From Blastopirellula sp. J2-11 (lineage in GTDB: Bacteria > Planctomycetota > Planctomycetia > Pirellulales > Pirellulaceae), in the NCBI RefSeq assembly GCF_024584705.1, contig NZ_CP097384.1, positions 1,550,001 to 1,614,000 on the forward strand: 64,000 nucleotides of DNA, read 5' to 3'. Below, piece by piece: positions 1 through 64,000 of the stretch (its first letter is position 1; the number at the start of each line of letters is the position of its first letter). The notes under the pieces are model-generated. The model was not told where the DNA came from, did no database searches, and saw only the letters and a program-made list of their open reading frames with translations. Both the position numbers and the translations under genes were made by a program.

Positions 1-288
1 CAATTGCGCGTACAGCTTGGCGGTCGGCTTTTGCTCGATCGCCGTGGTTAATGTTTTTGTCGCTGCGGCCGATTGGCCGATCGCGATTTGCGATTTGGCT
101 TTTAGCCACGCGGTGATCGCGTCGGGCTGCTCGACTTGCTCCAGTTCGGCGATCGCCTCGGCGTATTTGCCGGCGTAATAGAGAGACTCGGCCGAAGTCA
201 ACTCGGCCCCGTGGGCGATTAAATGCAGCGTCAGCCAGGCGGCGCACGTCAAGAGCGAGAGAATGCGATTGCTTGCGGGCGGCATCAT
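1..288 (-). CDS. Secreted TPR-type protein, N-terminal part (cut by window edge)
   Basis: The first 96 codons of a minus-strand gene that continues beyond base 1. Two adjacent ATG codons at 286-288 and 283-285 can start it. The N-terminus is a signal peptide: a short positive region then a hydrophobic stretch (ILSLLTCAAWLTLHLIAHGA). After it comes a helical repeat with the TPR pattern (ESLYYAGKYAEAIAELEQV, then AWLKAKSQIAIGQSAAATKTL). This suggests an exported tetratricopeptide protein acting as a protein-interaction scaffold. The rest is outside the window, so the partner or enzymatic domain is unknown. It is divergent from the Rieske gene at 421. Confidence 0.7.
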   Translation of the reverse strand, partial: MMPPASNRILSLLTCAAWLTLHLIAHGAELTSAESLYYAGKYAEAIAELEQVEQPDAITAWLKAKSQIAIGQSAAATKTLTTAIEQKPTAKLYAQL

Positions 289-420
289 GCGATCAGAGGA
301 GTGAGGGAAAGGACTGTCAACGAGCGCGGCTCAGGCGTAAAATGGTCGCGACTGACAGCTTGCGTACTATTCTAGCCCCCTTCGGCGTCGCGGCGAACCC
401 TTTTTCATTTGGGCATTTTG

Positions 421-741
421 ATGGCAGATTTTGTGACCGTCGCGAAAGTTGGCGATATTCCCCTTGGACAAGGCCAGGCGTTTAACGTCAGCGGACGCAT
501 GGCGGCCGTATTTCATCTGGCCGATGGGACGTATCAGGCGATCGACGATTTTTGTCCACACATGGGCGCTTCGTTGGCCGGCGGCTATGTCGAAGATGGC
601 GTGGTGATGTGCCCCTGGCATGCGTGGGGGTTCCAGCTTTGCGACGGCGCGTGGCTCGATAACCCGAAGGTGAAGGTCGATTGTTTCGACGTTCGCGTCG
701 AAGGGGATGAAATTCAGGTGCGGGTTAACGCCAAAGAATAA
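421..741 (+). CDS. Rieske [2Fe-2S] ferredoxin-like protein
   Basis: A 106-residue soluble one-domain Rieske protein of the NirD/biphenyl-dioxygenase ferredoxin type. The cluster-binding motifs are complete: Cys45-Pro-His47 and Cys64-Pro-Trp-His67, so two Cys and two His can hold a [2Fe-2S] cluster. It has no membrane segment, which separates it from bc1-complex Rieske subunits. It probably carries electrons to an oxygenase or reductase, but no partner gene is adjacent. The ATG at 421 is preferred; an in-frame TTG at 409 would add four residues. It lies 50 bases before the MscS channel gene with no obvious functional link. Confidence 0.85.
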   Translation: MADFVTVAKVGDIPLGQGQAFNVSGRMAAVFHLADGTYQAIDDFCPHMGASLAGGYVEDGVVMCPWHAWGFQLCDGAWLDNPKVKVDCFDVRVEGDEIQVRVNAKE

Positions 742-791
742 CGTGGTGTAAGCTCACTTTTCTCTCTCAACACGTACAAGGACCGACTGCC

Positions 792-1733
792 ATGTTCTAC
801 AACCTGCTGCTGGCCCAAGTAGAAAATCCGGGTGAGAACCCCGCCGGTGACAACGCCGCTGCAATCGATGTCAGCGAAAAGGCGACGCAAACGCTGACCG
901 ATATGCAAAACTGGGGAAACTCGGCGGTCGTCTTTTTGCAAGATCAAGGTCCCGAATGGGTCTTGCGAATTGTCACGGCGATTCTGATTTTGTTTATTGG
1001 ACGCTTGGTCGCTTTGTGGGCGAGCGGATTCTTAAAGCGGCTGATGAATCGAGGAGGCGTTGATCAGACGCTCTCCCTGTTTCTCTCGAACATCGCATAT
1101 GGCTTTTTTCTGACGTTGGTCATCGTCGCCGTGCTCGATCGCTTGGGGATCGATACCACCAGCGTCGCGGCCGTGTTGGCGGCTGCTGGTCTGGCGGTTG
1201 GCTTGGCGCTGCAAAACTCGTTGGCGAACTTCGCCGCCGGGGTGATGATCATTTTCTTTCGCCCCTTCTCGGCCGGCGATTTTGTAGAAGCCGGGGGAGT
1301 GTCGGGCATCGTTGACGCGGTCCAGATTTTCCACACGCAGATGAAGACGCCGGACAACAAGATGATCATCGTCCCCAACGGCAACATCACCAGCGGCAAT
1401 ATCATCAACTACTCACGCAACGCGACCCGCCGCGTCGATCTGACGGTTGGTTGCGGCTATGACGACGATCTACGCGAGGTAAAGAAGTATTTGATCGCCT
1501 TGTTGGAAAGCGACGAACGAATCCTCCAAGATCCAGCGCCGGAAGTTCGCGTGACCGAACTCGCTTCGAGCAGCGTTAACTTTATCGTTCGCGGTTGGGT
1601 CAAGAAGGAAGACTGGTGGGCCGTTACCTGCGATCTGACCGAACAGGTCAAGTTAGGCTTCGACGAACGTGGGTTCTCGATTCCGTATCCGCAGAGTGAC
1701 GTGCATATGCATCAGGTGGCGCCGTCGGCGTAA
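792..1733 (+). CDS. MscS-family mechanosensitive ion channel
   Basis: A 313-residue small-conductance mechanosensitive channel of the MscS/YggB type, which opens under membrane tension to release solutes during hypo-osmotic shock. Three hydrophobic helices are visible (about residues 55-75, 95-115 and 120-150). The third is the glycine/alanine-rich pore helix (AAAGLAVGLALQNSLANFAA). It is followed by the beta domain (FFRPFSAGDFVEAGG, then VPNGNITSGNIINYS) and an alpha/beta C-terminal domain ending at IPYPQSDVHMH. Length and order match the family. AAGGA lies about 11 bases before the ATG. The N-terminal 50 residues are a polar extension of unknown role. Confidence 0.93.
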   Translation: MFYNLLLAQVENPGENPAGDNAAAIDVSEKATQTLTDMQNWGNSAVVFLQDQGPEWVLRIVTAILILFIGRLVALWASGFLKRLMNRGGVDQTLSLFLSNIAYGFFLTLVIVAVLDRLGIDTTSVAAVLAAAGLAVGLALQNSLANFAAGVMIIFFRPFSAGDFVEAGGVSGIVDAVQIFHTQMKTPDNKMIIVPNGNITSGNIINYSRNATRRVDLTVGCGYDDDLREVKKYLIALLESDERILQDPAPEVRVTELASSSVNFIVRGWVKKEDWWAVTCDLTEQVKLGFDERGFSIPYPQSDVHMHQVAPSA

Positions 1734-1796
1734 GCAAACCAAAACCGTCCAGCTGGCTCGCTGACGCTCTTTGAAGTGTTGAAGTTGCGTTATTCT

Positions 1797-1837
1797 CCTG
1801 GTTGGCCGCGATAGCGGAGCTATCGCGGCCAACCAGG
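1797..1837. repeat. Perfect 19-bp inverted repeat between convergent genes
   Basis: Arms at 1797-1815 and 1819-1837 are exact reverse complements around a three-base loop. It lies between the 3' ends of the MscS gene and the ceramidase-like gene, so it could act as a bidirectional terminator, although no T-run follows on either side. Weaker pairing of flanking GTTGCG (near 1785) with GCGCAAC (near 1848) suggests the hairpin is the core of a larger degenerate palindrome, as in dispersed REP-like elements. Confidence 0.8.
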
Positions 1838-1976
1838 GACCTATCGCGCAACCTCAAAATGCGCCAACGAGGGAATGGGCTCGCTACTTCAATCCGCTGT
1901 AGCGCCGCCACACGTCTTTCCCTCGCTCGTGCATCTCAAAAGTTGCGCAATATAAAACTGAGGATTGCAGCGGCGA

Positions 1977-3446
1977 CTATTCGCCTGCCGCTGGCGTTAA
2001 CGATTGCTCCAGCTTCAGTAGTTCGGCCACGATCTTCGTCGTCGCGTCAATCTCGACCGAACTGGTCCCCATCCAAGTTTCGTATCCGCCTAGACGATGC
2101 TGTTCCGGCGTCGGCAGATAGCCGAAAGAACCGTTGGCCAGTTCGATGGTGAACGACTTGGCCAGCGGCGTGCGTGCTTTCAGTTCGAGACCTGTTTCGG
2201 TGAACGTTTCAAACGGAATCGCGGTAATCGCGAGATCGCCAATTCGCAGCGCTTGCAGCGGGATCATGAGCTCTGCGGGCGATTCTTGCAAACGATCGAT
2301 TCGATCGGCGTAGATCAGCTCACGACGATGCTCTTGCTTGCCGCCTGCTTTGGCGCGGGCGCGAACTTCCTGGAAATGTTCGATCATCTCCGGGGTCGGC
2401 TTGCGCACCTTCAACGGCAATTCGCTCGCGGCCGCGTCGAGCGTGACATAGTCCTGAAACTCCAGCTTCTCGTGCGCTTCCTGGACCTTGGCTGCGACCT
2501 TCTCGGCCACTTCCTGCATTTTTTCGTACCGCCCGTAACGTTTGCCGTTTTTCTCGGAGAAATTGATGTTGTTCACGTCGCCGCTGGTGCCGTTCGACAA
2601 GATGCCGACGAAGGCTGGCGTCTGGTCCGTTGCGTTCAGCTTCTTCTCGATGAACTTGGCGAAATAGCCAAAGTAGTCGGCCGAGACATCTCCAGACGGA
2701 ACGCCGCCCACATAGTGCAGCGAATAGTTCGCCAATAGCGCGATTGGGCGCCCCGCTTTGCTTTGGATCGAGATGAAGCTGATTTCTGGATCGGTGGGGC
2801 CAGCCGGGCGATCAAGTGCGGCGCTTCCTCGGGGGGGATTCATGCGGACGCGATCCATGCCGCCAAACGGATTGGTCAGCAGACCGGCGTCTTTGACATA
2901 CCAGCGCCGGTTGAAAACTTCGGACGGTTCGTCAATTGCGCCCCAGCCAATTTGGGCCGGCTCCAATTGATTGATCGCGCGGCGAACTCCGTCGGCGATG
3001 CGACCCGCCAAAAACGATTGATAGTCGGTCGGCGCTGCGTTCGGCAAGATATAGAACGGGCCGCGCGCCGTCGTCGCCGAATGCGTATGGGTCGCCGACA
3101 TCAATTGATGACTCGCAGGGATCCCGGTCTCTTTCGTGATTTGCTCTTTCGCGGCGTCAAAGACTTCACGAGGAATGCCAACGTTGTCGCAGACCACAAT
3201 CGCCAGCTTGGTCTGACCGTCATCCAGCACGATGCAACGCGCGTGCAATTCGTCATGAATATGGGTCGCTGGGATCGGTTGCCAACCTCCGACAATCTTT
3301 TGCCCCAAAGGAGGCGTGATATTGCTGGTCACCGCGCCGGCTCGGAAGACCGGCTTGGCTTCCTCCGCGGCAAAACCGGTAATACAAGATGATATTACGA
3401 GACATCCTGCAAGTAAGAGTAGCGGAGCGTTTGAAAAGCGTGGCAT
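1977..3446 (-). CDS. Neutral/alkaline ceramidase-like secreted hydrolase
   Basis: A 489-residue exported protein. The ATG at 3446 is chosen because GGAG sits 6-7 bases upstream and it begins directly with a signal peptide (MPRFSNAPLLLLAGCLVISS); the open frame extends 23 codons further up without support. The mature part begins with the pattern of the neutral/alkaline non-lysosomal ceramidase N-terminal domain common in planctomycetes: AGAVTSNITPPLG, then CDNVG and the His-rich SATHTHSATTARGP, likely metal ligands. Family members hydrolyse amide bonds in sphingolipids, but many planctomycete homologues are untested, so the substrate is uncertain. The gene stands alone. Confidence 0.8.
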   Translation of the reverse strand: MPRFSNAPLLLLAGCLVISSCITGFAAEEAKPVFRAGAVTSNITPPLGQKIVGGWQPIPATHIHDELHARCIVLDDGQTKLAIVVCDNVGIPREVFDAAKEQITKETGIPASHQLMSATHTHSATTARGPFYILPNAAPTDYQSFLAGRIADGVRRAINQLEPAQIGWGAIDEPSEVFNRRWYVKDAGLLTNPFGGMDRVRMNPPRGSAALDRPAGPTDPEISFISIQSKAGRPIALLANYSLHYVGGVPSGDVSADYFGYFAKFIEKKLNATDQTPAFVGILSNGTSGDVNNINFSEKNGKRYGRYEKMQEVAEKVAAKVQEAHEKLEFQDYVTLDAAASELPLKVRKPTPEMIEHFQEVRARAKAGGKQEHRRELIYADRIDRLQESPAELMIPLQALRIGDLAITAIPFETFTETGLELKARTPLAKSFTIELANGSFGYLPTPEQHRLGGYETWMGTSSVEIDATTKIVAELLKLEQSLTPAAGE

Positions 3447-3684
3447 TGCGTTTCTCCGTCGAATGTCGGGAAGGAATCTGGCCGCAAGGAAGGAGCGTCG
3501 GTGCGGTGACGACAACAGAGGGAGCGATCATCGCTCAGGGAGGGAAGGCTGTTACGTCCAAGTCATGCGGCAAAATTTTATATTATCGAATCGCACAGCG
3601 GTCGGCAATCAAAATCTGGGGACGGAAAGAAATGACCGATGTCAGCGCAGAACGCGTCCGGCGGACCCGATCAATCGGGGCCGT

Positions 3685-4767
3685 CTAGTTTTGATCGGCG
3701 CCATCCTTTTCTTTTTGCGACAAGTAACGCCGCAGATAGAGGGCCCGTTCTGAGTTACGGCCCGCCGTGTCCAACGGCCCGCCGCGCAGCTTTTGCAGAT
3801 GTGCCGGTTGGGTGTCGACAAACAGCTTGTTGATGTCGGCGATCAGCAGGTCGTCGATCAAGCCCAAGTTGACTCCCATACGGACGCTCGATAGCAAGTG
3901 CATCGTCTCTTCGCTGCTGATCGTTTGGGCGGTGCGCAAAATGCCATAGGCGCGGCTGATCTTGTCGTGCAGGTCTTGCTGGTTTTGTTTCAGCAGAAAG
4001 TCGCGGGCGCGGCGTTCGTAGTCGATGATCATCGGAACGACGTCGTGCACCTGATCGCGCAGTTCGATTTCGCTGCGGCCGAGCGTGATTTGATTGCTGA
4101 TCTGGTAGAAGTCGCCCATTGCCTGCGAGCCTTCGCCGTACAACCCGCGAACCGCCAAGTTGATTTTCTGCAAGCTGCGGAAGACTTTTTCGATCTGCTG
4201 CGTAATGACCAGCGCCGGCAGATGCAGCATCACGCTCACGCGCATGCCGGTGCCGACGTTGGTGGGACAAGCAGTCAAATAGCCCAACTTGTCATGGAAC
4301 GCGTAGGTCAGCTTACTTTCGAGCAGATCGTCAACTTCGTTGATTTGTTCCCATGCGGCGACCAGATCGAACCCGCTTTTCATGACTTGGATGCGCAGAT
4401 GATCTTCTTCATTGATCATCAGGCTCAAGCGTTCGTTGGGATCGATCGCGACGCTACGGGCGCCTTCGGCTTCGACCAGTTCGCGGCTGATCAATTGGCG
4501 CTCGGCCAGAAAGTGTCGATCGACGTCCGAAAGTTCGTCGACGCGCATGTAGGCCAGATCGGTCAACTGCGGTACTTCGGCCAAGCGATCGCGCACCGCT
4601 TTGTCGATCGCGGCGCGGTCGGGCGTCGTGCAGCGACGGATGAAGGGAAACTCGGCGATATTGCGGGCCAAACGAATTCGGCTGCTAATGACGATGTCGG
4701 ACTGCGGGCCTGCACCCTTCATCCATTCGCCGGCTCGTCCTGTCAATTCGTTAAGGTCCACATTCAT
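3685..4767 (-). CDS. mcsB: McsB protein-arginine kinase
   Basis: A 360-residue ATP:guanido phosphotransferase that phosphorylates arginine side chains in proteins, marking them for ClpCP in Firmicutes. The nucleotide-binding arginines lie in SSRIRLARN near residue 30. A conserved NEEDHLRIQ follows near 119, and the catalytic cysteine is Cys167 in CPTNVGTGMR, the same number as in Geobacillus McsB. The ATG at 4767 is preferred because Trp15 then aligns with the Bacillus N-terminus; an in-frame ATG at 4779 would add four residues. It lies 61 bases downstream of mcsA on the same strand, so the two are probably co-transcribed. No ctsR or clpC is adjacent, unlike in Firmicutes. Confidence 0.94.
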   Translation of the reverse strand: MNVDLNELTGRAGEWMKGAGPQSDIVISSRIRLARNIAEFPFIRRCTTPDRAAIDKAVRDRLAEVPQLTDLAYMRVDELSDVDRHFLAERQLISRELVEAEGARSVAIDPNERLSLMINEEDHLRIQVMKSGFDLVAAWEQINEVDDLLESKLTYAFHDKLGYLTACPTNVGTGMRVSVMLHLPALVITQQIEKVFRSLQKINLAVRGLYGEGSQAMGDFYQISNQITLGRSEIELRDQVHDVVPMIIDYERRARDFLLKQNQQDLHDKISRAYGILRTAQTISSEETMHLLSSVRMGVNLGLIDDLLIADINKLFVDTQPAHLQKLRGGPLDTAGRNSERALYLRRYLSQKEKDGADQN

Positions 4768-4828
4768 CCTTGGGCACATATTGAAGTGGCGATTTCGGTT
4801 GGGTAAATACCGCGATAGAGTTGGCGCC

Positions 4829-5362
4829 TTAGACGCTATGATCGTCTTCGGCTTGCTCTTCGCCTTCTTCTAAGTTGCGAATCGTATCGCGCAGTTCGGA
4901 AGCGCGCTCGTATTGTTCGAGACGGATCGCTTCGTTCATCTCACGCCGCAATTGTATCAGTTTCGTTTGGCTCTCGGTGCTGCGCTTGTGCGTCAGGGGA
5001 TGTTTCCCCTTGTGGAGCAGATCGCCATGAATGTTGACGATCAACGGCTCCAGTTCGCTGGCGAAAAAGACGTAGTCATGCGGACAGCCAAGTCGTCCCT
5101 GATTGCGGAACTCATAGAAGCTAATGCCGCAAATCGGACAACATTTTTCGTCCAGCTTTTCTAGTTCTTTCGCCGTGTCGGCGACTTTCAACTGCTGGGC
5201 CAGCATTCCGGCCAGCGACGCTTTGCCAGGCATGCCGGTCCCCGGAGTCTGCATCAGGTATTTTTGCGCACAACCCTCGCAGAGATGAATCTCTTGCGGC
5301 TGTTCGCCGGTGAGTTCCGTGATATGGAACGTCGCCGGTTTTTCGCATTGCTGGCACTTCAT
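4829..5362 (-). CDS. mcsA: McsA activator of protein-arginine kinase
   Basis: A 177-residue zinc-binding adaptor that activates McsB. An N-terminal zinc finger is seen (MKCQQC, then CEGCAQKY, four cysteines by residue 31). A second set follows near residue 82 (CCPICG, then GRLGCPHDY). The C-terminus is a UvrB/UvrC-type UVR helix pair (IRLEQYERASELRDTIRNLE). The ATG at 5362 is used because GAGGTG lies just upstream; an upstream in-frame ATG at 5380 is weaker. The mcsA-mcsB order is as in Firmicutes. What the pair targets in a planctomycete cannot be told from the sequence. Confidence 0.92.
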   Translation of the reverse strand: MKCQQCEKPATFHITELTGEQPQEIHLCEGCAQKYLMQTPGTGMPGKASLAGMLAQQLKVADTAKELEKLDEKCCPICGISFYEFRNQGRLGCPHDYVFFASELEPLIVNIHGDLLHKGKHPLTHKRSTESQTKLIQLRREMNEAIRLEQYERASELRDTIRNLEEGEEQAEDDHSV

Positions 5363-5707
5363 ACCCACACCTCTTTTCACATCGAAGAGCGACCGGCGGA
5401 GCGAACCTTTGTCGCAACTGCGCCACTACATCAGAGCGCCGGTCGCCGGATACGTCGACCTAAAGTCAGCCGTCGGACCTAGATAAGCCGCCAACGGACA
5501 ATTGGATTCTATCGGGGCAGGGGGCTGCGTCAAGACGATCGGACCGAAGCGCGTAGTTGTTGCCGCGCGGCCTAAGTCGTGCATTTGCATTGGCTTACCG
5601 TCGCGCCGGCATTGCCGCTAGGCCGCCCCCTTGCTAGGCTTGGACGCAGCCCGTTTGGTCACTTTGCTATCACCATTTCCCGGCCGCCAGCGCCGCCAGA
5701 AAACCTG
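5363..5707. other. Intergenic region between mcsA and trpE
   Basis: A 345-base divergent promoter region. No ORF with family features, no long inverted repeat and no trp attenuator-like leader peptide was seen. The trpE reading frame stays open back to 5579, but that stretch translates to a Pro/Arg-rich peptide absent from TrpE proteins, so it is treated as non-coding. Confidence 0.5.
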
Positions 5708-7207
5708 ATGCCGCACGCACCTGACTTCGCCCAATTTTCCAAACTGGCCGCTGACCATGATATGGTCCCTGTTTTTCGGCGGCTGATCAGCGACTCGCTG
5801 ACTCCAGTTTCGGCGTTTCACAAGCTCGACGATGGGCGCCCGGCCTGTTTGTTCGAGAGCGTGATCGGCGGTGAAAAGATCGGCCGCTACAGTTTTCTCG
5901 GGTTTGAGCCTGACTATCATCTGGCTGCGACACGTAGTGAAGTCACCGTCACGACCGGCGACAAAATCGAAAAATTTACGTGCGAGAACCCGCTAGAAGA
6001 GCTGCGCCGCCGCCTGGCGGATGTGCGCGTCGCCCACCTGGATGGGTTGCCTCCGTTTACCGGCGGAGCGATCGGATACGCCGGCTACGACGTGATTCGC
6101 TATGTCGAAAATCTCCCCAACGCCCCTGAAGATGATCGCGGGCTGCCTGATCTCTCGTTCGGCTTTTATCACCAACTGGTCGTATTTGACAACGTCGCCA
6201 AAACGGTCGACGTGATCGTGCTAGCCCGCTGCGACGCCAAAGAGGAAGCGGGGCTGAAAAAAACATGGGAAACGGCCTGCCGCGAAGTCGACCGCATCGT
6301 CGTCAAATTGGCCACGTTTGACGCGCAGCTGCTGCCGACCGATATCGACACCGGCGGCGCAGTGACGCTGAAGTATGAGTCAAACTTTACTCAAGACGAA
6401 TTTGAAAACGCGGTTCGCGGCTGCGTCGAGTACATCCGCGCCGGCGATATCTTCCAGGTTGTGATCAGTCAACGCTTGCAAACAGCGATCAGCTGCGATC
6501 CATTCGAGATTTATCGAACGCTAAGAATCGTGAACCCGAGCCCGTTCATGTTCTTTCTACGGACCGCCGAGACGACGCTGGTCGGCAGCTCGCCGGAGAT
6601 CATGGTTCGCGTCGTCGACGGACACGTCACGGTCCGACCGTTGGCGGGCACGCGTCCCCGCGGCAAGAACGAAGAAGAAGATAACGCGCTGGCCGAAGAA
6701 CTGCTGGCCGATCCCAAAGAACGAGCCGAGCATGTCATGCTGGTCGATCTGGGCCGCAATGACGTGGGCCGCGTCGCCCAGTATCGCAGCGTCGAGATCT
6801 CGGACGTGATGGTGATCGAACGCTATAGCCATGTGATGCACATCACCTCGAATGTCACGGGACAATTACGCGACGATTGCGACGCGTTCGACGCGCTGGC
6901 CGCTTGTTTGCCGGCCGGCACGGTCTCGGGCGCTCCCAAAGTTCGCGCGATGGAAATCATCGATCAGTTCGAAACCCGCCGTCGCGGTCCCTATGCCGGC
7001 GCCGTCGGCTACATCGACTACAGCGGCAACATGGACACCTGCATCGCGCTGCGAACGATCGTCATTCAAGACGGCGTCGCCTACGTTCAAGCCGGCGCCG
7101 GCATGGTCGTCGACAGCGACCCAAGCAGCGAATATCAAGAGACGCTGAATAAAGCGCGGGGATTGCTGAAAGCGATTGAGATTACGCAGCGGCGAGCGGG
7201 GAAGTGA
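5708..7207 (+). CDS. trpE: Anthranilate synthase component I
   Basis: A 499-residue TrpE that converts chorismate plus ammonia (from TrpG) to anthranilate, the first step of tryptophan synthesis. The N-terminal domain carries the usual regulatory region (CLFESVIGGEKIGRYSFLG). The C-terminal chorismate-binding domain has GTRPRG, LVDLGRNDVGRV, AGTVSGAPKVRAMEII and the closing QAGAGMVVDSDP, all diagnostic. Length fits the family. The ATG at 5708 (MPHAPDFAQFSKLA) is chosen over upstream in-frame starts; no strong Shine-Dalgarno is visible. No trpG or other trp gene is adjacent. PabB is the main alternative, but the full TrpE-like N-terminal domain argues for TrpE. Confidence 0.93.
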   Translation: MPHAPDFAQFSKLAADHDMVPVFRRLISDSLTPVSAFHKLDDGRPACLFESVIGGEKIGRYSFLGFEPDYHLAATRSEVTVTTGDKIEKFTCENPLEELRRRLADVRVAHLDGLPPFTGGAIGYAGYDVIRYVENLPNAPEDDRGLPDLSFGFYHQLVVFDNVAKTVDVIVLARCDAKEEAGLKKTWETACREVDRIVVKLATFDAQLLPTDIDTGGAVTLKYESNFTQDEFENAVRGCVEYIRAGDIFQVVISQRLQTAISCDPFEIYRTLRIVNPSPFMFFLRTAETTLVGSSPEIMVRVVDGHVTVRPLAGTRPRGKNEEEDNALAEELLADPKERAEHVMLVDLGRNDVGRVAQYRSVEISDVMVIERYSHVMHITSNVTGQLRDDCDAFDALAACLPAGTVSGAPKVRAMEIIDQFETRRRGPYAGAVGYIDYSGNMDTCIALRTIVIQDGVAYVQAGAGMVVDSDPSSEYQETLNKARGLLKAIEITQRRAGK

Positions 7208-7270
7208 GGAAGAAAAGCGGAAAGCGGGGGTTGTGAATGACCGTACGCTGGTTGGTTTCGTCTTTCTGCA

Positions 7271-7759
7271 TTAGCCGATCCAACCGGCTACAATCTCTTC
7301 GATCTGCTCGCCGTCGAGGGTCTCATGGGCGACCAGATTGTCGGCGATTGCGGCGAGCGCCGCCCAATGATTTTCGGCGTCGAGTAGTTGATGGAGTTGC
7401 CGCGTCGCGTCTTCCAGATAACGGAGCCGTTTTTTCTCTTCCCGGAACAGCGGAGTCGCCGCTTCCCACGCCGCCGCCCAATCATGGGCCCACTCGGCGA
7501 CATGACCCGGATGAAACGGCTCGCCGCTATAGAGCATCTCGGCGACTGGTCCGGCCAGTGCGACCAACACCATCTTCTCTTGGCGCTGCTTGGGGGTGAA
7601 CAGCGAGAGTCGCCATTCAATTTGCGCATCGCCAAACCGCTGCGGCCCGTCGTCATTTTCGGGCTCGATGGTCAAGCGGCGAACGCGGGCGCCGACCAGG
7701 ACTGCCATCAACGCGTGTCCCGATTCGTGATAAGCGATTGTTTCTTCGTCTTCGTCCAT
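7271..7759 (-). CDS. Stand-alone FtsH-like (M41) zinc metallopeptidase domain
   Basis: A 162-residue soluble protein whose N-terminus carries the zinc-protease motif HESGH (His11, Glu12, His15) followed by AVLVGARVRRLTIEP, as at the start of the FtsH M41 peptidase domain. LVALAGPVAEMLYSGE near residue 67-82 matches the AGxxAE segment after the FtsH active site. There is no AAA+ ATPase domain and no membrane helix, so this is an isolated peptidase domain rather than FtsH. It may be a small housekeeping protease or a regulatory pseudo-enzyme; a third metal ligand cannot be assigned with certainty. It faces trpE tail-to-tail. Confidence 0.7.
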   Translation of the reverse strand: MDEDEETIAYHESGHALMAVLVGARVRRLTIEPENDDGPQRFGDAQIEWRLSLFTPKQRQEKMVLVALAGPVAEMLYSGEPFHPGHVAEWAHDWAAAWEAATPLFREEKKRLRYLEDATRQLHQLLDAENHWAALAAIADNLVAHETLDGEQIEEIVAGWIG

Positions 7760-8097
7760 AAGGCAAGTTTATGTGTCGATGGAGAAATCCGTAAAGACGG
7801 CAGGCATTCTCGCCTCCATTGGCAAGCAGGCGGGAAAGATTGACTGTTGCTCTATGGTTCGATTTTTTGCGATAATACTACTCCTCATGCGCGGGCTGCA
7901 GGCGTCTGATCTGTCGCCGACGCCATCTGTTTTCTGGCGGCCTCGGTTGGAGACGAAGTGCAGAGTCGACAGGGAAGTTTTCTCTTGGTCGCGTCGAATC
8001 CATCCGGGATTTGGATCGCATCGATGCGCAATTGCGTTTCTACGCGGGAGGGGACTGAGGTCCTTGGCAGGTTCAGGTGCGTCCAGACACACCGTAC

Positions 8098-8169
8098 AAA
8101 ATTGCCCAAATTGACACTCAGGCAAAATGGGCGAGGCCTCAAAAAAACGGAGAGCGGTCCAGTCCAACC
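8098..8169 (+). repeat. Repeat module A1
   Basis: Begins AAAATTGCCCAAATTGACAC and ends CGGTCCAGTCCAACC. The same start (TTGCCCAGATTAACGC) and same type of end occur at 50072-50146. It is preceded, as at 50284-50304, by a GGTGCGTC..GAC.CACC..TAC hairpin remnant (8075-8097). Confidence 0.7.
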
Positions 8170-8182
8170 GATTAAACCGTAG

Positions 8183-8199
8183 GACAGGCCGTGCCTGCC
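8183..8199 (+). repeat. Short GC-rich hairpin shared with 61172-61188
   Basis: GACAGGCCGTGCCTGCC forms a 7-bp stem (one mismatch) around CGT. It matches the reverse complement of 61172-61188 at 16 of 17 bases, and the similarity extends a few bases on one side. It is thus a copy of a dispersed hairpin element. Confidence 0.7.
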
Positions 8200-8208
8200 G
8201 CAACAAAA

Positions 8209-8280
8209 GTTTCCCCAGATTGACATTCGGGAATAATAGGTAATTTATTGGCAAGTAAACTTCAGCGGTCCAGTCCGATG
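8209..8280 (+). repeat. Repeat module A2
   Basis: Begins GTTTCCCCAGATTGACATTC and ends CGGTCCAGTCCGATG. It is aligned with module A1 at both ends and has the same length (about 72 bases), while the interior differs. Divergence with conserved ends suggests an old family. Confidence 0.65.
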
Positions 8281-8288
8281 TGCACAAA

Positions 8289-8357
8289 TAGTCGCCTTTC
8301 GCTCCCGCGAAAGTAGCGTCAGCCTTACGCATCTTTCGCGGGAGCGAAAGGCGACTA
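8289..8357. repeat. 25-bp perfect inverted repeat (cruciform-forming)
   Basis: Arms 8289-8313 and 8333-8357 are perfect reverse complements separated by 19 bases. Each arm is also internally palindromic (CTTTCGC..GCGAAAG), so the DNA or RNA could form a two-armed or cloverleaf structure. It lies between modules A2 and A3. Such CTTTCGCtcc.GCGAAAG elements are, from general knowledge, abundant in Pirellulales intergenic regions. Confidence 0.85.
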
Positions 8358-8389
8358 TGGGCCGGAACAGACTCTCAGTGCAGGAAGTA

Positions 8390-8432
8390 TTTGGAGTGAT
8401 CGAAAAAAACAAACCGGTCCGGTCCGGTCCAA
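8390..8432 (+). repeat. Repeat module A3 (3' end)
   Basis: Ends with three tandem GGTCC units at 8414-8432 (CCGGTCCGGTCCGGTCCAA), after an A-rich stretch. Its 5' part cannot be aligned confidently with A1 or A2. The terminal motif is the same as in B1 and B2 near 50129 and 50345. Confidence 0.6.
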
Positions 8433-8551
8433 GGCGACGGCACGTCGGCTCCGACCGGGATTTGATACAATTGCTCGACCGCCCTCGCAAGTCATCGATC
8501 AATCCTCATCCTGCCCAACGCCGCTTCGCGACTAGATAAAGCATCTTTGAT

Positions 8552-11494
8552 ATGAAAAAGCTCTTTCAACCCGATCCGCTGCGCATTCTTCCCGTGGGGC
8601 ATCAGCCGACGGCCGATCGTGCGCCAGACGAGATTGCCGAGGGTTCGCCGGCTTGGCTGCGTGATGACCTGGTCGAGATGCTGGGCGCCGATCAGGTGTT
8701 GTCGCGGCCGATCGATTTGATCAAGTACGCCAGCGATGCGAGTCCCTATCGATTGTTTCCGAAGGTGATTGTGCTGCCGCGGCATGTGGAGGAAGTACGG
8801 CAAATTTTCGCCTACGCCAAGCGAAAGCAATTGCCGGTCACGATCCGCGCCTCGGGATCAAGTCTCAGTGGTCAGGCGCAAGGAGACGGCATCCTGATCG
8901 AAGCTCGCCGTCATTGGGCCGGTTGGACCATCGAAGAAGAAGGCCGTCGCCTGCGCGTCCGTCCTGGTACGGTGTTGTTTCGCGCCAACTTGGCGCTCGC
9001 GCCGCACGGTTATCGCTTGGGCCCAGATCCGGCGAGCGGCAGCGTCTGCACCATCGGCGGCGTGGTCGCGAATAACTCAAGCGGCATGTGCTGCGGCACC
9101 GCCCAAAATTCGTATCAAACGATCGAGTCGCTGACGTTCCTGCTGCCGACGGGGCATTTGATCGACACGGCGGCGCCAACTGCGGTCGAGGACTTTGTGA
9201 GTGCGGCGCCAGAGCTTGCCGCTGGTCTGTTGGAGATCAAACGCGAAATCGAAGCGGACGCTCCCTTGGTCGAACGGATCCGCCGCAAGTTCAGTATCAA
9301 AAACACGACCGGCTATCACATGGAGTCGTTCCTCGACGCCGACACGCCGCTTGAGATTTTTCGACGACTGCTGATCGGATCGGAAGGGACGCTCGCCTTC
9401 TTGGCTGAAGCGGTCTTTCGGACGGTGCCGGACGACAAACAGCGTCTGACTGCTTTTTTGATCTTTCCCGACATGTACGCAGCGGCGGCGGCCGTCGCTC
9501 CGTTTGTAGAAGCCGGCGCGGCGGCGGTGGAATTGACCGATCGCGCGTCGCTTCGTTCGGTCGAAGGGAAGCCGGGTGTGCCGCAGCGTTGGCGCGATCT
9601 TGGCGAATCGGCGACTGGACTGTTGATCGAGTTCCGCGAGAGCACCGCCGAACTGCGTGACGCCGCACTGTCGGCCGCCAATAGGGTGTTGGCCAGTTTG
9701 GATCTGGTCGAGCCGGCCGAGTTTACGACCGATCGTCGTTTGGCGGCGCAGTTCTGGAGCGTGCGCAACGGCCTATTGCCGTCGGTGGGCGGATCGCGTC
9801 CCCCCGGCACTTCGCTCATTCTCGAAGATGTCTGCTTTCCCAAAGATCGTCTTGCGGATGGCGCAATCGATCTGCAACAGCTGCTCGCCCAGCATGGTTA
9901 CGAAGGTTTTGTGTTTGGGCATGCGTCGGCCGGCAATCTGCACTTTTTGATCACGCCGTCGCTCAACACGCAGACCGATGTCGATCGCTATGACGCATTC
10001 ATGGCCGATGTAGTGGCCCTGGTCGTTGACAAATACGACGGCTCCCTCAAAGCCGAACACGGCACCGGCCGCAACGTGGCGCCGTTTGTAGTGCGCGAAT
10101 GGGGGCCGAAGCTGACTGGGCTGATGTGGAAGCTGAAGCGGCTGACCGATCCCGACGGGATTCTCTCACCAGGCGTGCTGTTGTCGGAAGACATCGCATC
10201 GCATCTGCAAAATCTGCACACGACGCCGATCGTTGAAGACGAAGTCGATCGCTGCGTCGAATGCGGTTACTGCGAGCCGGTTTGTCCGAGCCGTAATCTG
10301 TCGACAACGCCGCGACAGCGGATTATTTTGCGGCGCGAAATGATGCGGCAACCGGCCGACTCGCCGGTGACGCTGGCGCTGCTGCGCGACTACGAGTACG
10401 AAGCGATTGAAACCTGCGCTGGCGACGGCGTTTGTGCGATCGCTTGTCCGGTGAACATCAACACCGGCAATCTGATGAAAGAGTTTCGCCGCCAAGAGCA
10501 TACGGCGACGCAAGAATACGTGGCCAAAAAAGCGGCGGAGAACTGGTCGACGGTCGAGAGCATCTCGCGGACGGCGCTGCGTGTGAATCAGTTGTCGGCA
10601 AGTACGCTGGGCGAGTGGCCCGCCAAAGCGATCACGGGCGCATCACGGGCCATCGTCAGCAACGACCTGGCGCCAGCTTGGTTGCCGAATCTACCGGCGG
10701 CGGCCGATACGAAGCTGCCCAAGACCGATCCTGCAAACGCGACGGCGGTTTACTTTATGGCCTGCGTCAATCGGATCTTCGGCGACTCGCCTGACGCGAA
10801 GCCGGCGCCCAGTCTGGCCGAAGCGATGGTCGCCGTATCGGCACGCGCCGGAATGCCGGTTTATATTCCCCGCGACATCTGGGGGAACTGCTGCGCGACG
10901 GTCTGGCACTCGAAGGGATATGAAGAGGGAAACGCATTCATGGCCAACAAGATTGTGGAGAGTCTCTGGCGCTGGAGCGACGCTGGCCGGCTGCCGATTG
11001 TCTGCGACGCGTCCTCCTGTACGTTGGGGATCGCCAGCGAGATTCTCGAGTATCTGACTCCGGAGAATCGTGAGCGACACGCTCAACTCTCGCTGCTCGA
11101 TTCAATCGACTGGGCCCACGACTTTTTATTGCCCCGATTGCAGATCGCCAAGCCGGTCGGCTCGGTCGCCGTCCATCCTACCTGTGCGACGCAGCATCTG
11201 GGATTGGGAGAAAAGTTACGCGCTCTCTGTGGAGCCTTGGCGCTGGAGACCGTCGTGCCGATTCACGCAACCTGCTGCGGTTTCGCGGGCGATCGAGGGT
11301 TATTGCATCCAGAACTGACCAAGGCCGCGACCGCGGAACAAGCGGCCGAGTTGGACCATCGCGAGTTCGACGGCTATGTATCAAGCAATCGAACTTGCGA
11401 GATCGGCATGAACCAGGCGACCGGCGCCGATTATCGATCGGTGCTGTTTCTGCTGGAAGAATTGACGCGGCCTGATGCGGCGTCGCTAGGATGA
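8552..11494 (+). CDS. FAD/Fe-S D-2-hydroxyacid dehydrogenase (fused GlcD-GlcF type)
   Basis: A 980-residue fusion of an FAD-dependent oxidase (residues about 1-530) and an iron-sulfur subunit (about 560-980), as in D-lactate/D-2-hydroxyglutarate dehydrogenases of the Dld-II/YdiJ type. The PCMH FAD-binding fold is seen in VTIRASGSSLSGQAQGDG and ASGSVCTIGGVVANNSSGM. Two 4Fe-4S motifs follow: CVECGYCEPVCP near 568 and CAGDGVCAIACP near 621. Two cysteine-rich CCG segments appear near 778 and 878-910 (ATCCGFAGDRG). It oxidises a D-2-hydroxyacid and passes electrons to the respiratory chain. The substrate (lactate, glycolate or 2-hydroxyglutarate) cannot be fixed from sequence. It stands alone. Confidence 0.9.
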   Translation: MKKLFQPDPLRILPVGHQPTADRAPDEIAEGSPAWLRDDLVEMLGADQVLSRPIDLIKYASDASPYRLFPKVIVLPRHVEEVRQIFAYAKRKQLPVTIRASGSSLSGQAQGDGILIEARRHWAGWTIEEEGRRLRVRPGTVLFRANLALAPHGYRLGPDPASGSVCTIGGVVANNSSGMCCGTAQNSYQTIESLTFLLPTGHLIDTAAPTAVEDFVSAAPELAAGLLEIKREIEADAPLVERIRRKFSIKNTTGYHMESFLDADTPLEIFRRLLIGSEGTLAFLAEAVFRTVPDDKQRLTAFLIFPDMYAAAAAVAPFVEAGAAAVELTDRASLRSVEGKPGVPQRWRDLGESATGLLIEFRESTAELRDAALSAANRVLASLDLVEPAEFTTDRRLAAQFWSVRNGLLPSVGGSRPPGTSLILEDVCFPKDRLADGAIDLQQLLAQHGYEGFVFGHASAGNLHFLITPSLNTQTDVDRYDAFMADVVALVVDKYDGSLKAEHGTGRNVAPFVVREWGPKLTGLMWKLKRLTDPDGILSPGVLLSEDIASHLQNLHTTPIVEDEVDRCVECGYCEPVCPSRNLSTTPRQRIILRREMMRQPADSPVTLALLRDYEYEAIETCAGDGVCAIACPVNINTGNLMKEFRRQEHTATQEYVAKKAAENWSTVESISRTALRVNQLSASTLGEWPAKAITGASRAIVSNDLAPAWLPNLPAAADTKLPKTDPANATAVYFMACVNRIFGDSPDAKPAPSLAEAMVAVSARAGMPVYIPRDIWGNCCATVWHSKGYEEGNAFMANKIVESLWRWSDAGRLPIVCDASSCTLGIASEILEYLTPENRERHAQLSLLDSIDWAHDFLLPRLQIAKPVGSVAVHPTCATQHLGLGEKLRALCGALALETVVPIHATCCGFAGDRGLLHPELTKAATAEQAAELDHREFDGYVSSNRTCEIGMNQATGADYRSVLFLLEELTRPDAASLG

Positions 11495-11519
11495 TCGAGC
11501 GACGCATGGCGGCGCCGCT

Positions 11520-12407
11520 TCAAAACTCTGGTCCCACGATCATCGGTTGCGCGTGGGGCAGGGTGGTGAAGGTGAATTCGTGGCCGGTTATCATCTCACC
11601 ATCGACGGAGAACTCGAACTCTTTCTCGCTGCTTAGTCTGATTTGGGCGGCTCGGCGGTAGAAGACCGACTCGTGATCAAGGTAGTTGCCTTGCAAAAAA
11701 CTGGCGGCGATCGAACCAAGATCGATCAGGCTTTCGCCGAGCAGTCCGGTCACTTCCAGGAGCCCGTTGTTGAGCTTCGCTTGGGGGGCGATTTCGACGC
11801 CTCCGCCGACGGTTCGGCCATTGGCGATCGTGAGCGTCCAGAGTTCCAACTCCAACGGCGCGTCGTTATCCAACGTCAGGCGAAGCGGGTACTTTTCGAG
11901 CTCGGGGAGCGCTTCCAGACTGCCGCGTGCATAGGCGAAGGGCCCCCAGAACTGTTTTACCTCATCGCTGACGCGGTCTTCGACTTTGCGCTGATTACCG
12001 CCGGCCGCGACGTTGATGAACCATTTCGACTGATTGTCATATTCCAGCTTCACCACGTCGACGTTCGCGGTCTGATTGGCCCGGATCGCGGCGATCGCCG
12101 CCGTGGGATCGGGCGCATAGCCGAGAGAGCGCACGAAGTCGTTGCCGGTGCCTAGCGGTACGACGGCCAAAGTCGGTCGGACGTCCCCTGAATGCAGGTG
12201 ATGGATCATGCCGCTGATTCCACCATCTCCGCCGGCGACGATGACCAGATCGCTATCGGTGACCTGATCGAGACAGCGGCAAGCCTCTTCGAAGGATTCG
12301 GTTTCGTGAAACGAATCGCCGGCGAGGGTTAAAAGTTCGGTCTTCGCTTCTTCGGCGACGGCGCCTTGACGAGCGTTTCGATTCCAGATGACGACGTAAC
12401 GGCGCAT
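11520..12407 (-). CDS. Diacylglycerol kinase-family lipid kinase (YegS-like)
   Basis: A 295-residue protein with the lipid/sphingosine kinase catalytic domain. The nucleotide-binding loop GGDGG lies at residues 59-63 and VPLGTGNDF at about 83-91. The C-terminal beta-rich half includes EFSVDGEM, the usual DGE motif. Members phosphorylate diacylglycerol or related lipids using ATP. The N-terminus (RRYVVIWNRNARQG) is the standard first strand and N-x-x-[AS]-G loop. Which lipid is used is unknown. It is convergent with the dehydrogenase gene and separated by 170 bases from the large gene upstream on the same strand. Confidence 0.88.
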   Translation of the reverse strand: MRRYVVIWNRNARQGAVAEEAKTELLTLAGDSFHETESFEEACRCLDQVTDSDLVIVAGGDGGISGMIHHLHSGDVRPTLAVVPLGTGNDFVRSLGYAPDPTAAIAAIRANQTANVDVVKLEYDNQSKWFINVAAGGNQRKVEDRVSDEVKQFWGPFAYARGSLEALPELEKYPLRLTLDNDAPLELELWTLTIANGRTVGGGVEIAPQAKLNNGLLEVTGLLGESLIDLGSIAASFLQGNYLDHESVFYRRAAQIRLSSEKEFEFSVDGEMITGHEFTFTTLPHAQPMIVGPEF

Positions 12408-12420
12408 CGGTGGTGCCTAC

Positions 12421-12450
12421 GGATGGGGATGGAACAGCGGATCCCCATCC
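12421..12450. repeat. 10-bp inverted repeat upstream of the lipid kinase gene
   Basis: GGATGGGGAT (12421-12430) and ATCCCCATCC (12441-12450) are perfect complements around a 10-base loop. It lies just upstream of the lipid kinase start at 12407 on the minus strand, so it may be an operator or an mRNA leader hairpin. Confidence 0.5.
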
Positions 12451-12551
12451 TAGAGCAGATCTGGCGCCAAATCGAGAACAGGCGGATTGCTCGGAAAAAG
12501 CAGCCTCTCATTCAAGCCGGCGTAAGCTTCGAGCGATCGTCGGAAAGGTTG

Positions 12552-12572
12552 GTTGATCGTCGCACGATCAAC
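12552..12572 (-). terminator. Candidate terminator hairpin after the large 12578-15247 gene
   Basis: GTTGATCGT and ACGATCAAC form a 9-bp stem with a 3-base loop, six bases beyond the stop codon of the minus-strand gene. No T-run follows, so rho-independent termination is only a possibility; an RNA-stabilising hairpin is equally likely. Confidence 0.4.
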
Positions 12573-12577
12573 GCCGT

Positions 12578-15247
12578 TTAATGGAAGATCTTCTGCAAGA
12601 TCGCCCCTTGGCCAACCCGAATTTTCGGCTCGTCCGCCGATTCTGCGGCAACCGCCGCTTTCGGACTGATCGCCAGAGCGACCCAACCGTCGTAGAGGGC
12701 CAACTGGCTCAGCTCAAACGATTGCAGTCGAGAGTCGTCAGCAACTTGCGGAGGGATGATCGGCAGTGACCGTTGCTTCGAGAAGACCTTGGCGAAGACG
12801 GCGCGGAGCGCGATCTGACCGCCGAAGCCGAGTTCCGACCCGTCTAGTTTGATCGTGCCTTCGCGGACCAATTCGGCTCGCAGGCCGGTGATTTGGGGAG
12901 AATAGGCGACGATGACGCGAAAGTTGCGATAGACGCGATCGCCGTTGGCAAGTTCGGCCAATGCAAGCGACATTTCGACCTTGCCGTCATAGATGCGGAT
13001 TTCGATCGGATTCTCATCGGCGAAGACGACTTCGACGCCTTCGGGAATCTGGTCGAGCAAGCTGCCGTCGGATTGCGGCAAGCGTCCTTCGATTTGGCGA
13101 ACGACATCGTCCAAGCGGTAGCGCCGACCGGCCAGTTTCAATTGTCGGACGCTGTTGTTCAGCGTTGATTCATGCAGTTGCATGCTAAAGGCAGAGTCTG
13201 CAAAAGCGACCGGGCGCGGCGTATGGGCGGCGAGCTGCAAGTCGCCAGCGATGCGGAAACGCCCCACTAGCTGATCGTTGGTCGTGTTTAAATCGACGAC
13301 GGCAGGGGAAAGTCCCATCGTGCGCAGGGGATCTACCGCCAGGTTGAGCAGTTTATCTTGCCAGAGCTCGACCTTTTCGTTGAGTCCTGCGTCGAGTTGT
13401 TGCGTTGCGTTTTGTTCCACTTTGTGTTCGACCACGCGGCGAGCTTCGAGCTGCTTCGCTTCGGATTGGTTGCGGGCGACCGAGCGGACGATCGATCCAA
13501 GCAGCGGCACTTCGTCGTAGTCGGTTCGCAGGCCGTTGATACCGGTGGTGGTTTGCGCCGATGCGATCGCCGGCGACACCCAAAAACCGAGCGGATTGAC
13601 GACCAGCTGTTTGGAAGCCTGATAATGGGAGCGACCATGATTGAAGACGGTCACCGGGCCGGAACTGCTGGAGGTGTTACTGTCGACAACGCCGTAGACA
13701 TCCAATTGCACGCGCCATTGAACCGGATCCGGGGATAGGCGGATTTTCAGTTCGGTTTCGCGGCGACTTCGCCCTTGAACGCGATTCCCCAGGATCGTGT
13801 CATCCACATCTTGTTCGGCCGGCTCCATCTGCGGCAACAGGGCGTCCATAAATGAGGCGTTGACCGCGATCCGACAATTAGCGTTGCGATAGTGCTGATC
13901 GATCAAAACGGCCAAAGCCGTCAGGCCAGCGTCCGAACTGTAGCTGAGCGATTGACACGAGTCGGCCAAACGAATCGCGTCGGTCGACGACAAGGTCGTT
14001 TCAAACTGTTCCATTTGAATCAGTGCCGTCGCCAGCGAGACATCTTCCGCCGCCCAGACCGTCAACTCTTGTTGGAACGGAGCGAACGCCGGTCGGGTAA
14101 TGAGTTGTTGTTGCGCGGTATTAAGATCGGGCGATTTCAGGCGACGAAGGACTTTGCGAGCCAACGTGCGACGTTCCAGTTCGGGATAGCCAAGCGACAT
14201 CGCGTCACGAATGTGGTCGAGCAGGAGGAAGTCGCTCCAACTCAGTAGTTCGCCGCCGGTTCGTAGCTCATCTTCGATTGCGTTAAGCGGCGTCGCCATC
14301 TGGTGCGGATCAAGCGGAGTAGGTTCGACGGCGGCGCCAGATTTCGCACAGGCATGCAGCGGCCTCCAGATCGCCAAGCGTCGCTGCAGCGCGAAGCCGA
14401 CTTGCAGCATGTCGGTCCGCTTCCACGAATAGCCCAACTGATTGGCCAACGTCGAAGCATCGTTGTGAATCACGACCAAGTTATCAAGAATGTTGGTCGC
14501 ATCGCTAGAAGCGAGCGGGATCCCTTCCAACTGATTCAGCTCTGTATTCAGTCGCGCGGCCCAAGCTTCGCATTCGGGATGAAACGCAACTCGTTTGGCC
14601 AAAGCTTTCAACTGAGGTGTCGGCGGCCAGACTTCGGCCAGCGGCTCACTCGACAGAATTGGGTCAGAGATGATGAGCCGCGTACGATCGGGCGCTTCTT
14701 CTGGACGAACCATCGCCGAGGCGCGTGGCAACGAAGGGAGAACGGGATCGGGAATATCCGTACGAGGCGCCGGACTCGCTAGCATCGCTTGTTCGGCCGG
14801 CGGCTCGGATGGCGAATCGGTCGGGAGCGGCGGCGTTAGATCGAGTGAGAACTGCTTTTCGACACGCGGCGCAATTTCGGCTTGCTGCGGGCGAGAACGG
14901 GGATCAGCAAGCGTGGGGCCGTTCGCGGCGAGCTGCTCGGGGCGTTTGGCGAGGGTCGGTTCCCCTTGGGCTGGAGTTGGCCTTTGCGCCAGTGTCGGTT
15001 CTCCCTTGGCCAGCGTGGGAACGGCGGCTGGAGTCGGTTCGCCTGGGGGCGGCGTGGGCGATTCGGCGGCGTTGGGCGCTGCTGGACGAACCTGCGCAGC
15101 CGGTTTCGCTTCGGCCAAGCGGCTGTCATGGCTAGGCGTTTCGGATTGCTGCCAGAGCCAGGGGGATGCTGCGCTCAGCCCCAACAGTAATACGCCGTAA
15201 GCCCAATAGGCTGGATGAAGGATTTGCGGGTTCCGCCTAGAAGTCAC
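12578..15247 (-). CDS. Large single-pass protein with Pro/Thr-rich repeats, unknown function
   Basis: An 889-residue protein with no family recognised. A GTG at 15247 with AAGGGG 9 bases upstream is preferred; an ATG at 15379 would add 44 residues. After a short basic N-terminus comes one membrane helix (AYWAYGVLLLGLSAASPWLW), then about 150 residues rich in Pro, Thr and Ala with imperfect repeats of EPTLAK/GEPTLAQ/PTPAQ. The large remaining domain contains predicted helices, then a beta-rich region (NRVQGRSRRETELKIRL, PLLGSIVRSVARNQSEA). The topology suggests an anchored protein with an extended linker holding a periplasmic domain. Similar planctomycete proteins exist as hypotheticals. Confidence 0.75.
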   Translation of the reverse strand: MTSRRNPQILHPAYWAYGVLLLGLSAASPWLWQQSETPSHDSRLAEAKPAAQVRPAAPNAAESPTPPPGEPTPAAVPTLAKGEPTLAQRPTPAQGEPTLAKRPEQLAANGPTLADPRSRPQQAEIAPRVEKQFSLDLTPPLPTDSPSEPPAEQAMLASPAPRTDIPDPVLPSLPRASAMVRPEEAPDRTRLIISDPILSSEPLAEVWPPTPQLKALAKRVAFHPECEAWAARLNTELNQLEGIPLASSDATNILDNLVVIHNDASTLANQLGYSWKRTDMLQVGFALQRRLAIWRPLHACAKSGAAVEPTPLDPHQMATPLNAIEDELRTGGELLSWSDFLLLDHIRDAMSLGYPELERRTLARKVLRRLKSPDLNTAQQQLITRPAFAPFQQELTVWAAEDVSLATALIQMEQFETTLSSTDAIRLADSCQSLSYSSDAGLTALAVLIDQHYRNANCRIAVNASFMDALLPQMEPAEQDVDDTILGNRVQGRSRRETELKIRLSPDPVQWRVQLDVYGVVDSNTSSSSGPVTVFNHGRSHYQASKQLVVNPLGFWVSPAIASAQTTTGINGLRTDYDEVPLLGSIVRSVARNQSEAKQLEARRVVEHKVEQNATQQLDAGLNEKVELWQDKLLNLAVDPLRTMGLSPAVVDLNTTNDQLVGRFRIAGDLQLAAHTPRPVAFADSAFSMQLHESTLNNSVRQLKLAGRRYRLDDVVRQIEGRLPQSDGSLLDQIPEGVEVVFADENPIEIRIYDGKVEMSLALAELANGDRVYRNFRVIVAYSPQITGLRAELVREGTIKLDGSELGFGGQIALRAVFAKVFSKQRSLPIIPPQVADDSRLQSFELSQLALYDGWVALAISPKAAVAAESADEPKIRVGQGAILQKIFH

Positions 15248-15403
15248 CTTGGTATGCCCCTTGAGAAGTGGCCTGTCCGCTGCGAGCCCGAAAAGGGACG
15301 TAACCCTAAAATCGGATTCTCTGCCCGCGTAGTGCAATCCGATTCGCGCAAACAATACTGTGTGGCGGGGAATTTTCACAGAGGAAGTGAAATTGGCGCG
15401 ACG

Positions 15404-16048
15404 CTAGCTGGTCAACTCGCCTAAATCGCGCAAGATTCCCACTACCGCCGGCGCGTACTCGCGCACATCCCATGCTTCGGCATGGGGCAGGCTAGCAAAG
15501 TCGAAACGCTGGTCCGACTCGACCACAAAGATGCTGTCCGGGGGGGCGGCCGCTAGCATCGCGTTGATCAGCGCCAGCATTTCGTCCGCCTGACTGATGA
15601 ACAGTTCGTACGGCGGGCTGCAAAACACGACCCACGGCGTATCGTCAAACTTGGGTAGACGCCGAGCCCAGAAGAAGGTGTTGGCGGCGAACAGCTGCGC
15701 GCGATCGCTAAGACCAAGATCGTCGAGATTCTGCCGGACGAGTTTGGAGGTCGGAATGTGACGTTCGATAAACGTCGCTCCCACGGCTCGGCGGCTCAGC
15801 GCTTCGATCCCGAGTGCGCCAGTCCCGGCGAACAGGTCGATCGCATATTTTCCTTTAATCGCCGGCCCGATCAGATTGAAGACAGCGGCGCGAACGCGCT
15901 GTTTCATAGGGCGGGTTAATTCGTCGCCTGAATAGACGAGCTTTTTGTTTTTGAAGTCGCCACCGATAATGCGGATCGGCGCATCGAGTCGCGGCTCTTT
16001 ATCGGAAGAACGCGGGTTCGATTTCGGTTTCCCAGGACGGCTAGGCAT
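15404..16048 (-). CDS. rsmD: 16S rRNA guanine-966 N2-methyltransferase
   Basis: A 214-residue class I methyltransferase of the RsmD family, which methylates G966 of 16S rRNA using S-adenosylmethionine. The SAM-binding DLFAGTGALGIEALSR begins at residue 71, after the family-typical IRIIGGDFKNKKL and TRPMKQRVRAAVFNLI. The catalytic [D/N]PPY motif appears as SPPYE at 144-148, with Ser instead of the usual Asp. A 20-residue basic Pro/Ser-rich N-terminal extension precedes the domain. It is divergent from the small membrane protein gene at 16143. Confidence 0.9.
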   Translation of the reverse strand: MPSRPGKPKSNPRSSDKEPRLDAPIRIIGGDFKNKKLVYSGDELTRPMKQRVRAAVFNLIGPAIKGKYAIDLFAGTGALGIEALSRRAVGATFIERHIPTSKLVRQNLDDLGLSDRAQLFAANTFFWARRLPKFDDTPWVVFCSPPYELFISQADEMLALINAMLAAAPPDSIFVVESDQRFDFASLPHAEAWDVREYAPAVVGILRDLGELTS

Positions 16049-16142
16049 TCCGCTACAATCAATCGTTTGGACATCGGAATAATCTGTCCAGACGACCAGA
16101 ATTGCGGGTCGTCGTCAACCAGATCTGACCAGACGAAACCTC

Positions 16143-16400
16143 ATGAGCGACTCGGATCAGGCCAGCGAACTAGAAAAGCAGATTCAGCGCCATCGGCGCG
16201 CCCAGATTTTGTCGGTTGCGATCGGCAATGGGGCGACGCTGCTGATGTTGGTTGGGCTGATGATGCAGTGGCCTCTCTTCGCGTTTGGAGGAGCAGCAAC
16301 GACGGCGATTTGTTTTGTCTCGATCCTGTGGCGCGGCTGGAAATCGGCGGGGGCGGCGAAAAAGCTGGATCAGTGTCGCCAAGAAAAAACCCCGGCCTGA
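16143..16400 (+). CDS. Small two-helix membrane protein
   Basis: An 85-residue protein, no family recognised. A charged N-terminal helix (residues 1-22) is followed by two hydrophobic segments, about residues 23-42 (ILSVAIGNGATLLMLVGLMM) and 45-63 (LFAFGGAATTAICFVSILW), then a basic tail. A small inner-membrane protein is likely. The coding call rests on the coherent amphipathic and hydrophobic pattern, an ATG start and its position between rsmD and amt with a hairpin downstream. No function can be assigned. Confidence 0.6.
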   Translation: MSDSDQASELEKQIQRHRRAQILSVAIGNGATLLMLVGLMMQWPLFAFGGAATTAICFVSILWRGWKSAGAAKKLDQCRQEKTPA

Positions 16401-16477
16401 AAGGGCGAGGCGGAACACCCTTACAGGCCATTGGGGTCGAACTTCTGGCCCAGGCAAAGGCCGAAGTATCATCGAAA

Positions 16478-16507
16478 GGCGAGCCTGACTATCTAGCCAG
16501 GCTCGCC
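16478..16507. terminator. Bidirectional terminator-like hairpin between the small membrane protein and amt
   Basis: GGCGAGCCTG and CAGGCTCGCC are perfect 10-bp arms, extended by one mismatch, with a short loop. It sits 14 bases beyond the amt stop codon and 78 beyond the small membrane protein stop, so it could end both converging transcripts. No clear T-run is present on either strand. Confidence 0.55.
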
Positions 16508-16520
16508 ATGACATTTCTCA

Positions 16521-18053
16521 TTAGGCGCCGTGAGTCACGGCTCCCGAAGTCGAAGGCGAAGTGGCCGGGCTGCCGCTGGGCGTGCCGCCGAGCGATTCCG
16601 AGACCAAGTGCGGCGGGTAGGCGTACATCCCGTGTTCGGTGATGTCCAAGCCCTTGATTTCTTCTTCAGCCGGAACGCGAAGTCCGATCGTGAATTTCAG
16701 CAAGAGGAAGATCACCAAGCTGGTGCCGAAGGCCCAACCAAAGCCAGCCGCAACGCCGATCGCTTGCGTGATCAGCTGAGCGGATCCGCCACCGGTCAGG
16801 ATGCCGACATCGCCGGCCCACAGACCAATCGCCAACGTTCCCCACGCTCCGCAAACGCCGTGCACCGAAACGGCGCCGACCGGATCGTCGACTTTGATCT
16901 TATCAAAGAAGACGCAGGAGAAGACGACGAGAACGCCAGCAACCAAGCCGGTCACAGCGGCGAACATCGGCGACATGATATCGCAGCCGGCGGTGATGCC
17001 GACCAGACCAGCCAAAGCGCCGTTCAAAGCGAACGAGGTGTCAGGCTTTTTGAACATGATCCACGAGACGGCCAAGGCGCTGATCGCGCCAGCGGCAGCC
17101 GACAAGTTGGTCGTGACAGCGATGTAAGCGAAGCTGCCGCCGCCAACCGCGGTCGTGCTGCCCGGGTTAAACCCAAACCATCCCAACCACAGGATGAAGA
17201 CGCCGAGTGCGGCCAACGGGATGTTATGACCCGGAATCGGCTTGATCTTGCCATCGGCGGTGTACTTGCCGATACGCGGACCGATAACGATGGCGCCGGC
17301 CAAAGCGGCCCAACCACCCACCGAGTGAACAACCGTCGAACCAGCGAAGTCAAGGAAACCCATTCCTTCGAGCCAGCCGCCGCCAGCATACAAACCACCC
17401 CAGCACCAGCTGCCGAAGATCGGGTAAACAATGAGGATGATCAGGAACGAGTAGCAGAGATACGAGACGAATTTGGTTCGTTCCGCCATGGCGCCCGAGA
17501 CGATCGTAGCAGCCGTCGCGGCGAACACGGTTTGGAAGATCAAGAAGGCCCAGTTAAAGCCGACGTTCGAGTTCGCTTCTAAAGCCGCTTCGCTGGCGCC
17601 GTCAAAGAAGAACAGCGTCGTGCCGCAGAAACCGTTGGTCGTGCCGAACATCAAACCGAAGCCGACCAGCCAGAACACCAACGACCCGACGGAAAAGTCC
17701 ATCAAGTTTTTCATGATGATGTTACAGGCGTTTTTCGCACGAGTGAAACCACACTCGACCAACGCGAAACCAGCTTGCATAAAGAAGACGAGGAACGCAG
17801 CCAAGCAGGTCCAGAGAGTATCGACATCGCCTTGGAAGGCGGCGAGATCAGCACTCAGCGATTCAATCGTCGGAGGCGCTTCCGCTTCTTCGACTTCTTC
17901 TTCCGCCGCCATTTCAGCAGCAGGAGCACCATCGGCAGCTTCTTCCGTCGCGGCGCCGTCTTGCGCTCGCAGCGGGGCGGCGACTACCATCGCAACCGCC
18001 AGTGCACAAAGGGTGCACCATAATTTCGGGTTAAGGGAGAGGGAGCTCAACAT
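16521..18053 (-). CDS. amt: Ammonium transporter
   Basis: A 510-residue Amt/MEP/Rh channel that takes up ammonium. The twin pore histidines are present in VVHSVGGWAALAG and SVHGVCGAWGTLA, and the signature DFAGSTVVHSVGGW is intact. Eleven helices fit the family. A signal peptide (ALAVAMVVAAPLRAQ) precedes an unusual acidic Ala/Glu-rich segment of about 40 residues before the first pore helix. No glnK/PII gene is adjacent. A near-consensus sigma-54 promoter lies about 140 bases upstream, pointing to control by nitrogen status through an NtrC-type activator. Confidence 0.95.
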   Translation of the reverse strand: MLSSLSLNPKLWCTLCALAVAMVVAAPLRAQDGAATEEAADGAPAAEMAAEEEVEEAEAPPTIESLSADLAAFQGDVDTLWTCLAAFLVFFMQAGFALVECGFTRAKNACNIIMKNLMDFSVGSLVFWLVGFGLMFGTTNGFCGTTLFFFDGASEAALEANSNVGFNWAFLIFQTVFAATAATIVSGAMAERTKFVSYLCYSFLIILIVYPIFGSWCWGGLYAGGGWLEGMGFLDFAGSTVVHSVGGWAALAGAIVIGPRIGKYTADGKIKPIPGHNIPLAALGVFILWLGWFGFNPGSTTAVGGGSFAYIAVTTNLSAAAGAISALAVSWIMFKKPDTSFALNGALAGLVGITAGCDIMSPMFAAVTGLVAGVLVVFSCVFFDKIKVDDPVGAVSVHGVCGAWGTLAIGLWAGDVGILTGGGSAQLITQAIGVAAGFGWAFGTSLVIFLLLKFTIGLRVPAEEEIKGLDITEHGMYAYPPHLVSESLGGTPSGSPATSPSTSGAVTHGA

Positions 18054-18191
18054 GGGCCATTACCTTAAGTAGGAGTGAAAACAGTCAGCCTCTATTGCCA
18101 GGGCCAAATTTTTTTTAGGCCCGCTTTTCATGTTTGCCTTCTCGGGCAACCGCCAGAAAAACGAACCACACGTGCACGATCGGGTGGAAAA

Positions 18192-18206
18192 GCAACCGTC
18201 GTGCCA
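18192..18206 (-). promoter_or_regulatory. Sigma-54 (RpoN) promoter of amt
   Basis: Read on the minus strand the site is TGGCACGACGGTTGC followed by T, matching the -24/-12 consensus TGGCACG-N4-TTGC at every defined position. The start site would be near 18180, giving a leader of about 127 bases before the amt ATG. Sigma-54 control of ammonium transporters is well established in other bacteria. No clear NtrC palindrome was found upstream by eye. Confidence 0.8.
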
Positions 18207-18485
18207 CGCGGTGCTGGCGCCATTTGTGAAAAAGGGTGAGAAATTAGCGCAAAGAGCGACAAACCGTGTAGTGAGAAGAAGTTGCAGCCGATGACGGTTT
18301 GTTCATAAACCAGAAAGATTTTGCGCCAGTTGGTCACTTTGCTGCGATCATGCGCATGGACTCTGCGCGATCTCTTAGCAATCGGCCGCCTCAATCGCGG
18401 CATTCGGTCCGGTGATGGAAGATGAACGGACCGCAACGGGCCGTTTACCCCGATTAGAGGCAGAACGATTTCCAGAACGCTCTAT

Positions 18486-18510
18486 GCAGCCAGAAGCGCA
18501 AAATGGCTGC
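18486..18510 (-). terminator. Candidate hairpin downstream of tadG
   Basis: GCAGCCA (18486-18492) and TGGCTGC (18504-18510) form a 7-bp stem about 100 bases after the tadG stop on the minus strand, flanked by a GGGGATTCCCC palindrome at 18511-18521. There is no T-run, so this is weak. Confidence 0.3.
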
Positions 18511-18607
18511 GGGGATTCCCCGATGAGGGAGAAACCAAGCATCGTCGCCGCAGCACAGGTCTAGGCTGCTTTCGGCGCCAAAGAGGGCGCACCTCGAAAA
18601 ACAGGTG

Positions 18608-19234
18608 CTAAGGAGTAGCGATCGCGTCGATGCGGACGATGCGAGCTCGCCCCGCTTCATCAATCATCGCAACGGTCTCGGACTGAATGGTAAAAGGGCC
18701 GAGCGAGAACCCGCCCAAGCTACATTGGCTGGGGATCTGAAAAGCCGACCGGGCCAGGACGGCGCGATAGTAAGTGGGAAGCAGCGGGTTCGCCTCGGGA
18801 TCGAAGATGACGGTCGGCTGAGTTTGCGTAATCGCGCCAAAAATTAATTCACCGCTCGCCTGCTTATTGCCGTTCAAGTGCGTTTGGATTTGGCCGACTT
18901 CATACGGCAGGTAGTTGAGATCGGGATCTGAAAACGCAAAATTGATCCCTTGCACCGTATTCGATTCGGCCATCTCGGCGGCCATTTGACGAGGGATCTG
19001 CGTCGAAATTTGATTATTGACCTCAAGCGTCTGATCCCATTCGATAACTCCCGCCAGAGCGGCTGCTTCCAGCGCATCTTCTACTTCAGCGCGAGCTAGC
19101 CATAAGCGGCCAGTTTCGATCGTGAAGATCAATCCCGTTAATGCTAACGGCATGATGACAATCAGCCACAATACCGAGACTCCGCGACGCGAACGTCGCG
19201 TGATGGATCGGCGTTGATGATTTTTGCGCTGCAT
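18608..19234 (-). CDS. tadG: TadG-like pilus assembly protein
   Basis: A 208-residue Tad-type pseudopilin/TadG-like protein. A basic N-terminus (RRSITRRSRRGVSVLWL) leads into one hydrophobic helix (LWLIVIMPLALTGLIFTIETGRLWLARAEVEDALEAAALAG), the signature of the TadG N-terminal putative Flp-pilus domain, in which the helix continues into an Ala-rich coiled segment. The C-terminal region is beta-rich. It lacks the long von Willebrand domain of classical TadG. The ATG at 19234 is chosen over a TTG at 19252. It lies 55 bases downstream of tadE on the same strand, so the two form an operon. Confidence 0.8.
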   Translation of the reverse strand: MQRKNHQRRSITRRSRRGVSVLWLIVIMPLALTGLIFTIETGRLWLARAEVEDALEAAALAGVIEWDQTLEVNNQISTQIPRQMAAEMAESNTVQGINFAFSDPDLNYLPYEVGQIQTHLNGNKQASGELIFGAITQTQPTVIFDPEANPLLPTYYRAVLARSAFQIPSQCSLGGFSLGPFTIQSETVAMIDEAGRARIVRIDAIATP

Positions 19235-19289
19235 GACCGGTTTAATCAACAAGCGAAAGCAGGGAATAGGGGACGAAGTCGTCGAATAT

Positions 19290-19832
19290 CTAGGGAAGAC
19301 TTAACGGAGCTGTATTATGCCGATGCGTGGTCGTTTGCGACACGATCCGTCCGGTAATATCCATCCCAAACGTCTTCAACAGGTTGGGAGTGAGGCCCGT
19401 CATCGGAGTTTGAACAGCAACGCGAACGCAGGGACGGGATGTCGGCAGCAGTTCCAGCAGTTCGGTGGGCGCAGGGTAACTAGCACCGGAGGTTAACTGC
19501 GTCATTGGACCACCAGAATTGTGGACCAAAATGATCTGTCGGCTCGGTAGGTTTAAGGTTTCGAGTTGTCGATCGATCGCGGCGATTACGGCGACAGGCG
19601 GATCGCCGCTCACGGGGAGCATGATCCGCGACGCGACCAGCGCGCCAGCGCGGCTGGCTTCTTCCAATCGCTGCAAATTGGCGTAGAGCAGATGAAACTC
19701 AACAACTGCCAGCAACAAAATAAGGAGTATCGGCAGTGTCAGGACCAGTTCGAGCACGACCCCGCCGTGACGTGGTGAGGTTGCGCTGGCGCCTCTCTTT
19801 TTATGCGGCTGTAGGAGGGCTGGGTAAGACAA
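19290..19832 (-). CDS. tadE: TadE-like pseudopilin
   Basis: A 180-residue TadE-family protein. The N-terminal RHGGVVLELVLTLPILLILL has the prepilin-like G followed by a hydrophobic stretch with a glutamate at +5, as in TadE pseudopilins processed by the prepilin peptidase. ANLQRLEEASRAGALVASRI is the usual helix after the membrane part. The C-terminus carries TPNLLKTFGMD, closely matched by TLNLLKTFGLD in the plus-strand TadE at 20372. The pair is divergent and separated by 540 bases, consistent with duplication. It is a minor pilus or assembly component. Confidence 0.85.
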   Translation of the reverse strand: MSYPALLQPHKKRGASATSPRHGGVVLELVLTLPILLILLLAVVEFHLLYANLQRLEEASRAGALVASRIMLPVSGDPPVAVIAAIDRQLETLNLPSRQIILVHNSGGPMTQLTSGASYPAPTELLELLPTSRPCVRVAVQTPMTGLTPNLLKTFGMDITGRIVSQTTTHRHNTAPLSLP

Positions 19833-20115
19833 GGGGATTGTACTGCGTAGGGAAGGAAAGGAATCAACAGCAGGTATTCATTAACGTGAGCCGCGTTCTC
19901 GTCGTCAACCGTTTCTTCCGGATATTGGCGCAAGTTTCGACATAAGGGCCGGTTATGCAAATAAAAAGTGATATCGGAAGTTGAAAGCGGATGACCGCGT
20001 TATTACCGTAGGGATTAGCTAACGTGCGCGTTTGGCGAAAACTCGTTTGACTTTGCAGGAACACGAGTTCTGGATGTTACTCCCCCCACCCAGCTACTAC
20101 GGATTTCGCGCTACG

Positions 20116-20301
20116 ATGAATTTTTTGACATCTCGATTACGCAAACTTGCCCGCAATGAGTGTGGTGGCGTGTTTGTCGAGTATCTGATCCTCCTCACAT
20201 TGATAGGGATCGGGGCGATTGCAGGCTTAGCGACGGTGCGTGGAGCACTGTTGAACGAGTTAATCGATCTGGCGAACGCAATTTCGCAAATCCAGATTTA
20301 G
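20116..20301 (+). CDS. flp: Flp-type pilin 1 (type IVb)
   Basis: A 61-residue Flp pilin. After a basic leader (MNFLTSRLRKLARNECG) comes GVFVEYLILLTLIGIGAIAG, the type IVb prepilin motif: cleavage between the two glycines gives Glu at +5 and Tyr at +6, as in classical Flp. A short tail (ALLNELIDLANAISQIQI) ends the protein. The ATG at 20116 fits the usual leader length; the frame is open upstream but without similarity. It is the first gene of the plus-strand Tad operon and the only one of four pilins with the canonical Glu-Tyr pair. Confidence 0.85.
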   Translation: MNFLTSRLRKLARNECGGVFVEYLILLTLIGIGAIAGLATVRGALLNELIDLANAISQIQI

Positions 20302-20371
20302 AGCCAACGCCGCAGTTAGCGGCTCTGGCTGTTGTTACTCGTTTCTCGCTTTAGCAGAAATAGCTGCCTGT

Positions 20372-20860
20372 ATGCGCGCCCTGATTCCCAAAATTGTGCC
20401 GATTCGAAGGCGATTGCGCTCTGGCGTGCAAACGTTGGAGTTGGTCATTGCTTTTCCGTTGCTATTGATCGCATCGTTGGCGATCGTGCAGTTCGCTACG
20501 CTCTCTGCGTTCCAATCAACGGTCGAAGCGGCGGTTGCCGAAGCGGCCCGCGAAGCGGCGAAGACGATTGATCCTCTGGATGCGCCGCAAGCGGCGCAGG
20601 TGACCTTCAATCGGGCGATGTTCTTGCATGGAATCACGACCAGCACGCCAAAAATCGCATTGGCGATTGATCAGGTCGGATCGCACACGGTTTATGGCGA
20701 TCCAACGATGGCGCTTCTGCCTGGCGCCGTGATTGGAAATGAAGTTCGTGTTACCGCAGCGGTTTCCCTTCGTTCTGCTCCGACCCTGAACTTGTTAAAG
20801 ACGTTCGGGCTCGATTTTGACCAGCGCACTATTGAGACGACCCATGTTAGCGGCGCCTAA
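20372..20860 (+). CDS. TadE-like pseudopilin, second copy
   Basis: A 162-residue TadE-type protein. RSGVQTLELVIAFPLLLIAS is the prepilin-like hydrophobic segment with Glu at +6 after Gly, followed by an Ala-rich helix (VEAAVAEAAREAAKTI). The C-terminus VTAAVSLRSAPTLNLLKTFGLD resembles the tadE product at 19290. It is probably a minor pseudopilin. The next gene begins 16 bases after its stop, so both are in one operon. Confidence 0.82.
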   Translation: MRALIPKIVPIRRRLRSGVQTLELVIAFPLLLIASLAIVQFATLSAFQSTVEAAVAEAAREAAKTIDPLDAPQAAQVTFNRAMFLHGITTSTPKIALAIDQVGSHTVYGDPTMALLPGAVIGNEVRVTAAVSLRSAPTLNLLKTFGLDFDQRTIETTHVSGA

Positions 20861-20876
20861 ACAGGAGCAACTTGGC

Positions 20877-22460
20877 ATGGATCCTGCCACCGACAACTCA
20901 AACGAAGCCGAAAAGCAAGCGGTTGCGCCGGTATTAAGCGACCGCTATGCACTCTCGGCAATCGATTTTGTCGTGGTTAGCACGTTTGTCGTCGCCTATG
21001 TGCTCTTCTACTATTTGCCGTTGCCGTCGGTTGGCGTCTGGCGCGATGTCAACATCGGCCGCGCCATCCTGGCCCAATCAAGCTTGCCCTCACAGCCGTT
21101 ACAGATGCCGCTGGCCGCGGAAACTCCTTATCGAGCGACCCATTGGCTCGCAGATATTTCGGTGGCGCTAGTGGATCGCATCGGCGGTGCAGAAGCGATT
21201 TCGTTGGCGGCGACATTGTTGTCTGTCGGATATCTCTTGTTCGTCTACTTTCTCCTGTGTCGAGGTCCCTATCCTGCGCTGTTGAAACTGGTCGCTGTTG
21301 TTTTGTCGGCGGCGACGCTGTTGTTTGCCTGGCAAGGATTATCTCCAGCTCTGATGTCGGCGGTCCGGTTGGCGCTGTTTCTGGCGCCGCTGGCGATCTT
21401 TACGCGTTGGCGTCTGCCAAATGGCGCTCCTTCGCTATGGACGTGGATTGTTTCGCCTTTGGCGATCATTGCTTGGGCTAATACCCACTGGACGTTCATC
21501 GCCGGTCCAATATTGATCGGAGCGATTGCCTGCGGCGTCGCGAGCGACGCAGTTCGGCAAAGCGGGAAATGGAGCGAAGCATGCGGAAATCGAACCGTGC
21601 AGGCCTGGGCCTGGCTCATGCAGCTTTGCTTGTTCGCAACGTTGCTCAATCCGTGGGGATTCGGCGTTTGGTCTGACGCGATCGCCCAGATCGCAGTTCC
21701 ACTCGATGGTTCGGCCCCGCTTGTCCTGTTTTCGGCGCTCGGCCTAGTCGTTGCTTTGCTCGTCATCGCCTTCGCCTATCTGCTCCGTCGTTCGCAAGTC
21801 GAAATTTACGGCGGCGACGTGACGTTGTTTGTCGTCGCTGCTGGATTGGCGGCCTGCAATACGCATTTCGTCCTGACGTTTGTCGCGATTGCGACGCTGG
21901 TTTGTCTGCCGCTGACCGCCGGCATGTTTTCCCTTTCGCCGAGCCAGACGAAGCCGACGACGTCAGGCGTCGATCAAGAGCAACGGCCGCTCCGATTTGC
22001 GTTCACAATGCTCTCTTTATTGGTGATCTGGATTGGTTTCGCGTTGAGTCCGATTAGCGCTTCGGTGCTGGGAGGGACTCCGCGTCCGCTGGTGAAAGCG
22101 GTCGATGATCCGCCCTTAGGAGTCGTGCAGTATCTCAACGAAAATCAACGCCCTCGATTTGTGTTTGCGCCGGTCGTCTGGAGCGACTGGATTGGGTACG
22201 CCGTGAGCGGTTCGCCGGATCTGTTTTCCAGTTCTGATTTTGAACGGTTGCCGCAACAAGCGAAGTTTGATTATCGCCGCCTGGTGCAAGGAGGCGCGAA
22301 TTGGAAGCGAGTGCTCGATCGTTATGCGGTCGATACGCTGGTGATCGATAAACGAACGCAAGCCGAATTCGCTACGCAAGCGCTGGGCGATATAGATGAG
22401 CAGTGGCAATTAGCGTGGGAGAGCGATCACGCTCTGATCCTGCAGCGGAGGATCGACTGA
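20877..22460 (+). CDS. Polytopic membrane protein in Tad operon, GT-C glycosyltransferase-like
   Basis: A 527-residue protein. The ATG at 20877 has AGGAG nine bases upstream; one at 20844 would overlap the previous gene. It has roughly ten to twelve hydrophobic helices up to residue about 410, then a soluble C-terminal domain of about 115 residues. That domain (VFAPVVWSDWIGYAVSGSPD, then WKRVLDRYAVDTLVIDKR) resembles the periplasmic tail of GT-C-fold proteins (PMT/oligosaccharyltransferase-like), but a catalytic acidic motif in the first loop was not clearly found. It could glycosylate pilins or be a structural Tad partner. Its stop overlaps the next start (TGATG), showing translational coupling. 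Confidence 0.75.
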   Translation: MDPATDNSNEAEKQAVAPVLSDRYALSAIDFVVVSTFVVAYVLFYYLPLPSVGVWRDVNIGRAILAQSSLPSQPLQMPLAAETPYRATHWLADISVALVDRIGGAEAISLAATLLSVGYLLFVYFLLCRGPYPALLKLVAVVLSAATLLFAWQGLSPALMSAVRLALFLAPLAIFTRWRLPNGAPSLWTWIVSPLAIIAWANTHWTFIAGPILIGAIACGVASDAVRQSGKWSEACGNRTVQAWAWLMQLCLFATLLNPWGFGVWSDAIAQIAVPLDGSAPLVLFSALGLVVALLVIAFAYLLRRSQVEIYGGDVTLFVVAAGLAACNTHFVLTFVAIATLVCLPLTAGMFSLSPSQTKPTTSGVDQEQRPLRFAFTMLSLLVIWIGFALSPISASVLGGTPRPLVKAVDDPPLGVVQYLNENQRPRFVFAPVVWSDWIGYAVSGSPDLFSSSDFERLPQQAKFDYRRLVQGGANWKRVLDRYAVDTLVIDKRTQAEFATQALGDIDEQWQLAWESDHALILQRRID

Positions 22461-23722
22461 TGCCCCCGCACGATTCAATCACGAAGCGCGCCATGACGCC
22501 GGCCTTGTTCATTCTGGTGCAAGCCGTGCTGTTAGCGACCGTTTTTGCAGGGGTCGGTTGGGCGCTGTCGCGAGATCATCGCCAGAGCGCGCCTCGTCTG
22601 CCGTCGCTGCGCAATACGGCTGAGCTCGTCTCTCCGCAGTACGATATGCCGGAGTTGATCACCGATGATCAGTTGCGAACGGTCTTGGTGCGACTGCGGC
22701 CTCGATTGCGTCACCAACAACCGAAGATCAATCACGTCGACCATGCGTTACGGTTTTGGGGCGCTGATGCGAAGTTCGCCGATCCTGAATGCCTGTCTGG
22801 CGAAGAAATGCGGAAAATGCTGACGGATATGAGCGTCTTCCATGAATACTGGGGAGACGCGTCGCGCGATTTGATCACGCCCGGTGAAATGGGGTGGGGC
22901 GTCCGAACGCAACAAGGAGCGGCGACTTCCAGTCATGTCGATCACACGCTGGCGACGCTTGCCGAAATTGGCACGCCGCTCGATTACGCAATTCAATCAG
23001 GCGAAACTTCGCTGACGCTACGAGATCTTCTGATCGGAGCGCTGCGAGACTTCCGCTTGAATCAGCAAGAATACGAATGGACGACGATCTCCGCCGCAAC
23101 TTTCGCCGCCGACAACTCGCCATGGGTATCGCGCGAAGGAGAGCGAATCACATTTGATCAAATGGCGCGGCGTCTGATGCGCCAACAATGGGTGCAAGGC
23201 GTTTGCTACGGCAATCATCGACTCTTCACGTTGGCCGCACTATTGCGTCTGGACGAACAGGTCGAAATTTTTGAAGACAACGCGACGCGCGACGAAATTA
23301 TCGCTCACTTGACCGATGCGACGCGCCGGTTGATCGAGAGTCAAAACGAAGCCGGCTATTGGGATCAAAACTGGTACAACGCCGAGCGAGCTCCGACTGA
23401 CGAAGGGCTGACCGATCCGTTGTCACGGCGTTTATTAGCGACGGGACACGCGCTGGAATGGTGGGCGATCGCCCCCGCTGCAGTGCAGCCCCCGCGTGAG
23501 ACGAAAATCCGCGCGGGACAGTGGTTGGCTACCGAAGTTGAAAAAATGAGCGACGACGTTATTCGTGATAATTACACCTTTTTAAGCCATGTTGGCCGAG
23601 CGCTTGCACTGTGGCGGGGAGCCCTTCCCGCACAGCAGTGGCGGCGTCTCGAGTGCGATCAGGCGTTGCCACTCGAAACGACAACTTCCGGTGAAGATAA
23701 AGATTCGCCCAATTCAAAATAA
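22460..23722 (+). CDS. Single-pass exported protein in Tad operon, alpha-toroid-like
   Basis: A 420-residue protein, no family recognised. The ATG overlaps the stop of the previous gene and has GGAGG eight bases upstream. One signal-anchor helix (PALFILVQAVLLATVFAGVGWAL) is followed by a mainly helical soluble domain. GVRTQQGAATSSHVDHTLATL, QWVQGVCYGNHRLFTLAALL and LIESQNEAGYWDQNWYN recall the repeated helices and QxxxGxW-type turns of alpha/alpha-toroid enzymes, but this is only pattern likeness. It lies 11 bases before pilin gene 2, so it belongs to the pilus operon. Catalysis is unproven. Confidence 0.72.
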   Translation: MPPHDSITKRAMTPALFILVQAVLLATVFAGVGWALSRDHRQSAPRLPSLRNTAELVSPQYDMPELITDDQLRTVLVRLRPRLRHQQPKINHVDHALRFWGADAKFADPECLSGEEMRKMLTDMSVFHEYWGDASRDLITPGEMGWGVRTQQGAATSSHVDHTLATLAEIGTPLDYAIQSGETSLTLRDLLIGALRDFRLNQQEYEWTTISAATFAADNSPWVSREGERITFDQMARRLMRQQWVQGVCYGNHRLFTLAALLRLDEQVEIFEDNATRDEIIAHLTDATRRLIESQNEAGYWDQNWYNAERAPTDEGLTDPLSRRLLATGHALEWWAIAPAAVQPPRETKIRAGQWLATEVEKMSDDVIRDNYTFLSHVGRALALWRGALPAQQWRRLECDQALPLETTTSGEDKDSPNSK

Positions 23723-23733
23723 GGATCGCTAGC

Positions 23734-24156
23734 ATGCGACTACTAAATCAACTTTGGTCCGACGAATCGGGTTTCGTCAATTCGGCCGAATTGTTATTGT
23801 TCAGCGTCATCGTCGTGATCGGTTTGATCGTGGGCCTGGCGGCGCTGCGCGACGGTGTCGTACAAGAGTTGGCTGACACTGGGCAAGCAGTCGGACAACT
23901 TGATCAATCTTACGCAGTGGAGTTTCAAAACGGCGGGTATCTACAAGTAATGGGCGACGATGTCGTCGTCGACCAGACTTTCGGCGATCTGCTGGGCGGA
24001 CACGTCCAAGTCGTTACTAGCTTTAAGAACTTCCGCTATGCGGATCTACCCGATCTCGGCGACGGACCAGACGTCGCAGGCTCGCCTCCGGGCGGAATTA
24101 TGATCGGTGGCAATGACACGGATGAAAGCGGAACTGCGCCTAGTCCGCTTCCATAA
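23734..24156 (+). CDS. Flp-like pilin 2 with extended tail
   Basis: A 140-residue Flp-like pilin. WSDESGFVNSAELLLFSVIVVIGLIVG is a type IVb-like prepilin segment: leader ending at SG, then a hydrophobic helix with Glu at +6. Then RDGVVQELADTGQAVGQLDQSY, shared in pattern with pilins 3 and 4. Unlike classical Flp (about 60 residues) it has an extra 80 residues rich in Gly and Asp. A GGGGATCCCC palindrome lies at 24162-24171, just after the stop. It may be a minor pilin or a tip component. Confidence 0.8.
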   Translation: MRLLNQLWSDESGFVNSAELLLFSVIVVIGLIVGLAALRDGVVQELADTGQAVGQLDQSYAVEFQNGGYLQVMGDDVVVDQTFGDLLGGHVQVVTSFKNFRYADLPDLGDGPDVAGSPPGGIMIGGNDTDESGTAPSPLP

Positions 24157-24269
24157 GACGGGGGGATCCCCGCTACAGTTACAGGGCGGTATTAGAAGAA
24201 AATTTGAAGAAGCCCGCTGGTCAACGACGTTAAAGCCATCACAATCTACGCTGCCTACCGAACAGAATC

Positions 24270-24659
24270 ATGAATCGACATACGAACAACTTGCGATCAA
24301 TGGGGATCAACCTCGGGGTAGAGCTCTGGCGCGATGAGCGCGGAGTCGCTTCTGCGTATGGCTTGATCCTGATCGCGACCGTTTTAATTTTGGGCGCGGT
24401 CGTCGGCTTGACGAGTTTGCGTGACCACATAGTGCAGGAGTTTGGCGATCTTGGGGTGGCGATTGACAGTCTCGATCAGTCATTCGCTTACGAGATCACC
24501 GTCGTTCCGCCGATCGGTCCGCCGCAGGTTGTCGTTTCGGCAGCGTACATCGATCAAGACGAACTGGGTTGGAGCGATGAAGATGGTGAAGCGCCTGCGG
24601 GGCTCAGCTTTGGGCCGAACTACCCAGGCGGCGCCGGCGAAGACTCGCCGATTCCCTAA
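24270..24659 (+). CDS. Flp-like pilin 3 with extended tail
   Basis: A 129-residue Flp-like pilin. WRDERGVASAYGLILIATVL is the prepilin segment, and TSLRDHIVQEFGDLGVAIDSLDQSFAYE follows the same plan as pilins 2 and 4. It lacks the usual glutamate near +5, having Tyr there, so its processing or assembly may differ. The tail is acidic and Gly/Pro-rich. The ATG at 24270 is used; an internal ATG at 24300 is possible. Confidence 0.78.
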   Translation: MNRHTNNLRSMGINLGVELWRDERGVASAYGLILIATVLILGAVVGLTSLRDHIVQEFGDLGVAIDSLDQSFAYEITVVPPIGPPQVVVSAAYIDQDELGWSDEDGEAPAGLSFGPNYPGGAGEDSPIP

Positions 24660-24827
24660 ACCATACATTTGTAAAACCAGGCTACATGCGGGACACGAAA
24701 CCAATTGAGGCCAACCGATTACCAAGTTCGTTTTGCTGGGCGACTTCTCAAGTCAGCCATGACGCCGAGATCAACTAGCAAAGCATTTCCCTTTCCCACT
24801 GTTTCTGTTTTTTAGGATGTTTGATTT

Positions 24828-25178
24828 ATGACTCTACTAAAGCGCATTTGGAACGACGAAGCTGGTTTCATCGTTTCGACCGAACTGATCCTGATCGCCA
24901 CGATCCTGGTCATTGGTTTGGTTGTTGGTTTGACTTCAATCCGTGACGCTGTCGTCACCGAATTGGCTGACGTTAGCGGCGCAATCAGCGACTTGGATCA
25001 AAGCTATGTCTTCGGCGGCGTCGCCGGACATGCCGCCGCGACGGCTGGTAGCGACTACACCGACAACCTCGACTTCTGCGATGTCGATGGTCAAGGCGGA
25101 CTCATCGCCAGCTGCATCACCATTGGTGTTGGCACGAATGATCACGACGAAGCCGGCGGTCCGTTGACCACCAACTAG
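24828..25178 (+). CDS. Flp-like pilin 4, likely major pilin
   Basis: A 116-residue Flp-like pilin. WNDEAGFIVSTELILIATILVIGLVVG is the prepilin segment with Glu at +6, then TSIRDAVVTELADVSGAISDLDQSYV. The tail contains two cysteines (DFCDVDGQGGLIASC) that could form a disulphide. It has its own 168-base upstream gap with an AGGATG ribosome site and is followed by a long hairpin (25244-25281). These features are typical of the highly expressed pilin of a cluster, so it is the best candidate for the main subunit; this is inference. Confidence 0.82.
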   Translation: MTLLKRIWNDEAGFIVSTELILIATILVIGLVVGLTSIRDAVVTELADVSGAISDLDQSYVFGGVAGHAAATAGSDYTDNLDFCDVDGQGGLIASCITIGVGTNDHDEAGGPLTTN

Positions 25179-25243
25179 TCGTGCAGATATTGTTTGGCGT
25201 ACTTAGTACCGACAAACAATCAGCTGCAAGGTGAAGAATCGAA

Positions 25244-25281
25244 TCGAGAGACCGTCCGCCCAAGGGCTGGCGGTTTCTCGA
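25244..25281 (+). terminator. Hairpin after pilin gene 4
   Basis: TCGAGAGACCGTCCGCC pairs imperfectly with GGCTGGCGGTTTCTCGA around an AAG-type loop, 66 bases after the pilin stop codon. There is no strong T-run. It may partly terminate transcription so that pilin mRNA exceeds that of the assembly genes, or stabilise the pilin mRNA 3' end. Confidence 0.6.
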
Positions 25282-25411
25282 TCGACTTCACATTGTGCAA
25301 GAATGCTTCAAATGCGCAGCGGATGCGCAAATAATTTTCTGCTCTTTAAGATCGACGAATTTACGAAATTAGTACGATGAGTTGCAGCGATCGAATCAAG
25401 GCAAGCCAGTA

Positions 25412-25948
25412 GTGAACGAACTGAATCTAGTCGCCATCACACTGGTCGGATTGTTTACGGCCGTTGCGTTTTATGTGGATTTGACCACCGGCAAATTACC
25501 GAACTGGCTCACGATGCCTGCGTTATTGGCCGCAGTCGTATTTCACTCGGTTGTCTATAGCTGGGCTGGTCTTCAGCATTCGTTGTTGGGGGCGCTCGTC
25601 GGGTTTGTATTGCTGTTTGTCCTGTTTGTTATCGGGGGCGGCGGCGGCGGAGACGTCAAGTTTATGGCGGCTCTGGGCGCCTGGTTCGGCCCGATCCTGA
25701 TTTTGCTTGTGTTTGTCGGCAGCGCCGTTTTAGCGCTAATCATCACCATCGCCATTTTTGTGGGGAAGCTGATGTTTCGCGCCAAAACGGACAAGTCGGA
25801 GCCCAGTGAAACTGGGGACTCCACTCAAAAGAAATTAGACATCGCCCGACAGACGATTCCCTATGGAGTTCCAGTTTGTCTGGCTAGTTGGATTATCCTG
25901 CTGATCAAACTGGCGACCCTGTTAAAACCGCCCCTTGATAGCGTCTAG
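25412..25948 (+). CDS. cpaA: Prepilin peptidase (A24, CpaA/TadV)
   Basis: A 178-residue membrane aspartyl protease that removes the leader of Flp pilins and TadE-type pseudopilins. The two catalytic aspartates are visible: Asp in FYVDLTTGKLPNWLT after the first helix, and Asp in GGGGGGDVKFMAALGAW, the GxGD motif. About six hydrophobic helices are present. A GTG at 25412 with AAGG upstream is preferred; a TTG at 25382 would add 10 residues. It lies between the pilins and the assembly genes, as in other Tad loci. Confidence 0.9.
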   Translation: MNELNLVAITLVGLFTAVAFYVDLTTGKLPNWLTMPALLAAVVFHSVVYSWAGLQHSLLGALVGFVLLFVLFVIGGGGGGDVKFMAALGAWFGPILILLVFVGSAVLALIITIAIFVGKLMFRAKTDKSEPSETGDSTQKKLDIARQTIPYGVPVCLASWIILLIKLATLLKPPLDSV

Positions 25949-26124
25949 GTCGCCTCAATTTCAGCGAAATGTGGCGTTTCTAGCATGAAATTAGCCGCGT
26001 GTAATTAAACTAAGTACCAATCACGCTTCGGCACAACAGGAGGTTGTACCGCTGTCTCGGCACGGATCGCCGCTGAATTCAGATTTCAAATCAGCAAACG
26101 ATCGCGTAAGCGGAGTGAGCAGCA

Positions 26125-27054
26125 ATGTCTTCCTTGAGTCCTGGAACCTTATTGTTGGGCGTTGTCGCCGTCATGTTTGGCTTGTTGTCCGCTTATGTGG
26201 TCCGCAAGAATATGATGAAAGAAAACCCGGCGCCGGTGGTCGAAACGCCAGAACCGGAAAAAACGTTTGTCGTTCCAAAAGCGGCCGTCAATCTGCCGGC
26301 TGGCCGTACGCTGACGTTGGGCGATGTGGTGATCTATCAGTACACCGAAGAGCAGTTGAAAACTCAGCCGGTCCCCAGTGGTTACATGGTTGACGCCGCT
26401 CAAATCATTGGACGGACGTTACGTCAAGAGCTGACGGAAAAGTCGGTCTTTACGCCTGATATGTTCTATCCGGAAGGGACCGGACCGGGCATCGTGCAAA
26501 ATCTTGGCGCCGGTCAACGCGCGTTTACCGTTCGCATTGAATACGACGAAGCGGTGGAGGGATTTGCTCGTCCCGGCACCAAAGTGGACGTTCTCTTTCG
26601 CGCCGAATCCGATCCAGAAAACGAACTGGACGAAACGACGGTCACATTGCTGCAAGACGTGAAAGTCTTGGCGTTTGACGCGAGTCCTTCGGCGCTGCAT
26701 CCGATTGTCAACGAGCAGACGCAACGGCAACGCACGCGTCAATATGCGACAGTAACTCTGGCCGTGCTGCCGCACGAAGTGACCAAGCTTCAAGTCGCCG
26801 ATGATCATGGAACGTTTGCCTTGGCGCTTGTCCCGCTGGACGGCGAAGTCGCATCCTATGACGGTGCGCCGCGTACATTGGCTGAACTGCTCGATCGCCG
26901 ACCCCCGCTGCGGCAAATGATGCGGGTCTATCGCGGTGGGCAAATCTCGGAACTGGAGTTCCGCCCCAACGTCGCCGGACAGGACCAACTGTTCCGCGCT
27001 TCGCAAACTCCCGACGCAGTCAACGCCGCGGCCGAAGTCGCCAGCGCTGACTAA
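26125..27054 (+). CDS. cpaB: Flp pilus assembly protein CpaB/RcpC
   Basis: A 309-residue CpaB. One N-terminal helix (LSPGTLLLGVVAVMFGLLSAYVV) anchors it. A SAF-like domain follows (VPKAAVNLPAGRTLTLGDVVIYQ), then the RcpC beta-rich region (RAFTVRIEYDEAVEGFARPGTKVDVLF). It acts in the periplasm with the secretin CpaC. The gene precedes cpaF by 41 bases, so the operon continues. AGGAGG near 26039 is far upstream and is not its ribosome site; GGAG occurs closer to the start. Confidence 0.9.
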   Translation: MSSLSPGTLLLGVVAVMFGLLSAYVVRKNMMKENPAPVVETPEPEKTFVVPKAAVNLPAGRTLTLGDVVIYQYTEEQLKTQPVPSGYMVDAAQIIGRTLRQELTEKSVFTPDMFYPEGTGPGIVQNLGAGQRAFTVRIEYDEAVEGFARPGTKVDVLFRAESDPENELDETTVTLLQDVKVLAFDASPSALHPIVNEQTQRQRTRQYATVTLAVLPHEVTKLQVADDHGTFALALVPLDGEVASYDGAPRTLAELLDRRPPLRQMMRVYRGGQISELEFRPNVAGQDQLFRASQTPDAVNAAAEVASAD

Positions 27055-27095
27055 CCGAACCTCCTCCCCCAACTCTCCTCGTAGGTTACCGCGCG

Positions 27096-28544
27096 ATGAT
27101 TATGCCGAACCACGCCGCGCCCAATCGTAACATCGACCAGGCGGAAATCGATTTCCAGCGCCTGAAGACGTCGCTTCATGAAGAAATGGTTGATTCGCTC
27201 GATCTGGGCGCGGTCACCAACCGCAATGAAGAAGCGATTCGCGGCGACATCCGCAATCTGTCGAGCAAGTACTGCAAGCGTAAGAATCTCAAGCTTGACG
27301 ATGAGACGCGTGAGCGACTTGAGAAAGAACTCGACTACGAACTGTTTGGCCTTGGTCCGATTGAGCCGTTGATGCACGATCCGACTATCAGCGACATTCT
27401 GGTAAACGGCGCCCGCGAGGTTTATATCGAGCGATTCGGCCAGTTGGAACTAACCGATGTCATCTTCGCCGATGACGCGCATGTGCTGCGGATCATTCAA
27501 CGCGTGGTTGGACGTGTCGGTCGACGGATTGATGAAGTTAGCCCGATGGTTGACGCCCGTCTGCCAGATGGATCCCGTGTGAACGCCGTCGTGGCGCCGC
27601 TTGCGCTCGGCGGACCAAAGTTGTCAATTCGCCGGTTTGGCGTCGAACACTTGCATCTAGCGAATCTGATCGCGACTGACTCGCTCTCGCAGGAGATGGC
27701 TGATTTCTTACAAGCGGCCGTCGCTTCTCGAATTAGCTTTTTGATTTCCGGCGGTACTGGCGCAGGTAAGACGACGTTGCTTAACGCATTGTCGACCCAC
27801 ATTCCGCATGACGAGCGAATCGTCACGATTGAAGACTCGGCCGAACTGCTGCTGCAACATCCGCACGTCCTGGGGATGGAGACTCGCCCTTCCAATGCAG
27901 AAGGCGCCGGCGCCGTCACTCAGCGTGACCTGGTTCGCAACAGTTTACGCATGCGACCCGATCGAATCATCGTCGGTGAAGTTCGCGGCGCTGAAGCGCT
28001 GGATATGTTGCAAGCGATGAATACCGGGCACGAAGGGTCGTTAACGACGATTCACGCCAATGATTCTCGCGACGCGCTCGCTCGACTCGAAATGATGGTC
28101 GCGATGACCGGCTTCGAATTGCCGGTCAAAGTGATACGCCAATACATCGCCACCGGCATTAAGATGGTCGTCCATGTTTCGCGATTGAAGGGAGGCGTTC
28201 GCCGCGTTACCCGCATCGCCGAGATCCGGGAAGTGAATGAAAACGGCGACTACGTGTTGGATGACATCTTCGGATTCCGGCAGGAAGGACTCGACGAGCA
28301 AGGACGCGCCAAAGGTCGTTTCTACGCAACCGGCTATTGGGCTCTTTGTCGCGAACGATTCGCCAACGCCGGCGTCGAGTTTGACGACGCCGTGATGAAG
28401 AAGCATGAGTCCGAGATGATCTACGCCAAGTATTTGAACTCACGCGGCGAAGTCGCCAGATCAAACGACGAGTCAGGCTTGTTGGATCGTCCCGCTGACG
28501 CCGGCACGCAAGACGCCGTTAGCGATTTAGAGGAGGGGGCGTAG
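27096..28544 (+). CDS. cpaF: Tad secretion ATPase CpaF/TadA
   Basis: A 482-residue cytoplasmic hexameric ATPase of the type II/IV secretion family that powers pilus assembly. Walker A is GGTGAGKTT near residue 219. The Walker B region is [20 protein letters not shown] and the His box is [10 protein letters not shown]. The N-terminal part ([25 protein letters not shown]) is typical of CpaF. The ATG at 27096 or the second one at 27102 may start it. The stop overlaps tadB start by one base. Confidence 0.95.
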
Positions 28545-29476
28545 TGCTCGATAATCTCGATCCCAATATCGTCGCGCTGATCATCTTCGCCGGCGTCGCT
28601 TCGGTCGCGGCCTTCGTTTTTCTCGCCGTCAAGGAATTGGCGTTTAGCGGTGAAAGCGGAGCAACCGTTTCGACGGGGTTACGACAATTTCCGCCGCGAC
28701 GAACTTCGGAAGCAGGAGCGTCGATCGGCCAGTTTGATAGTTGGTTAACGCGGACGCTCTATCTGTCAGGCGTCGATTTCGGCCCGGCGATGGCGGTGAC
28801 GCTGATGATCGCGGTTGGTGCGACTTGTGGAGTCGCCGCGTTTGTCATCACGGAAGACCCGTTGGTGACCGGCTTGGTGACGGTGCTGGGGATTTTCGCG
28901 TGTCTTGGGGTTTTGATCTGGATCAAGAACCGCCGACTGCGGGCCTTTCAGGATCAATTTCCTAGCGCGCTGGAATTGATCGCACGTGCGGTAAGAGCAG
29001 GCGAAAGTTTTGAACAAGCGATTCAGTTGGTGGGCGAATCGAGCGAAGATCCGATCGGCGTTGAATTTCGCCGTTGCGCCAAGCAACTGGATGTAGGGCT
29101 GTCAGTACCGATGGCGATGGAAGGGATGGCGGATCGCGTCGAATTGATGGACGTCAAGATCTTCGCTACTACGATTAGCGTGCATCGCGAATCTGGCGGA
29201 GCGCTGCCGGAGACGCTCGATCGGCTGGCGGCGGTGATTCGTGACCGGATGGCTTACCATCGGCAACTACGCAGCATTACCAGTTCGGGGCGGATGTCGG
29301 CGACGATTATCGCGTTGCTCGCTCCGCTGTTGCTGGTCTTCTTCCTGCTATTTCAACCCGAATACTTCGGCGAGTTCTTCTCTCATCCGTGGGGGCGTTA
29401 CTTGCTGTTATTCGCGCTGATCAGCGAAGCGCTCGGATTGTTCTTCGTCTATCGCCTGGTGCGAGCCGACTACTAG
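28544..29476 (+). CDS. tadB: Tad platform protein TadB
   Basis: A 310-residue inner-membrane platform protein with a type II secretion F domain (residues about 140-270: FPSALELIARAVRAGESFEQAI, then SVHRESGGALPETLDRLA). Hydrophobic helices lie near residues 7-28, 80-125 and at the C-terminus. It starts with GTG overlapping the cpaF stop and has GAGGAGGGGG just upstream, so translation is coupled. It works with TadC and CpaF. Confidence 0.93.
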   Translation: MLDNLDPNIVALIIFAGVASVAAFVFLAVKELAFSGESGATVSTGLRQFPPRRTSEAGASIGQFDSWLTRTLYLSGVDFGPAMAVTLMIAVGATCGVAAFVITEDPLVTGLVTVLGIFACLGVLIWIKNRRLRAFQDQFPSALELIARAVRAGESFEQAIQLVGESSEDPIGVEFRRCAKQLDVGLSVPMAMEGMADRVELMDVKIFATTISVHRESGGALPETLDRLAAVIRDRMAYHRQLRSITSSGRMSATIIALLAPLLLVFFLLFQPEYFGEFFSHPWGRYLLLFALISEALGLFFVYRLVRADY

Positions 29477-29509
29477 GCGACTGGCCGATTTGGAGAGAGT
29501 ATCTCGTTT

Positions 29510-30475
29510 ATGATGAATCCCGCACTGCTTATCGTCGGCGCCTTTTTTGGCGTCACCATGCTGATCTACCTGGCGGGGCGCTTGTTGCTTTCTTCGGATC
29601 GAAACAAGCCCAGTGAGATGCTGCATCCCGGCGCCAAAGGATCTATCGGGCTGGGAGGCCTGACCCGCGCATTCGCCGGCATCCTGCCAAAGTCCAAGCA
29701 GTCGTACGAAACGCTGCAAAAAGATATGGTCAAAGCGGGCTACTATCATCGTGACGCCGCCGACGAATTTTTGGCTGTGCGAAACGCGGCGTTGGTCGCA
29801 TGGATCTTTTTTGTCGGCGCAACGCTGATTGCTTTGGCCGACGCCAATGAAACGACGACGCAATTGATTCTGATCGTAAGCGTTGCAGTCTTGATTTTGA
29901 TTTTCGCGATTCCTCGCGTCATCATTAGTTCGCAAGCCGCGTCTCGCGTTAGTCGAATTCAGCATGCTTTGCCGGATGCGCTCGACATGATCACGATGAC
30001 GACGACCGCCGGACTGCCGCTGCAGAAGTCGATTAAACGAGTCAGTGATGAGATGATTCGCTCGCACGAAGACTTGGCGTGCGAATTAATGATTCTCGAT
30101 CGCCAGGCCGAAACCGGTTCGCTAGGCCAGGCGATACAGAATTTCGCCAAGCGATTGGAAGTGCCGGAAGTCAACGCGCTAGCAAGCTTGGTGACCCAAG
30201 CTCAACGCATCGGCGGCAGCGTGGCTGGCGCGTTTCGCGATTTCGCCGACAGTATTCGACGCACGCGTCGTCAGTTGGCCGAAGAACGAGGGAATCAGAA
30301 CTCGATCAAGCTGCTGATTCCGGTCATCTTCTTACTGGCGCCGCCGGTCTATATCTTACTGCTCGGTCCTTCGGTGCTGCGGTTGCAAGACTTCATGAGC
30401 ACCGGCAGAGAAGCAGGCGGCGTTTTGGATCAATCTTCGTCATCGGGCCCGCCGAGCGCCTTGCCCAATCAGTAG
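29510..30475 (+). CDS. tadC: Tad platform protein TadC
   Basis: A 321-residue second platform protein of the T2SF family. The F domain is seen in ALPDALDMITMTTTAGLPLQKS and LASLVTQAQRIGGSVAGAFRDFADSIRRTRRQLAEERGNQ, a strong TadC match. Helices lie near residues 3-25, 95-140 and 265-285. It is the last gene of the plus-strand operon and ends 6 bases from the converging tadD stop. The tail after the last helix is Ser/Pro-rich. Confidence 0.93.
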   Translation: MMNPALLIVGAFFGVTMLIYLAGRLLLSSDRNKPSEMLHPGAKGSIGLGGLTRAFAGILPKSKQSYETLQKDMVKAGYYHRDAADEFLAVRNAALVAWIFFVGATLIALADANETTTQLILIVSVAVLILIFAIPRVIISSQAASRVSRIQHALPDALDMITMTTTAGLPLQKSIKRVSDEMIRSHEDLACELMILDRQAETGSLGQAIQNFAKRLEVPEVNALASLVTQAQRIGGSVAGAFRDFADSIRRTRRQLAEERGNQNSIKLLIPVIFLLAPPVYILLLGPSVLRLQDFMSTGREAGGVLDQSSSSGPPSALPNQ

Positions 30476-30481
30476 CGACTC

Positions 30482-31582
30482 TTATTCGCTACGCGGAGTA
30501 TCTCGCAGCGTGTTCTCGGCGAAACCTAGCCGCGACGCGGCGCTGGGATTCGCATTCAGACTTTGGCGAATGTGGCTGGTCTGCAGCGAAGGGGGGATCG
30601 ACATGATCTGCGGATAGTGCAGTCCCGACTTGCTGGTCATCGACGATTCGACCTTGATGTCAAGCGACGCTTGTCCGGCGTCGGCTACCTTCTGCTGCGT
30701 CTGGATCGATTCGGCGGCGGACGATTTGGCCGTCATGAACGAAGCTGGCGCTACTTTATCTGACGAGAGCGTAGCGGTCGCTTGCTCTGTTGACGGAGAT
30801 GGTTGCGACGCGATCGCTTCGTTGGCCGAAGCTTCCACAACCTCAGACTCTGCTTGTCGCAAATCTTTTGCGATACGATCGGCCGATTGTTTTTCATGGT
30901 TGACCGGAACGCGTTCGACCGGCTTGACCGTCCCACGTCTGCTGGCGATTTGCACCAACGCATGGGCCGCTCGCTTCAATTCGGGGTCTAGTTCCAGAGC
31001 TCGGTGATAGTTTCGCTCCGCGGTTTCCAGGTCACCCATTTGAGATTGGATAAAGGCCAGATTGGCGTAGGCTTCCCCTTCGTCCACGGCCAGCAGGAAG
31101 TGCTTCAGACTTTCGTCGTAGCGCTGCGATTCTCCCAGGATCAAGCCGAGATTGTTGTGGGTCCCTCGATACGAAGCGTCCACTGCCAGTGATTTTTGGA
31201 AGTATTGTTCGGCGCCCTCGGTTTCGTTTCGCAGATAGTGCAAATAGCCGTAGTCGTTATAGAACTCGGCGGAACGAAGTCCGGCCGCTTCCGCTGTCTG
31301 AAAGTAATTGGCCGCTTCATCATGCAATCCGCGCTTGGCCGACATCACGCCCAGCCGATGATTGGCGACGACGTTATCCGGCTGGTGCTTCAGAATCGAG
31401 TGATAAATACGCTCGGCTGATTCCGTCTTGTTTTGACGTTCAGACAGCCGCGCTAGACTCAGTTCTTGGTTAAAGTCCGTTGGGCCTGGTCGCACGGATG
31501 AAAATAAGCCGCCGTGGTGAGTCGAGGCGCAACCGACGCATGCAATAGAAACGAGCAAAGCGAGTGGAGCGTATTTATTCAT
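30482..31582 (-). CDS. tadD: TadD-like TPR lipoprotein
   Basis: A 366-residue exported protein. The start at 31582 (MNKYAPLALLVSIACVGCAS) gives a signal peptide with a lipobox-like cysteine; the frame is open upstream through the Gly-rich gene but as a spurious Ala-rich peptide. At least five TPR units follow between residues 50 and 210 (YHSILKHQPDNVVANHRLGV, YFQKSLAVDASYRGTHNNLG, NYHRALELDPELKRAAHALV). A low-complexity Ser/Glu-rich C-terminal region lacks structure. TadD-type proteins help assemble the secretin. It is the third gene of the secretin operon. Confidence 0.88.
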   Translation of the reverse strand: MNKYAPLALLVSIACVGCASTHHGGLFSSVRPGPTDFNQELSLARLSERQNKTESAERIYHSILKHQPDNVVANHRLGVMSAKRGLHDEAANYFQTAEAAGLRSAEFYNDYGYLHYLRNETEGAEQYFQKSLAVDASYRGTHNNLGLILGESQRYDESLKHFLLAVDEGEAYANLAFIQSQMGDLETAERNYHRALELDPELKRAAHALVQIASRRGTVKPVERVPVNHEKQSADRIAKDLRQAESEVVEASANEAIASQPSPSTEQATATLSSDKVAPASFMTAKSSAAESIQTQQKVADAGQASLDIKVESSMTSKSGLHYPQIMSIPPSLQTSHIRQSLNANPSAASRLGFAENTLRDTPRSE

Positions 31583-31649
31583 GATGTTGACTATCGTTTG
31601 CGTTTGAAGTCGCGCGTTCAAATCAATTGGAAAGGACGGCCAGGAGCGA

Positions 31650-32279
31650 TTAAAAGAATCCGCCGCCGCCGCCGAATCCGCCGCCGCCAAAGCCGCCGCC
31701 GAATCCACCGCCGCCAAAGCCGCCGCCGAAACCGCTGCCATTGCCAAGGCGAGAGCGTCCGTAGGCGGTCGCCGCCTCTTGGGCGTTCAAACCTTCTGAG
31801 AAGGAGGGCGCTACGACGACGCGATTCTCGGCGTCTTCAACTCCCATGCGAACCAGCGACGCGACCACGACCTGACGACGCCGTTCGTCGACTTGAGCGT
31901 TGAAATGAACCGGATACTTGAAAGTGCTGCGAGGGTCGACGCTCGTTTCATTGCGTTCGATGACGACCGGAAATCCGACCCCTTCTTTCAACTTGGCGGC
32001 GATTTGCTTTACGTGATCTTCGCCGTAGTCGTTGAGCCGCCATGATTGAACGTCGCGTATTTTTTCTTCCGGCTGGCTGGCTTCAAACTCGTGCATGTAG
32101 ATCACAAATTTGGCCGCTTCGGCGTTGTCTTCCTGCGCGGCGTTCATCTGATCGATGACCGAACCAAGCGGAGGAAATGGAGCCGGTTGGATAATGCCTC
32201 TTTTTTGGCAGCCTGTCATGGCGCCGAACATGACGACCGTTAGGCCGAATCCAGCGACAATGTTGCGGCGTTTTTTCAT
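31650..32279 (-). CDS. Lipoprotein with Gly/Phe-rich tail, Tad-associated
   Basis: A 209-residue lipoprotein. The ATG at 32279 begins a signal peptide with lipobox FGAMTGC. The central part (VIYMHEFEASQPEEKIRDVQSWRLNDYGEDHVKQIAAKLKEG) loosely resembles the OmpA/CpaD-like domain of Tad lipoproteins. The last 40 residues are almost only Gly and Phe in repeats of GFGGG, encoded by CCGCCGCC-type tandem repeats on the plus strand. It sits between the secretin and tadD, where cpaD is found in other loci, so it probably replaces CpaD. The tail is unusual and may interact with the secretin or be variable in length. Confidence 0.8.
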   Translation of the reverse strand: MKKRRNIVAGFGLTVVMFGAMTGCQKRGIIQPAPFPPLGSVIDQMNAAQEDNAEAAKFVIYMHEFEASQPEEKIRDVQSWRLNDYGEDHVKQIAAKLKEGVGFPVVIERNETSVDPRSTFKYPVHFNAQVDERRRQVVVASLVRMGVEDAENRVVVAPSFSEGLNAQEAATAYGRSRLGNGSGFGGGFGGGGFGGGFGGGGFGGGGGFF

Positions 32280-32344
32280 AGGGAAAAACCCTCGGTTTGC
32301 TTTTATGGGATGGTTGGGCGACATCGAACGGGAGTCGGCGGAAA

Positions 32345-33967
32345 CTACTGCGAGAAACCTGCCGGGCCGTGCATGTAGTACCCTTCGCTTTCTTGGAACT
32401 GACCGCGACATTTGCGAGCCTGACGCTCGGCTCGCACATGTTCAAAATTTTCGTGATGGATCTGGTGACGATACGATGGCCAGACCGTGCTGCGATAGTC
32501 GTAGCCGGGCAAGCCTTCGATTTGCTGGTGCAAAAAGAATTCTTTGTTCGTAGGTTCGGTCACTTCCATGCCTGGTAAGTACAACGGAACCTGGTCGCGT
32601 TCCATCGGATGAACCAATTCAGGGCTGACCAAAATCACCAGTTCGGTTTCGATCCGTTTGGTCGTTTGACTACCGAAGGCGGCGCCAACGTAGGGGATAT
32701 CGCCAAGCAGGGGGAGTCGCGAACGAGAAGCCTCTTGTTCGTCCTGAATCAAACCGGCGATCGCCAACCACTGACCTTCGCGAAGATCAACCGTCGTAAC
32801 GGCTCCGCGGATATCAAGACCCGGCACTCCGTCGACGCTCAAACTTTGATTGATCGAACTGACCGACGGTGAGACCGACAAGCGAATCATGTCTTTGTCC
32901 ATGACGGTCGGCATAAATCGAACTTGCGTGCCGAACCCACGGAAGGAAGTGCTGACCGCTCCGATACCGCCGACTCCAACGGCCGTTGGTACGGCGAATT
33001 CGCCACCGGCGATGAAACTAGCCGATTGTCCGCTCAACGTCATCAAGGTTGGTTCAGCCAAGATTTTCGCCGAACCGTTGCTGCTGAATGCGCGAATGAA
33101 GAGCTCAACGTCCCCGCCGTCTAAGATAGCGGACAAGTTGCCGGCGCCTCCCATGATGGTGTGGGCGATCGAGAATGATTCTTCCATGACGGAAAAATCC
33201 ATTCCTAACTCGCGGGCCGCTTGTCGCGACAATTCGGCGACCCGAACTTTCAGCATGACCTGCTGCTCGCCAGGAACTTCGAGCAAGTTAATCAGTGCAG
33301 TTGTTTCCAGGTCTTCCGCATCTGGCAAACGGGCCACAGAACCGACGTTTATCGTGCCGCCGGCGCTGATATTGCCATTTTGGTTGACTGCCTGTTCGCC
33401 GATGACAGCCAAGATTTCGGCTGCTTCTTTCGCATCGCGAGCTTGCCCGCGAACAATCAGCTTGTCTGCGATCGGAAAGAGTTGGACGCGACTGTAAGGA
33501 AACATTTCGTTCAGGTGCGCCTGAAGTTTGCCGTATTCTAGATCGGCTCGGTCGTCATCGTTCGTCACAATAATCAAGTATCGCAGCGTTGAGATCGTAC
33601 CGTCGGCGTTGTTGAACCAGAGCGTCATCGTCGTCTGTCCAACGGAAGAACCGATCACTTCCATTTCAGTGGGGGAGAATTCGTTGACCTCCACGATCGC
33701 CGGATTGGTGATCGCCACGCGAAAGACGGGAGACTTGGTCCGCACGATCTTCGATTGCGACGTCAGAAGACTGAAAATCAGTTCCGGCTCCAGCACTTCA
33801 TCAATCAGGCTGGATTGCTTTTGGAGCGTCGCCGCATTGGGACTGGAAAGCAGTTCGATTTGGTTGGGCGCCGGCAATAATTCCTGCGCCTGACCAAATG
33901 CAATGCCCCATGCCGAGAGGATTATCGCAAGTGTTGCGAGAGTGGTGCTGATATTGCGCATTGTCAT
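32345..33967 (-). CDS. cpaC: Tad secretin CpaC/RcpA
   Basis: A 540-residue outer-membrane secretin. A signal peptide (TLATLAIILSAWGIAFGQAQ) precedes a BON/N0-like domain (SKIVRTKSPVFRVAITNPAIVEVNEFSPTEMEVIGSS). The secretin core follows (LKVRVAELSRQAARELGMDF, AKILAEPTLMTLSGQSASFIAGGEF, LPLLGDIPYVGAAFGS, TELVILVSPELVHPM), all characteristic of CpaC. About 75 C-terminal residues form a His/Tyr/Arg-rich tail beyond the usual end. It is the first gene of the minus-strand block and shares a 378-base divergent region with the gene at 34346. Confidence 0.93.
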   Translation of the reverse strand: MTMRNISTTLATLAIILSAWGIAFGQAQELLPAPNQIELLSSPNAATLQKQSSLIDEVLEPELIFSLLTSQSKIVRTKSPVFRVAITNPAIVEVNEFSPTEMEVIGSSVGQTTMTLWFNNADGTISTLRYLIIVTNDDDRADLEYGKLQAHLNEMFPYSRVQLFPIADKLIVRGQARDAKEAAEILAVIGEQAVNQNGNISAGGTINVGSVARLPDAEDLETTALINLLEVPGEQQVMLKVRVAELSRQAARELGMDFSVMEESFSIAHTIMGGAGNLSAILDGGDVELFIRAFSSNGSAKILAEPTLMTLSGQSASFIAGGEFAVPTAVGVGGIGAVSTSFRGFGTQVRFMPTVMDKDMIRLSVSPSVSSINQSLSVDGVPGLDIRGAVTTVDLREGQWLAIAGLIQDEQEASRSRLPLLGDIPYVGAAFGSQTTKRIETELVILVSPELVHPMERDQVPLYLPGMEVTEPTNKEFFLHQQIEGLPGYDYRSTVWPSYRHQIHHENFEHVRAERQARKCRGQFQESEGYYMHGPAGFSQ

Positions 33968-34345
33968 CCTATTTGTCTTTCATGGTCGCCGCCGCCGCTC
34001 TGTGACGAGCAAATTCCTGGGTATTCACAAAGCCACAATGATCGGCAATAGTCTCACTTTCGGAAAAGTCACCTAAGCCAGTTCAGTTCCGTTGGCAAAT
34101 TCTAACGATTTTGATCATTTATCCAGTGATCTCAGGGGGGCGAAGGCTGCAAGCATTGCTAGCATTGCACTAATACTTGGTGGGGCAGGTAATCTAGATG
34201 CTGCGTAGAAGACTGCGAAAGGTTTTGCGATCGCTCTGATTCTTATGGGACAAAGAGATCAGACGTCCGACGTTAATAAGGAGGCGCGGTCAAATGGCTG
34301 GATTGCGCCGGTCTCTTGACGTTCATTACTGGAAAGTAGCCGAAG
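33968..34345. other. Divergent intergenic region upstream of cpaC
   Basis: A 378-base AT-richer stretch that should contain the secretin promoter. It holds a direct repeat of (T)AGCATTGC near 34153-34168 and GGAGG near 34280. No ORF, long hairpin or sigma-54 match was seen. Confidence 0.45.
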
Positions 34346-34954
34346 ATGGTACAACTCACCTTTCTCGTTGCGATAGCTGCCGTCTCAGCAAGTCCTGCTC
34401 ATGGTACGACGCGACATCTGACTCCGCCGTCGTTGCGACAATCGGATGCGGCGCAAATCGCGACCGATGAGGTTGGTTCCGGCGCGCTTCGCCAAGTGAA
34501 ATATGACGCACCGCCGGTCGACGAAGCGACAATGATGCGGCTTCCAGAGTCGGCGCCGGTTCATGTCGAAGAAGCGTCGGTCATGCATTACGAATCCGCA
34601 CCGCTCAATTACGGTCCTTCCGAAGCGTACTACGACCGCACGTCGCGCCGCAGCGACGACTACTACCATGGCTGCGAGCAGTATGTTGGCATCTGGTCGA
34701 AGCATTGTCTTCCCAGTCCCTGGTGCTGTCCGGGCAATATGCGTCAGCACTTTCCCTATGAAGCGACGCCTCACTTTTATTATTACTTTCGCCCTTACAA
34801 CGCCGCTCAGATTGGGCCGCAGCAAGTCGTCGCCGAAGCATGGGTCGCCAATCCGCGATTGCCTTACGCCAACGGCGTGTTTGATGAAGTCTATCGAGAA
34901 TTCGACGCCAAGTTTGCTCCGCCGGCCGAAGCGATTGATCCCTTGGCTCCGTAA
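34346..34954 (+). CDS. Small exported Tyr/His/Cys-rich protein, unknown function
   Basis: A 202-residue protein with a signal peptide (TFLVAIAAVSASPAHG). No family recognised. The central part is rich in Tyr, His and Cys (RRSDDYYHGCEQYVGIWSKH, then CLPSPWCCPGNMRQHFPY, then ATPHFYYYFRPYNAAQIGP), suggesting a disulphide-stabilised or cross-linked wall or appendage protein. Planctomycetes encode several such proteins. It is followed by a strong terminator, so it is a separate transcription unit from ruvC. It neighbours the Tad secretin, but a link is not shown. Confidence 0.78.
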   Translation: MVQLTFLVAIAAVSASPAHGTTRHLTPPSLRQSDAAQIATDEVGSGALRQVKYDAPPVDEATMMRLPESAPVHVEEASVMHYESAPLNYGPSEAYYDRTSRRSDDYYHGCEQYVGIWSKHCLPSPWCCPGNMRQHFPYEATPHFYYYFRPYNAAQIGPQQVVAEAWVANPRLPYANGVFDEVYREFDAKFAPPAEAIDPLAP

Positions 34955-34985
34955 CAGGGCAAGATCTCGCCTAGCGCGCCAACCT

Positions 34986-35013
34986 GGCCCCGTCATCAGT
35001 ACGGGGCCTTTTT
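34986..35013 (+). terminator. Rho-independent terminator
   Basis: GGCCCCGT and ACGGGGCC form a perfect 8-bp stem with loop CATCAGT, followed by TTTTT. It lies 32 bases after the stop of the 34346-34954 gene and before ruvC. Confidence 0.92.
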
Positions 35014-35114
35014 ATGCGCCTCGCTCGAATACGTCACTCCCGTTACAATCAAATTTGGCGTTTGGTGCTGCCGCCAAACGCGCGACCCGCGCCGATGTTG
35101 TCAGTAGGAATGCG

Positions 35115-35615
35115 ATGGAGTGCACAAGAATTCTGGGGATTGACCCAGGGTTGAATATCACCGGATACGCGGTGATCGAAGCCCAAAATCGCCGCATTCG
35201 AATCATCGAGGCAGGCGTCGTCCGCGGCAAGACGCGCGGCTCGCTACCAGCCCGCGTCCGCGAAATCTATGACGGCGTGCGGGACGTGATCGCCACGCTG
35301 CAGCCGCAAGCGATGGCGATCGAGCAACTTTATTCGCATTATGAACGCCCTAAGACCGCCATCATCATGGGGCATGCTCGCGGCGTGCTTTGTCTGGCCG
35401 CCGAACAAGCGGGAATGCCGATCCACCACTACTCCGCGACGCAGATCAAAAAATTGCTAACCGGGTCGGGCAGAGCGCCCAAAAACCAGGTGCAGCTCTC
35501 GGTGCAGCGCGAACTGAGCCTGCCCGAAATCCCCGAACCGCCGGATGTCGCGGACGCTTTGGCCGTGGCGCTGTGCCACTATTATCTGGCGAGCATGCCG
35601 ACGCAGGTTGCGTGA
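35115..35615 (+). CDS. ruvC: Holliday junction resolvase RuvC
   Basis: A 166-residue RuvC endonuclease that cuts Holliday junctions during recombination. The first catalytic Asp is in RILGIDPGLNITGYAV, the catalytic Glu in MAIEQLYSHYERPKTAI, and the C-terminal acidic pair in PPDVADALAVALCHYY. The ATG at 35115 with TAGGAA upstream gives the normal length; the open frame extends much further up but overlaps the terminator and the exported protein gene. It precedes ruvA by 61 bases. Confidence 0.95.
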   Translation: MECTRILGIDPGLNITGYAVIEAQNRRIRIIEAGVVRGKTRGSLPARVREIYDGVRDVIATLQPQAMAIEQLYSHYERPKTAIIMGHARGVLCLAAEQAGMPIHHYSATQIKKLLTGSGRAPKNQVQLSVQRELSLPEIPEPPDVADALAVALCHYYLASMPTQVA

Positions 35616-35676
35616 CGACGCCGATATCCTCTAAAACCTTGGTTTCGCTTTCGACTGCGCTTCCAGGAACCCTTCC

Positions 35677-36303
35677 TTGATTACCAAAATTACGGGCAAA
35701 GTAACTTCGGTCAGCGAGACGGCGTTATCGCTCACCGTCGGCGCTTTTGAATATGAAGTTTTGATTCCCGAGTTCGTGCGTCGGCAATTGCAGAACCATA
35801 TTGGGGAAGATGTCGTCCTGCATACGATCGAATATCTCGAAGGAAACCCTCAGCAGGGGCGTTTGACGCCGCGCATGATCGGTTTCTCGGATCGGATCGA
35901 ACGAGAGTTTTTCGAGCTATTTTGCTCGGTAGATGGCGTCGGCGTCCGAAAAGCTTTGCGTGCGATGGTTCGTCCGGTCCAAGAAGTCGCTTCGTTGATC
36001 GAAGAACAGGACACGAAGGGACTTTCGGCACTGCCGGGCGTCGGTCCGGCAACCGCCGATCGAATTGTCGCCAAGTTGCGCCGTAAGGTGCCGAAATTCG
36101 CCCTGCTGGTCGGTCGCAGCGATATTGGTGATGATATCGCGCCGCGCGATGTAATCTCGGAGACGTTCGACGTGCTCCGATCGCTGGGGCATAGTGAGAG
36201 CGACGCTCGCAAGTTGATCGATGCGGCGCTAGAAGAGAAAAAGAAGTACAAAGACGTTGAAAGCCTCCTGCAAGCCGTCTATCAGTTGAGTCATTCGAGT
36301 TAA
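35677..36303 (+). CDS. ruvA: Holliday junction branch-migration protein RuvA
   Basis: A 208-residue RuvA that binds Holliday junctions and recruits RuvB. An N-terminal OB-like domain ([20 protein letters not shown]) is followed by helix-hairpin-helix repeats ([16 protein letters not shown] and [19 protein letters not shown]). The C-terminal UBA-like domain is [19 protein letters not shown], which contacts RuvB. The start is a TTG at 35677. AGGA lies about 12 bases upstream. No ruvB is present in the adjoining sequence. Confidence 0.94.
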
Positions 36304-36330
36304 CCCCGCACCGCCGAGTTGACAGCCCCG

Positions 36331-37452
36331 ATGTCCTCTGCCGAAACGCTTCCGGACGAAGAACTAGTCGAACCGCTCGTGGACCACGTGGTTGATGCGG
36401 ACGTGGTTCCCCCAGCCGGACATCCCTGTCCTTCCTGCGGCTGTCCAGTCGAGCCGCAAGACAAATTTTGTCCGGCTTGCGGTACGCCCAGCGAAGTCGT
36501 TGAGCCGATCAAGCCCCAACAGCACGGCGATGATCAGCACAAGTTTTTTCAGTGCAACGCGTGCGGCGCCAAGGTAAACGTTTCGCTCGACGAGCGGGCG
36601 TTTGTCTGTCCCTTTTGCGACTCCAACTACGTTGTGGAGTATTCGCCTGAGGCTGTTGGGCGTCAACGGCCCGAGTTTGTGATCGGCTTTGGCGTCACTC
36701 CAGAGCAGGCCGAAACGCGTTTTCGCGCTTGGATCACGGACAACCAATGGTTTCGCCCAGGCGACTTGCATCTGGCGAAGATCGCCGAAAAACTGCGCGG
36801 CGTTTATCTGCCGTTCTGGGGGTTTTCAATGCTGGCCGAAAGCCGCTGGTCGGCGTCGATCGGCGAGTATTGGTATCGGACCGAAACGTACACCACGATG
36901 GAAAACGGCAAAATGGTGACGAAGACGCGCCAAGTGACCGAGACCGAATGGTGGCCTCTGGATGGAGAGCATCACCAGTATTACAGCGGCTATCTTGTCT
37001 CGGCCAGCCAAGGGCTGCGACAGGCTGATGCAGATCGGATCAAGCCGTTCAATCTGCCTGCGCTGAAACGCTACGAACCGTTTTATCTGGCCGGGTGGAG
37101 CGCCGAAGAGTACTCAATCGAAAAAGAACAGGCGCACGAGATTTGCAAGCAAGAGTTCTATCGTCGCGAACAGCAAAACATCGCTTCCTTTTTGCCCGGC
37201 AACACGCATCGTAATCTGGTTGTCCAGACAAATTTCAGTCACGAGAATTCCGACCTCTGTTTGCTGCCGGTTTATTTGCTCAGTTATCGCTATCAAGACA
37301 AGCTGTATCGCTTTCTGGTCAATGGCCAAACCGGCAAGATCGTCGGTGACAAGCCGATCTCGTGGCGCCGGATCGGCGCCGTGATCGGCGGGATTGGGGG
37401 ATTTCTCCTCTTGCTTGTGATTATCATCCTGATTCTCAAATCGTTGTATTAG
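36331..37452 (+). CDS. Zinc-ribbon single-pass membrane protein, copy 1
   Basis: A 373-residue protein. Two zinc ribbons are seen near the N-terminus: CPSCGCPVEPQDKFCPACG and FQCNACGAKVNVSLDERAFVC (with PFC after). A globular domain follows (WFRPGDLHLAKIAEKLRGVY, WSASIGEYWY). YRYQDKLYRFLVNGQTGKI comes before one C-terminal helix (IGGIGGFLLLLVIIILILKS). The ATG at 36331 is used; a TTG at 36319 is possible. It has a close paralog immediately downstream. Such zinc-ribbon/TM proteins are known as unnamed families; function unknown. Confidence 0.82.
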   Translation: MSSAETLPDEELVEPLVDHVVDADVVPPAGHPCPSCGCPVEPQDKFCPACGTPSEVVEPIKPQQHGDDQHKFFQCNACGAKVNVSLDERAFVCPFCDSNYVVEYSPEAVGRQRPEFVIGFGVTPEQAETRFRAWITDNQWFRPGDLHLAKIAEKLRGVYLPFWGFSMLAESRWSASIGEYWYRTETYTTMENGKMVTKTRQVTETEWWPLDGEHHQYYSGYLVSASQGLRQADADRIKPFNLPALKRYEPFYLAGWSAEEYSIEKEQAHEICKQEFYRREQQNIASFLPGNTHRNLVVQTNFSHENSDLCLLPVYLLSYRYQDKLYRFLVNGQTGKIVGDKPISWRRIGAVIGGIGGFLLLLVIIILILKSLY

Positions 37453-37459
37453 TCATTGC

Positions 37460-38443
37460 ATGAGCGACCATCTCGAAAAATGCGCCGTTTGCGGCGCTCT
37501 GATCGACGAAGAGGATCTCTTTTGCGCGAACTGTGGGACCGAAGCTCCGCATCGCGAAGGACAGACGGTCGATAAGTCGACCACTTCGACGCTCAGTTTC
37601 GATTGCCAAGGTTGCGGCGCGTCGATGAGCTATTCGGCGCAAGAGGGAACGTTGCGCTGTCCTTTTTGCGGCAGCGAGAAGTTGATTAAAAAAGTCGATC
37701 ACAAGACCATCGCGCCAGAAGCGGCGATTGCCTTTGCGATCAAACGCGATCAAGCCGAACGGTTGATGCGCAGCGAACTAAAAAAGGGATTCTGGCGCCC
37801 TGGCGATCTGTCGGATGCGGCGATCATCGAAAAGATGACGCCGGTTTATGTGCCGTTTTGGGTCTTTCAGGCGCAGGTCTTTAGCAACTGGACCGCCGAT
37901 ACTTCCGAGCTTCCTTTTGGCGCCGCCGGAGAATGGCGACCCGTCTCTGGCCAGCATCGCGCCGAATATCAAGGTCTGCTTGTTGGCGCCAGCGGAGCGC
38001 TGACGCCGCATGAGACCGATGCGGTCGGGCCGTTTCATCTCAGCGAAGCGGTCCAGCCGCAGACGATCGATTTCGATTCGTTCACCGTCGAGGATTTCAA
38101 CGTTTCCCGAAAGTACGCGCGTCCCTACGCACGAAGCGGTTTGGAAGCGCTGGAACGTCAGGCCTGTGACGCCAAATTTGTTCCGCCGCGCAGTCGAAAC
38201 GTCAAAGTCAATTTGCGCGTCCAGGATATGTCGAGCGAGCCGATGCTGCTGCCGATCTGGATCATGGCCTATCGCTATAAAGACAAAGTCTTTCGCTTTC
38301 TGATCAACGGCCAAACAGGCAAAACATTCGGCCAGGCGCCGGTTTCTTACGCCAAACTCGGCGTCGCTGTTGCAGTTGCAGTCGGCGTTGGACTCGCGGT
38401 TGTCGCAGCGATGGCGTTGTGTGCGGGTATCGCAGGGCGATAG
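37460..38443 (+). CDS. Zinc-ribbon single-pass membrane protein, copy 2
   Basis: A 327-residue paralog of the upstream gene, 7 bases after it. Zinc ribbons are CAVCGALIDEEDLFCANCG and CQGCGASMSYSAQEGTLRC. The shared domain has FWRPGDLSDAAIIEKMTPVY, VYVPFWVF and YRYKDKVFRFLINGQTGKT, aligning in order with copy 1. The C-terminal helix (LGVAVAVAVGVGLAVVAAMA) is Ala/Val-rich. The tandem arrangement suggests the two form a heteromer. No catalytic motif was found. It may bind membrane partners such as the polytopic protein downstream. Confidence 0.82.
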   Translation: MSDHLEKCAVCGALIDEEDLFCANCGTEAPHREGQTVDKSTTSTLSFDCQGCGASMSYSAQEGTLRCPFCGSEKLIKKVDHKTIAPEAAIAFAIKRDQAERLMRSELKKGFWRPGDLSDAAIIEKMTPVYVPFWVFQAQVFSNWTADTSELPFGAAGEWRPVSGQHRAEYQGLLVGASGALTPHETDAVGPFHLSEAVQPQTIDFDSFTVEDFNVSRKYARPYARSGLEALERQACDAKFVPPRSRNVKVNLRVQDMSSEPMLLPIWIMAYRYKDKVFRFLINGQTGKTFGQAPVSYAKLGVAVAVAVGVGLAVVAAMALCAGIAGR

Positions 38444-38551
38444 TCGATTTCTGCGGCCAATTGTCCCTTACCCGCACTTCTTACGCGTTGGTTGTTAGTC
38501 CCCCATTCTCTACGGCAGGGGACCCTCACAAACCATCTTCGGGAGCGGGCC

Positions 38552-41470
38552 ATGACTGATCGGCGTCAAGATTACGCCCAGGCGATCGACTTCGCCTTGC
38601 AAGCCTTCGAGCAGTGGCGTCAGCAGGGATATGTGACGGCCATGAGTCATGAGGCGATTTTGCAACATTATCGCCAACTGGTCGATAATCCATTGGCTGT
38701 CCCGCCAGACGATTTGGCGCCGCCCAAGTCGGACGAGACGCCCCAGGGGCTGCTGCAAGAGTTCCGATATCGCACCTTTCTCGATCAGGAGATTGAGCGA
38801 CACTTGCAAGCGGGTCGACTCAGTCTGTATCAGTCGCAGGTCTGCCAGCGAGAAAACCGGTCTCGCGGCCGAGAAGTGCGTGCCCAGCTTGACATCGAAA
38901 CGCGAACTGCTGAAGACGACAACGGCGCCGCAGAGCCGATCACCGCCGAAACGTTTCCTGCAGCGGAAGTCGCCGCAGAGCCGCGGCGTAGTTTCTTGGA
39001 AGTCGCTTTAGATCCAAAAACGTTGCAATATCTCATGGCGCTGGGGGGCGGATTACTGATGATCGGGCTGGTCATCTGGCTCGCAACGATCGGCTTTTTT
39101 GATGATCCGTTGACAGTGGCGCTGCTGTTGGGCGCCGGCAATCTGGCGATCTTGCTGAGCGGCTTTGGTCTGATTCGTTGGTCGAAATATCAAACCGCCG
39201 GTCGCGGCGTGGCGCTGTTATCCTGTTTGTTGATGCCGCTGCATCTTTGGTTCTATGACGCGCAAGGTCTGATCGTGCTCGACCAGGGAGGGCATCTCTG
39301 GATTCCGGCGCTCGTGATCTGTCTGTTGTATGTGGTGATGGCGCGGCAAGTTCGTGACGCGATCTTCGTATACGTGGTGGTCGGTGGAGCGACGTTGACC
39401 GGAATGCTGATCCTAGCCGATCAGAACGTCGCCCAGTTCTGGCAAGGAGCCGCCGCTGCGACACTGTTGATGGGGATCGCCGCCGTTGCGATTCACGCCG
39501 AGCGCGCCTTTCCTTGCAGCGAGGGTGATTTCAGTCGCGACAAATTTGGTCGCGCCAGTTTTCGCGCCGGTCATGTTGTCTTGTTGGGCGCCGCATCGGT
39601 CTTGATCGGCTGGTGCGTCTCGACTTGGCTGTATCAACCGCTGTTGGTCGACGTTTGGCAAGACTTTTTGCATGGTCCGTTGACCTTCGATCGACCGCCG
39701 CTTGCCGACAGTTTCGCCTTGAAGTCGCTTGCGTTGGCTTTGACGGTCGGCATGATCTATCTGTACGCCTATTCTCATCTGGTAGTCGAACGCAGCGGAA
39801 AGTTTTTGGCCGCCGCGATTGTCGGCTGCTTCTTCGCTGAGTTTGTTTTGATTGATCTGTTGCCGATTGAGATCACTCCGGAAACGCTGATTCTGGCGAT
39901 GTCGTTTACGTCGCTGCTGATCAATGGAATCCGTTTGCTGTTGGTTCGTGCGCCAGAAAACCAAGAATCGAAGCTGATCGACCTTCGTGCGGCCCAAACA
40001 GTCACGCATGCTTTGGCGGTTGTGCTGCTCGCGGCGCCGCTGGCGATGGGGATTTACCAGTACCTGCGAATCGAATATGACGATCCACACGCCGCATGGA
40101 CGTGGGCCTATGTGATTGCGATGCTGGGAACCGCCGTCGCGTGTCGCTTTGGCGCTCATGTCGCGCTGCAAGATGAAGGGGAGGCCGAACGCGTCTACTT
40201 TGTTGGCGGCGCATTGTCGGTCATGTTGGCGACGGTCGGCGGACTAGCGCTCTATGGATTTCAAGCTTGGTACGTCACCGCGCCGATCATGATGGCGATT
40301 CCAGTCGCCTATCTGGTCGCGTCTCGTTTGCACCAACCGCGGGCCGCCAGCGGATTGGAGATCGCCGCGCATCTGGCGACCGCAACGCTGTTGATCAAAG
40401 TGATGGTGTCGTCGTTGGCATTGAAGACGGAACTTGGTTTGACGCCGATCGCCGGTAGCTCGCTTCATCTGCAACTAGCGATCTTCTTCGCCGAGGCTTG
40501 TTTCTTCTATCTGTTAGCGGCGCGATTACAAAAAAGGGCCTTTGGCGTTCACCTGGCGACTGTCGCCGGAGCGCTGGCCGCCTGGCAAGCGCTGTCGTAC
40601 GTCGACGCAGGCGTGGTCGCCTACATCGCTACGTTTGCGGCCGCTGGCTTGATGCAACTGGCGCTTTATCGCTGGGGAACCGCCGATCGCAACGCGCCGG
40701 CCGGAACGTCGTTGGCGCTGTTTCAAAGCGGCAACATGTTGTTGACGCTCGCCGGAACGGCTGGCGTTCTGTTCGCCTTGAATCGCTTGCCGCTTCGAGT
40801 TTTTGACGCTTCGATTGTCTTCTTGCTGCTGGGATTGATGGTTGCTTCGATCATCGCGGCCGGCCTGATCGCCGTCGCCGCTTGGCGTCGCGGGTACTTT
40901 GTCTTGGCGATTTGCCAAACGGTGACGCTGGTCTTGTTTTGTGCGGCGTCGAGTCGACTATTGATTTATCAAAAGGTCGAAATCGCCGTGACGGTGATCG
41001 GTGCGTTGGCGCTGATCGCCAGCCATCTTGGTTGGGCGCGTGAAGATGGCAACCGGCGAGACGAAGTGTCGGTCGGATTGTGGCTCGGCAGTTTGTTGTT
41101 CGCCGTCCCGATGACCGTGGCGCTCCTGTGGCGTCGTTTTCAATTTTCCCCCGATCTGACCGCATGGGGAATGTTCCATGAGATCGGCGTGTTGGCGATC
41201 GCGCTGATATTGGTCGGCGTCGGCCTGATCTGCCGCGTGCGGGGAACGACCATCTGCGGCGTTGGAGCGATGCTGCTCTACTTCGCCACGTTGCTCTGCT
41301 ACGTGCAATTGCCGGGCATGCTGCAAAACGTGGCCGTATACATGATGATCGGCGGGGGGACGTTCTTTGCGGTCGCCTTGATGTTGAGTTTTTACCGCGA
41401 CACGCTGCTCGCTTTACCGCAACGAGCCAAACGGCGTGAAGGGCTGTTTAAAGTGTTGAATTGGCGATAG
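38552..41470 (+). CDS. Very large polytopic membrane protein, unknown
   Basis: A 972-residue protein. The ATG at 38552 has GGGAG upstream. The first about 155 residues are soluble and charged (helical, AIDFALQAFEQWRQQGYVT). From about residue 158 to the end it consists of closely spaced hydrophobic helices, roughly 24 or more, with few large loops. The plan resembles the DUF2157/DUF2339-type membrane proteins, which have no known function, but no signature was proved. It follows the zinc-ribbon pair by 108 bases and is likely co-transcribed. Confidence 0.8.
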   Translation: MTDRRQDYAQAIDFALQAFEQWRQQGYVTAMSHEAILQHYRQLVDNPLAVPPDDLAPPKSDETPQGLLQEFRYRTFLDQEIERHLQAGRLSLYQSQVCQRENRSRGREVRAQLDIETRTAEDDNGAAEPITAETFPAAEVAAEPRRSFLEVALDPKTLQYLMALGGGLLMIGLVIWLATIGFFDDPLTVALLLGAGNLAILLSGFGLIRWSKYQTAGRGVALLSCLLMPLHLWFYDAQGLIVLDQGGHLWIPALVICLLYVVMARQVRDAIFVYVVVGGATLTGMLILADQNVAQFWQGAAAATLLMGIAAVAIHAERAFPCSEGDFSRDKFGRASFRAGHVVLLGAASVLIGWCVSTWLYQPLLVDVWQDFLHGPLTFDRPPLADSFALKSLALALTVGMIYLYAYSHLVVERSGKFLAAAIVGCFFAEFVLIDLLPIEITPETLILAMSFTSLLINGIRLLLVRAPENQESKLIDLRAAQTVTHALAVVLLAAPLAMGIYQYLRIEYDDPHAAWTWAYVIAMLGTAVACRFGAHVALQDEGEAERVYFVGGALSVMLATVGGLALYGFQAWYVTAPIMMAIPVAYLVASRLHQPRAASGLEIAAHLATATLLIKVMVSSLALKTELGLTPIAGSSLHLQLAIFFAEACFFYLLAARLQKRAFGVHLATVAGALAAWQALSYVDAGVVAYIATFAAAGLMQLALYRWGTADRNAPAGTSLALFQSGNMLLTLAGTAGVLFALNRLPLRVFDASIVFLLLGLMVASIIAAGLIAVAAWRRGYFVLAICQTVTLVLFCAASSRLLIYQKVEIAVTVIGALALIASHLGWAREDGNRRDEVSVGLWLGSLLFAVPMTVALLWRRFQFSPDLTAWGMFHEIGVLAIALILVGVGLICRVRGTTICGVGAMLLYFATLLCYVQLPGMLQNVAVYMMIGGGTFFAVALMLSFYRDTLLALPQRAKRREGLFKVLNWR

Positions 41471-41579
41471 CCAACGTTGAGAATGCGGGCAACCGTCTAC
41501 TTTCCTGAAAACGAAACGCAGTTTTCCGTCGTCGTTACGAAAGAGAAGATCGCACTTTCATCGATCCAGGGAGATACGC

Positions 41580-42302
41580 ATGTTGACTCGTCTATTACTC
41601 GCTCTGTTATTAACGGCGGCGGTTGCTCCGCTGGGATTGGCGACCGAATTGGAAGTGAAAGCGACGCAAGATTGGTCAGGTAAAACGCCTGACAAATCAC
41701 TGAAGAGTCTGGCGCCGAAGTCGGGATTTATCACCGCTGCGGAGCCATGGAAAAAATTGTGGACCGCTTGGCGACCGAATGAAGAGATGCCGAAGATTGA
41801 TTTCACCCAGCAAATTGTATTGGTCGGAATTGTGGATGGGCCCAATCTCGTCATGCTGCGCCCGACAATGCAAGTAGAAGAAATTCGCTTTGTCGTCGCC
41901 GGCACGCGGATGGCGGGGCCCGGCTTTGGGTATAAGCTGGTCGCCGTCAACAAAGCGGGCGTCAAACGGGTCAACGGCAACCCGATCGCTGCCGACCAGG
42001 CAGACCAAACAGGCGAAGGTTCGATCCAGGTCACTGTGGTTGGAAAGCTGCAGTCCGGGCTGGTCGCCATCGGCGGCGGAACGACCGGGACGACAATTAC
42101 CGCCCAAGGGATCACCTGGGAACTGAATCTGAGTCAAAACGAGCAACTCCGCAAATTGGCCGACACGCTGAACGGCAAACAGGTGAAAGTCACCGGCAGC
42201 TTAGAACGGAAAGCCGGCGTCGAAATCGCCGAGCGCTGGATCGTGACCGTGAAGAAACTCTCGGCGGCCGCAGCGAACCACGATCGCACCGACCATTTCT
42301 AG
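41580..42302 (+). CDS. Exported protein, unknown function
   Basis: A 240-residue protein with a clear signal peptide (LTRLLLALLLTAAVAPLGLA). The mature part is predicted mainly beta: FTQQIVLVGIVDGPNLVMLR, RFVVAGTRMAGPGFGYKLVA, LNGKQVKVTGSLERKAGVEI. No catalytic motif or known domain was identified. The last segment resembles the OB-like or carbohydrate-binding-like strand pattern of secreted planctomycete proteins of unknown role. It stands alone between the polytopic protein and a transcription regulator. Confidence 0.75.
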   Translation: MLTRLLLALLLTAAVAPLGLATELEVKATQDWSGKTPDKSLKSLAPKSGFITAAEPWKKLWTAWRPNEEMPKIDFTQQIVLVGIVDGPNLVMLRPTMQVEEIRFVVAGTRMAGPGFGYKLVAVNKAGVKRVNGNPIAADQADQTGEGSIQVTVVGKLQSGLVAIGGGTTGTTITAQGITWELNLSQNEQLRKLADTLNGKQVKVTGSLERKAGVEIAERWIVTVKKLSAAAANHDRTDHF

Positions 42303-42445
42303 GCCCCGGCAAATTCGATCTAAAGCACGCGATTAGCAAACGTCAACTCTCTTTCTCAATTGGTTGTTCGCCAACGCTAGGTCGTTGCTGCGGGTGGTAT
42401 TTTTGCAGTTGGGGAGAGAATTGGTGACCGTCTGCCCAATTGGTA

Positions 42446-42451
42446 TATAAT
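42446..42451 (+). promoter_or_regulatory. Sigma-70-type -10 box of the XylR-like gene
   Basis: A perfect TATAAT lies in the sequence TTGGTATATAATCGGAGG. A weak -35-like TTGGTG is at 42421-42426 (19-base spacing). The expected start site near 42458 lies upstream of the ATG at 42503, which supports that start rather than the upstream in-frame codon at 42440. Confidence 0.5.
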
Positions 42452-42502
42452 CGGAGGCGCACGATAGGTGACCAACAGCGCAAGCCATTGGCTGATAATC
42501 AG

Positions 42503-43690
42503 ATGCAAGCAAAAATCACCGTTGGATTTCACGCGCCGACATGGACGGAAAACGCGCGTTGGACGATGGATGGGATCCTGCGATATCTGGCCGAGGAACC
42601 CTATATCCAGATTCGAGATTTTCGCTTCTCGGTTTCGGACGAGAATTTTGCAGGTTCTCCTCCCTGGCGTGGGAAAGTGGACGGAGTCATCGTGATCGCG
42701 GGCCATACGCCGGGCGTAGTCGAGTGGCTGCAACGTGGAGAGGTCCCCATCGTCTGCGCCGTGGGAGACTTGATCGGAACCGGGATCCCTTGCTTCTTTC
42801 CTCAAAGCGCCTCGCTCGCTCGGCTGGCGACCGACCATGCGATCAGCGGCGGTTTTCGCCATGTGGCTTTTGTCGGGACGTGCGAAACCAAAACGTCCGA
42901 AATGCGCCGCGCAGCATTGGAGACGCAGTTGAAGCCGCACGGCATCTCATTGCAGGCTCTCGAACTTCTCTCGATTCCCAACGTCAACTACGATCAGCAA
43001 TCTGACGATACGTTGCAGCAGGCGGTGCGACAGTTATTGGCCAGTTTCCAAAAGCCGACGTTGGTCTCCTGCTTCAATGACAGGATCGCGGCGATGGTCG
43101 TGCGAGAAGCCCAGGAGATGGGACTGTCGATCCCCGAGCAAGTGGGCGTCGTCGGAACCGGCGATACGACGATTGCTCGGCTCTGCGATCCGCCGATCTC
43201 CAGCATCCGCGTCAATCGTGAAGAAACCGGCTATCAGGCCGTTCGTTGCCTGCATCAGCGGATTCAAGGGATCGAGCTAGAACAAACCACTTTCGAAGTG
43301 CCGGCCATCGAATTGGTGGCGCGACATTCCACCGTCGGCGCCAAACAGACGCCGACCACCGATGTTCAGCGGGCGCTTGAGTACATCCAGCGTCACGCTT
43401 GCGACGGAGTTCAACTGCAAACCGTCGCCGATACCGTGCAAGTGTCGCTGCGAACGCTGGAACTCGACTTCAAAAAGACAACCGGCCGAACCATGGGCGA
43501 CTTGATCCAGCAAATCCGCCTGGATCGGGCCAAACATCTGCTGGAAACCACCAACCTATCGACCCAGCGAATCGCCAACCTGGTCGGCTTCTCCCACTAC
43601 TCATGCTTAAACCGCATGACGTCTCGCATGCTCAACATGACGCCGGCGCAATATCGCAAGCGGCATCTGGAGATGTTGAAGGAAGTTTGA
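42503..43690 (+). CDS. XylR-like transcription regulator (LacI-type sensor, AraC HTH)
   Basis: A 395-residue regulator. The N-terminal 280 residues form a periplasmic-binding-like sugar sensor (DGVIVIAGHTPGVVEWLQRG, FRHVAFVGT, VGVVGTGDTTIARLCDPPIS). The C-terminal 100 residues are an AraC helix-turn-helix pair (LQTVADTVQVSLRTLELDFK and LSTQRIANLVGFSHYSCLNRM). This architecture is that of XylR, which activates pentose genes, and it is multiplied in planctomycetes. No sugar catabolic gene is adjacent, so the ligand is unknown. The ATG at 42503 is chosen because a TATAAT lies about 52 bases upstream. Confidence 0.88.
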   Translation: MQAKITVGFHAPTWTENARWTMDGILRYLAEEPYIQIRDFRFSVSDENFAGSPPWRGKVDGVIVIAGHTPGVVEWLQRGEVPIVCAVGDLIGTGIPCFFPQSASLARLATDHAISGGFRHVAFVGTCETKTSEMRRAALETQLKPHGISLQALELLSIPNVNYDQQSDDTLQQAVRQLLASFQKPTLVSCFNDRIAAMVVREAQEMGLSIPEQVGVVGTGDTTIARLCDPPISSIRVNREETGYQAVRCLHQRIQGIELEQTTFEVPAIELVARHSTVGAKQTPTTDVQRALEYIQRHACDGVQLQTVADTVQVSLRTLELDFKKTTGRTMGDLIQQIRLDRAKHLLETTNLSTQRIANLVGFSHYSCLNRMTSRMLNMTPAQYRKRHLEMLKEV

Positions 43691-43841
43691 GCTGGCGATT
43701 TTTGGCTGTTCGCTGATCCTTCGTGGATCCGGTGATCGACTGGCCCAATTTTGCAGTCGTCAGCAACATCCCCCAAGAAACAGAAAAAGGACCCGCGATT
43801 ATCTCACAAGTCCTTATCTCAACAGCCATTCCGGCTTGAAG

Positions 43842-43923
43842 CGGAGGGCAAGGGAGTCGAACCCTCAACCGGTTGCCCGGCGCCTGATTTCGAGTCAGGT
43901 TGCTAACCATTCGCATACCCTCC
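43842..43923 (-). tRNA. tRNA-Ser (anticodon CGA)
   Basis: The minus strand folds into a class II tRNA: acceptor GGAGGGT with GCCCTCC (one U-G pair), D-arm GC GAATGGTTA GC, anticodon stem CCTGA/TCAGG with loop CTCGAAA (anticodon CGA at 43890-43892), long variable arm CCGG GCAA CCGG, and T-arm with the canonical TTCGACT loop. The discriminator is G. CCA is not encoded. It lies between the XylR-like gene and csrA. Confidence 0.95.
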
Positions 43924-44336
43924 TGGGCAAGTCCCTTAGTTTACCGTCGGACGTCTGAGAGACAAGTCCGCTCCCCTAGCGGTTCAGCGGCGGGAGAATG
44001 CGGATGATTCGTCTCATCTTGAAACAGTGCATGGTCAACTTGTCCGGTGGTAACGCTTAGCGAAGAGGACAAGCGTTTGATTTTGCTGTTCAATCGGTCC
44101 TGATGTCCGTTGTCGTTTTTTGCGGACTTGGCCGGATTGAAACCAGTCTGGTGGGGCGCCTGTCGGTAGTAGCACTTCGTTACTTGAGCAAAACTGGTCG
44201 AAAAGTGGCCAAAATTGAGAAAATCTGGCGTTTTGGTCACTTTCTCCCTGTTTGGTTTGTCGTTTGCTTCTACAACGCCTTCGCTCAGGCAAGGTAAATG
44301 GATTTCCCCTCTGATTTCTCCAAAGGAGCCTTCGAT
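43924..44336. other. Intergenic region between tRNA-Ser and csrA
   Basis: A 413-base stretch with no supported gene. It contains the inverted repeat at 44202-44243 and presumably the csrA promoter. Short open frames on both strands (for example 43941-44240 minus) have no family features. Confidence 0.5.
44202..44243 (+). repeat. Imperfect inverted repeat upstream of csrA
   Basis: AAAGTGGCCAAAA (44202-44214) pairs with TTTTGGTCACTTT (44231-44243) with one wobble or mismatch. It lies about 94 bases before the csrA ATG, so it may be an operator or leader hairpin. Confidence 0.5.
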
Positions 44337-44567
44337 ATGTTAGTACTGACACGCAAACCCGGCGAAACCATCCGCATCGGCGACGACATCGTGGTCACCA
44401 TCAGTCAATTAAAGGGTGGTCGAGTTCGCATCGGCATTGACGCACCGCCTGAGATGGGGATCCGTCGCGGCGAGTTAGAGCTGCGGGACGAGAAGGACGA
44501 AATGCCGGCCGCGATTCCGTTCTATTCGCACGTTGGATCGCATCACGAGAAATCGTATGTCGGCTAG
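44337..44567 (+). CDS. csrA: Carbon storage regulator CsrA
   Basis: A 76-residue RNA-binding protein that binds GGA motifs in mRNA leaders to alter translation. MLVLTRKPGETIRIGDDIVVTI and GRVRIGIDAPPEMGIRRGEL match the family throughout, including the conserved Arg near residue 44. The ATG at 44337 with AAGGAG upstream is clear; the frame extends 13 codons further up. The C-terminal 15 residues (HVGSHHEKSYVG) are longer than in E. coli CsrA. The flagellar neighbours common for csrA are absent here. Confidence 0.95.
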   Translation: MLVLTRKPGETIRIGDDIVVTISQLKGGRVRIGIDAPPEMGIRRGELELRDEKDEMPAAIPFYSHVGSHHEKSYVG

Positions 44568-44776
44568 TTTCGGCCGAAGCAGAGCCGCTGTCGAACCTGT
44601 TGCATCACCAAGCCGGGTGGTGAGACGCCTATCGTACGCGTTGTGCCGCTTATAGCCGATAATCTCGCTTTAAGTCCTTCGCCAGAAAACCTTTGTCTCT
44701 GCTAGCAGCACGTCGATAACTATCCTTGTCGCCACAGCGACTGGATCGACCGACGAGACACCAGCGAGCAGGTATT

Positions 44777-45109
44777 ATGGCAAAGAAGGATACGTTCCGA
44801 ATTGTGACCCGTGGACAAAATGGTCAGCTGCGGATCAAAGATTACGACAACGCCGAACCGCTGCTGAAAATGCATATTCAAGTCGGCGTCGAAGATTGCA
44901 GCACCGATCTAGCGCTGCGAGGAATGCCGATCTTCCGCGGCCTGATTGGCCCGATGCCGGAAGGCAAAAACGTGATTCGTTACGAATCGCCCGACGTCTT
45001 TGAATCGCTCACCAAAGAGTGGAGCACGACAAAGACGAAGCGCCGTCGTCGTACGGCGAAACCAGATCACCTGACGTCCGACGCCTCTGCGGACGACGCT
45101 ACGGCGTAA
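44777..45109 (+). CDS. Small basic cytoplasmic protein, unknown
   Basis: A 110-residue protein without a recognised family. The ATG at 44777 is preceded by AGG. The sequence is mostly beta-like in the first 80 residues (DTFRIVTRGQNGQLRIKDYD, MHIQVGVEDCSTDLALRGMP), then a Lys/Arg-rich stretch (TKTKRRRRTAKP) and an acidic/Ser tail. The basic patch could bind nucleic acid. It follows csrA by 209 bases on the same strand. Confidence 0.7.
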   Translation: MAKKDTFRIVTRGQNGQLRIKDYDNAEPLLKMHIQVGVEDCSTDLALRGMPIFRGLIGPMPEGKNVIRYESPDVFESLTKEWSTTKTKRRRRTAKPDHLTSDASADDATA

Positions 45110-45173
45110 CTCTCCCGATTACCTCCCTGCGGTCATGCGGATCCGTTGCCGCTGATCGCCGATGTGAGCCGAT

Positions 45174-45256
45174 AGCCGGAGAGTAGAGAGGCGCTCTGTC
45201 AAACGCGCGACTGGGCGCCGAACGACGACTTCCCCGAGCCTCTCCACTCTCCGGCT
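45174..45256. repeat. Long inverted repeat between convergent genes
   Basis: A 19-base arm AGCCGGAGAGTAGAGAGGC (45174-45192) pairs with 45238-45256 with one mismatch, spaced by 45 bases. It lies between the 3' ends of the 44777 gene and the GrpB-family gene. A bidirectional transcription stop or a dispersed repeat are both possible. Confidence 0.75.
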
Positions 45257-45275
45257 GGCTTGCATCGCCTGCAGG

Positions 45276-45803
45276 TTATGCTTCTCGATCTCCGCCGCTT
45301 TGTTGCTCTTCGATATGGCGGAAGAAAACGAGCTTCGATAGTTCGTACTGCGCGCCGTCGACCCCTTGAATCGCCAGACGCCGTTTGAGTTGCGCATAGC
45401 GCTCGGTCGAGCCGCCGCAGTGCGCGATCGCGTCACGGAACTGCACCGCGGTGCGCCAAAAATCTCCGCTCGCAGGGGTCAATAACAAGCGATAGGCGGG
45501 GGTACCGCCAAATCGTCGGCGGCGATATTCGGCGAGCACTCCTTCTTCGGCCAGACGGGTCTCGACGGCCGTGAAGCGAAGCCCCTCGATATAGGGCGCG
45601 ACTTCGGCAAGGTGGTCGGCATTGTCGACGCCGACCAGCAAATCGACGACCCCGTCTCGTGCTGGCGCTAGCGGAATCGCCGTTCCACCGACATGCTCGA
45701 CCGTGGAAATAAGCCCCTCCGCGGCAAAACGCAGGCTCGATTTCATCTGTTCAAAAGCTTGCGGCCAGCGGGGATCATAGGCGTACAAAACAAGTTGGCT
45801 CAT
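45276..45803 (-). CDS. GrpB/UPF0157 family protein
   Basis: A 175-residue member of the GrpB (UPF0157) family, related to nucleotidyltransferases. The N-terminal LVLYAYDPRWPQAFEQMKSSL, VEHVGGTAIPLAPARDGVVDLLVGV and FRDAI segments are typical: the family shows VEHVGSTAIPGLAAKPIID, whereas here several of these residues are altered, including the usual Ser in GSTA (now Gly). The ATG at 45803 with AAGGAG upstream is used. A nucleotide-transfer role is plausible but untested. Confidence 0.82.
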   Translation of the reverse strand: MSQLVLYAYDPRWPQAFEQMKSSLRFAAEGLISTVEHVGGTAIPLAPARDGVVDLLVGVDNADHLAEVAPYIEGLRFTAVETRLAEEGVLAEYRRRRFGGTPAYRLLLTPASGDFWRTAVQFRDAIAHCGGSTERYAQLKRRLAIQGVDGAQYELSKLVFFRHIEEQQSGGDREA

Positions 45804-45963
45804 CGCAGTCGCTCCTTGGACGGTGCTAGCGGCTTGCGGGAAACCCAATTCGCTGGATTACCGCTGAGATCTCTCTAGTCGCGGGGACGATCAAAGGCCT
45901 ATAATCCGCGACCAGTATGGAATGATTGCTGCGATGGCATCTTAACCGAAATTCGACCAGCAG

Positions 45964-48900
45964 ATGGCGTTTTCTCCCGGACAAGGAGGTCCGACGGCGA
46001 GGCGTGCGCGTCAGAATTGTACGCGTCATGTCTATTGCTATGCGCACATCCTCTTCGCCTGGTCGCTGCTTTGCCTAGGAAATTTCGCCGCGGCGCAGAC
46101 CGTCGGCGATCCGGTCCAGCTTGATTTGCGGATCGCCTGGGGCGGAGGTCCGGTGCAAAGTTGGAGCGGCGACGTTCGCATTTCTTCCGGCAAGATCGCA
46201 CTAAAGCGGTTGTTGGGAATGGAAGCCGATGAGGCTCGCTCGGTTCGCGAAATCGATGGCGCTATCCAAATCCAACACCGTACCGAGCGCGTTTACGACG
46301 GCTTCGATATTGCGGTGACCGCGCCGATCACGGCCCAACTGCAAATTGATATTCACCCGCAATCCGCCGCGCAGCCCCCCCAGGCGATCGTCATCCCGCT
46401 GCAGACGTTGCTCGACCGCTCGCATAGCGCCACGCTCGATCAGCAAGGGACGCAACTACTTGTTCGTCGCTCGCCGGGAGACGCGCTGCGGGTCGTGATG
46501 GATCGCAAAAATTTGATCTTCGCACCGGGCGAGACTTTCTCGGTTCGCTATCAAGCGAATCAGCCGCAATTGTCGTTTGGCTCGAAGTTGCGCTTGGACC
46601 TGCGGCTGAGTCATGCTCGCAAGACCGATGCGATCTGGACGCACAGTGAACCGTATACATCAGATCGCAGCGGCGGGATTGATTTGAAAACGACTTACGC
46701 GGTCCCGCTTCCCAAAGAAGAAGGGGTCTACGAACTGACCGCGACGTTGGTCGAAGATCGATTGACCAACTTAGTTTTCTCGGCCAAGCCGCTGCTCGAA
46801 CGAAGAGTGCAGTTGGTCGTGATTGATCCGCAAAAGGCTGCTGCGGCCGAAGATGGTCCGCTGCGCACGATCGTTGACATTGACCCGGCGAGCCCCGGTT
46901 GGTGGCTGCGAATGTCGCGGTTGTCGCAATACAACCCTTGGCGCCGCCAACGCCCGACCGAACTGTTCAATCAGCCGCCGACAACGCGAACTCACCTTGA
47001 TCGCAAATGGACCGAGCTGACGGTCGACGGTTGGCACGCATTTCCGTTGGCGATTGAAAAAGTGGGTCAGCCGCATGTCTTAGAAATTGAATACCCCAGC
47101 GACGTCGCGCAAAGTTTAGGGATCAGCATCATCGAGCCAAACGCGGGAGGATCGATCTCGCCGCTGGGTGTCGATGCGGGACTGGAGAATCGCGGGCTGG
47201 TCGGAGGTGAAACGGCGGAGCTGAAAACGCATCGTCTGGTTTTTTGGCCCAAGAGCGCCACGCCGCTGGTCGTGCTGACCAATCGACGCGAAACGGGCGA
47301 AGCGGTGTTTGGCCGAATTCGCGTGTTGGCGGGACAAGCCGCCGTCGCGCCGACAAAAAACAAACCGCTGGCCGATGGTCGCTTGGCGATCGCGCATTAT
47401 GAAAAGCCGTTGTTTGGCTCGTCTTTCTCGGCCACGCAAGATGTCAATCCGGTGTCGCAGCGCAGTCTCGACGACTGGGTCACCTTCTACGAAGGGGGAG
47501 ATCGCCTGATCCAGTACCTGCAGCACGCAGGCTACAACGGCGCGTCGATCTCGGTGCTAAGCGAAGGTTCGGCCCTGTTTCCGAGTGAGCAGATTCGGAC
47601 CAATCCCAAGTACGACAAAGGGGCTTACTTCTTGGACGGGCGCGATCCCGTGCAAAAAGATGTGTTGGAAATGTTGTTGCGGCAATTTGATCGAGCCGGA
47701 ATGACGCTCTTCCCGGCGATCGAATTCAACGCACCGCTAGAATCGCTTGAGAAACTGCGCGAGTCATTGGGCGACGAGCGGCTCGATTTGGTCGATGATC
47801 AAGGTCGCGCTGCAATGGATGTCAGCAGTGCAGGAGGGCAGGGCGCCTACTACAATCCGCTGCAGCCTGAAGTTCGCACCGCGATGGAGCAGCTGATCGA
47901 AGAACTGGTCGGCCGCTATGGACATCATCCGTCGTTTGGCGGCCTTACGCTGCAACTGAACGCGAACGGCTACGCCCAATTGCCGGGCGCCAAATGGGGA
48001 ATGGATCGCGCCACGGTCACCCGGTTCTTACAAGAGACGCGCATCGCCAATTCGATCGAAGAATTGGGACAACGCCCTTCTACCGCGATCTTGGCCCAGC
48101 ATCGTCAAGCGTGGCTCGCCTGGCGTGCCGAACAAATGAGCCAGTTTTACGAAGCTGCGGCGCAAATCGTCCGACGCAAGAAACCAGCAGGCCTGTTGAT
48201 GCTCGACACGGCAGGCTCTTTCCGCGGCTATGACTGGAATGATCGCTTGGCGCCCAGCTTGCCGCGCAATATGACGTTGGACGGGGCGCTGCTCGAAGCC
48301 GGCGTCAGTCGGCAACAACTGCAAGCGAGCGACGCGATCGCGCTGTTGCGGACAGGCTATGTACGACCGGAAGGGGAGCCTGCGAACCAGGGAGCGTATG
48401 AGATGATCAACGCTTCGCAGGAAGAGGCCGCCTATAGTCAGCATGTGAACCGCGGCGTATTGGAGTTCCATGTTCCGGCGACCATGCGGCTCGCGAAGTT
48501 GGACGAAGCGAACCCGTTTGGGGGCGCCGACAATTTCTCATGGATCGCGGCGGAGTTTGTGGGCGTTGGACGGCAAACGCGGCGTCCGTTGATCGAAGCG
48601 CTGGTCGACGTCGATCCGGCGATCTTATTGCGCGGCGGCTGGTCGGTTCCGTTGGGCGAAGAAGCAGTAGTCCGCGACGTGCTGCAAATATTGACCGCTT
48701 TGCCGCGGGAACGTTTTGACGACATCGCCTGGTCGACGACCAGCGCCGTACAACCGGTCGTGGCTCGTCGTCTGGTCAAAAATGGGGTCACCTATTGCTA
48801 CTTCGCCAACGCATCTCCGTGGCCGATTACGCTGAACATGACGGTGCGAAATACGACCGCTGCTGCGGCGGCGCCGCTTGGTGAACCATCGGCCGAAAGC

Positions 48901-49842
48901 GTTGCGTTGGCCGCTGGGGACGCCGTCTGGTCACTGACGTTGCCGGCCTATGGCTTGGATGCCTTTTCAATTGATACTCCGGGCACGCTGTTTGAATCGG
49001 CCGAAGTATTGCTGCCGCCGGCGCTGCTGGCCGCGCTGGATCAAAGCAACAAAGAGTTTTCGTTGCGACTTCGCAGTCTGCGCAGCGTTCCGCCGTTGGC
49101 CGTGTTGAAAAACCCCGGCTTCGAGTCGCCGTTGCAGGCCGACGGCATGTTGGGTTGGAAGTACAACGCGGCGGCGGACGCGAGAATCGCGATCGATCCC
49201 GACAATCCGCCAGTCGGCGCTGCAGCCTTGCAGATGCAAAGCGGCGGCGGAGTCGCGTGGATTCGGAGCCAACCAATTCCACGTCCCAGCACTGGGCGAC
49301 TTTTCGTGCGGGCGCAACTTCGCAGCAACAAGGCGCAGTTGTCGCCGCCGCTACGGATCTCGGTCGACGGCGAAGTGAATGGGCAAGACTACTACCAACC
49401 GCTATCGCTAGGCGCCGGACCTAATCCGGCGGTCGAAGCGAACTGGCGCATCTTTGAGCATGGCGTCTACGATTTGCCGTCTGATCTGGTCGACCTGAAA
49501 GTTGGGTTTGACTTGATGGGGGCCGGCGACGTTTCGATCGACGAAGTTCAGGTATTTGACGTCGGTTTTAGCGAAGGGGAAAAGCGAGAACTGCAAAAGC
49601 TGCGAACGCTCTCCGACGGCAAGTACCATCAAGGTCAATTTGCCGATTGCTACCGCATTCTGGACAGCTACTGGGTCCGGTTCCTGCAAGAACGCGTACC
49701 GATCGCGCCCGAATTGACCCAACAGCCGAAGTCGGTTGAGCGAACCGCGACCTTACCCGAACGCGCTGCCCCGGTTGAATCAAAAGAAGAATCCCGCTTC
49801 GATTGGCTCCGAAAATACACCCCCCGCTTCCCGCGGTTCTAA
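45964..49842 (+). CDS. Giant exported TIM-barrel glycosidase-like protein
   Basis: A 1292-residue exported protein. A signal sequence lies near residues 27-44 (YAHILFAWSLLCLGNFAAAQ). Residues about 50-480 are beta-rich. A region resembling a family-10-like glycoside hydrolase TIM barrel spans about 500-800 (DDWVTFYEGGDRLIQYLQ, GYNGASISVLSEGS, GMTLFPAIEF, GRYGHHPSFGGLTLQLN). A C-terminal carbohydrate-binding-like segment starts near 1047 (LKNPGFESPLQADGMLGW). The catalytic pair was not located with certainty. A role in polysaccharide degradation outside the cytoplasm is likely. The gene is monocistronic. Confidence 0.78.
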   Translation: MAFSPGQGGPTARRARQNCTRHVYCYAHILFAWSLLCLGNFAAAQTVGDPVQLDLRIAWGGGPVQSWSGDVRISSGKIALKRLLGMEADEARSVREIDGAIQIQHRTERVYDGFDIAVTAPITAQLQIDIHPQSAAQPPQAIVIPLQTLLDRSHSATLDQQGTQLLVRRSPGDALRVVMDRKNLIFAPGETFSVRYQANQPQLSFGSKLRLDLRLSHARKTDAIWTHSEPYTSDRSGGIDLKTTYAVPLPKEEGVYELTATLVEDRLTNLVFSAKPLLERRVQLVVIDPQKAAAAEDGPLRTIVDIDPASPGWWLRMSRLSQYNPWRRQRPTELFNQPPTTRTHLDRKWTELTVDGWHAFPLAIEKVGQPHVLEIEYPSDVAQSLGISIIEPNAGGSISPLGVDAGLENRGLVGGETAELKTHRLVFWPKSATPLVVLTNRRETGEAVFGRIRVLAGQAAVAPTKNKPLADGRLAIAHYEKPLFGSSFSATQDVNPVSQRSLDDWVTFYEGGDRLIQYLQHAGYNGASISVLSEGSALFPSEQIRTNPKYDKGAYFLDGRDPVQKDVLEMLLRQFDRAGMTLFPAIEFNAPLESLEKLRESLGDERLDLVDDQGRAAMDVSSAGGQGAYYNPLQPEVRTAMEQLIEELVGRYGHHPSFGGLTLQLNANGYAQLPGAKWGMDRATVTRFLQETRIANSIEELGQRPSTAILAQHRQAWLAWRAEQMSQFYEAAAQIVRRKKPAGLLMLDTAGSFRGYDWNDRLAPSLPRNMTLDGALLEAGVSRQQLQASDAIALLRTGYVRPEGEPANQGAYEMINASQEEAAYSQHVNRGVLEFHVPATMRLAKLDEANPFGGADNFSWIAAEFVGVGRQTRRPLIEALVDVDPAILLRGGWSVPLGEEAVVRDVLQILTALPRERFDDIAWSTTSAVQPVVARRLVKNGVTYCYFANASPWPITLNMTVRNTTAAAAAPLGEPSAESVALAAGDAVWSLTLPAYGLDAFSIDTPGTLFESAEVLLPPALLAALDQSNKEFSLRLRSLRSVPPLAVLKNPGFESPLQADGMLGWKYNAAADARIAIDPDNPPVGAAALQMQSGGGVAWIRSQPIPRPSTGRLFVRAQLRSNKAQLSPPLRISVDGEVNGQDYYQPLSLGAGPNPAVEANWRIFEHGVYDLPSDLVDLKVGFDLMGAGDVSIDEVQVFDVGFSEGEKRELQKLRTLSDGKYHQGQFADCYRILDSYWVRFLQERVPIAPELTQQPKSVERTATLPERAAPVESKEESRFDWLRKYTPRFPRF

Positions 49843-50071
49843 ACAGGCGGCCGGTCCCAAAGAGGACCAACTTTCGGGACCAAGATTGTCCGTTGACAAT
49901 GCGCACGGATCCGTGGTCGATTGCCGTGCAGCGAGAAGGAAAATAGGCTCCTATTTGCGCGCTTAGCATGGGGATGGTCGATCTCCCAGCAAAGCTCCGG
50001 CGCTCTTTGACAATTGACGTTTCGAAGCGTGCCGACGTTAGCGGTTCAATCCATAGTTGGGCTCGCTGTTC

Positions 50072-50146
50072 AAATTGCCCAGATTAACGCACGGGCTAGT
50101 TGGGCAATTTAGCAGAATATTTTCAACGCAGTCCGGTCCGGTCCAA
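50072..50146 (+). repeat. Repeat module B1
   Basis: Begins AAATTGCCCAGATTAACGCA and ends CAGTCCGGTCCGGTCCAA (50129-50146). Its own ends can form a stem: AAATTGCCCA (50072-50081) with TGGGCAATTT (50101-50110). It is the counterpart of module A1. Confidence 0.72.
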
Positions 50147-50158
50147 CCTTTAGATTTT

Positions 50159-50304
50159 GTAGGGTGCGTCAAGACGCACTAGGCCCTGCTGATCCGATCC
50201 AGAACCTTCCTCGCGTGGCAACGCAATGGCGCCTCGGTTGCGTTGCCACGCGAGTCGATTGGTTGCGGATTCGGCACTTCGAGGTGCGTCTTGACGCACC
50301 CTAC
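50159..50304. repeat. Nested inverted repeat
   Basis: Outer 21-bp perfect arms are at 50159-50179 and 50284-50304 (core GGGTGCGTCAAGACGCAC). Inner 17-bp perfect arms are at 50210-50226 and 50238-50254 (core CGTGGCAACGCAA). Each outer arm is itself nearly palindromic. The outer arm type recurs, degraded, at 8075-8097. Confidence 0.85.
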
Positions 50305-50362
50305 CTAAATTAACGCCCAGGTAGTTTGGACAAGTTGAAAAAATCAGTCCGGTCCGGTCCAA
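50305..50362 (+). repeat. Repeat module B2
   Basis: Follows the outer right arm directly: CTAAATTAACGCCCAGG, then CAGTCCGGTCCGGTCCAA at 50345-50362. In locus A the corresponding hairpin is followed by module A1 in the same order and orientation. Confidence 0.7.
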
Positions 50363-50399
50363 TGCTCTTCTTCCGCTTTCCCGTTTCCCCTTTTCTTCC

Positions 50400-51425
50400 T
50401 CACCCCGCGAGGGTGGTGAAGTAATAGCGGGTGATGTGATAGAAGACCGGCGCGGCGAAGCAGATCGCGTCGATCCGGTCCAAGACGCCTGCATGACCTT
50501 CGACCAACGTTCCGTAATCCCGAACGCCGCGGTCTCGTTTGATGGCGCTCATGGTCATGGTGCCGGCGGCGCCCATCACGGCGATGACGATTGACATCAG
50601 CGCTGATTGCCAGGAGTTAAACGGCGTTGCGCCGGTCAGCGACAACGCGGCGCCGATGATCGCGGTGACGCCGGTGCCGGCGAAGAATCCTTCCCAGGTC
50701 CGGCTGGCGTTGATCGACGGCGCGATCACGTTCCGGCCAATCAACTTGCCGCACACAAACTGCAGCAGGTCGCTGAGTTGGGCGATAAGGATGAAGAAGA
50801 AGAGTAAACCGGCTGAGGTGGTGTAGTCCGAATTTTTCCAATTCTCGAGATAAAGCAGCGCCGGCGCGTAGCTTAAAGCGTAGACGCAGATGTAGAGCCC
50901 GACTTGGATTTTGGCGACCCGTTCCAAGAAGCGTTTATAGTCGCCAGCGATTGCGATGCGGGCCGAGACAAACAAGAAGCCGTAGACCGGAATCAAAATA
51001 CTGAACAGTTCGTAGTGCGCCGATCCCAATCCGACCAGCACGTATTGGGCCGGCGTCAGGACGAAGAAGACCCAAAACAAGGTCCGATGGTCGCCGAGTC
51101 GAGTCGGCGTCAGCGTGATAAATTCACGCATTGCCCAAAACGAAATCAGGCCGAACAATATGACCGTTGCGATCGGTGTGGGGATCAAAAAAGTGACCGC
51201 CAAAATCGCGGTCATCAGCCACCACGCGCGGACGCGGTGGATGAAGGCCTGCACGATCGCCGGATTGACGCTGGAATCAGGTTGGCGTTTGAGCACCTGG
51301 CCGGCGGCCGTTGCGATCAACAAGCAGCCGATCACGACTCCCAAAAGCACCCCGGTCGGACCATCCAGCAGATGGACGCTTTGCGACTGAGCGATCAGTG
51401 TGAAGATGTAAGCGAACAAAGTCAT
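50400..51425 (-). CDS. cdsA: Phosphatidate cytidylyltransferase
   Basis: A 341-residue multi-pass enzyme that makes CDP-diacylglycerol from phosphatidate and CTP. The CDS signature SAIKRDRGVRDYGTLVEGHA with GVLDRIDAI lies near residues 295-325, and SRTWEGFFAG is the conserved region before it. About eight hydrophobic helices are seen. The ATG at 51425 follows plsC by 12 bases, so both belong to one operon for phospholipid synthesis. The family usually has 260-310 residues; the extra N-terminal helices lengthen it. Confidence 0.93.
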   Translation of the reverse strand: MTLFAYIFTLIAQSQSVHLLDGPTGVLLGVVIGCLLIATAAGQVLKRQPDSSVNPAIVQAFIHRVRAWWLMTAILAVTFLIPTPIATVILFGLISFWAMREFITLTPTRLGDHRTLFWVFFVLTPAQYVLVGLGSAHYELFSILIPVYGFLFVSARIAIAGDYKRFLERVAKIQVGLYICVYALSYAPALLYLENWKNSDYTTSAGLLFFFILIAQLSDLLQFVCGKLIGRNVIAPSINASRTWEGFFAGTGVTAIIGAALSLTGATPFNSWQSALMSIVIAVMGAAGTMTMSAIKRDRGVRDYGTLVEGHAGVLDRIDAICFAAPVFYHITRYYFTTLAG

Positions 51426-51437
51426 TCCGTGGGCCGA

Positions 51438-52055
51438 TCAAACGTCACGCAGTCGCAGCACCGATTGGCGCGCACGCGCCAGAAAATCATTTTTCGTTTC
51501 CCCTTGCTCCAGCCAGATCGGAGGGCCAAATACGACGCGACTTAACATCGGCACCGGCAGGTATTCGCCGCGCGGCAAGATGCGGTTCATATTGTCCATG
51601 TAGACGGGAACCAATTCCAGGTCAGGTCGCTTCTTATTCAGATAATAGATGCCGCTTTTGAAGCCGCGAATCTCGCCGCTATCGCTATGACCGCGCGTTC
51701 CTTCCGGAAAGACGATCAGCGAATATTGGTCGCCGATTTCGCGAATCATCAAGTCGACCGGGCTTTGGTGAACTTTGATTTTGTCGCGATCAATCAGCAT
51801 CGCATTCAGCGAACGGGCCAGATGACGACGGAACCAACCACGCGACCAATAGTCTTTGGCTGCGATCGGACGTGTGACCCGACGAACGTCTGGAGGCAGC
51901 GACGCCCAAATCACGATCGGATCAAGATGGCTCGTATGATTCGCAAAATAGACCCGCTGACACGTGTCAGGTTGGCAGTCGACCCAGCGCACGCTGGGGC
52001 CTGCGAATACCTTCGCCAGCGCCGCCAGAAATGGTGCAGTGAGATTCAGGTCCAC
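51438..52055 (-). CDS. plsC: 1-acyl-glycerol-3-phosphate acyltransferase
   Basis: A 205-residue PlsC-type acyltransferase that adds the second acyl chain to make phosphatidate, the substrate of CdsA. The catalytic HxxxxD motif is NHTSHLDP (His40, Asp45), and the phosphate-binding FPEGTRGHSD lies near 115. RGFKSGIYYL and VPVYMDN match later family blocks. The arrangement plsC-cdsA is functionally consistent. An amphipathic N-terminus may attach it to the membrane. Confidence 0.92.
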   Translation of the reverse strand: MDLNLTAPFLAALAKVFAGPSVRWVDCQPDTCQRVYFANHTSHLDPIVIWASLPPDVRRVTRPIAAKDYWSRGWFRRHLARSLNAMLIDRDKIKVHQSPVDLMIREIGDQYSLIVFPEGTRGHSDSGEIRGFKSGIYYLNKKRPDLELVPVYMDNMNRILPRGEYLPVPMLSRVVFGPPIWLEQGETKNDFLARARQSVLRLRDV

Positions 52056-52186
52056 GGCAAAAATTCAGGCGGCTAATCCATCTACCGCCGATCACGATAA
52101 GGGAAATGTCGACGCCTCTATCGTATCGCGCGGCGCCCGGTTCCGATAGTCCGCTCGCCCGGCGTAAGGTCTGTAATTGAGGGAGG

Positions 52187-53395
52187 TTACGCAGTAGATG
52201 CAGGTATTTCGGCATATCCAGAGCGAGAGCTCATTGCTGCGGATTCCGGGTATTTCGCCGCATAAACCGACTCGATCAGTGATTCGTAGCCGTCGACCAT
52301 CGTTTCCAGAGAGCCGTAGCGGATCGCTTTGTCACGCGCTGACTTCCCCATTTGCCGCATTCGAGTGGGATCCAAAAGCAACTGCTGCAGCGCTGCGGTG
52401 ACGGCCGCCAGGTCGCTGGCCGGGTAAAGCAGGCCGTTGGCGCCTTCGTCAACCGCTTGCGGAATGCTGCCGACACGCGGAGCGACGATCGGCAGTTCGA
52501 CCGACATCGCTTCGAGGATCGAAACGGGACTTGCTTCGTTTTTCGAGGTGAGCGCAAACAGATCGCAGGCGGCCAACAGCTCGGGGATATCGCTTCGGCT
52601 GCCGGTTAGAATCACTTGACGCTCAACGTTTAACTCGCGACATTTCGCTTCGATCGCGGGGCGCTCGGGACCATCGCCGACGATCAAAAAACGAGCTTCC
52701 GGCGCCGTTTCCAAAACTTTCGCCGCCGCCGTCACGAACAAGCGATGATCTTTTTCGGGACGCAGCGCCGCGACGATGCCGCAAACAGGAGCGGTCTCGG
52801 TGATTTGCAACTCGCGGCGCAATTTGCGCCGCGCTTCGACGTGAGGTCGGAAGCGAGCGGTATCGATACCGTTGCGAATGACGACCACTTTGGCGGGCGG
52901 AAAGCCTTCGACTTCGACCAGATGTTTGCCGTGAGGATCCGCAACTCCGATAAAACGATCGGTGACGCCGGTCAAACGACGATTGAGCCAATTGATCGAA
53001 TCGGGCCACCCGGTCGAATGGATCGCCGAAGCGATCACCGGCACGCCGGCCAAGTAAGCGGCCAGGCGCCCCCAAAACATTTTGTCGCCTGCGCCGACCG
53101 TGACGATCGCGTCGATCTGACGAAAACGAAAGAGCTCAATCATCCGCGGCAAGACCCGCAGATCGTACTTGCCGCTCAGCAAATGTTCAAAGGTAGGGAT
53201 CTCGAGGCTTAGTTCTTCTCCCAGTGGGCCGCGCTCTTTGGTGCAGCACAACTCGGGCGAAAAGCGAGTTCGATCCAGTCGGCGAATCAGGTTGACCAAC
53301 AACGTTTCGGCGCCGCCAACCGGCATGCTGGTGGTGATAAACATCACGCGCAGCGGGCCGCGACGGTGGAGCGGTTTGCGGACGTAGCGGCTCAT
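52187..53395 (-). CDS. GT4-family glycosyltransferase
   Basis: A 402-residue GT-B fold glycosyltransferase of family 4. The N-terminal half has PVGGAETLLVNLIRRL, the usual first glycine loop. The C-terminal half has GIVAALRPEKDHRLFVTAA, FLIVGDGPERPAIEAK and the nucleotide-sugar binding ASPVSILEAMSVELPIVAP (E-x7-E type). It probably adds a sugar to an exopolysaccharide repeat unit. Its start overlaps the flippase stop by 4 bases, so they are translated together. Confidence 0.92.
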   Translation of the reverse strand: MSRYVRKPLHRRGPLRVMFITTSMPVGGAETLLVNLIRRLDRTRFSPELCCTKERGPLGEELSLEIPTFEHLLSGKYDLRVLPRMIELFRFRQIDAIVTVGAGDKMFWGRLAAYLAGVPVIASAIHSTGWPDSINWLNRRLTGVTDRFIGVADPHGKHLVEVEGFPPAKVVVIRNGIDTARFRPHVEARRKLRRELQITETAPVCGIVAALRPEKDHRLFVTAAAKVLETAPEARFLIVGDGPERPAIEAKCRELNVERQVILTGSRSDIPELLAACDLFALTSKNEASPVSILEAMSVELPIVAPRVGSIPQAVDEGANGLLYPASDLAAVTAALQQLLLDPTRMRQMGKSARDKAIRYGSLETMVDGYESLIESVYAAKYPESAAMSSRSGYAEIPASTA

Positions 53396-54948
53396 GACGC
53401 ATCTCCTCGACTAGCGGTCTTGTCGCCGCTGACATAACGTTTGCGGAGCATCGCGATTCCATCCACGATCTGTTGTTTTTCGTTGTTCGACAAAATCGTA
53501 TGGCCGAGCCAGGCTTGCCAGACGCAGACGATCCAGATCGGCGCTGCGATCAGCAGGCCAAAGCCCAATGTCATCGGCAGCAGGACCGCCATCCATGTCG
53601 ACGAGTCGACTTCCATGCCTAACCGTTTGCAAAGGCTGAGTCCGACGCAAAAGGTGATTCCGTTTGAGACGGCGGTCGCCAGGACGGCGCCTTCCAGTCC
53701 CAACCGCGGCAACAGCAAAAAGTTCAAGCAGATATTGAAGGCCAATCCGACGGCGTACAGAAGGCTGACATGCTCCGCTTTCTCGGCGCAGTAGAGGTAC
53801 AGCAATGTCAAACCGCCGATGCTGCTCCAGGCGCAAGAGGCGACCGTCCACGGTAGCACCGCCAAACCGCCGTCATACTTGCCGTTGAAGACGACGGAAA
53901 ACAGCCAAGGCGCCGCAAACAGGATCACCACGCCGCCGCCGGTAAAAACCAGGGAGCCAAGCTTGACGATCAGATTGGAACTTTCGCCCACTTCGCGTCG
54001 TCGGCCTGCTTCCCAATCGGCCGAAAGATGCGGCAACAACACGCCGATCACCAGGCCGGCGACCGAAGCCATCAGCCAAGGGACGACCCGGCTACTGTGA
54101 TAGTTGGCGACTTCCGCCGCCGCTTGCTCTGGCGAAAAACCGCCGAAGTGGACGATCATGTAACGATCAACCACCAGGAACAAATTCGACAGCAGATTCG
54201 CGACCCACATCCAGGCCGCGAACGGAGCCAGCTTCGCCCAAAATTCGCGATTGGTCGAGATTTCGGTTTCGCTGGGGAGCAAGTGATATTTGCTGAGCAA
54301 GAAGAACCCGCCGAGCACGAACGTCACGGCGCAGGCGATCCCATACGAAAGGATCACCGCCATCGACGTCGCTTCCCAGAACTGGATTAAACCAAGTCCG
54401 ACGACAGCGAAAATCAGACTGTTTACAAACTGCAAGATCGACACGACGCGCATCTGACGCATGCCGATGAACAGTTCAATCAGGTAGTTGAAGCCGACAA
54501 CCGCCGCCAACGTGATCGCCGCGGCGACAATCGTGTTGTACGACGTTGTCTCGTTGAACAGCATCTGAGCCGCTTCACGATTCCAGATGACCAACGAAAC
54601 GCAGCCGATGATCGCCAGCACCAGCGAGACGATGCCGGTTCGTTTCAAAAAGGTGCGTAGCTGCTGACGTTGATTGTAATACTCGACGTAGCGACCGAAG
54701 GTTCCTGGTACGCCCAAGACAACCAGCGGACCGGCCAGCATTAAAAAGCCGAACAGCAAATCCCACTGCCCCAGTTGCTCTGGCGAGAGCCAGCGACAAA
54801 AAAGGACGCCACGCACGAAACCAACAAGACGCTGTACGACCGTAAGTACGGCCAGCAGCACGAGACTTTCGGCAAGCGGAGTGGCCGAGATCGTCGTCTG
54901 CTTGGCGGTGGATACCGAATTGGAAGCGGAAGTAGCGCCGGCGCTCAT
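53392..54948 (-). CDS. Polysaccharide flippase (Wzx/MOP type)
   Basis: A 518-residue protein with about 12-14 hydrophobic helices typical of oligosaccharide flippases. Recognisable pieces are LLAVLTVVQRLVGFVRGVLF, FGFLMLAGPLVVLGVPGTFG and WSSIGGLTLLYLYCAEKAEH. It would move lipid-linked sugar units across the inner membrane. It overlaps both the GT4 gene downstream and the deacetylase gene upstream by 4 bases, showing a tight operon. Confidence 0.9.
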   Translation of the reverse strand: MSAGATSASNSVSTAKQTTISATPLAESLVLLAVLTVVQRLVGFVRGVLFCRWLSPEQLGQWDLLFGFLMLAGPLVVLGVPGTFGRYVEYYNQRQQLRTFLKRTGIVSLVLAIIGCVSLVIWNREAAQMLFNETTSYNTIVAAAITLAAVVGFNYLIELFIGMRQMRVVSILQFVNSLIFAVVGLGLIQFWEATSMAVILSYGIACAVTFVLGGFFLLSKYHLLPSETEISTNREFWAKLAPFAAWMWVANLLSNLFLVVDRYMIVHFGGFSPEQAAAEVANYHSSRVVPWLMASVAGLVIGVLLPHLSADWEAGRRREVGESSNLIVKLGSLVFTGGGVVILFAAPWLFSVVFNGKYDGGLAVLPWTVASCAWSSIGGLTLLYLYCAEKAEHVSLLYAVGLAFNICLNFLLLPRLGLEGAVLATAVSNGITFCVGLSLCKRLGMEVDSSTWMAVLLPMTLGFGLLIAAPIWIVCVWQAWLGHTILSNNEKQQIVDGIAMLRKRYVSGDKTASRGDAS

Positions 54949-55832
54949 GCCATTACTCCCGTCGCCTCTTCGGCATCACTTGGAGCAGCATGTTTTTCGA
55001 CCATCGTTTCCGGCGTATAGCGCGGTACCGAAAGCTTGCGTGGATCTATCGTGAGCCAGTTACGCAGTCGCGCCAGTTGCGGATCGCCATGAATGCGTTG
55101 CAGATGGAATGGGTCGTCCCCCGGCAGATTGTAGCCGCCGTAAGCAGAGCAAACGGCCAGCATTCCTTCTTCACGACACATTTCAAACGCACGGTCGTTC
55201 AGATTATTGGGCAAGCCATAGGGAAACGCAAAGAAGCGGATCGGCTTTCCTACGGCTGCGGCCAGATCACGCGTCGCCGAGACGACTTCGTCATGCAATT
55301 GCGCTTCGTTATCGATCGAACCCAGGTCGGCGTGATAGCGCGTATGGGCGCCGATTTCGACTCCCGCTGCGGCCAGGTTCCTAATTTGCTCCAGCGTGTT
55401 GACCGGCGCCTGAAACTTGGCGTTCGCCTCATGGGGAAACGGTTTTCCCGTCAGGATGTTGCCGGTGCTGACAAAGTAGGTGAATGGGATCTTGCGTTTG
55501 ATCAACAGCGGCAGCGCTTGTTCGCAGTTCTCGGCGTATCCGTCGTCAAAGGTGATCGCGACTGCAGGGCGCGGATTGTAGCGTAATTGGATTCGCCGCT
55601 GCGCTTCTTCCAGCGAGACAAATTCAAAGTTGGCGCCGATCCAGTTGATTTGCTCTTCAAAGCCACGATTGGAGATCGTCCAACTGCTGGGGTTGTCATC
55701 GGCGACGCGATGGTAGAACAAGATCATCACCGGCGACAAACCGACGCGAGATCGCAGCCGGTTCCAACGACGTCGCCAAAGCCACGTCGCGCCGTAGTAG
55801 AGATCGATTAGTCGTTCTCGCCAAGTAGTCAT
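54945..55832 (-). CDS. NodB-type polysaccharide deacetylase
   Basis: A 295-residue carbohydrate esterase 4 protein. The metal-binding Asp pair is in AVAITFDDGYAENCEQALP and the His motif in GVEIGAHTRYHADLGS (H-x3-H). FAFPYGLPNN is the usual third motif. It could remove acetyl groups from an exopolysaccharide or its intermediate. No signal peptide is seen, but a basic N-terminus with a short amphipathic helix (YYGATWLWRRRWNRLRSRV) may bind membranes. It is in the minus-strand exopolysaccharide operon. Confidence 0.9.
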   Translation of the reverse strand: MTTWRERLIDLYYGATWLWRRRWNRLRSRVGLSPVMILFYHRVADDNPSSWTISNRGFEEQINWIGANFEFVSLEEAQRRIQLRYNPRPAVAITFDDGYAENCEQALPLLIKRKIPFTYFVSTGNILTGKPFPHEANAKFQAPVNTLEQIRNLAAAGVEIGAHTRYHADLGSIDNEAQLHDEVVSATRDLAAAVGKPIRFFAFPYGLPNNLNDRAFEMCREEGMLAVCSAYGGYNLPGDDPFHLQRIHGDPQLARLRNWLTIDPRKLSVPRYTPETMVEKHAAPSDAEEATGVMA

Positions 55833-55864
55833 AGCACTTTTGGAGGTTAATCATCACGACCGAT

Positions 55865-56974
55865 TTATTCGGCCGCGGATATGTTGAGCCCACTTTTTAC
55901 CCAGTTTTTTACTTCCTGACCGGCCAGCCACAGACCATGCCGCATCTTGGCGCTCGCCCGATTGGGCGTCGCACGCAAGTGAATGCACCGTCGTGGAGTC
56001 GCTCGCCAGTGAGCTTTGTAAGGTTCATCGCCGCGTAAGAAATCAATCGCCGTATTTCCTTGCTCGATCGCGCGGCGAATGATGGCCGCCTGCATCAAGC
56101 TGCCGGGGTCTTCGGTCAGTCGTTCGGGATCGACTCCTGCCTGGTAGGCGAACGGAATACCTTCGCCCAGAAAATGAATTTCGGCGGCGATCGGCGCATC
56201 ATCGAGGTCGAGCCATAAGATTTCGCATTTGCCGATCGAGATCATCTCAGCCGTCGCATCTCGCAAAAATCGATCAAACTGCGGTGATGCGAAGCAGCCA
56301 GGCTGTCCTAGACTGCGGCGACGTCGCGTGTGCAAATCGATCAAGACTTCCATCGCCTTCGGCATTTCGGCCAGTTGGCTACAGACGTGCAGTTGGGCGC
56401 GATCCGTATCGAGGGTCCGTTTGAAAAAGCGGCGGATTTGCTTGCGATGCGATTTGGACTGCGAAGCCTCGTACGCTTCTTGGCTGTCGGGAAGTTCCAA
56501 ACGCCAGCATTGCAGCGCTTCGCGCTGGTGCAACAGGTTCTCGTCGGTTTCCAGACTGCTGCGCAGTAATGCGAAGCCTTCGTCATCAGCGGCGATGTTT
56601 TCCAGTTCCAGCAGATCCCAGTTGTCGGTCGGCGAAGTCGCCGCGGCGGTCAACCATTGGGCGAACGCGGTGCAAACCGCCGGCAGGTCATCTGGCGTCG
56701 CCAACACGCTGCAGTAGTCGGTGCAAACTTCGCCATCGCCGATCAGACGTAGCGTTATGCCTTTGGCGGCTGAGCGCGTGCGGTAAAGAGGCAGCAGACC
56801 GGCAAAGCGGTCGCCGTCATAGGCGGCCAGTAGATAGAGTTCGCTGGGCGCATAACTTTCGCACCACGGCGTCAGCCACTGGGGACGACGAAACGGAACT
56901 CCACGGACCAGCGGCGACCAATCAATCGCACCAGAGGTGAGGTCCGTCAATGTAGTAAAGCGTTCGACGCGCAT
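55865..56974 (-). CDS. GNAT/FemAB-like acyltransferase (CelD/BcsL-type)
   Basis: A 369-residue protein of the double-GNAT family seen in exopolysaccharide clusters (CelD/BcsL). Recognisable blocks are FRRPQWLTPWCESYAPSELY, LAAYDGDRFAGLLPLYR, SQSKSHRKQIRRFFKR and IDFLRGDEPYKAHW, which are typical of its C-terminal GNAT fold. The ATG at 56974 is preferred to the TTG at 57007. It is the first gene of the minus-strand exopolysaccharide operon and probably modifies a sugar by acylation. Confidence 0.85.
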   Translation of the reverse strand: MRVERFTTLTDLTSGAIDWSPLVRGVPFRRPQWLTPWCESYAPSELYLLAAYDGDRFAGLLPLYRTRSAAKGITLRLIGDGEVCTDYCSVLATPDDLPAVCTAFAQWLTAAATSPTDNWDLLELENIAADDEGFALLRSSLETDENLLHQREALQCWRLELPDSQEAYEASQSKSHRKQIRRFFKRTLDTDRAQLHVCSQLAEMPKAMEVLIDLHTRRRRSLGQPGCFASPQFDRFLRDATAEMISIGKCEILWLDLDDAPIAAEIHFLGEGIPFAYQAGVDPERLTEDPGSLMQAAIIRRAIEQGNTAIDFLRGDEPYKAHWRATPRRCIHLRATPNRASAKMRHGLWLAGQEVKNWVKSGLNISAAE

Positions 56975-57007
56975 GCCAATTCCAAGCGGGGTGGGGCTTA
57001 TCGTCAA

Positions 57008-57383
57008 GGCGTCGTTCTATTTCGGAAACGCCGTGCAGATATACAACAATTCGCCATGGCGACCTAAATGCAAATCAAATTCGCAAAATGGCGGTCACGG
57101 CATGATGCCGAAACGCAACACGGTCGTTTCGCGGAATCATCACGTGGCGAAAAGGCAACGCAGATTTGCGGGCGGCACGCCTGTTCCGCGCGGATTTTTT
57201 AGTGGTAAGTCGCTGGTGTGTAACGGTTTAGGCATGTTCTGGTCCGTCCGGTCTGTTCCTTTCGGCACGCTGGCTGCAATATCACTTTGGCACGAACTGG
57301 GTTGGAGTTGACCAAGACGCCGCCAAGTAAGGCTGCGTCGGGGTCGCTCCTGTATCGTGATTTTTTCCCGCCGGCTATCCGCC
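57008..57383. other. Divergent exopolysaccharide promoter region
   Basis: A 376-base stretch between the two exopolysaccharide arms. The plus-strand candidate sigma-54 site at 57263-57278 is the only clear regulatory signal. No ORF with family features was found. Confidence 0.5.
57263..57278 (+). promoter_or_regulatory. Candidate sigma-54 promoter of the wzz-like gene
   Basis: CGGCACGCTGGCTGCA matches the -24/-12 consensus TGGCACG-N4-TTGCA with two mismatches, and the invariant GG and GC pairs have the right 10-base separation. The start would be near 57289, about 95 bases before the ATG at 57384. It is weaker than the amt site. Confidence 0.45.
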
Positions 57384-58865
57384 ATGATTGACCTTCCCAA
57401 AATCCTCGCCGTTCTCGTATCCCACCGTTACCGCTGGATCATACCGACCGCCGTCATCACCATCGCGGCGGTCGGTTTTGCTCTCTTGAAGCCGAAGATG
57501 TGGTCGGCGACGCAGACCCTTGTACTGCGCGAAATTTCGATCGGCGGGCTCGATCGTCCCGGCGCCTTCGCACGGCCTGAAGATATGAAAACCGCGCAAG
57601 AGACGATCCAAACGATCGCTCGGTCGCGAGAAGTCGTTACCCATACGCTCGAGAAGATCGGCCCTCCGCCTTCCGGTTGGTGGGGGATGGCAAAGAAAGA
57701 GTGGCCGTCTGCGGATGACATCGCCGCCTATCGCGACTACATCTCGGTCAGTTCTCCTTCTGGCACCGAGTTTGGCACGACAGAAATTTTCTCGATTCAT
57801 GTTGAAGCGGAATCGCAAGAGCGAGCCGCGATGTTCGCCACGACGTTGTGTAACGAGTTGGACATGCAACTCGAGCAAGTGCGCGACCACAAAGCGAGCA
57901 GCGTTGTCGCCGAGTTGGAAGAAAGCGAACGCCTGGCGGCCGACGTGTTGAGCAGCGCGACCAAGAAACTCTCGAAGCTGGAAGGAGACGTCGGCAGCGA
58001 TCTGGCCGAACTCCGCATTTTGAACGAATCGGGCTCTGGAGATGGTAATTTACGCCAGCAATTCGTTCAAGTCGAAGCCGAACTTCGCGGCACACGCGAT
58101 CAACAACAGTCAAACGATCAACTGCTCTCGCTGCTAGAAACGGCGGCGGAAAACCCGCAAGAATTGCTCGCGACTCCCAATAGTCTGCTCGATTCGCAAC
58201 CGGCACTCCGGCGTTTGAAAGATGGCTTGGTCGACGCACAGTTACGCACGGCCCAATTGCAAGGAACGCGCACGGCGGATCATCCGGCCGTACAATCCGC
58301 GCTCCAAGCCGAGGAAGAAGTACGCGAACATCTCTTCCGAGAAATCGCGATCGCCGTACGCGGCATGAAAGCGGAACGAAGCGTGCTGCAGCAACGCATT
58401 GAGGGATATACGAAACAACGCGACGAAGTCCGCAGTCGCATGGTTCACCTGGCCGAAGTTCGCGCTTCGTATGGGAACCTCGAGAGCGAAGTCCGTCAGC
58501 GTAGTGAAACCTTGGCCGAAGTGCAGCGCAATCTGGCCGACGCTCGTTCTTCGCTGGCTGCGGCTCATGCGACCAGTTTGCTCACGCGGGTCGGATTGCC
58601 TGAAGTAAGCGACTACCCAATCGGCCCGAGTCGCAAAGTGATCGTCGCCGCCGGACTGCTGGGCGGTTTGGCCTGTGGATTGGGGCTGGTCTTTCTAACT
58701 GTCAATCCTGCACATTTGGAAGAACCGGAACAAGTCGAACTTGCGGCCAATGGCTCGATCAATGGAGTGAAGAATGAATCGAGCCCGCAGCCTGTCCGCA
58801 AACTATCTTTCACCGACGCTTTGATCCATCTCGCCAAACGAGCGTCGCAAACGAGCACGCGCTAG
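57384..58865 (+). CDS. Polysaccharide chain-length determinant (Wzz/GumC-like)
   Basis: A 493-residue inner-membrane protein. N-terminal and C-terminal helices (RWIIPTAVITIAAVGFALL near residue 18 and KVIVAAGLLGGLACGLGLVF near 420) flank a long coiled periplasmic domain. The Wzz-type start SATQTLVLREISIGG is present. The middle is predicted coiled coil (SSATKKLSKLEGDVGSDLAEL). No tyrosine-kinase domain is attached, so it lacks the BY-kinase half found in Wzc. It starts the plus-strand exopolysaccharide arm. Confidence 0.87.
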   Translation: MIDLPKILAVLVSHRYRWIIPTAVITIAAVGFALLKPKMWSATQTLVLREISIGGLDRPGAFARPEDMKTAQETIQTIARSREVVTHTLEKIGPPPSGWWGMAKKEWPSADDIAAYRDYISVSSPSGTEFGTTEIFSIHVEAESQERAAMFATTLCNELDMQLEQVRDHKASSVVAELEESERLAADVLSSATKKLSKLEGDVGSDLAELRILNESGSGDGNLRQQFVQVEAELRGTRDQQQSNDQLLSLLETAAENPQELLATPNSLLDSQPALRRLKDGLVDAQLRTAQLQGTRTADHPAVQSALQAEEEVREHLFREIAIAVRGMKAERSVLQQRIEGYTKQRDEVRSRMVHLAEVRASYGNLESEVRQRSETLAEVQRNLADARSSLAAAHATSLLTRVGLPEVSDYPIGPSRKVIVAAGLLGGLACGLGLVFLTVNPAHLEEPEQVELAANGSINGVKNESSPQPVRKLSFTDALIHLAKRASQTSTR

Positions 58866-58910
58866 AGCTGCGCGGCCCGCGTTGTTGGCCCCACTCACAC
58901 TGAACGTTTC

Positions 58911-60314
58911 ATGACCATCATCTACGCCATCTTGGCGCTTGCCGGCCTCCTATGGGGAACCATATGGATGATCCGGGGATCGCTGCTGCATGGTTGTATG
59001 GCGCTGCTGGTCGCAACGTCGACGTTTGGCGTTCTCTTTTTTGAGTTCAAAGCCGGCATTAATCTGTCGCTCGATCGTCTGGCGCTGATCGGCCTGATCG
59101 GCGCGTTTGTCGTGCAGTGGAAGCTGGGCAAAGTGCAACTCCGCTCTTGGATGACGATTGACTATGTGATCGCCGCGCTGATGGCGGTCATCTTTATCAA
59201 TAGCTGTTTTTTGCCGTGGGGAGGAGAGTCGTTAGTCATTCAGCACTTTCTGAATGGCTATCTGATTCCGCTCACGCTGTATGTGATCGCGCGAAACTTG
59301 GATTACACCGAGCGTTCGGTGCGTCACATTTTGATCTTCCTGGTAGTCTTCGGCCTTTATCTGGCGGCGACCGGCGTGCTGGAGGGATTGGGGCAATACA
59401 GCTTTCTATTCCCGCGTTACATCGCCGATCCCAAGATTGGGCTCCATTTTGGCCGCGCTCGTGGCCCGATGGTGCAATCGGTCAGCTACGGCGTCTATCT
59501 CTCGACCTGCTTGTTGGCGGTTTGGATTTTGCGAGATCACGTCAGCGCCAAGTGGCGCACGGCGCTCTATCTGTTGCTCCCCGTCTTTTTGGCGGCGGTC
59601 TTCTTCACCAAAACGCGAACCGTTTGGCTTGGCGCCGGCGGCAGCTTGCTGGTGGTCCTCTGGCTCACGTTGCAAGGCCGCGCTCGCACGATCGTGATCG
59701 GCGGGCTTTTCGCAGCGGCGCTATTGGGCGGACTGACCAAGATGGACGGCATCATTGGGCTGAAGCGTGAAGGGACCGTGCAAGACACGCGAAACTCGGT
59801 CAGCATGCGGGCCAGTTTCGCCTACGTGTCTTGGCAGATGTTTCTGGACAGCCCCATCGTGGGACATGGCTTTACGCAGTTCAAAGAGGCGAAGCTTGAC
59901 TACCTGGGAGATCGCAAAGTTGATCTGATTCTCGAATCGATTCGAGACTACGACCACCATAACACGTTTCTTAGCATTCTGGTCGATTTGGGGATCGTCG
60001 GGTTCATTCCCTTCCTGGCGATGTATTACTACTGGACGCGCGACGCTTGGCGATTGGCCCAGCGTGAAGAACCCCCTTGGGCGAAATCGCTCGGCGTGCT
60101 GTTTCTCGGCGTGATTGTGATTTCGTGGATGCAGATGTTTGGGCATGAAATTACCTATACGCCGATTGATCATCTGCTGATCTTCTGCGTCGCCGGAATG
60201 GCGATGGGAATCAAACAACAATTCGATCCGGTTGTCGCTGCGGAACCCCGCCTCGCCAGGGCGGCCAGTCGACAACAACCGGTGACGACGGCTTACGAAA
60301 GAAGAGCGACATGA
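58911..60314 (+). CDS. O-antigen ligase/polymerase-like protein
   Basis: A 467-residue protein with about 10-12 helices and the Wzy/WaaL-type large periplasmic loop. The region around residues 300-350 (FLDSPIVGHGFTQFKEAKLD, then YDHHNTFLSILVDLGIVGFI) is the typical O-antigen ligase motif with the conserved GxGx and HN(T/S)xL elements. It would polymerise or ligate exopolysaccharide units. Its stop overlaps the next start by 4 bases. Confidence 0.88.
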   Translation: MTIIYAILALAGLLWGTIWMIRGSLLHGCMALLVATSTFGVLFFEFKAGINLSLDRLALIGLIGAFVVQWKLGKVQLRSWMTIDYVIAALMAVIFINSCFLPWGGESLVIQHFLNGYLIPLTLYVIARNLDYTERSVRHILIFLVVFGLYLAATGVLEGLGQYSFLFPRYIADPKIGLHFGRARGPMVQSVSYGVYLSTCLLAVWILRDHVSAKWRTALYLLLPVFLAAVFFTKTRTVWLGAGGSLLVVLWLTLQGRARTIVIGGLFAAALLGGLTKMDGIIGLKREGTVQDTRNSVSMRASFAYVSWQMFLDSPIVGHGFTQFKEAKLDYLGDRKVDLILESIRDYDHHNTFLSILVDLGIVGFIPFLAMYYYWTRDAWRLAQREEPPWAKSLGVLFLGVIVISWMQMFGHEITYTPIDHLLIFCVAGMAMGIKQQFDPVVAAEPRLARAASRQQPVTTAYERRAT

Positions 60315-61078
60315 ACCAGCGCGTGAAGTTGTTTGGCGTCGAGATTGATGCGTTGCGTATGACCGAAGCGGTTCGCCAGATCTGGCGACAGATTGATTCG
60401 CCCAATGCGACGACTGAGTATGTCGTCACGCCCAATGTCGATCACGCGGTCCTCTTGCAAGGAAATCCGCAGCTTCAAGCGGCGTATGAACATGCGCGGT
60501 GGGTGTTAGCGGATGGATGGCCGGTGGTCTGGGCGTCGCGACTGTTACGGCAACCGTTGCCGGAACGGGTGACAGGATCCGATCTGGTTCCGGCGATGTT
60601 TTCGGCCGCGACCGAAACAAAACCGCTATCGGTCTTTCTGCTCGGCGCCGCCGCCGGAGTAGGACAGCGAGCTGCGGAAAATATTGAGCAACGTTGGCCC
60701 AACGTTACGGTCAGCGGCGTTTATAGTCCGCCGCTGGGCTTTGAATATGACGAAGCCGAAAACGATCGTATCATCGAGATGATCAACGCCGCAACGCCGC
60801 AACTGCTGATCATCGGGCTCGGCGCGCCAAAGCAAGAGCTGTGGATCGCGCGACACCGAGGAAGATTACAGACCAAAGCGGCGATCTGCGCCGGAGCGAC
60901 GATTGACTTTCTCGCCGGCGAGAAACAACGTGCGCCACGCTGGATGCAACAGAGCGGGCTTGAATGGCTCCATCGCATGTTGGTCGATCCACGCCGTCTG
61001 GTGAAACGTTACGTTCGCGACGCGGTTGTCTTTCCGACGCTCGTTTGGCGCGAGTGGTTGCAAGTAGGCGCGACGTAA
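60311..61078 (+). CDS. WecG/TagA/CpsF-family glycosyltransferase
   Basis: A 255-residue GT26 glycosyltransferase that typically adds N-acetylmannosamine or a related sugar to a lipid-linked acceptor. Conserved blocks are TPNVDHAVLLQGNP, ADGWPVVWASRL, RVTGSDLVPAMF and GLGAPKQELWIARHRGRL. It is cytoplasmic and membrane-associated through its C-terminal amphipathic helix. It is translationally coupled to the O-antigen ligase-like gene. Confidence 0.92.
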   Translation: MNQRVKLFGVEIDALRMTEAVRQIWRQIDSPNATTEYVVTPNVDHAVLLQGNPQLQAAYEHARWVLADGWPVVWASRLLRQPLPERVTGSDLVPAMFSAATETKPLSVFLLGAAAGVGQRAAENIEQRWPNVTVSGVYSPPLGFEYDEAENDRIIEMINAATPQLLIIGLGAPKQELWIARHRGRLQTKAAICAGATIDFLAGEKQRAPRWMQQSGLEWLHRMLVDPRRLVKRYVRDAVVFPTLVWREWLQVGAT

Positions 61079-61171
61079 TTTCTTCGTAGCCGAATGCGGT
61101 CATCCATCAAAACGACGCGCTAAGAGCGCTGTATCCGCTATGTGTGGTGTCGCCCTGTCTAGTTGAAGGTC

Positions 61172-61188
61172 GGCAGGCACGGCCTGCC
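61172..61188. repeat. GC-rich hairpin at the hemDE 3' end
   Basis: GGCAGGC ACG GCCTGCC is a perfect 7-bp stem. It begins directly beyond the stop codon of the minus-strand HemD-HemE gene. It matches the reverse complement of 8183-8199. It is therefore a dispersed repeat and may also act in transcription termination. Confidence 0.75.
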
Positions 61189-63117
61189 TTACTTCTTTGA
61201 GCTCATCTCATGCACCATGTCGACCAGCGCAATCGCGTTATCGACCGGAGTTTGTTGCAGGATGCCGTGACCGAGATTGAAGATGTGGCCTGGTCGACCG
61301 GCTGCTTGATCCAGCACCTCTTTGGCGCGGCGGCGAATTTCAATCGGATCGGCCAACAGCGTGACCGGATCAAGGTTCCCTTGCACGGCGAAGTTCTCTC
61401 CGATCGTGTTCCACGCGTCCGCTAGGCCGATGCGCCAATCGACGCCGACAACGGCCGGGCCTGCTTCGGCCAACAACGGCAACAAAGCCGGATTGCCGGT
61501 GGCGAAGTTGATGATCGGCGTACCCGGCGTAATGCCGCCGATGATCTCTTTCATGTGGGGTAACAAGTAGCGGCGATAGTCGGCCGGCGACAGGCAGCCT
61601 GCCCAGGAGTCGAAAATTTGCACGCACTGGGCGCCGGCGGCGATCTGGGCGTTGAGGTAAACAGTGATCGCGCGGACCAAACGTTCCATCAGCGCTCGCC
61701 AAGCGTCGGGATCGCGATACATGAGGGTTTTGGTATGCAGATAGGTGCGACTCGCGCCCCCTTCGATCGCGTAACTGGCCAGCGTGAAAGGAGCGCCGGC
61801 GAAGCCGATCACCGGAATATGTTCTGGCATGTCGGCCCGGGTTTGGCGAACGGTTTCCATCACGTAGTGGAGCGACTCGGCGCTTTCGAGCTCCAACACG
61901 CGATCGACGTCGGCGCTCTCGCGAACCGGGTTATGGATGACTGGGCCTTCGCCTTGTGCGTATTCGAGATCGAGCCCCATCGGCTCTAGTATCGGCAGCA
62001 GATCCGAAAAGATAATCGCCGCGTCGACTCCCAGTTTCGTGACGGCGGTGCACATCACTTCGCTGCACAACTGCGGATTTTTGCAGAGCTCTAGGAAGGT
62101 CGTTTTGGCCCGCACTTCGCGGTACTCGGCCATGTAGCGACCGGCCTGACGCATCATCCAGATCGGCGTCACGTCGGTCGGTTCGCGACGACACGCTTTC
62201 ATGAAAGGGCTGTTGTACCACTTGGCGGTGCGGGGATCGATGTTGGGCGTGCTGGCGGACAAAACGGCTCTCACTTGTTTTTTGCGAACGAGAATGTCGT
62301 GTGATTTTTCGGCCGCGGCGGCGACCAGCGGACCCATCTTCGGATGAACCGGTTCGACATCGACCGGCAGGCCATTTTCACGCAGCCGCTCGCTCATCGT
62401 CGGCCCAACCGAAGCGATCACGACCGTGCGCAGCGCCGCCATTAGTTCTTCTTTGCGGCGCTGTTGCTCGGCCAGCTTGAGCAGATGCGTCAATTGATTG
62501 GCCGAGGTGAACATCGCGACATCGATGTCGCCGCGAATGATCCGCTCAAGATTCTTCGCTAGCGGCTGCGTATCGAGCGGCAAATCCCAGTCGTAAACAT
62601 GCAGCTGAATCACTTCGGCGCCGCGCGCTTCTAGTCCGGCGATCAGGCTGGGGTTGGGGACCCCATACTCTTGCAGCCCAATTTTGAGATTGGCGATTGG
62701 GAACTCGACGTCGAGCGTTTGCAGCAGTTCGCGCCAAGTGTTGGGTTCCGGCACGCGGATGCCAGGCGTCAGCCCTTCCGCTTTCATCGCGGCTAACGGC
62801 TTGGGACCGCGAACAATGGTTGGGATATCGGAGAGGGCGTTGAGGAATTGTTGGCGATCGACGTGACGTTCAACGGCTTTCATCAGATGTTGAAAGCCGA
62901 CCCCAGTCATAAAGATCACCGCGTCAATTTGGCCGGTGATGACATGGTTGGCGAAGTCGATCGCGTCCCGGTTTTCGTCGAGCGGCACTTCGCGCATGGA
63001 AGGACTGACGAAGGCCTGGCCGCCGAACTTCTCGATCAGCGAGGCCATCTCCGCTCCGCGACGACTCTCGAACGAGGCGACGCGAAGTTGTTCAAAGCTG
63101 CTTTTTACCGTTGCCAT
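61189..63117 (-). CDS. hemE: Uroporphyrinogen-III synthase / uroporphyrinogen decarboxylase fusion
   Basis: A 642-residue bifunctional haem-synthesis enzyme. Residues about 1-285 resemble HemD (RVASFESRRGAEMASLIEKF, AVIFMTGVGFQHLMKAVE, VAMFTSANQLTHLLKLAEQQ), which cyclises hydroxymethylbilane. From about 300 the sequence is HemE: PIWMMRQAGRYMAEYREVR and IGFAGAPFTLASYAIEGG are the two family signatures, and FSDLLPILEPMGL lies between them. HemE decarboxylates uroporphyrinogen III to coproporphyrinogen III. The ATG at 63117 with GGGGA upstream is chosen over that at 63126. The fusion would channel the product of one domain to the next. Confidence 0.93.
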   Translation of the reverse strand: MATVKSSFEQLRVASFESRRGAEMASLIEKFGGQAFVSPSMREVPLDENRDAIDFANHVITGQIDAVIFMTGVGFQHLMKAVERHVDRQQFLNALSDIPTIVRGPKPLAAMKAEGLTPGIRVPEPNTWRELLQTLDVEFPIANLKIGLQEYGVPNPSLIAGLEARGAEVIQLHVYDWDLPLDTQPLAKNLERIIRGDIDVAMFTSANQLTHLLKLAEQQRRKEELMAALRTVVIASVGPTMSERLRENGLPVDVEPVHPKMGPLVAAAAEKSHDILVRKKQVRAVLSASTPNIDPRTAKWYNSPFMKACRREPTDVTPIWMMRQAGRYMAEYREVRAKTTFLELCKNPQLCSEVMCTAVTKLGVDAAIIFSDLLPILEPMGLDLEYAQGEGPVIHNPVRESADVDRVLELESAESLHYVMETVRQTRADMPEHIPVIGFAGAPFTLASYAIEGGASRTYLHTKTLMYRDPDAWRALMERLVRAITVYLNAQIAAGAQCVQIFDSWAGCLSPADYRRYLLPHMKEIIGGITPGTPIINFATGNPALLPLLAEAGPAVVGVDWRIGLADAWNTIGENFAVQGNLDPVTLLADPIEIRRRAKEVLDQAAGRPGHIFNLGHGILQQTPVDNAIALVDMVHEMSSKK

Positions 63118-63237
63118 CAATTCCATTCCCCGCGGTCAAGACGCTCTGGCGCGGACGATTGCGTGCGCGTAAGCTCGATTGTACGCGCAACGCCGGATTT
63201 CGTCGTTGGGGGGCCGAGACGAACGTTTGGCGAGAAT

Positions 63238-64000
63238 CTAGCGATTTTCGGGGCGAATCAACAGTTCGGGCTTGTCCAAAAACATATAGTGCCCGTGGTC
63301 GGCGGTGACGATCAGGACCGATTCGTTCCAGTTGCTATTTTGCTCCACCCAATCAGTGATCGCTTTCACCGCGGCGTCGCCGCTGTTGACCGCACCGATG
63401 GAAGCGTCCAAATTGTTGGCGTGGTTCGCCCAATCGACGTCGCCAGACTCGACCAAGAGCCAGAAGCCTTTGTCGTTTTTCGAGAGGACTTCGATCGCTG
63501 CACGGGTCATGTCGACCAGCGACGGATTTTCCGCCAGATCGGCCGCGTCATAGGTGATCCGCTTTTTCGAGACGCCCAAAGCGGGATGAAAGTCCCCTTC
63601 GGCGGAGCAAAACGGAAGGTGGCCAGCAGCGTCGCCACCACCGCCGACGCCAAAGTAACCGAGCAGTCGTTGCCCCGACTTGGCGGCTTCCGCCGCCGCC
63701 GCGGCGAGCACTTGCTTGCCATCAGCGCCGGATGTGCGCGTGGCGACCACGTACTTGCCGCCGTTGTTGACGTTCACCTTCTTCAGATCATCGTCGGCCA
63801 GGTACTTGTTGCCGCTGACGTAGTTATCGCCTTGTCCTCTGTCACTCGGGTCGTTGACTCCATAGCCGGAACCGATCACCACGTCGAGTCCTCGCAGCGG
63901 CGTATCGGGATTGCTTGCCGAGGGGAGTCCGAGCATGTCGCGCGAGATATCTTGATAATCATTGCGCGAGACGTTGTAGGCGTAGGCCGAAGCAGGAGTC
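63238..64000 (-). CDS. Alkaline phosphatase, C-terminal part (cut by window edge)
   Basis: The last 254 codons of a minus-strand gene continuing beyond 64000. The PhoA-type metal-binding block VESGDVDWANHANNLDASI and SVLIVTADHGHYMFLD near the end match the family's E-x-x-x-[IV]-D-x-x-x-H and DH motifs. The upstream RPLRGLDVVIGSGYGVNDPS-like region lies in the domain where the family is most variable. It hydrolyses phosphate monoesters outside the cytoplasm. The catalytic Ser region is outside the window. Confidence 0.85.
   Translation of the reverse strand, partial: TPASAYAYNVSRNDYQDISRDMLGLPSASNPDTPLRGLDVVIGSGYGVNDPSDRGQGDNYVSGNKYLADDDLKKVNVNNGGKYVVATRTSGADGKQVLAAAAAEAAKSGQRLLGYFGVGGGGDAAGHLPFCSAEGDFHPALGVSKKRITYDAADLAENPSLVDMTRAAIEVLSKNDKGFWLLVESGDVDWANHANNLDASIGAVNSGDAAVKAITDWVEQNSNWNESVLIVTADHGHYMFLDKPELLIRPENR

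Follow-up and report, generated by a model that had tools for sequence, protein, structure and literature searches.

Related systems

The repeats analysed here resemble, each time in part, several described systems. MITEs and other non-autonomous repeats come as short copies that carry the ends of longer, gene-bearing copies and for which empty sites are found; the present family is alike in both respects, but it has no terminal inverted repeats and no transposase, and many of its sites are common to several species. PICIs and other phage satellites have a replication gene followed by iterons and an AT-rich origin; here a DnaB-like helicase gene is followed by repeats and an A-run as a candidate origin, and a cis site is common to the family and a phage cluster of the same genome. 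On the other hand, neither an integrase nor an attachment site, a regulator or a primase was seen in the family units that were read, and each genome has dozens of these loci, most of them non-coding and at sites common to species. Pneumococcal BOX-type elements are modular non-coding repeats with a variable number of inner modules; our family is alike in that, but differs by its leader, its helicase-bearing form, its boxA and its chromosomal spacing.

According to PMC3733652, GTAG-tagged REPs are short stem-loops with GTAG at one end that belong to the RAYT system. The likeness to the systems described there lies in GTAGGGTGCGTC..GACGCACC hairpins and in matches to Y1 transposases in all four genomes, but the hairpins alone fit, the modules and leader of the family being non-palindromic. 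The nearest working analogue appears to be the Bartonella GTA system, which is conserved and in which, according to PMC3610622, a phage-derived run-off replication origin amplifies hundreds of kb. Its likeness to the present family lies in phage head-tail genes, whose portal is found here in all four genus genomes, in a phage-type helicase and in a candidate phage-derived chromosomal origin; the Blastopirellula candidate origins differ in being many and chromosome-wide. A literature search, conducted mostly without subscription papers, found no paper describing such a family.

Anatomy of the two loci

The window is a stretch of 64,000 nucleotides, positions 1550001-1614000 of a genome of 6,428,985 b in one contig (G000), which was compared with three other Blastopirellula genomes (G001, G002 and G003). 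The first-pass annotation had singled out two composite repeat loci, A and B, with common modules, and both are present where it placed them. Their elements, read from the letters unless another basis is given, are as follows.

Locus A, 8076..8097, minus strand: degraded GTAG-type REP hairpin
Locus A, 8099..8165, plus strand: module 1 (M1), with the end GGTCCAGTCC at 8156-8165
Locus A, 8176..8202, no strand: second hairpin type (ACCGTAGG.CAGGCC...), resembling hairpins in other arrays
Locus A, 8207..8276, plus strand: module 2 (M1), with the end GGTCCAGTCC at 8267-8276
Locus A, 8288..8358, no strand: large inverted repeat ATAGTCGCCTTTCGCTCCCGCGAAAG..., resembling inverted repeats at other arrays
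Locus A, 8380..8430, plus strand: terminal module, A-run and GGTCCGGTCCGGTCC at 8416-8430
Locus B, 49881..49922, plus strand: leader, CAAGATTGTC..TTGACA..GCGCACGG..GGTCGATT; PWM 60.8 under a genus-wide model (next best in the window 6.1)
Locus B, 50004..50015, plus strand: boxA-like TCTTTGACAATT, exact match, with the core CTTTGACAATT as in rRNA leaders
Locus B, 50072..50144, plus strand: module 1 (M1), with the end AGTCCGGTCCGGTCC at 50130-50144
Locus B, 50159..50179, plus strand: GTAG-tagged REP hairpin GTAGGGTGCGTCAAGACGCAC, missing in the G002 ortholog
Locus B, 50210..50254, no strand: large inverted repeat, CTCGCGTGGCAACGCAA / TTGCGTTGCCACGCGAG
Locus B, 50284..50304, minus strand: GTAG-tagged REP hairpin, inverted relative to the copy at 50159
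Locus B, 50298..50360, plus strand: module 2 (M1), with the end AGTCCGGTCCGGTCC at 50346-50360

The modules common to A and B are the four M1 modules listed, of about 65-73 b, which start near AAANTNCCCANNTTRAC and end in at least one GTCC repeat (GGTCCAGTCC or AGTCCGGTCCGGTCC). The hairpin GGTGCGTC that had been reported is found in both loci, degraded in A and perfect in B (50284-50304), where it has its inverted partner at 50159-50179. A large inverted repeat is likewise present in each, but the two differ in sequence. The 42-b leader and the boxA of locus B had been overlooked, and a PWM scan of the window gave no leader for locus A. The earlier remark that no transposase is present holds for both loci.

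The hairpins are passengers, namely separate GTAG-tagged REPs outside the core of the family. At locus B, GTAGGGTGCGTCAAGACGCAC at 50159 and its inverted copy at 50284 correspond to the definition of such REPs in PMC3733652, and at the orthologous locus of G002 the hairpin segment is missing while leader, modules and ends are retained. Matches to Y1_Tnp (PF01797) number 8/21/10/11 in G000/G001/G002/G003; a tyrosine transposase of the REP-related kind thus occurs in the genome, and its pairing with the GTAGGGTGCGTCAAGACGCAC REP is a candidate only. The description of the loci as REP-like is thereby right for the hairpins but not for the modules and leader, which are not palindromic REPs.

A genome-wide family of polar modules

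The pattern GGTCCRGTCCAACC, with at most one mismatch, occurs at 133 sites of G000 (88 + 45) against three (1 + 2) for the reversed pattern. This confirms that a defined, dispersed repeat family with many copies and conserved ends exists beyond chance, as had been proposed, and shows it to be far larger than two loci: genome-wide, copies were numerous and the terminal motif was conserved, so that the refuting condition set with the proposal, a handful of copies at most or no such conservation, does not hold. The sites form dozens of clusters, many of them tandem and regular, with periods of 19, 20, 34, 40, 107, 108 or about 117 b. The module ends, those of A and B included, typically consist of an A-run, about 6 b and then (G)GTCC[A/G]GTCC. 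An A-run of at least five stands just upstream of 354 of the 536 module ends in 111 arrays (G000 126/263, G001 72/80, G002 87/109, G003 69/84), whereas A5 is found in 40 of 1340 random upstream 30-mers, and the commonest distance from A-run to GTCC is six bases. Across the four genomes the first module measures 60-389 b, and by regex count the longest tandem array has 28 ends.

When 55 fetched regions were searched in fuzzy mode, 65 M1-like stretches emerged, some of them doubtful with 7-8 errors, of which 53 were aligned and 12 left out for length. A hairpin followed by a module, the order reported for A and B, is not a rule of the family: just upstream of the 53 M1 modules the GGTGCGTC hairpin stands in only 4 cases, two of which are in A and B, another hairpin in 7 and neither in 42. 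The proposal of a structured RNA is not supported either, because RNAalifold gave no consensus fold for these 53 modules on either strand and no part of the window reached the gathering score of an Rfam family. A coding array was rejected, since the units are of variable length, in many cases not divisible by three, the exception being the tail of the helicase described below; a CRISPR-like array was rejected as both bodies and ends are variable.

Some arrays have further components of their own. A unit of about 20 b like GATCCAACCTTGTCCGATCC forms long runs at six G000 loci (L069, L075, L095, L104, L109, L117), apparently the module end expanded alone. In G003 arrays (e.g. L129, L141) GCGGTCCACATGATAGGTGGAC recurs and itself forms a GTCCAC/GTGGAC hairpin, and another recurrent module start, like GTCCACATTGTGAAACTAATCACGAAG, is seen at L124 and L136 in G000 and at L125 and L138 in G002.

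The leader

A typical member of the family has a 5' leader followed by one or more same-strand modules that end in GTCC[A/G]GTCC, usually after an A-run. When clusters were aligned on their first GTCC end, the leader emerged with a consensus of roughly CAAAnATTGTCnnTTGACAAAGCGCACGGATTTGnGGTCGATT, lying on the same strand 108-396 b upstream of that end in 38 of 71 regex clusters; over the four genomes the distance is usually 96-470 b. Scanned with a PWM, the fetched sequence (1.18 Mb) yielded 134 leader copies, and its reversed control none. The commonest 9-mers 3' of the leader are of the GTCC type, with upstream counts of 0-1, and a GTCC end lies within 1.5 kb downstream, at distances of 96-469 b, in 52/69 leaders of G000, 19/20 of G001, 19/25 of G002 and 20/20 of G003. 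A sequence model of the leader (one of 38 leaders being left out as a near-duplicate) found it at E <= 1e-4 in 4/4 genomes of the genus and in 0/143 other relatives, at most 38 leaders being scored per genome in this comparison; at E <= 1, weak matches included, counts in the four genomes were 82/40/91/45. Exact matches to the leader pattern in sequence records came from B. marina DSM 3645 alone, the window's own records perhaps being excluded, and a viral collection gave none.

Where both neighbours were called, 22 of 37 leader loci lie between convergent genes; among all gene pairs of these regions, 58 of 256 are convergent. This setting is what would be expected if gaps at gene ends were passive sinks that gather REPs, tandem repeats and remnants and have no function, and the several REP and hairpin types inside the arrays agree with it, as do three near-identical copies of an IS3-type transposase gene (rve domains) inside the G000 arrays L068, L077 and L108. 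We nevertheless consider such sinks improbable: the cross-species conservation of the leader at shared sites already disfavours them, and strict polarity, the preferred distance from A-run to GTCC and the spacing along the chromosome speak against them as well.

boxA and possible transcription of the arrays

The six rRNA loci that were found, in G000, G001 and G002, all carry the boxA core CTTTGACAATT ahead of 16S; no 16S was found in G003. The rRNA leaders (L290-L295) show two contexts upstream of 16S, both with GTTGACG and a common boxA region. With up to two mismatches, TCTTTGACAATT follows 31 of 151 leaders at 66-128 b, as against 0/151 upstream windows and 2/151 windows 600 b downstream. 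It is seen after 30/128 leaders with an array near, about a quarter, and after 1/23 others; a stricter motif gave 20/134 leaders and 1/134 upstream. The presence of boxA downstream of leaders suggests, for some arrays at least, transcription without translation.

On this evidence, the main rival to the reading that we favour below, a possible one at lesser odds, is that the loci are non-coding transcription units, in which the leader would be a promoter, boxA would secure read-through of an untranslated array, and the ends would be RNA elements or protein-binding elements of a long regulatory or sponge RNA. Besides boxA, it is in agreement with the TTGACA core, with the position of the leader about 105-275 b before the helicase start and about 37 b before the portal ATG, and with the preservation of the leader at orthologous sites where the upstream flank is not kept. 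Against it, our inspection found no good -10 box in the leader, three quarters of the array leaders have no clear boxA, the M1 modules gave neither fold nor Rfam match, and module bodies diverge between orthologous sites; moreover, the multi-copy helicase and the spacing of the loci are left unexplained. If it were true, the family would represent a large and hitherto unknown group of non-coding transcripts under boxA control.

The helicase-bearing form

In G000, a leader with no array close by is in most cases followed by a gene of some 500-630 codons. It encodes a DnaB-like helicase and marks the longer form of the family, with the common terminus at or near the 3' end of the gene. The product matches Pfam AAA_25 (E 4e-19), its PHROG matches are primase/helicases, and its N-terminal part has a weak DnaB-like match (3bgw, E 0.0037). 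The best Foldseek matches are DnaB folds (E 1e-11; TM 0.29-0.38, with a helicase model of mean pLDDT 65), and in that predicted model the C-terminal part (about 407-490), among the better predicted ones, reads as a winged helix. There are 11, 16, 13 and 14 distinct helicase loci in G000-G003; matches number 11, 16, 13 and 21, since seven of those in G003 are second pieces of genes already counted. An A-run and GTCC stand at or near the 3' end of the gene in 29/30 loci. A leader is found upstream in 14/16 loci of G000 and G002 together versus 1/14 of G001 and G003.

Three G000 copies at separate sites share 97.2-97.6% identity over a stretch that opens shortly ahead of the leader and closes with the GTCC end, and at the eight helicase loci read the repeated unit contains the helicase ORF alone. 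In G000 helicase genes (e.g. L091, L262) the GTCC repeats are translated as C-terminal PVRSND / PVLSND tails of variable length. A profile search of the viral collection gave one relative, at 25% identity, and phage records gave partial matches only, all of them below 60% identity and below 80% coverage of the protein. Outside the genus, relatives were found in 9/78 genomes of the family at 27-35% identity, with one short piece at 44%; where readable, the neighbours of these relatives look phage-like by eye.

The virus-type helicase gene of its longer members makes the family look like a remnant of a replication system of viral origin. The reading that we favour, tentatively and at somewhat less than even confidence, is that A and B are helicase-less members of a composite family, present throughout Blastopirellula, that goes back to a phage-type replicon. 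With the A-run at their side, the GTCC repeats would be iterons next to a melting site, and hence an origin, which the helicase may bind, probably via its winged-helix-like C-terminal part. The leader would be a second cis site, a promoter and/or a packaging site, which also occurs in the head-tail cluster described below, and members such as A and B, having lost the helicase, would be served in trans. Ends and helicases might be homogenised within a species, and cargo swapped between fixed sites, by homologous recombination of one copy with another. What the sequences show is the anatomy, and replication or packaging is inferred from it; even so, shared sites, a cis site in a phage cluster, a multi-copy helicase that evolves in concert and self-avoidance over tens of kb are hard to explain as junk.

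Several observations weigh against the replicon reading. The GTCC repeats lie on one side of the A-run only, unlike in PICI origins, and in G000 fewer than half of the ends have an A-run at all. Just one of the 14 helicase loci of G001 and G003 has a leader-like site upstream, and two of the 16 in G000 and G002 are without it. Arrays of up to 28 ends exceed the needs of an origin, and boxA points to transcription, which neither an origin nor a packaging site needs. Finally, neither integrase nor attachment site was found in the helicase units read, nor a target duplication at the empty site considered next.

Shared sites, turnover and empty sites

Most leader regions are common to the two closest species, G000 and G002, while cargo differs and helicases are alike within a species; the sites lie apart from one another. 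Of 40 leader loci fetched from G002, 35 map to a family region of G000, 31 of them with a G000 leader, the mapping being by region (at least 700 b aligned) and not by exact site; for the other five no G000 counterpart was fetched. One helicase site is common to all four species (L165, L243, L252, L240), and the helicase tree groups the genes largely by species. At the L238/L235 site the flanks are 94-95% alike and the helicases 81%, whereas the three closest G000 copies, located elsewhere, reach 97%. A helicase in one genome is replaced by a non-coding array in another at four tightly bracketed gaps (L161/L247; L074 and L187/L253; L262/L192; L186/L236), and within wider brackets that include other genes at L106/L244 and L157/L275; the leaders and ends of L244 and L253 are below the scan threshold, and these two are rated 'empty' in the occupancy table.

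The locus A site is occupied in G000 and G002; in G001 and G003 it is an empty gap of about 160-220 b, too diverged for a target duplication to be read. This comparison was the only one chosen blind to occupancy; counts of occupied sites are otherwise biased, because the G001-G003 regions were mostly fetched for their leader or helicase content. A further case is the G001 helicase unit L257, which lies between two gene ends as about 1.96 kb of extra sequence where the same gap in G000 measures 18 b. Its likeness to four other G001 copies ends 0-6 b past the A-run and GGTCCGG, after which unique flank follows; therefore, the GTCC end is the 3' edge of the element there. On the 5' side the part common to the other copies begins about 175 b inside, and no target duplication is visible between G001 and the empty G000 site, whose flanks are about 80% alike.

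Alike copies at different sites, sharp edges, these empty sites and the spacing along the chromosome would all suit a transposon family, in which an unrecognised enzyme moves full-length copies, the short ones are MITE-like and the distances of tens of kb between copies are due to target immunity. We hold this to be unlikely, as there are no terminal inverted repeats (the leader at the 5' end and the GTCC at the 3' end are not inverted copies of each other), no transposase in the units read and, at the only empty site that could be read, no duplication of the target. In addition, 31 of the 40 G002 leader loci lie in regions orthologous to G000 leader regions, so that new insertions between the two genomes have been few. 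The earlier suggestion of a MITE-like element survives inasmuch as helicase-less copies exist beside helicase-bearing ones and sites can be empty, but it fails on the inverted repeats and on the gene, which encodes a helicase and not a transposase.

Of 124 non-first modules at 16 pairs of orthologous loci, 57 have their matches solely at other loci within their own genome, and for 35 the orthologous locus is the only or the better match. Such a pattern would also arise in integron-like cassette arrays, with the leader as insertion site and modules exchanged at their GTCC ends by a recombinase encoded elsewhere. This we regard as very improbable: the edges of the matches coincide with both 5' module ends in 39/101 cases and with both 3' ends in 67/101, an excess at the 3' side that is expected from the shared ends alone, and the modules are non-coding.

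The phage head-tail cluster

The leader also occurs in a phage head-tail cluster, which in G000 (G000:C1, about 3660-3686 kb, L264-L266) comprises terminase, portal, protease and tail genes, those beside the portal having been read in this genome only. The motif is doubled there between terL and portal. The portal-adjacent copy is identical in G000 and G002, while the DNA further upstream in the gap is unalignable, and two weaker leader-like copies precede the portal in G003 (PWM 36 + 21) and G001 (24 + 21), the next best scores being below 0. The portal is found in all four genomes, at 94, 87 and 84% identity to G000 in G002, G003 and G001, respectively, values that fit descent. The cluster may be a domesticated prophage or a GTA. 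The link to the phage is weakened by the prophage region, in which a single GTCC[A/G]GTCC occurs in 60 kb, and by one stop codon in the G001 portal.

A pac site inside terS was entertained, given that leader copy 1 lies within a small HTH ORF in G000 and G002. The argument is weak, because this placement does not hold in G001 and G003 and because another ORF upstream of terL is a better terS candidate; what is left of it is a doubled cis site before the portal. By analogy, a cis site common to arrays and a conserved phage cluster resembles one for packaging or late-gene control.

Chromosomal spacing

Leaders avoid each other along the chromosome. Spacing was tested in G000, G002 and G003 on sets of higher-scoring leaders with a few added, not all weak matches being in and tandem leaders being merged. 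The 62 leaders of G000 leave two gaps below 30 kb against 15.4 at random, a value that 0 of 20,000 simulations reach, and five gaps against 15.4 when three tandem copies are restored. Once leaderless arrays and further helicase loci are counted in (n=80), four such gaps stand against 24.7 (0/20,000). G002 has one among 47 leaders against 8.5 (12/20,000) and G003 one among 35 against 4.8 (577/20,000). Bar one or two exceptions, the smallest gaps are 32.8 kb (G000), 39.0 kb (G002) and 44.6 kb (G003). The CV of gaps on single contigs was not significantly low (G002:C2, P 0.19; G003:C10, P 0.13).

Such distances allow a bolder version of the replicon reading, which we regard as speculative and improbable: chromosome-wide phage-derived stations and the head-tail cluster would together form a GTA that amplifies and packages pieces of the chromosome, with locus B as one loading point. 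Each station would consist of a leader, as packaging or start site, and of A-run/GTCC origins, at least a phage headful (35-45 kb) from the next. If an origin or packaging role were true, the family would represent either a new GTA layout or a minimal phage satellite.

Loss between direct repeats was rejected as a source of the spacing, as neighbours 30-60 kb apart lie on the same strand in 13 cases and on opposite strands in 6, with no shortage of the former, and so was a strand bias linked to replication, leader strand and regional GC skew showing no visible agreement by eye. At L156 in G000 and L230 in G002, leaders stand in tandem every 240-250 b or so, with GTAGGGTGGGT hairpins, before a helicase gene.
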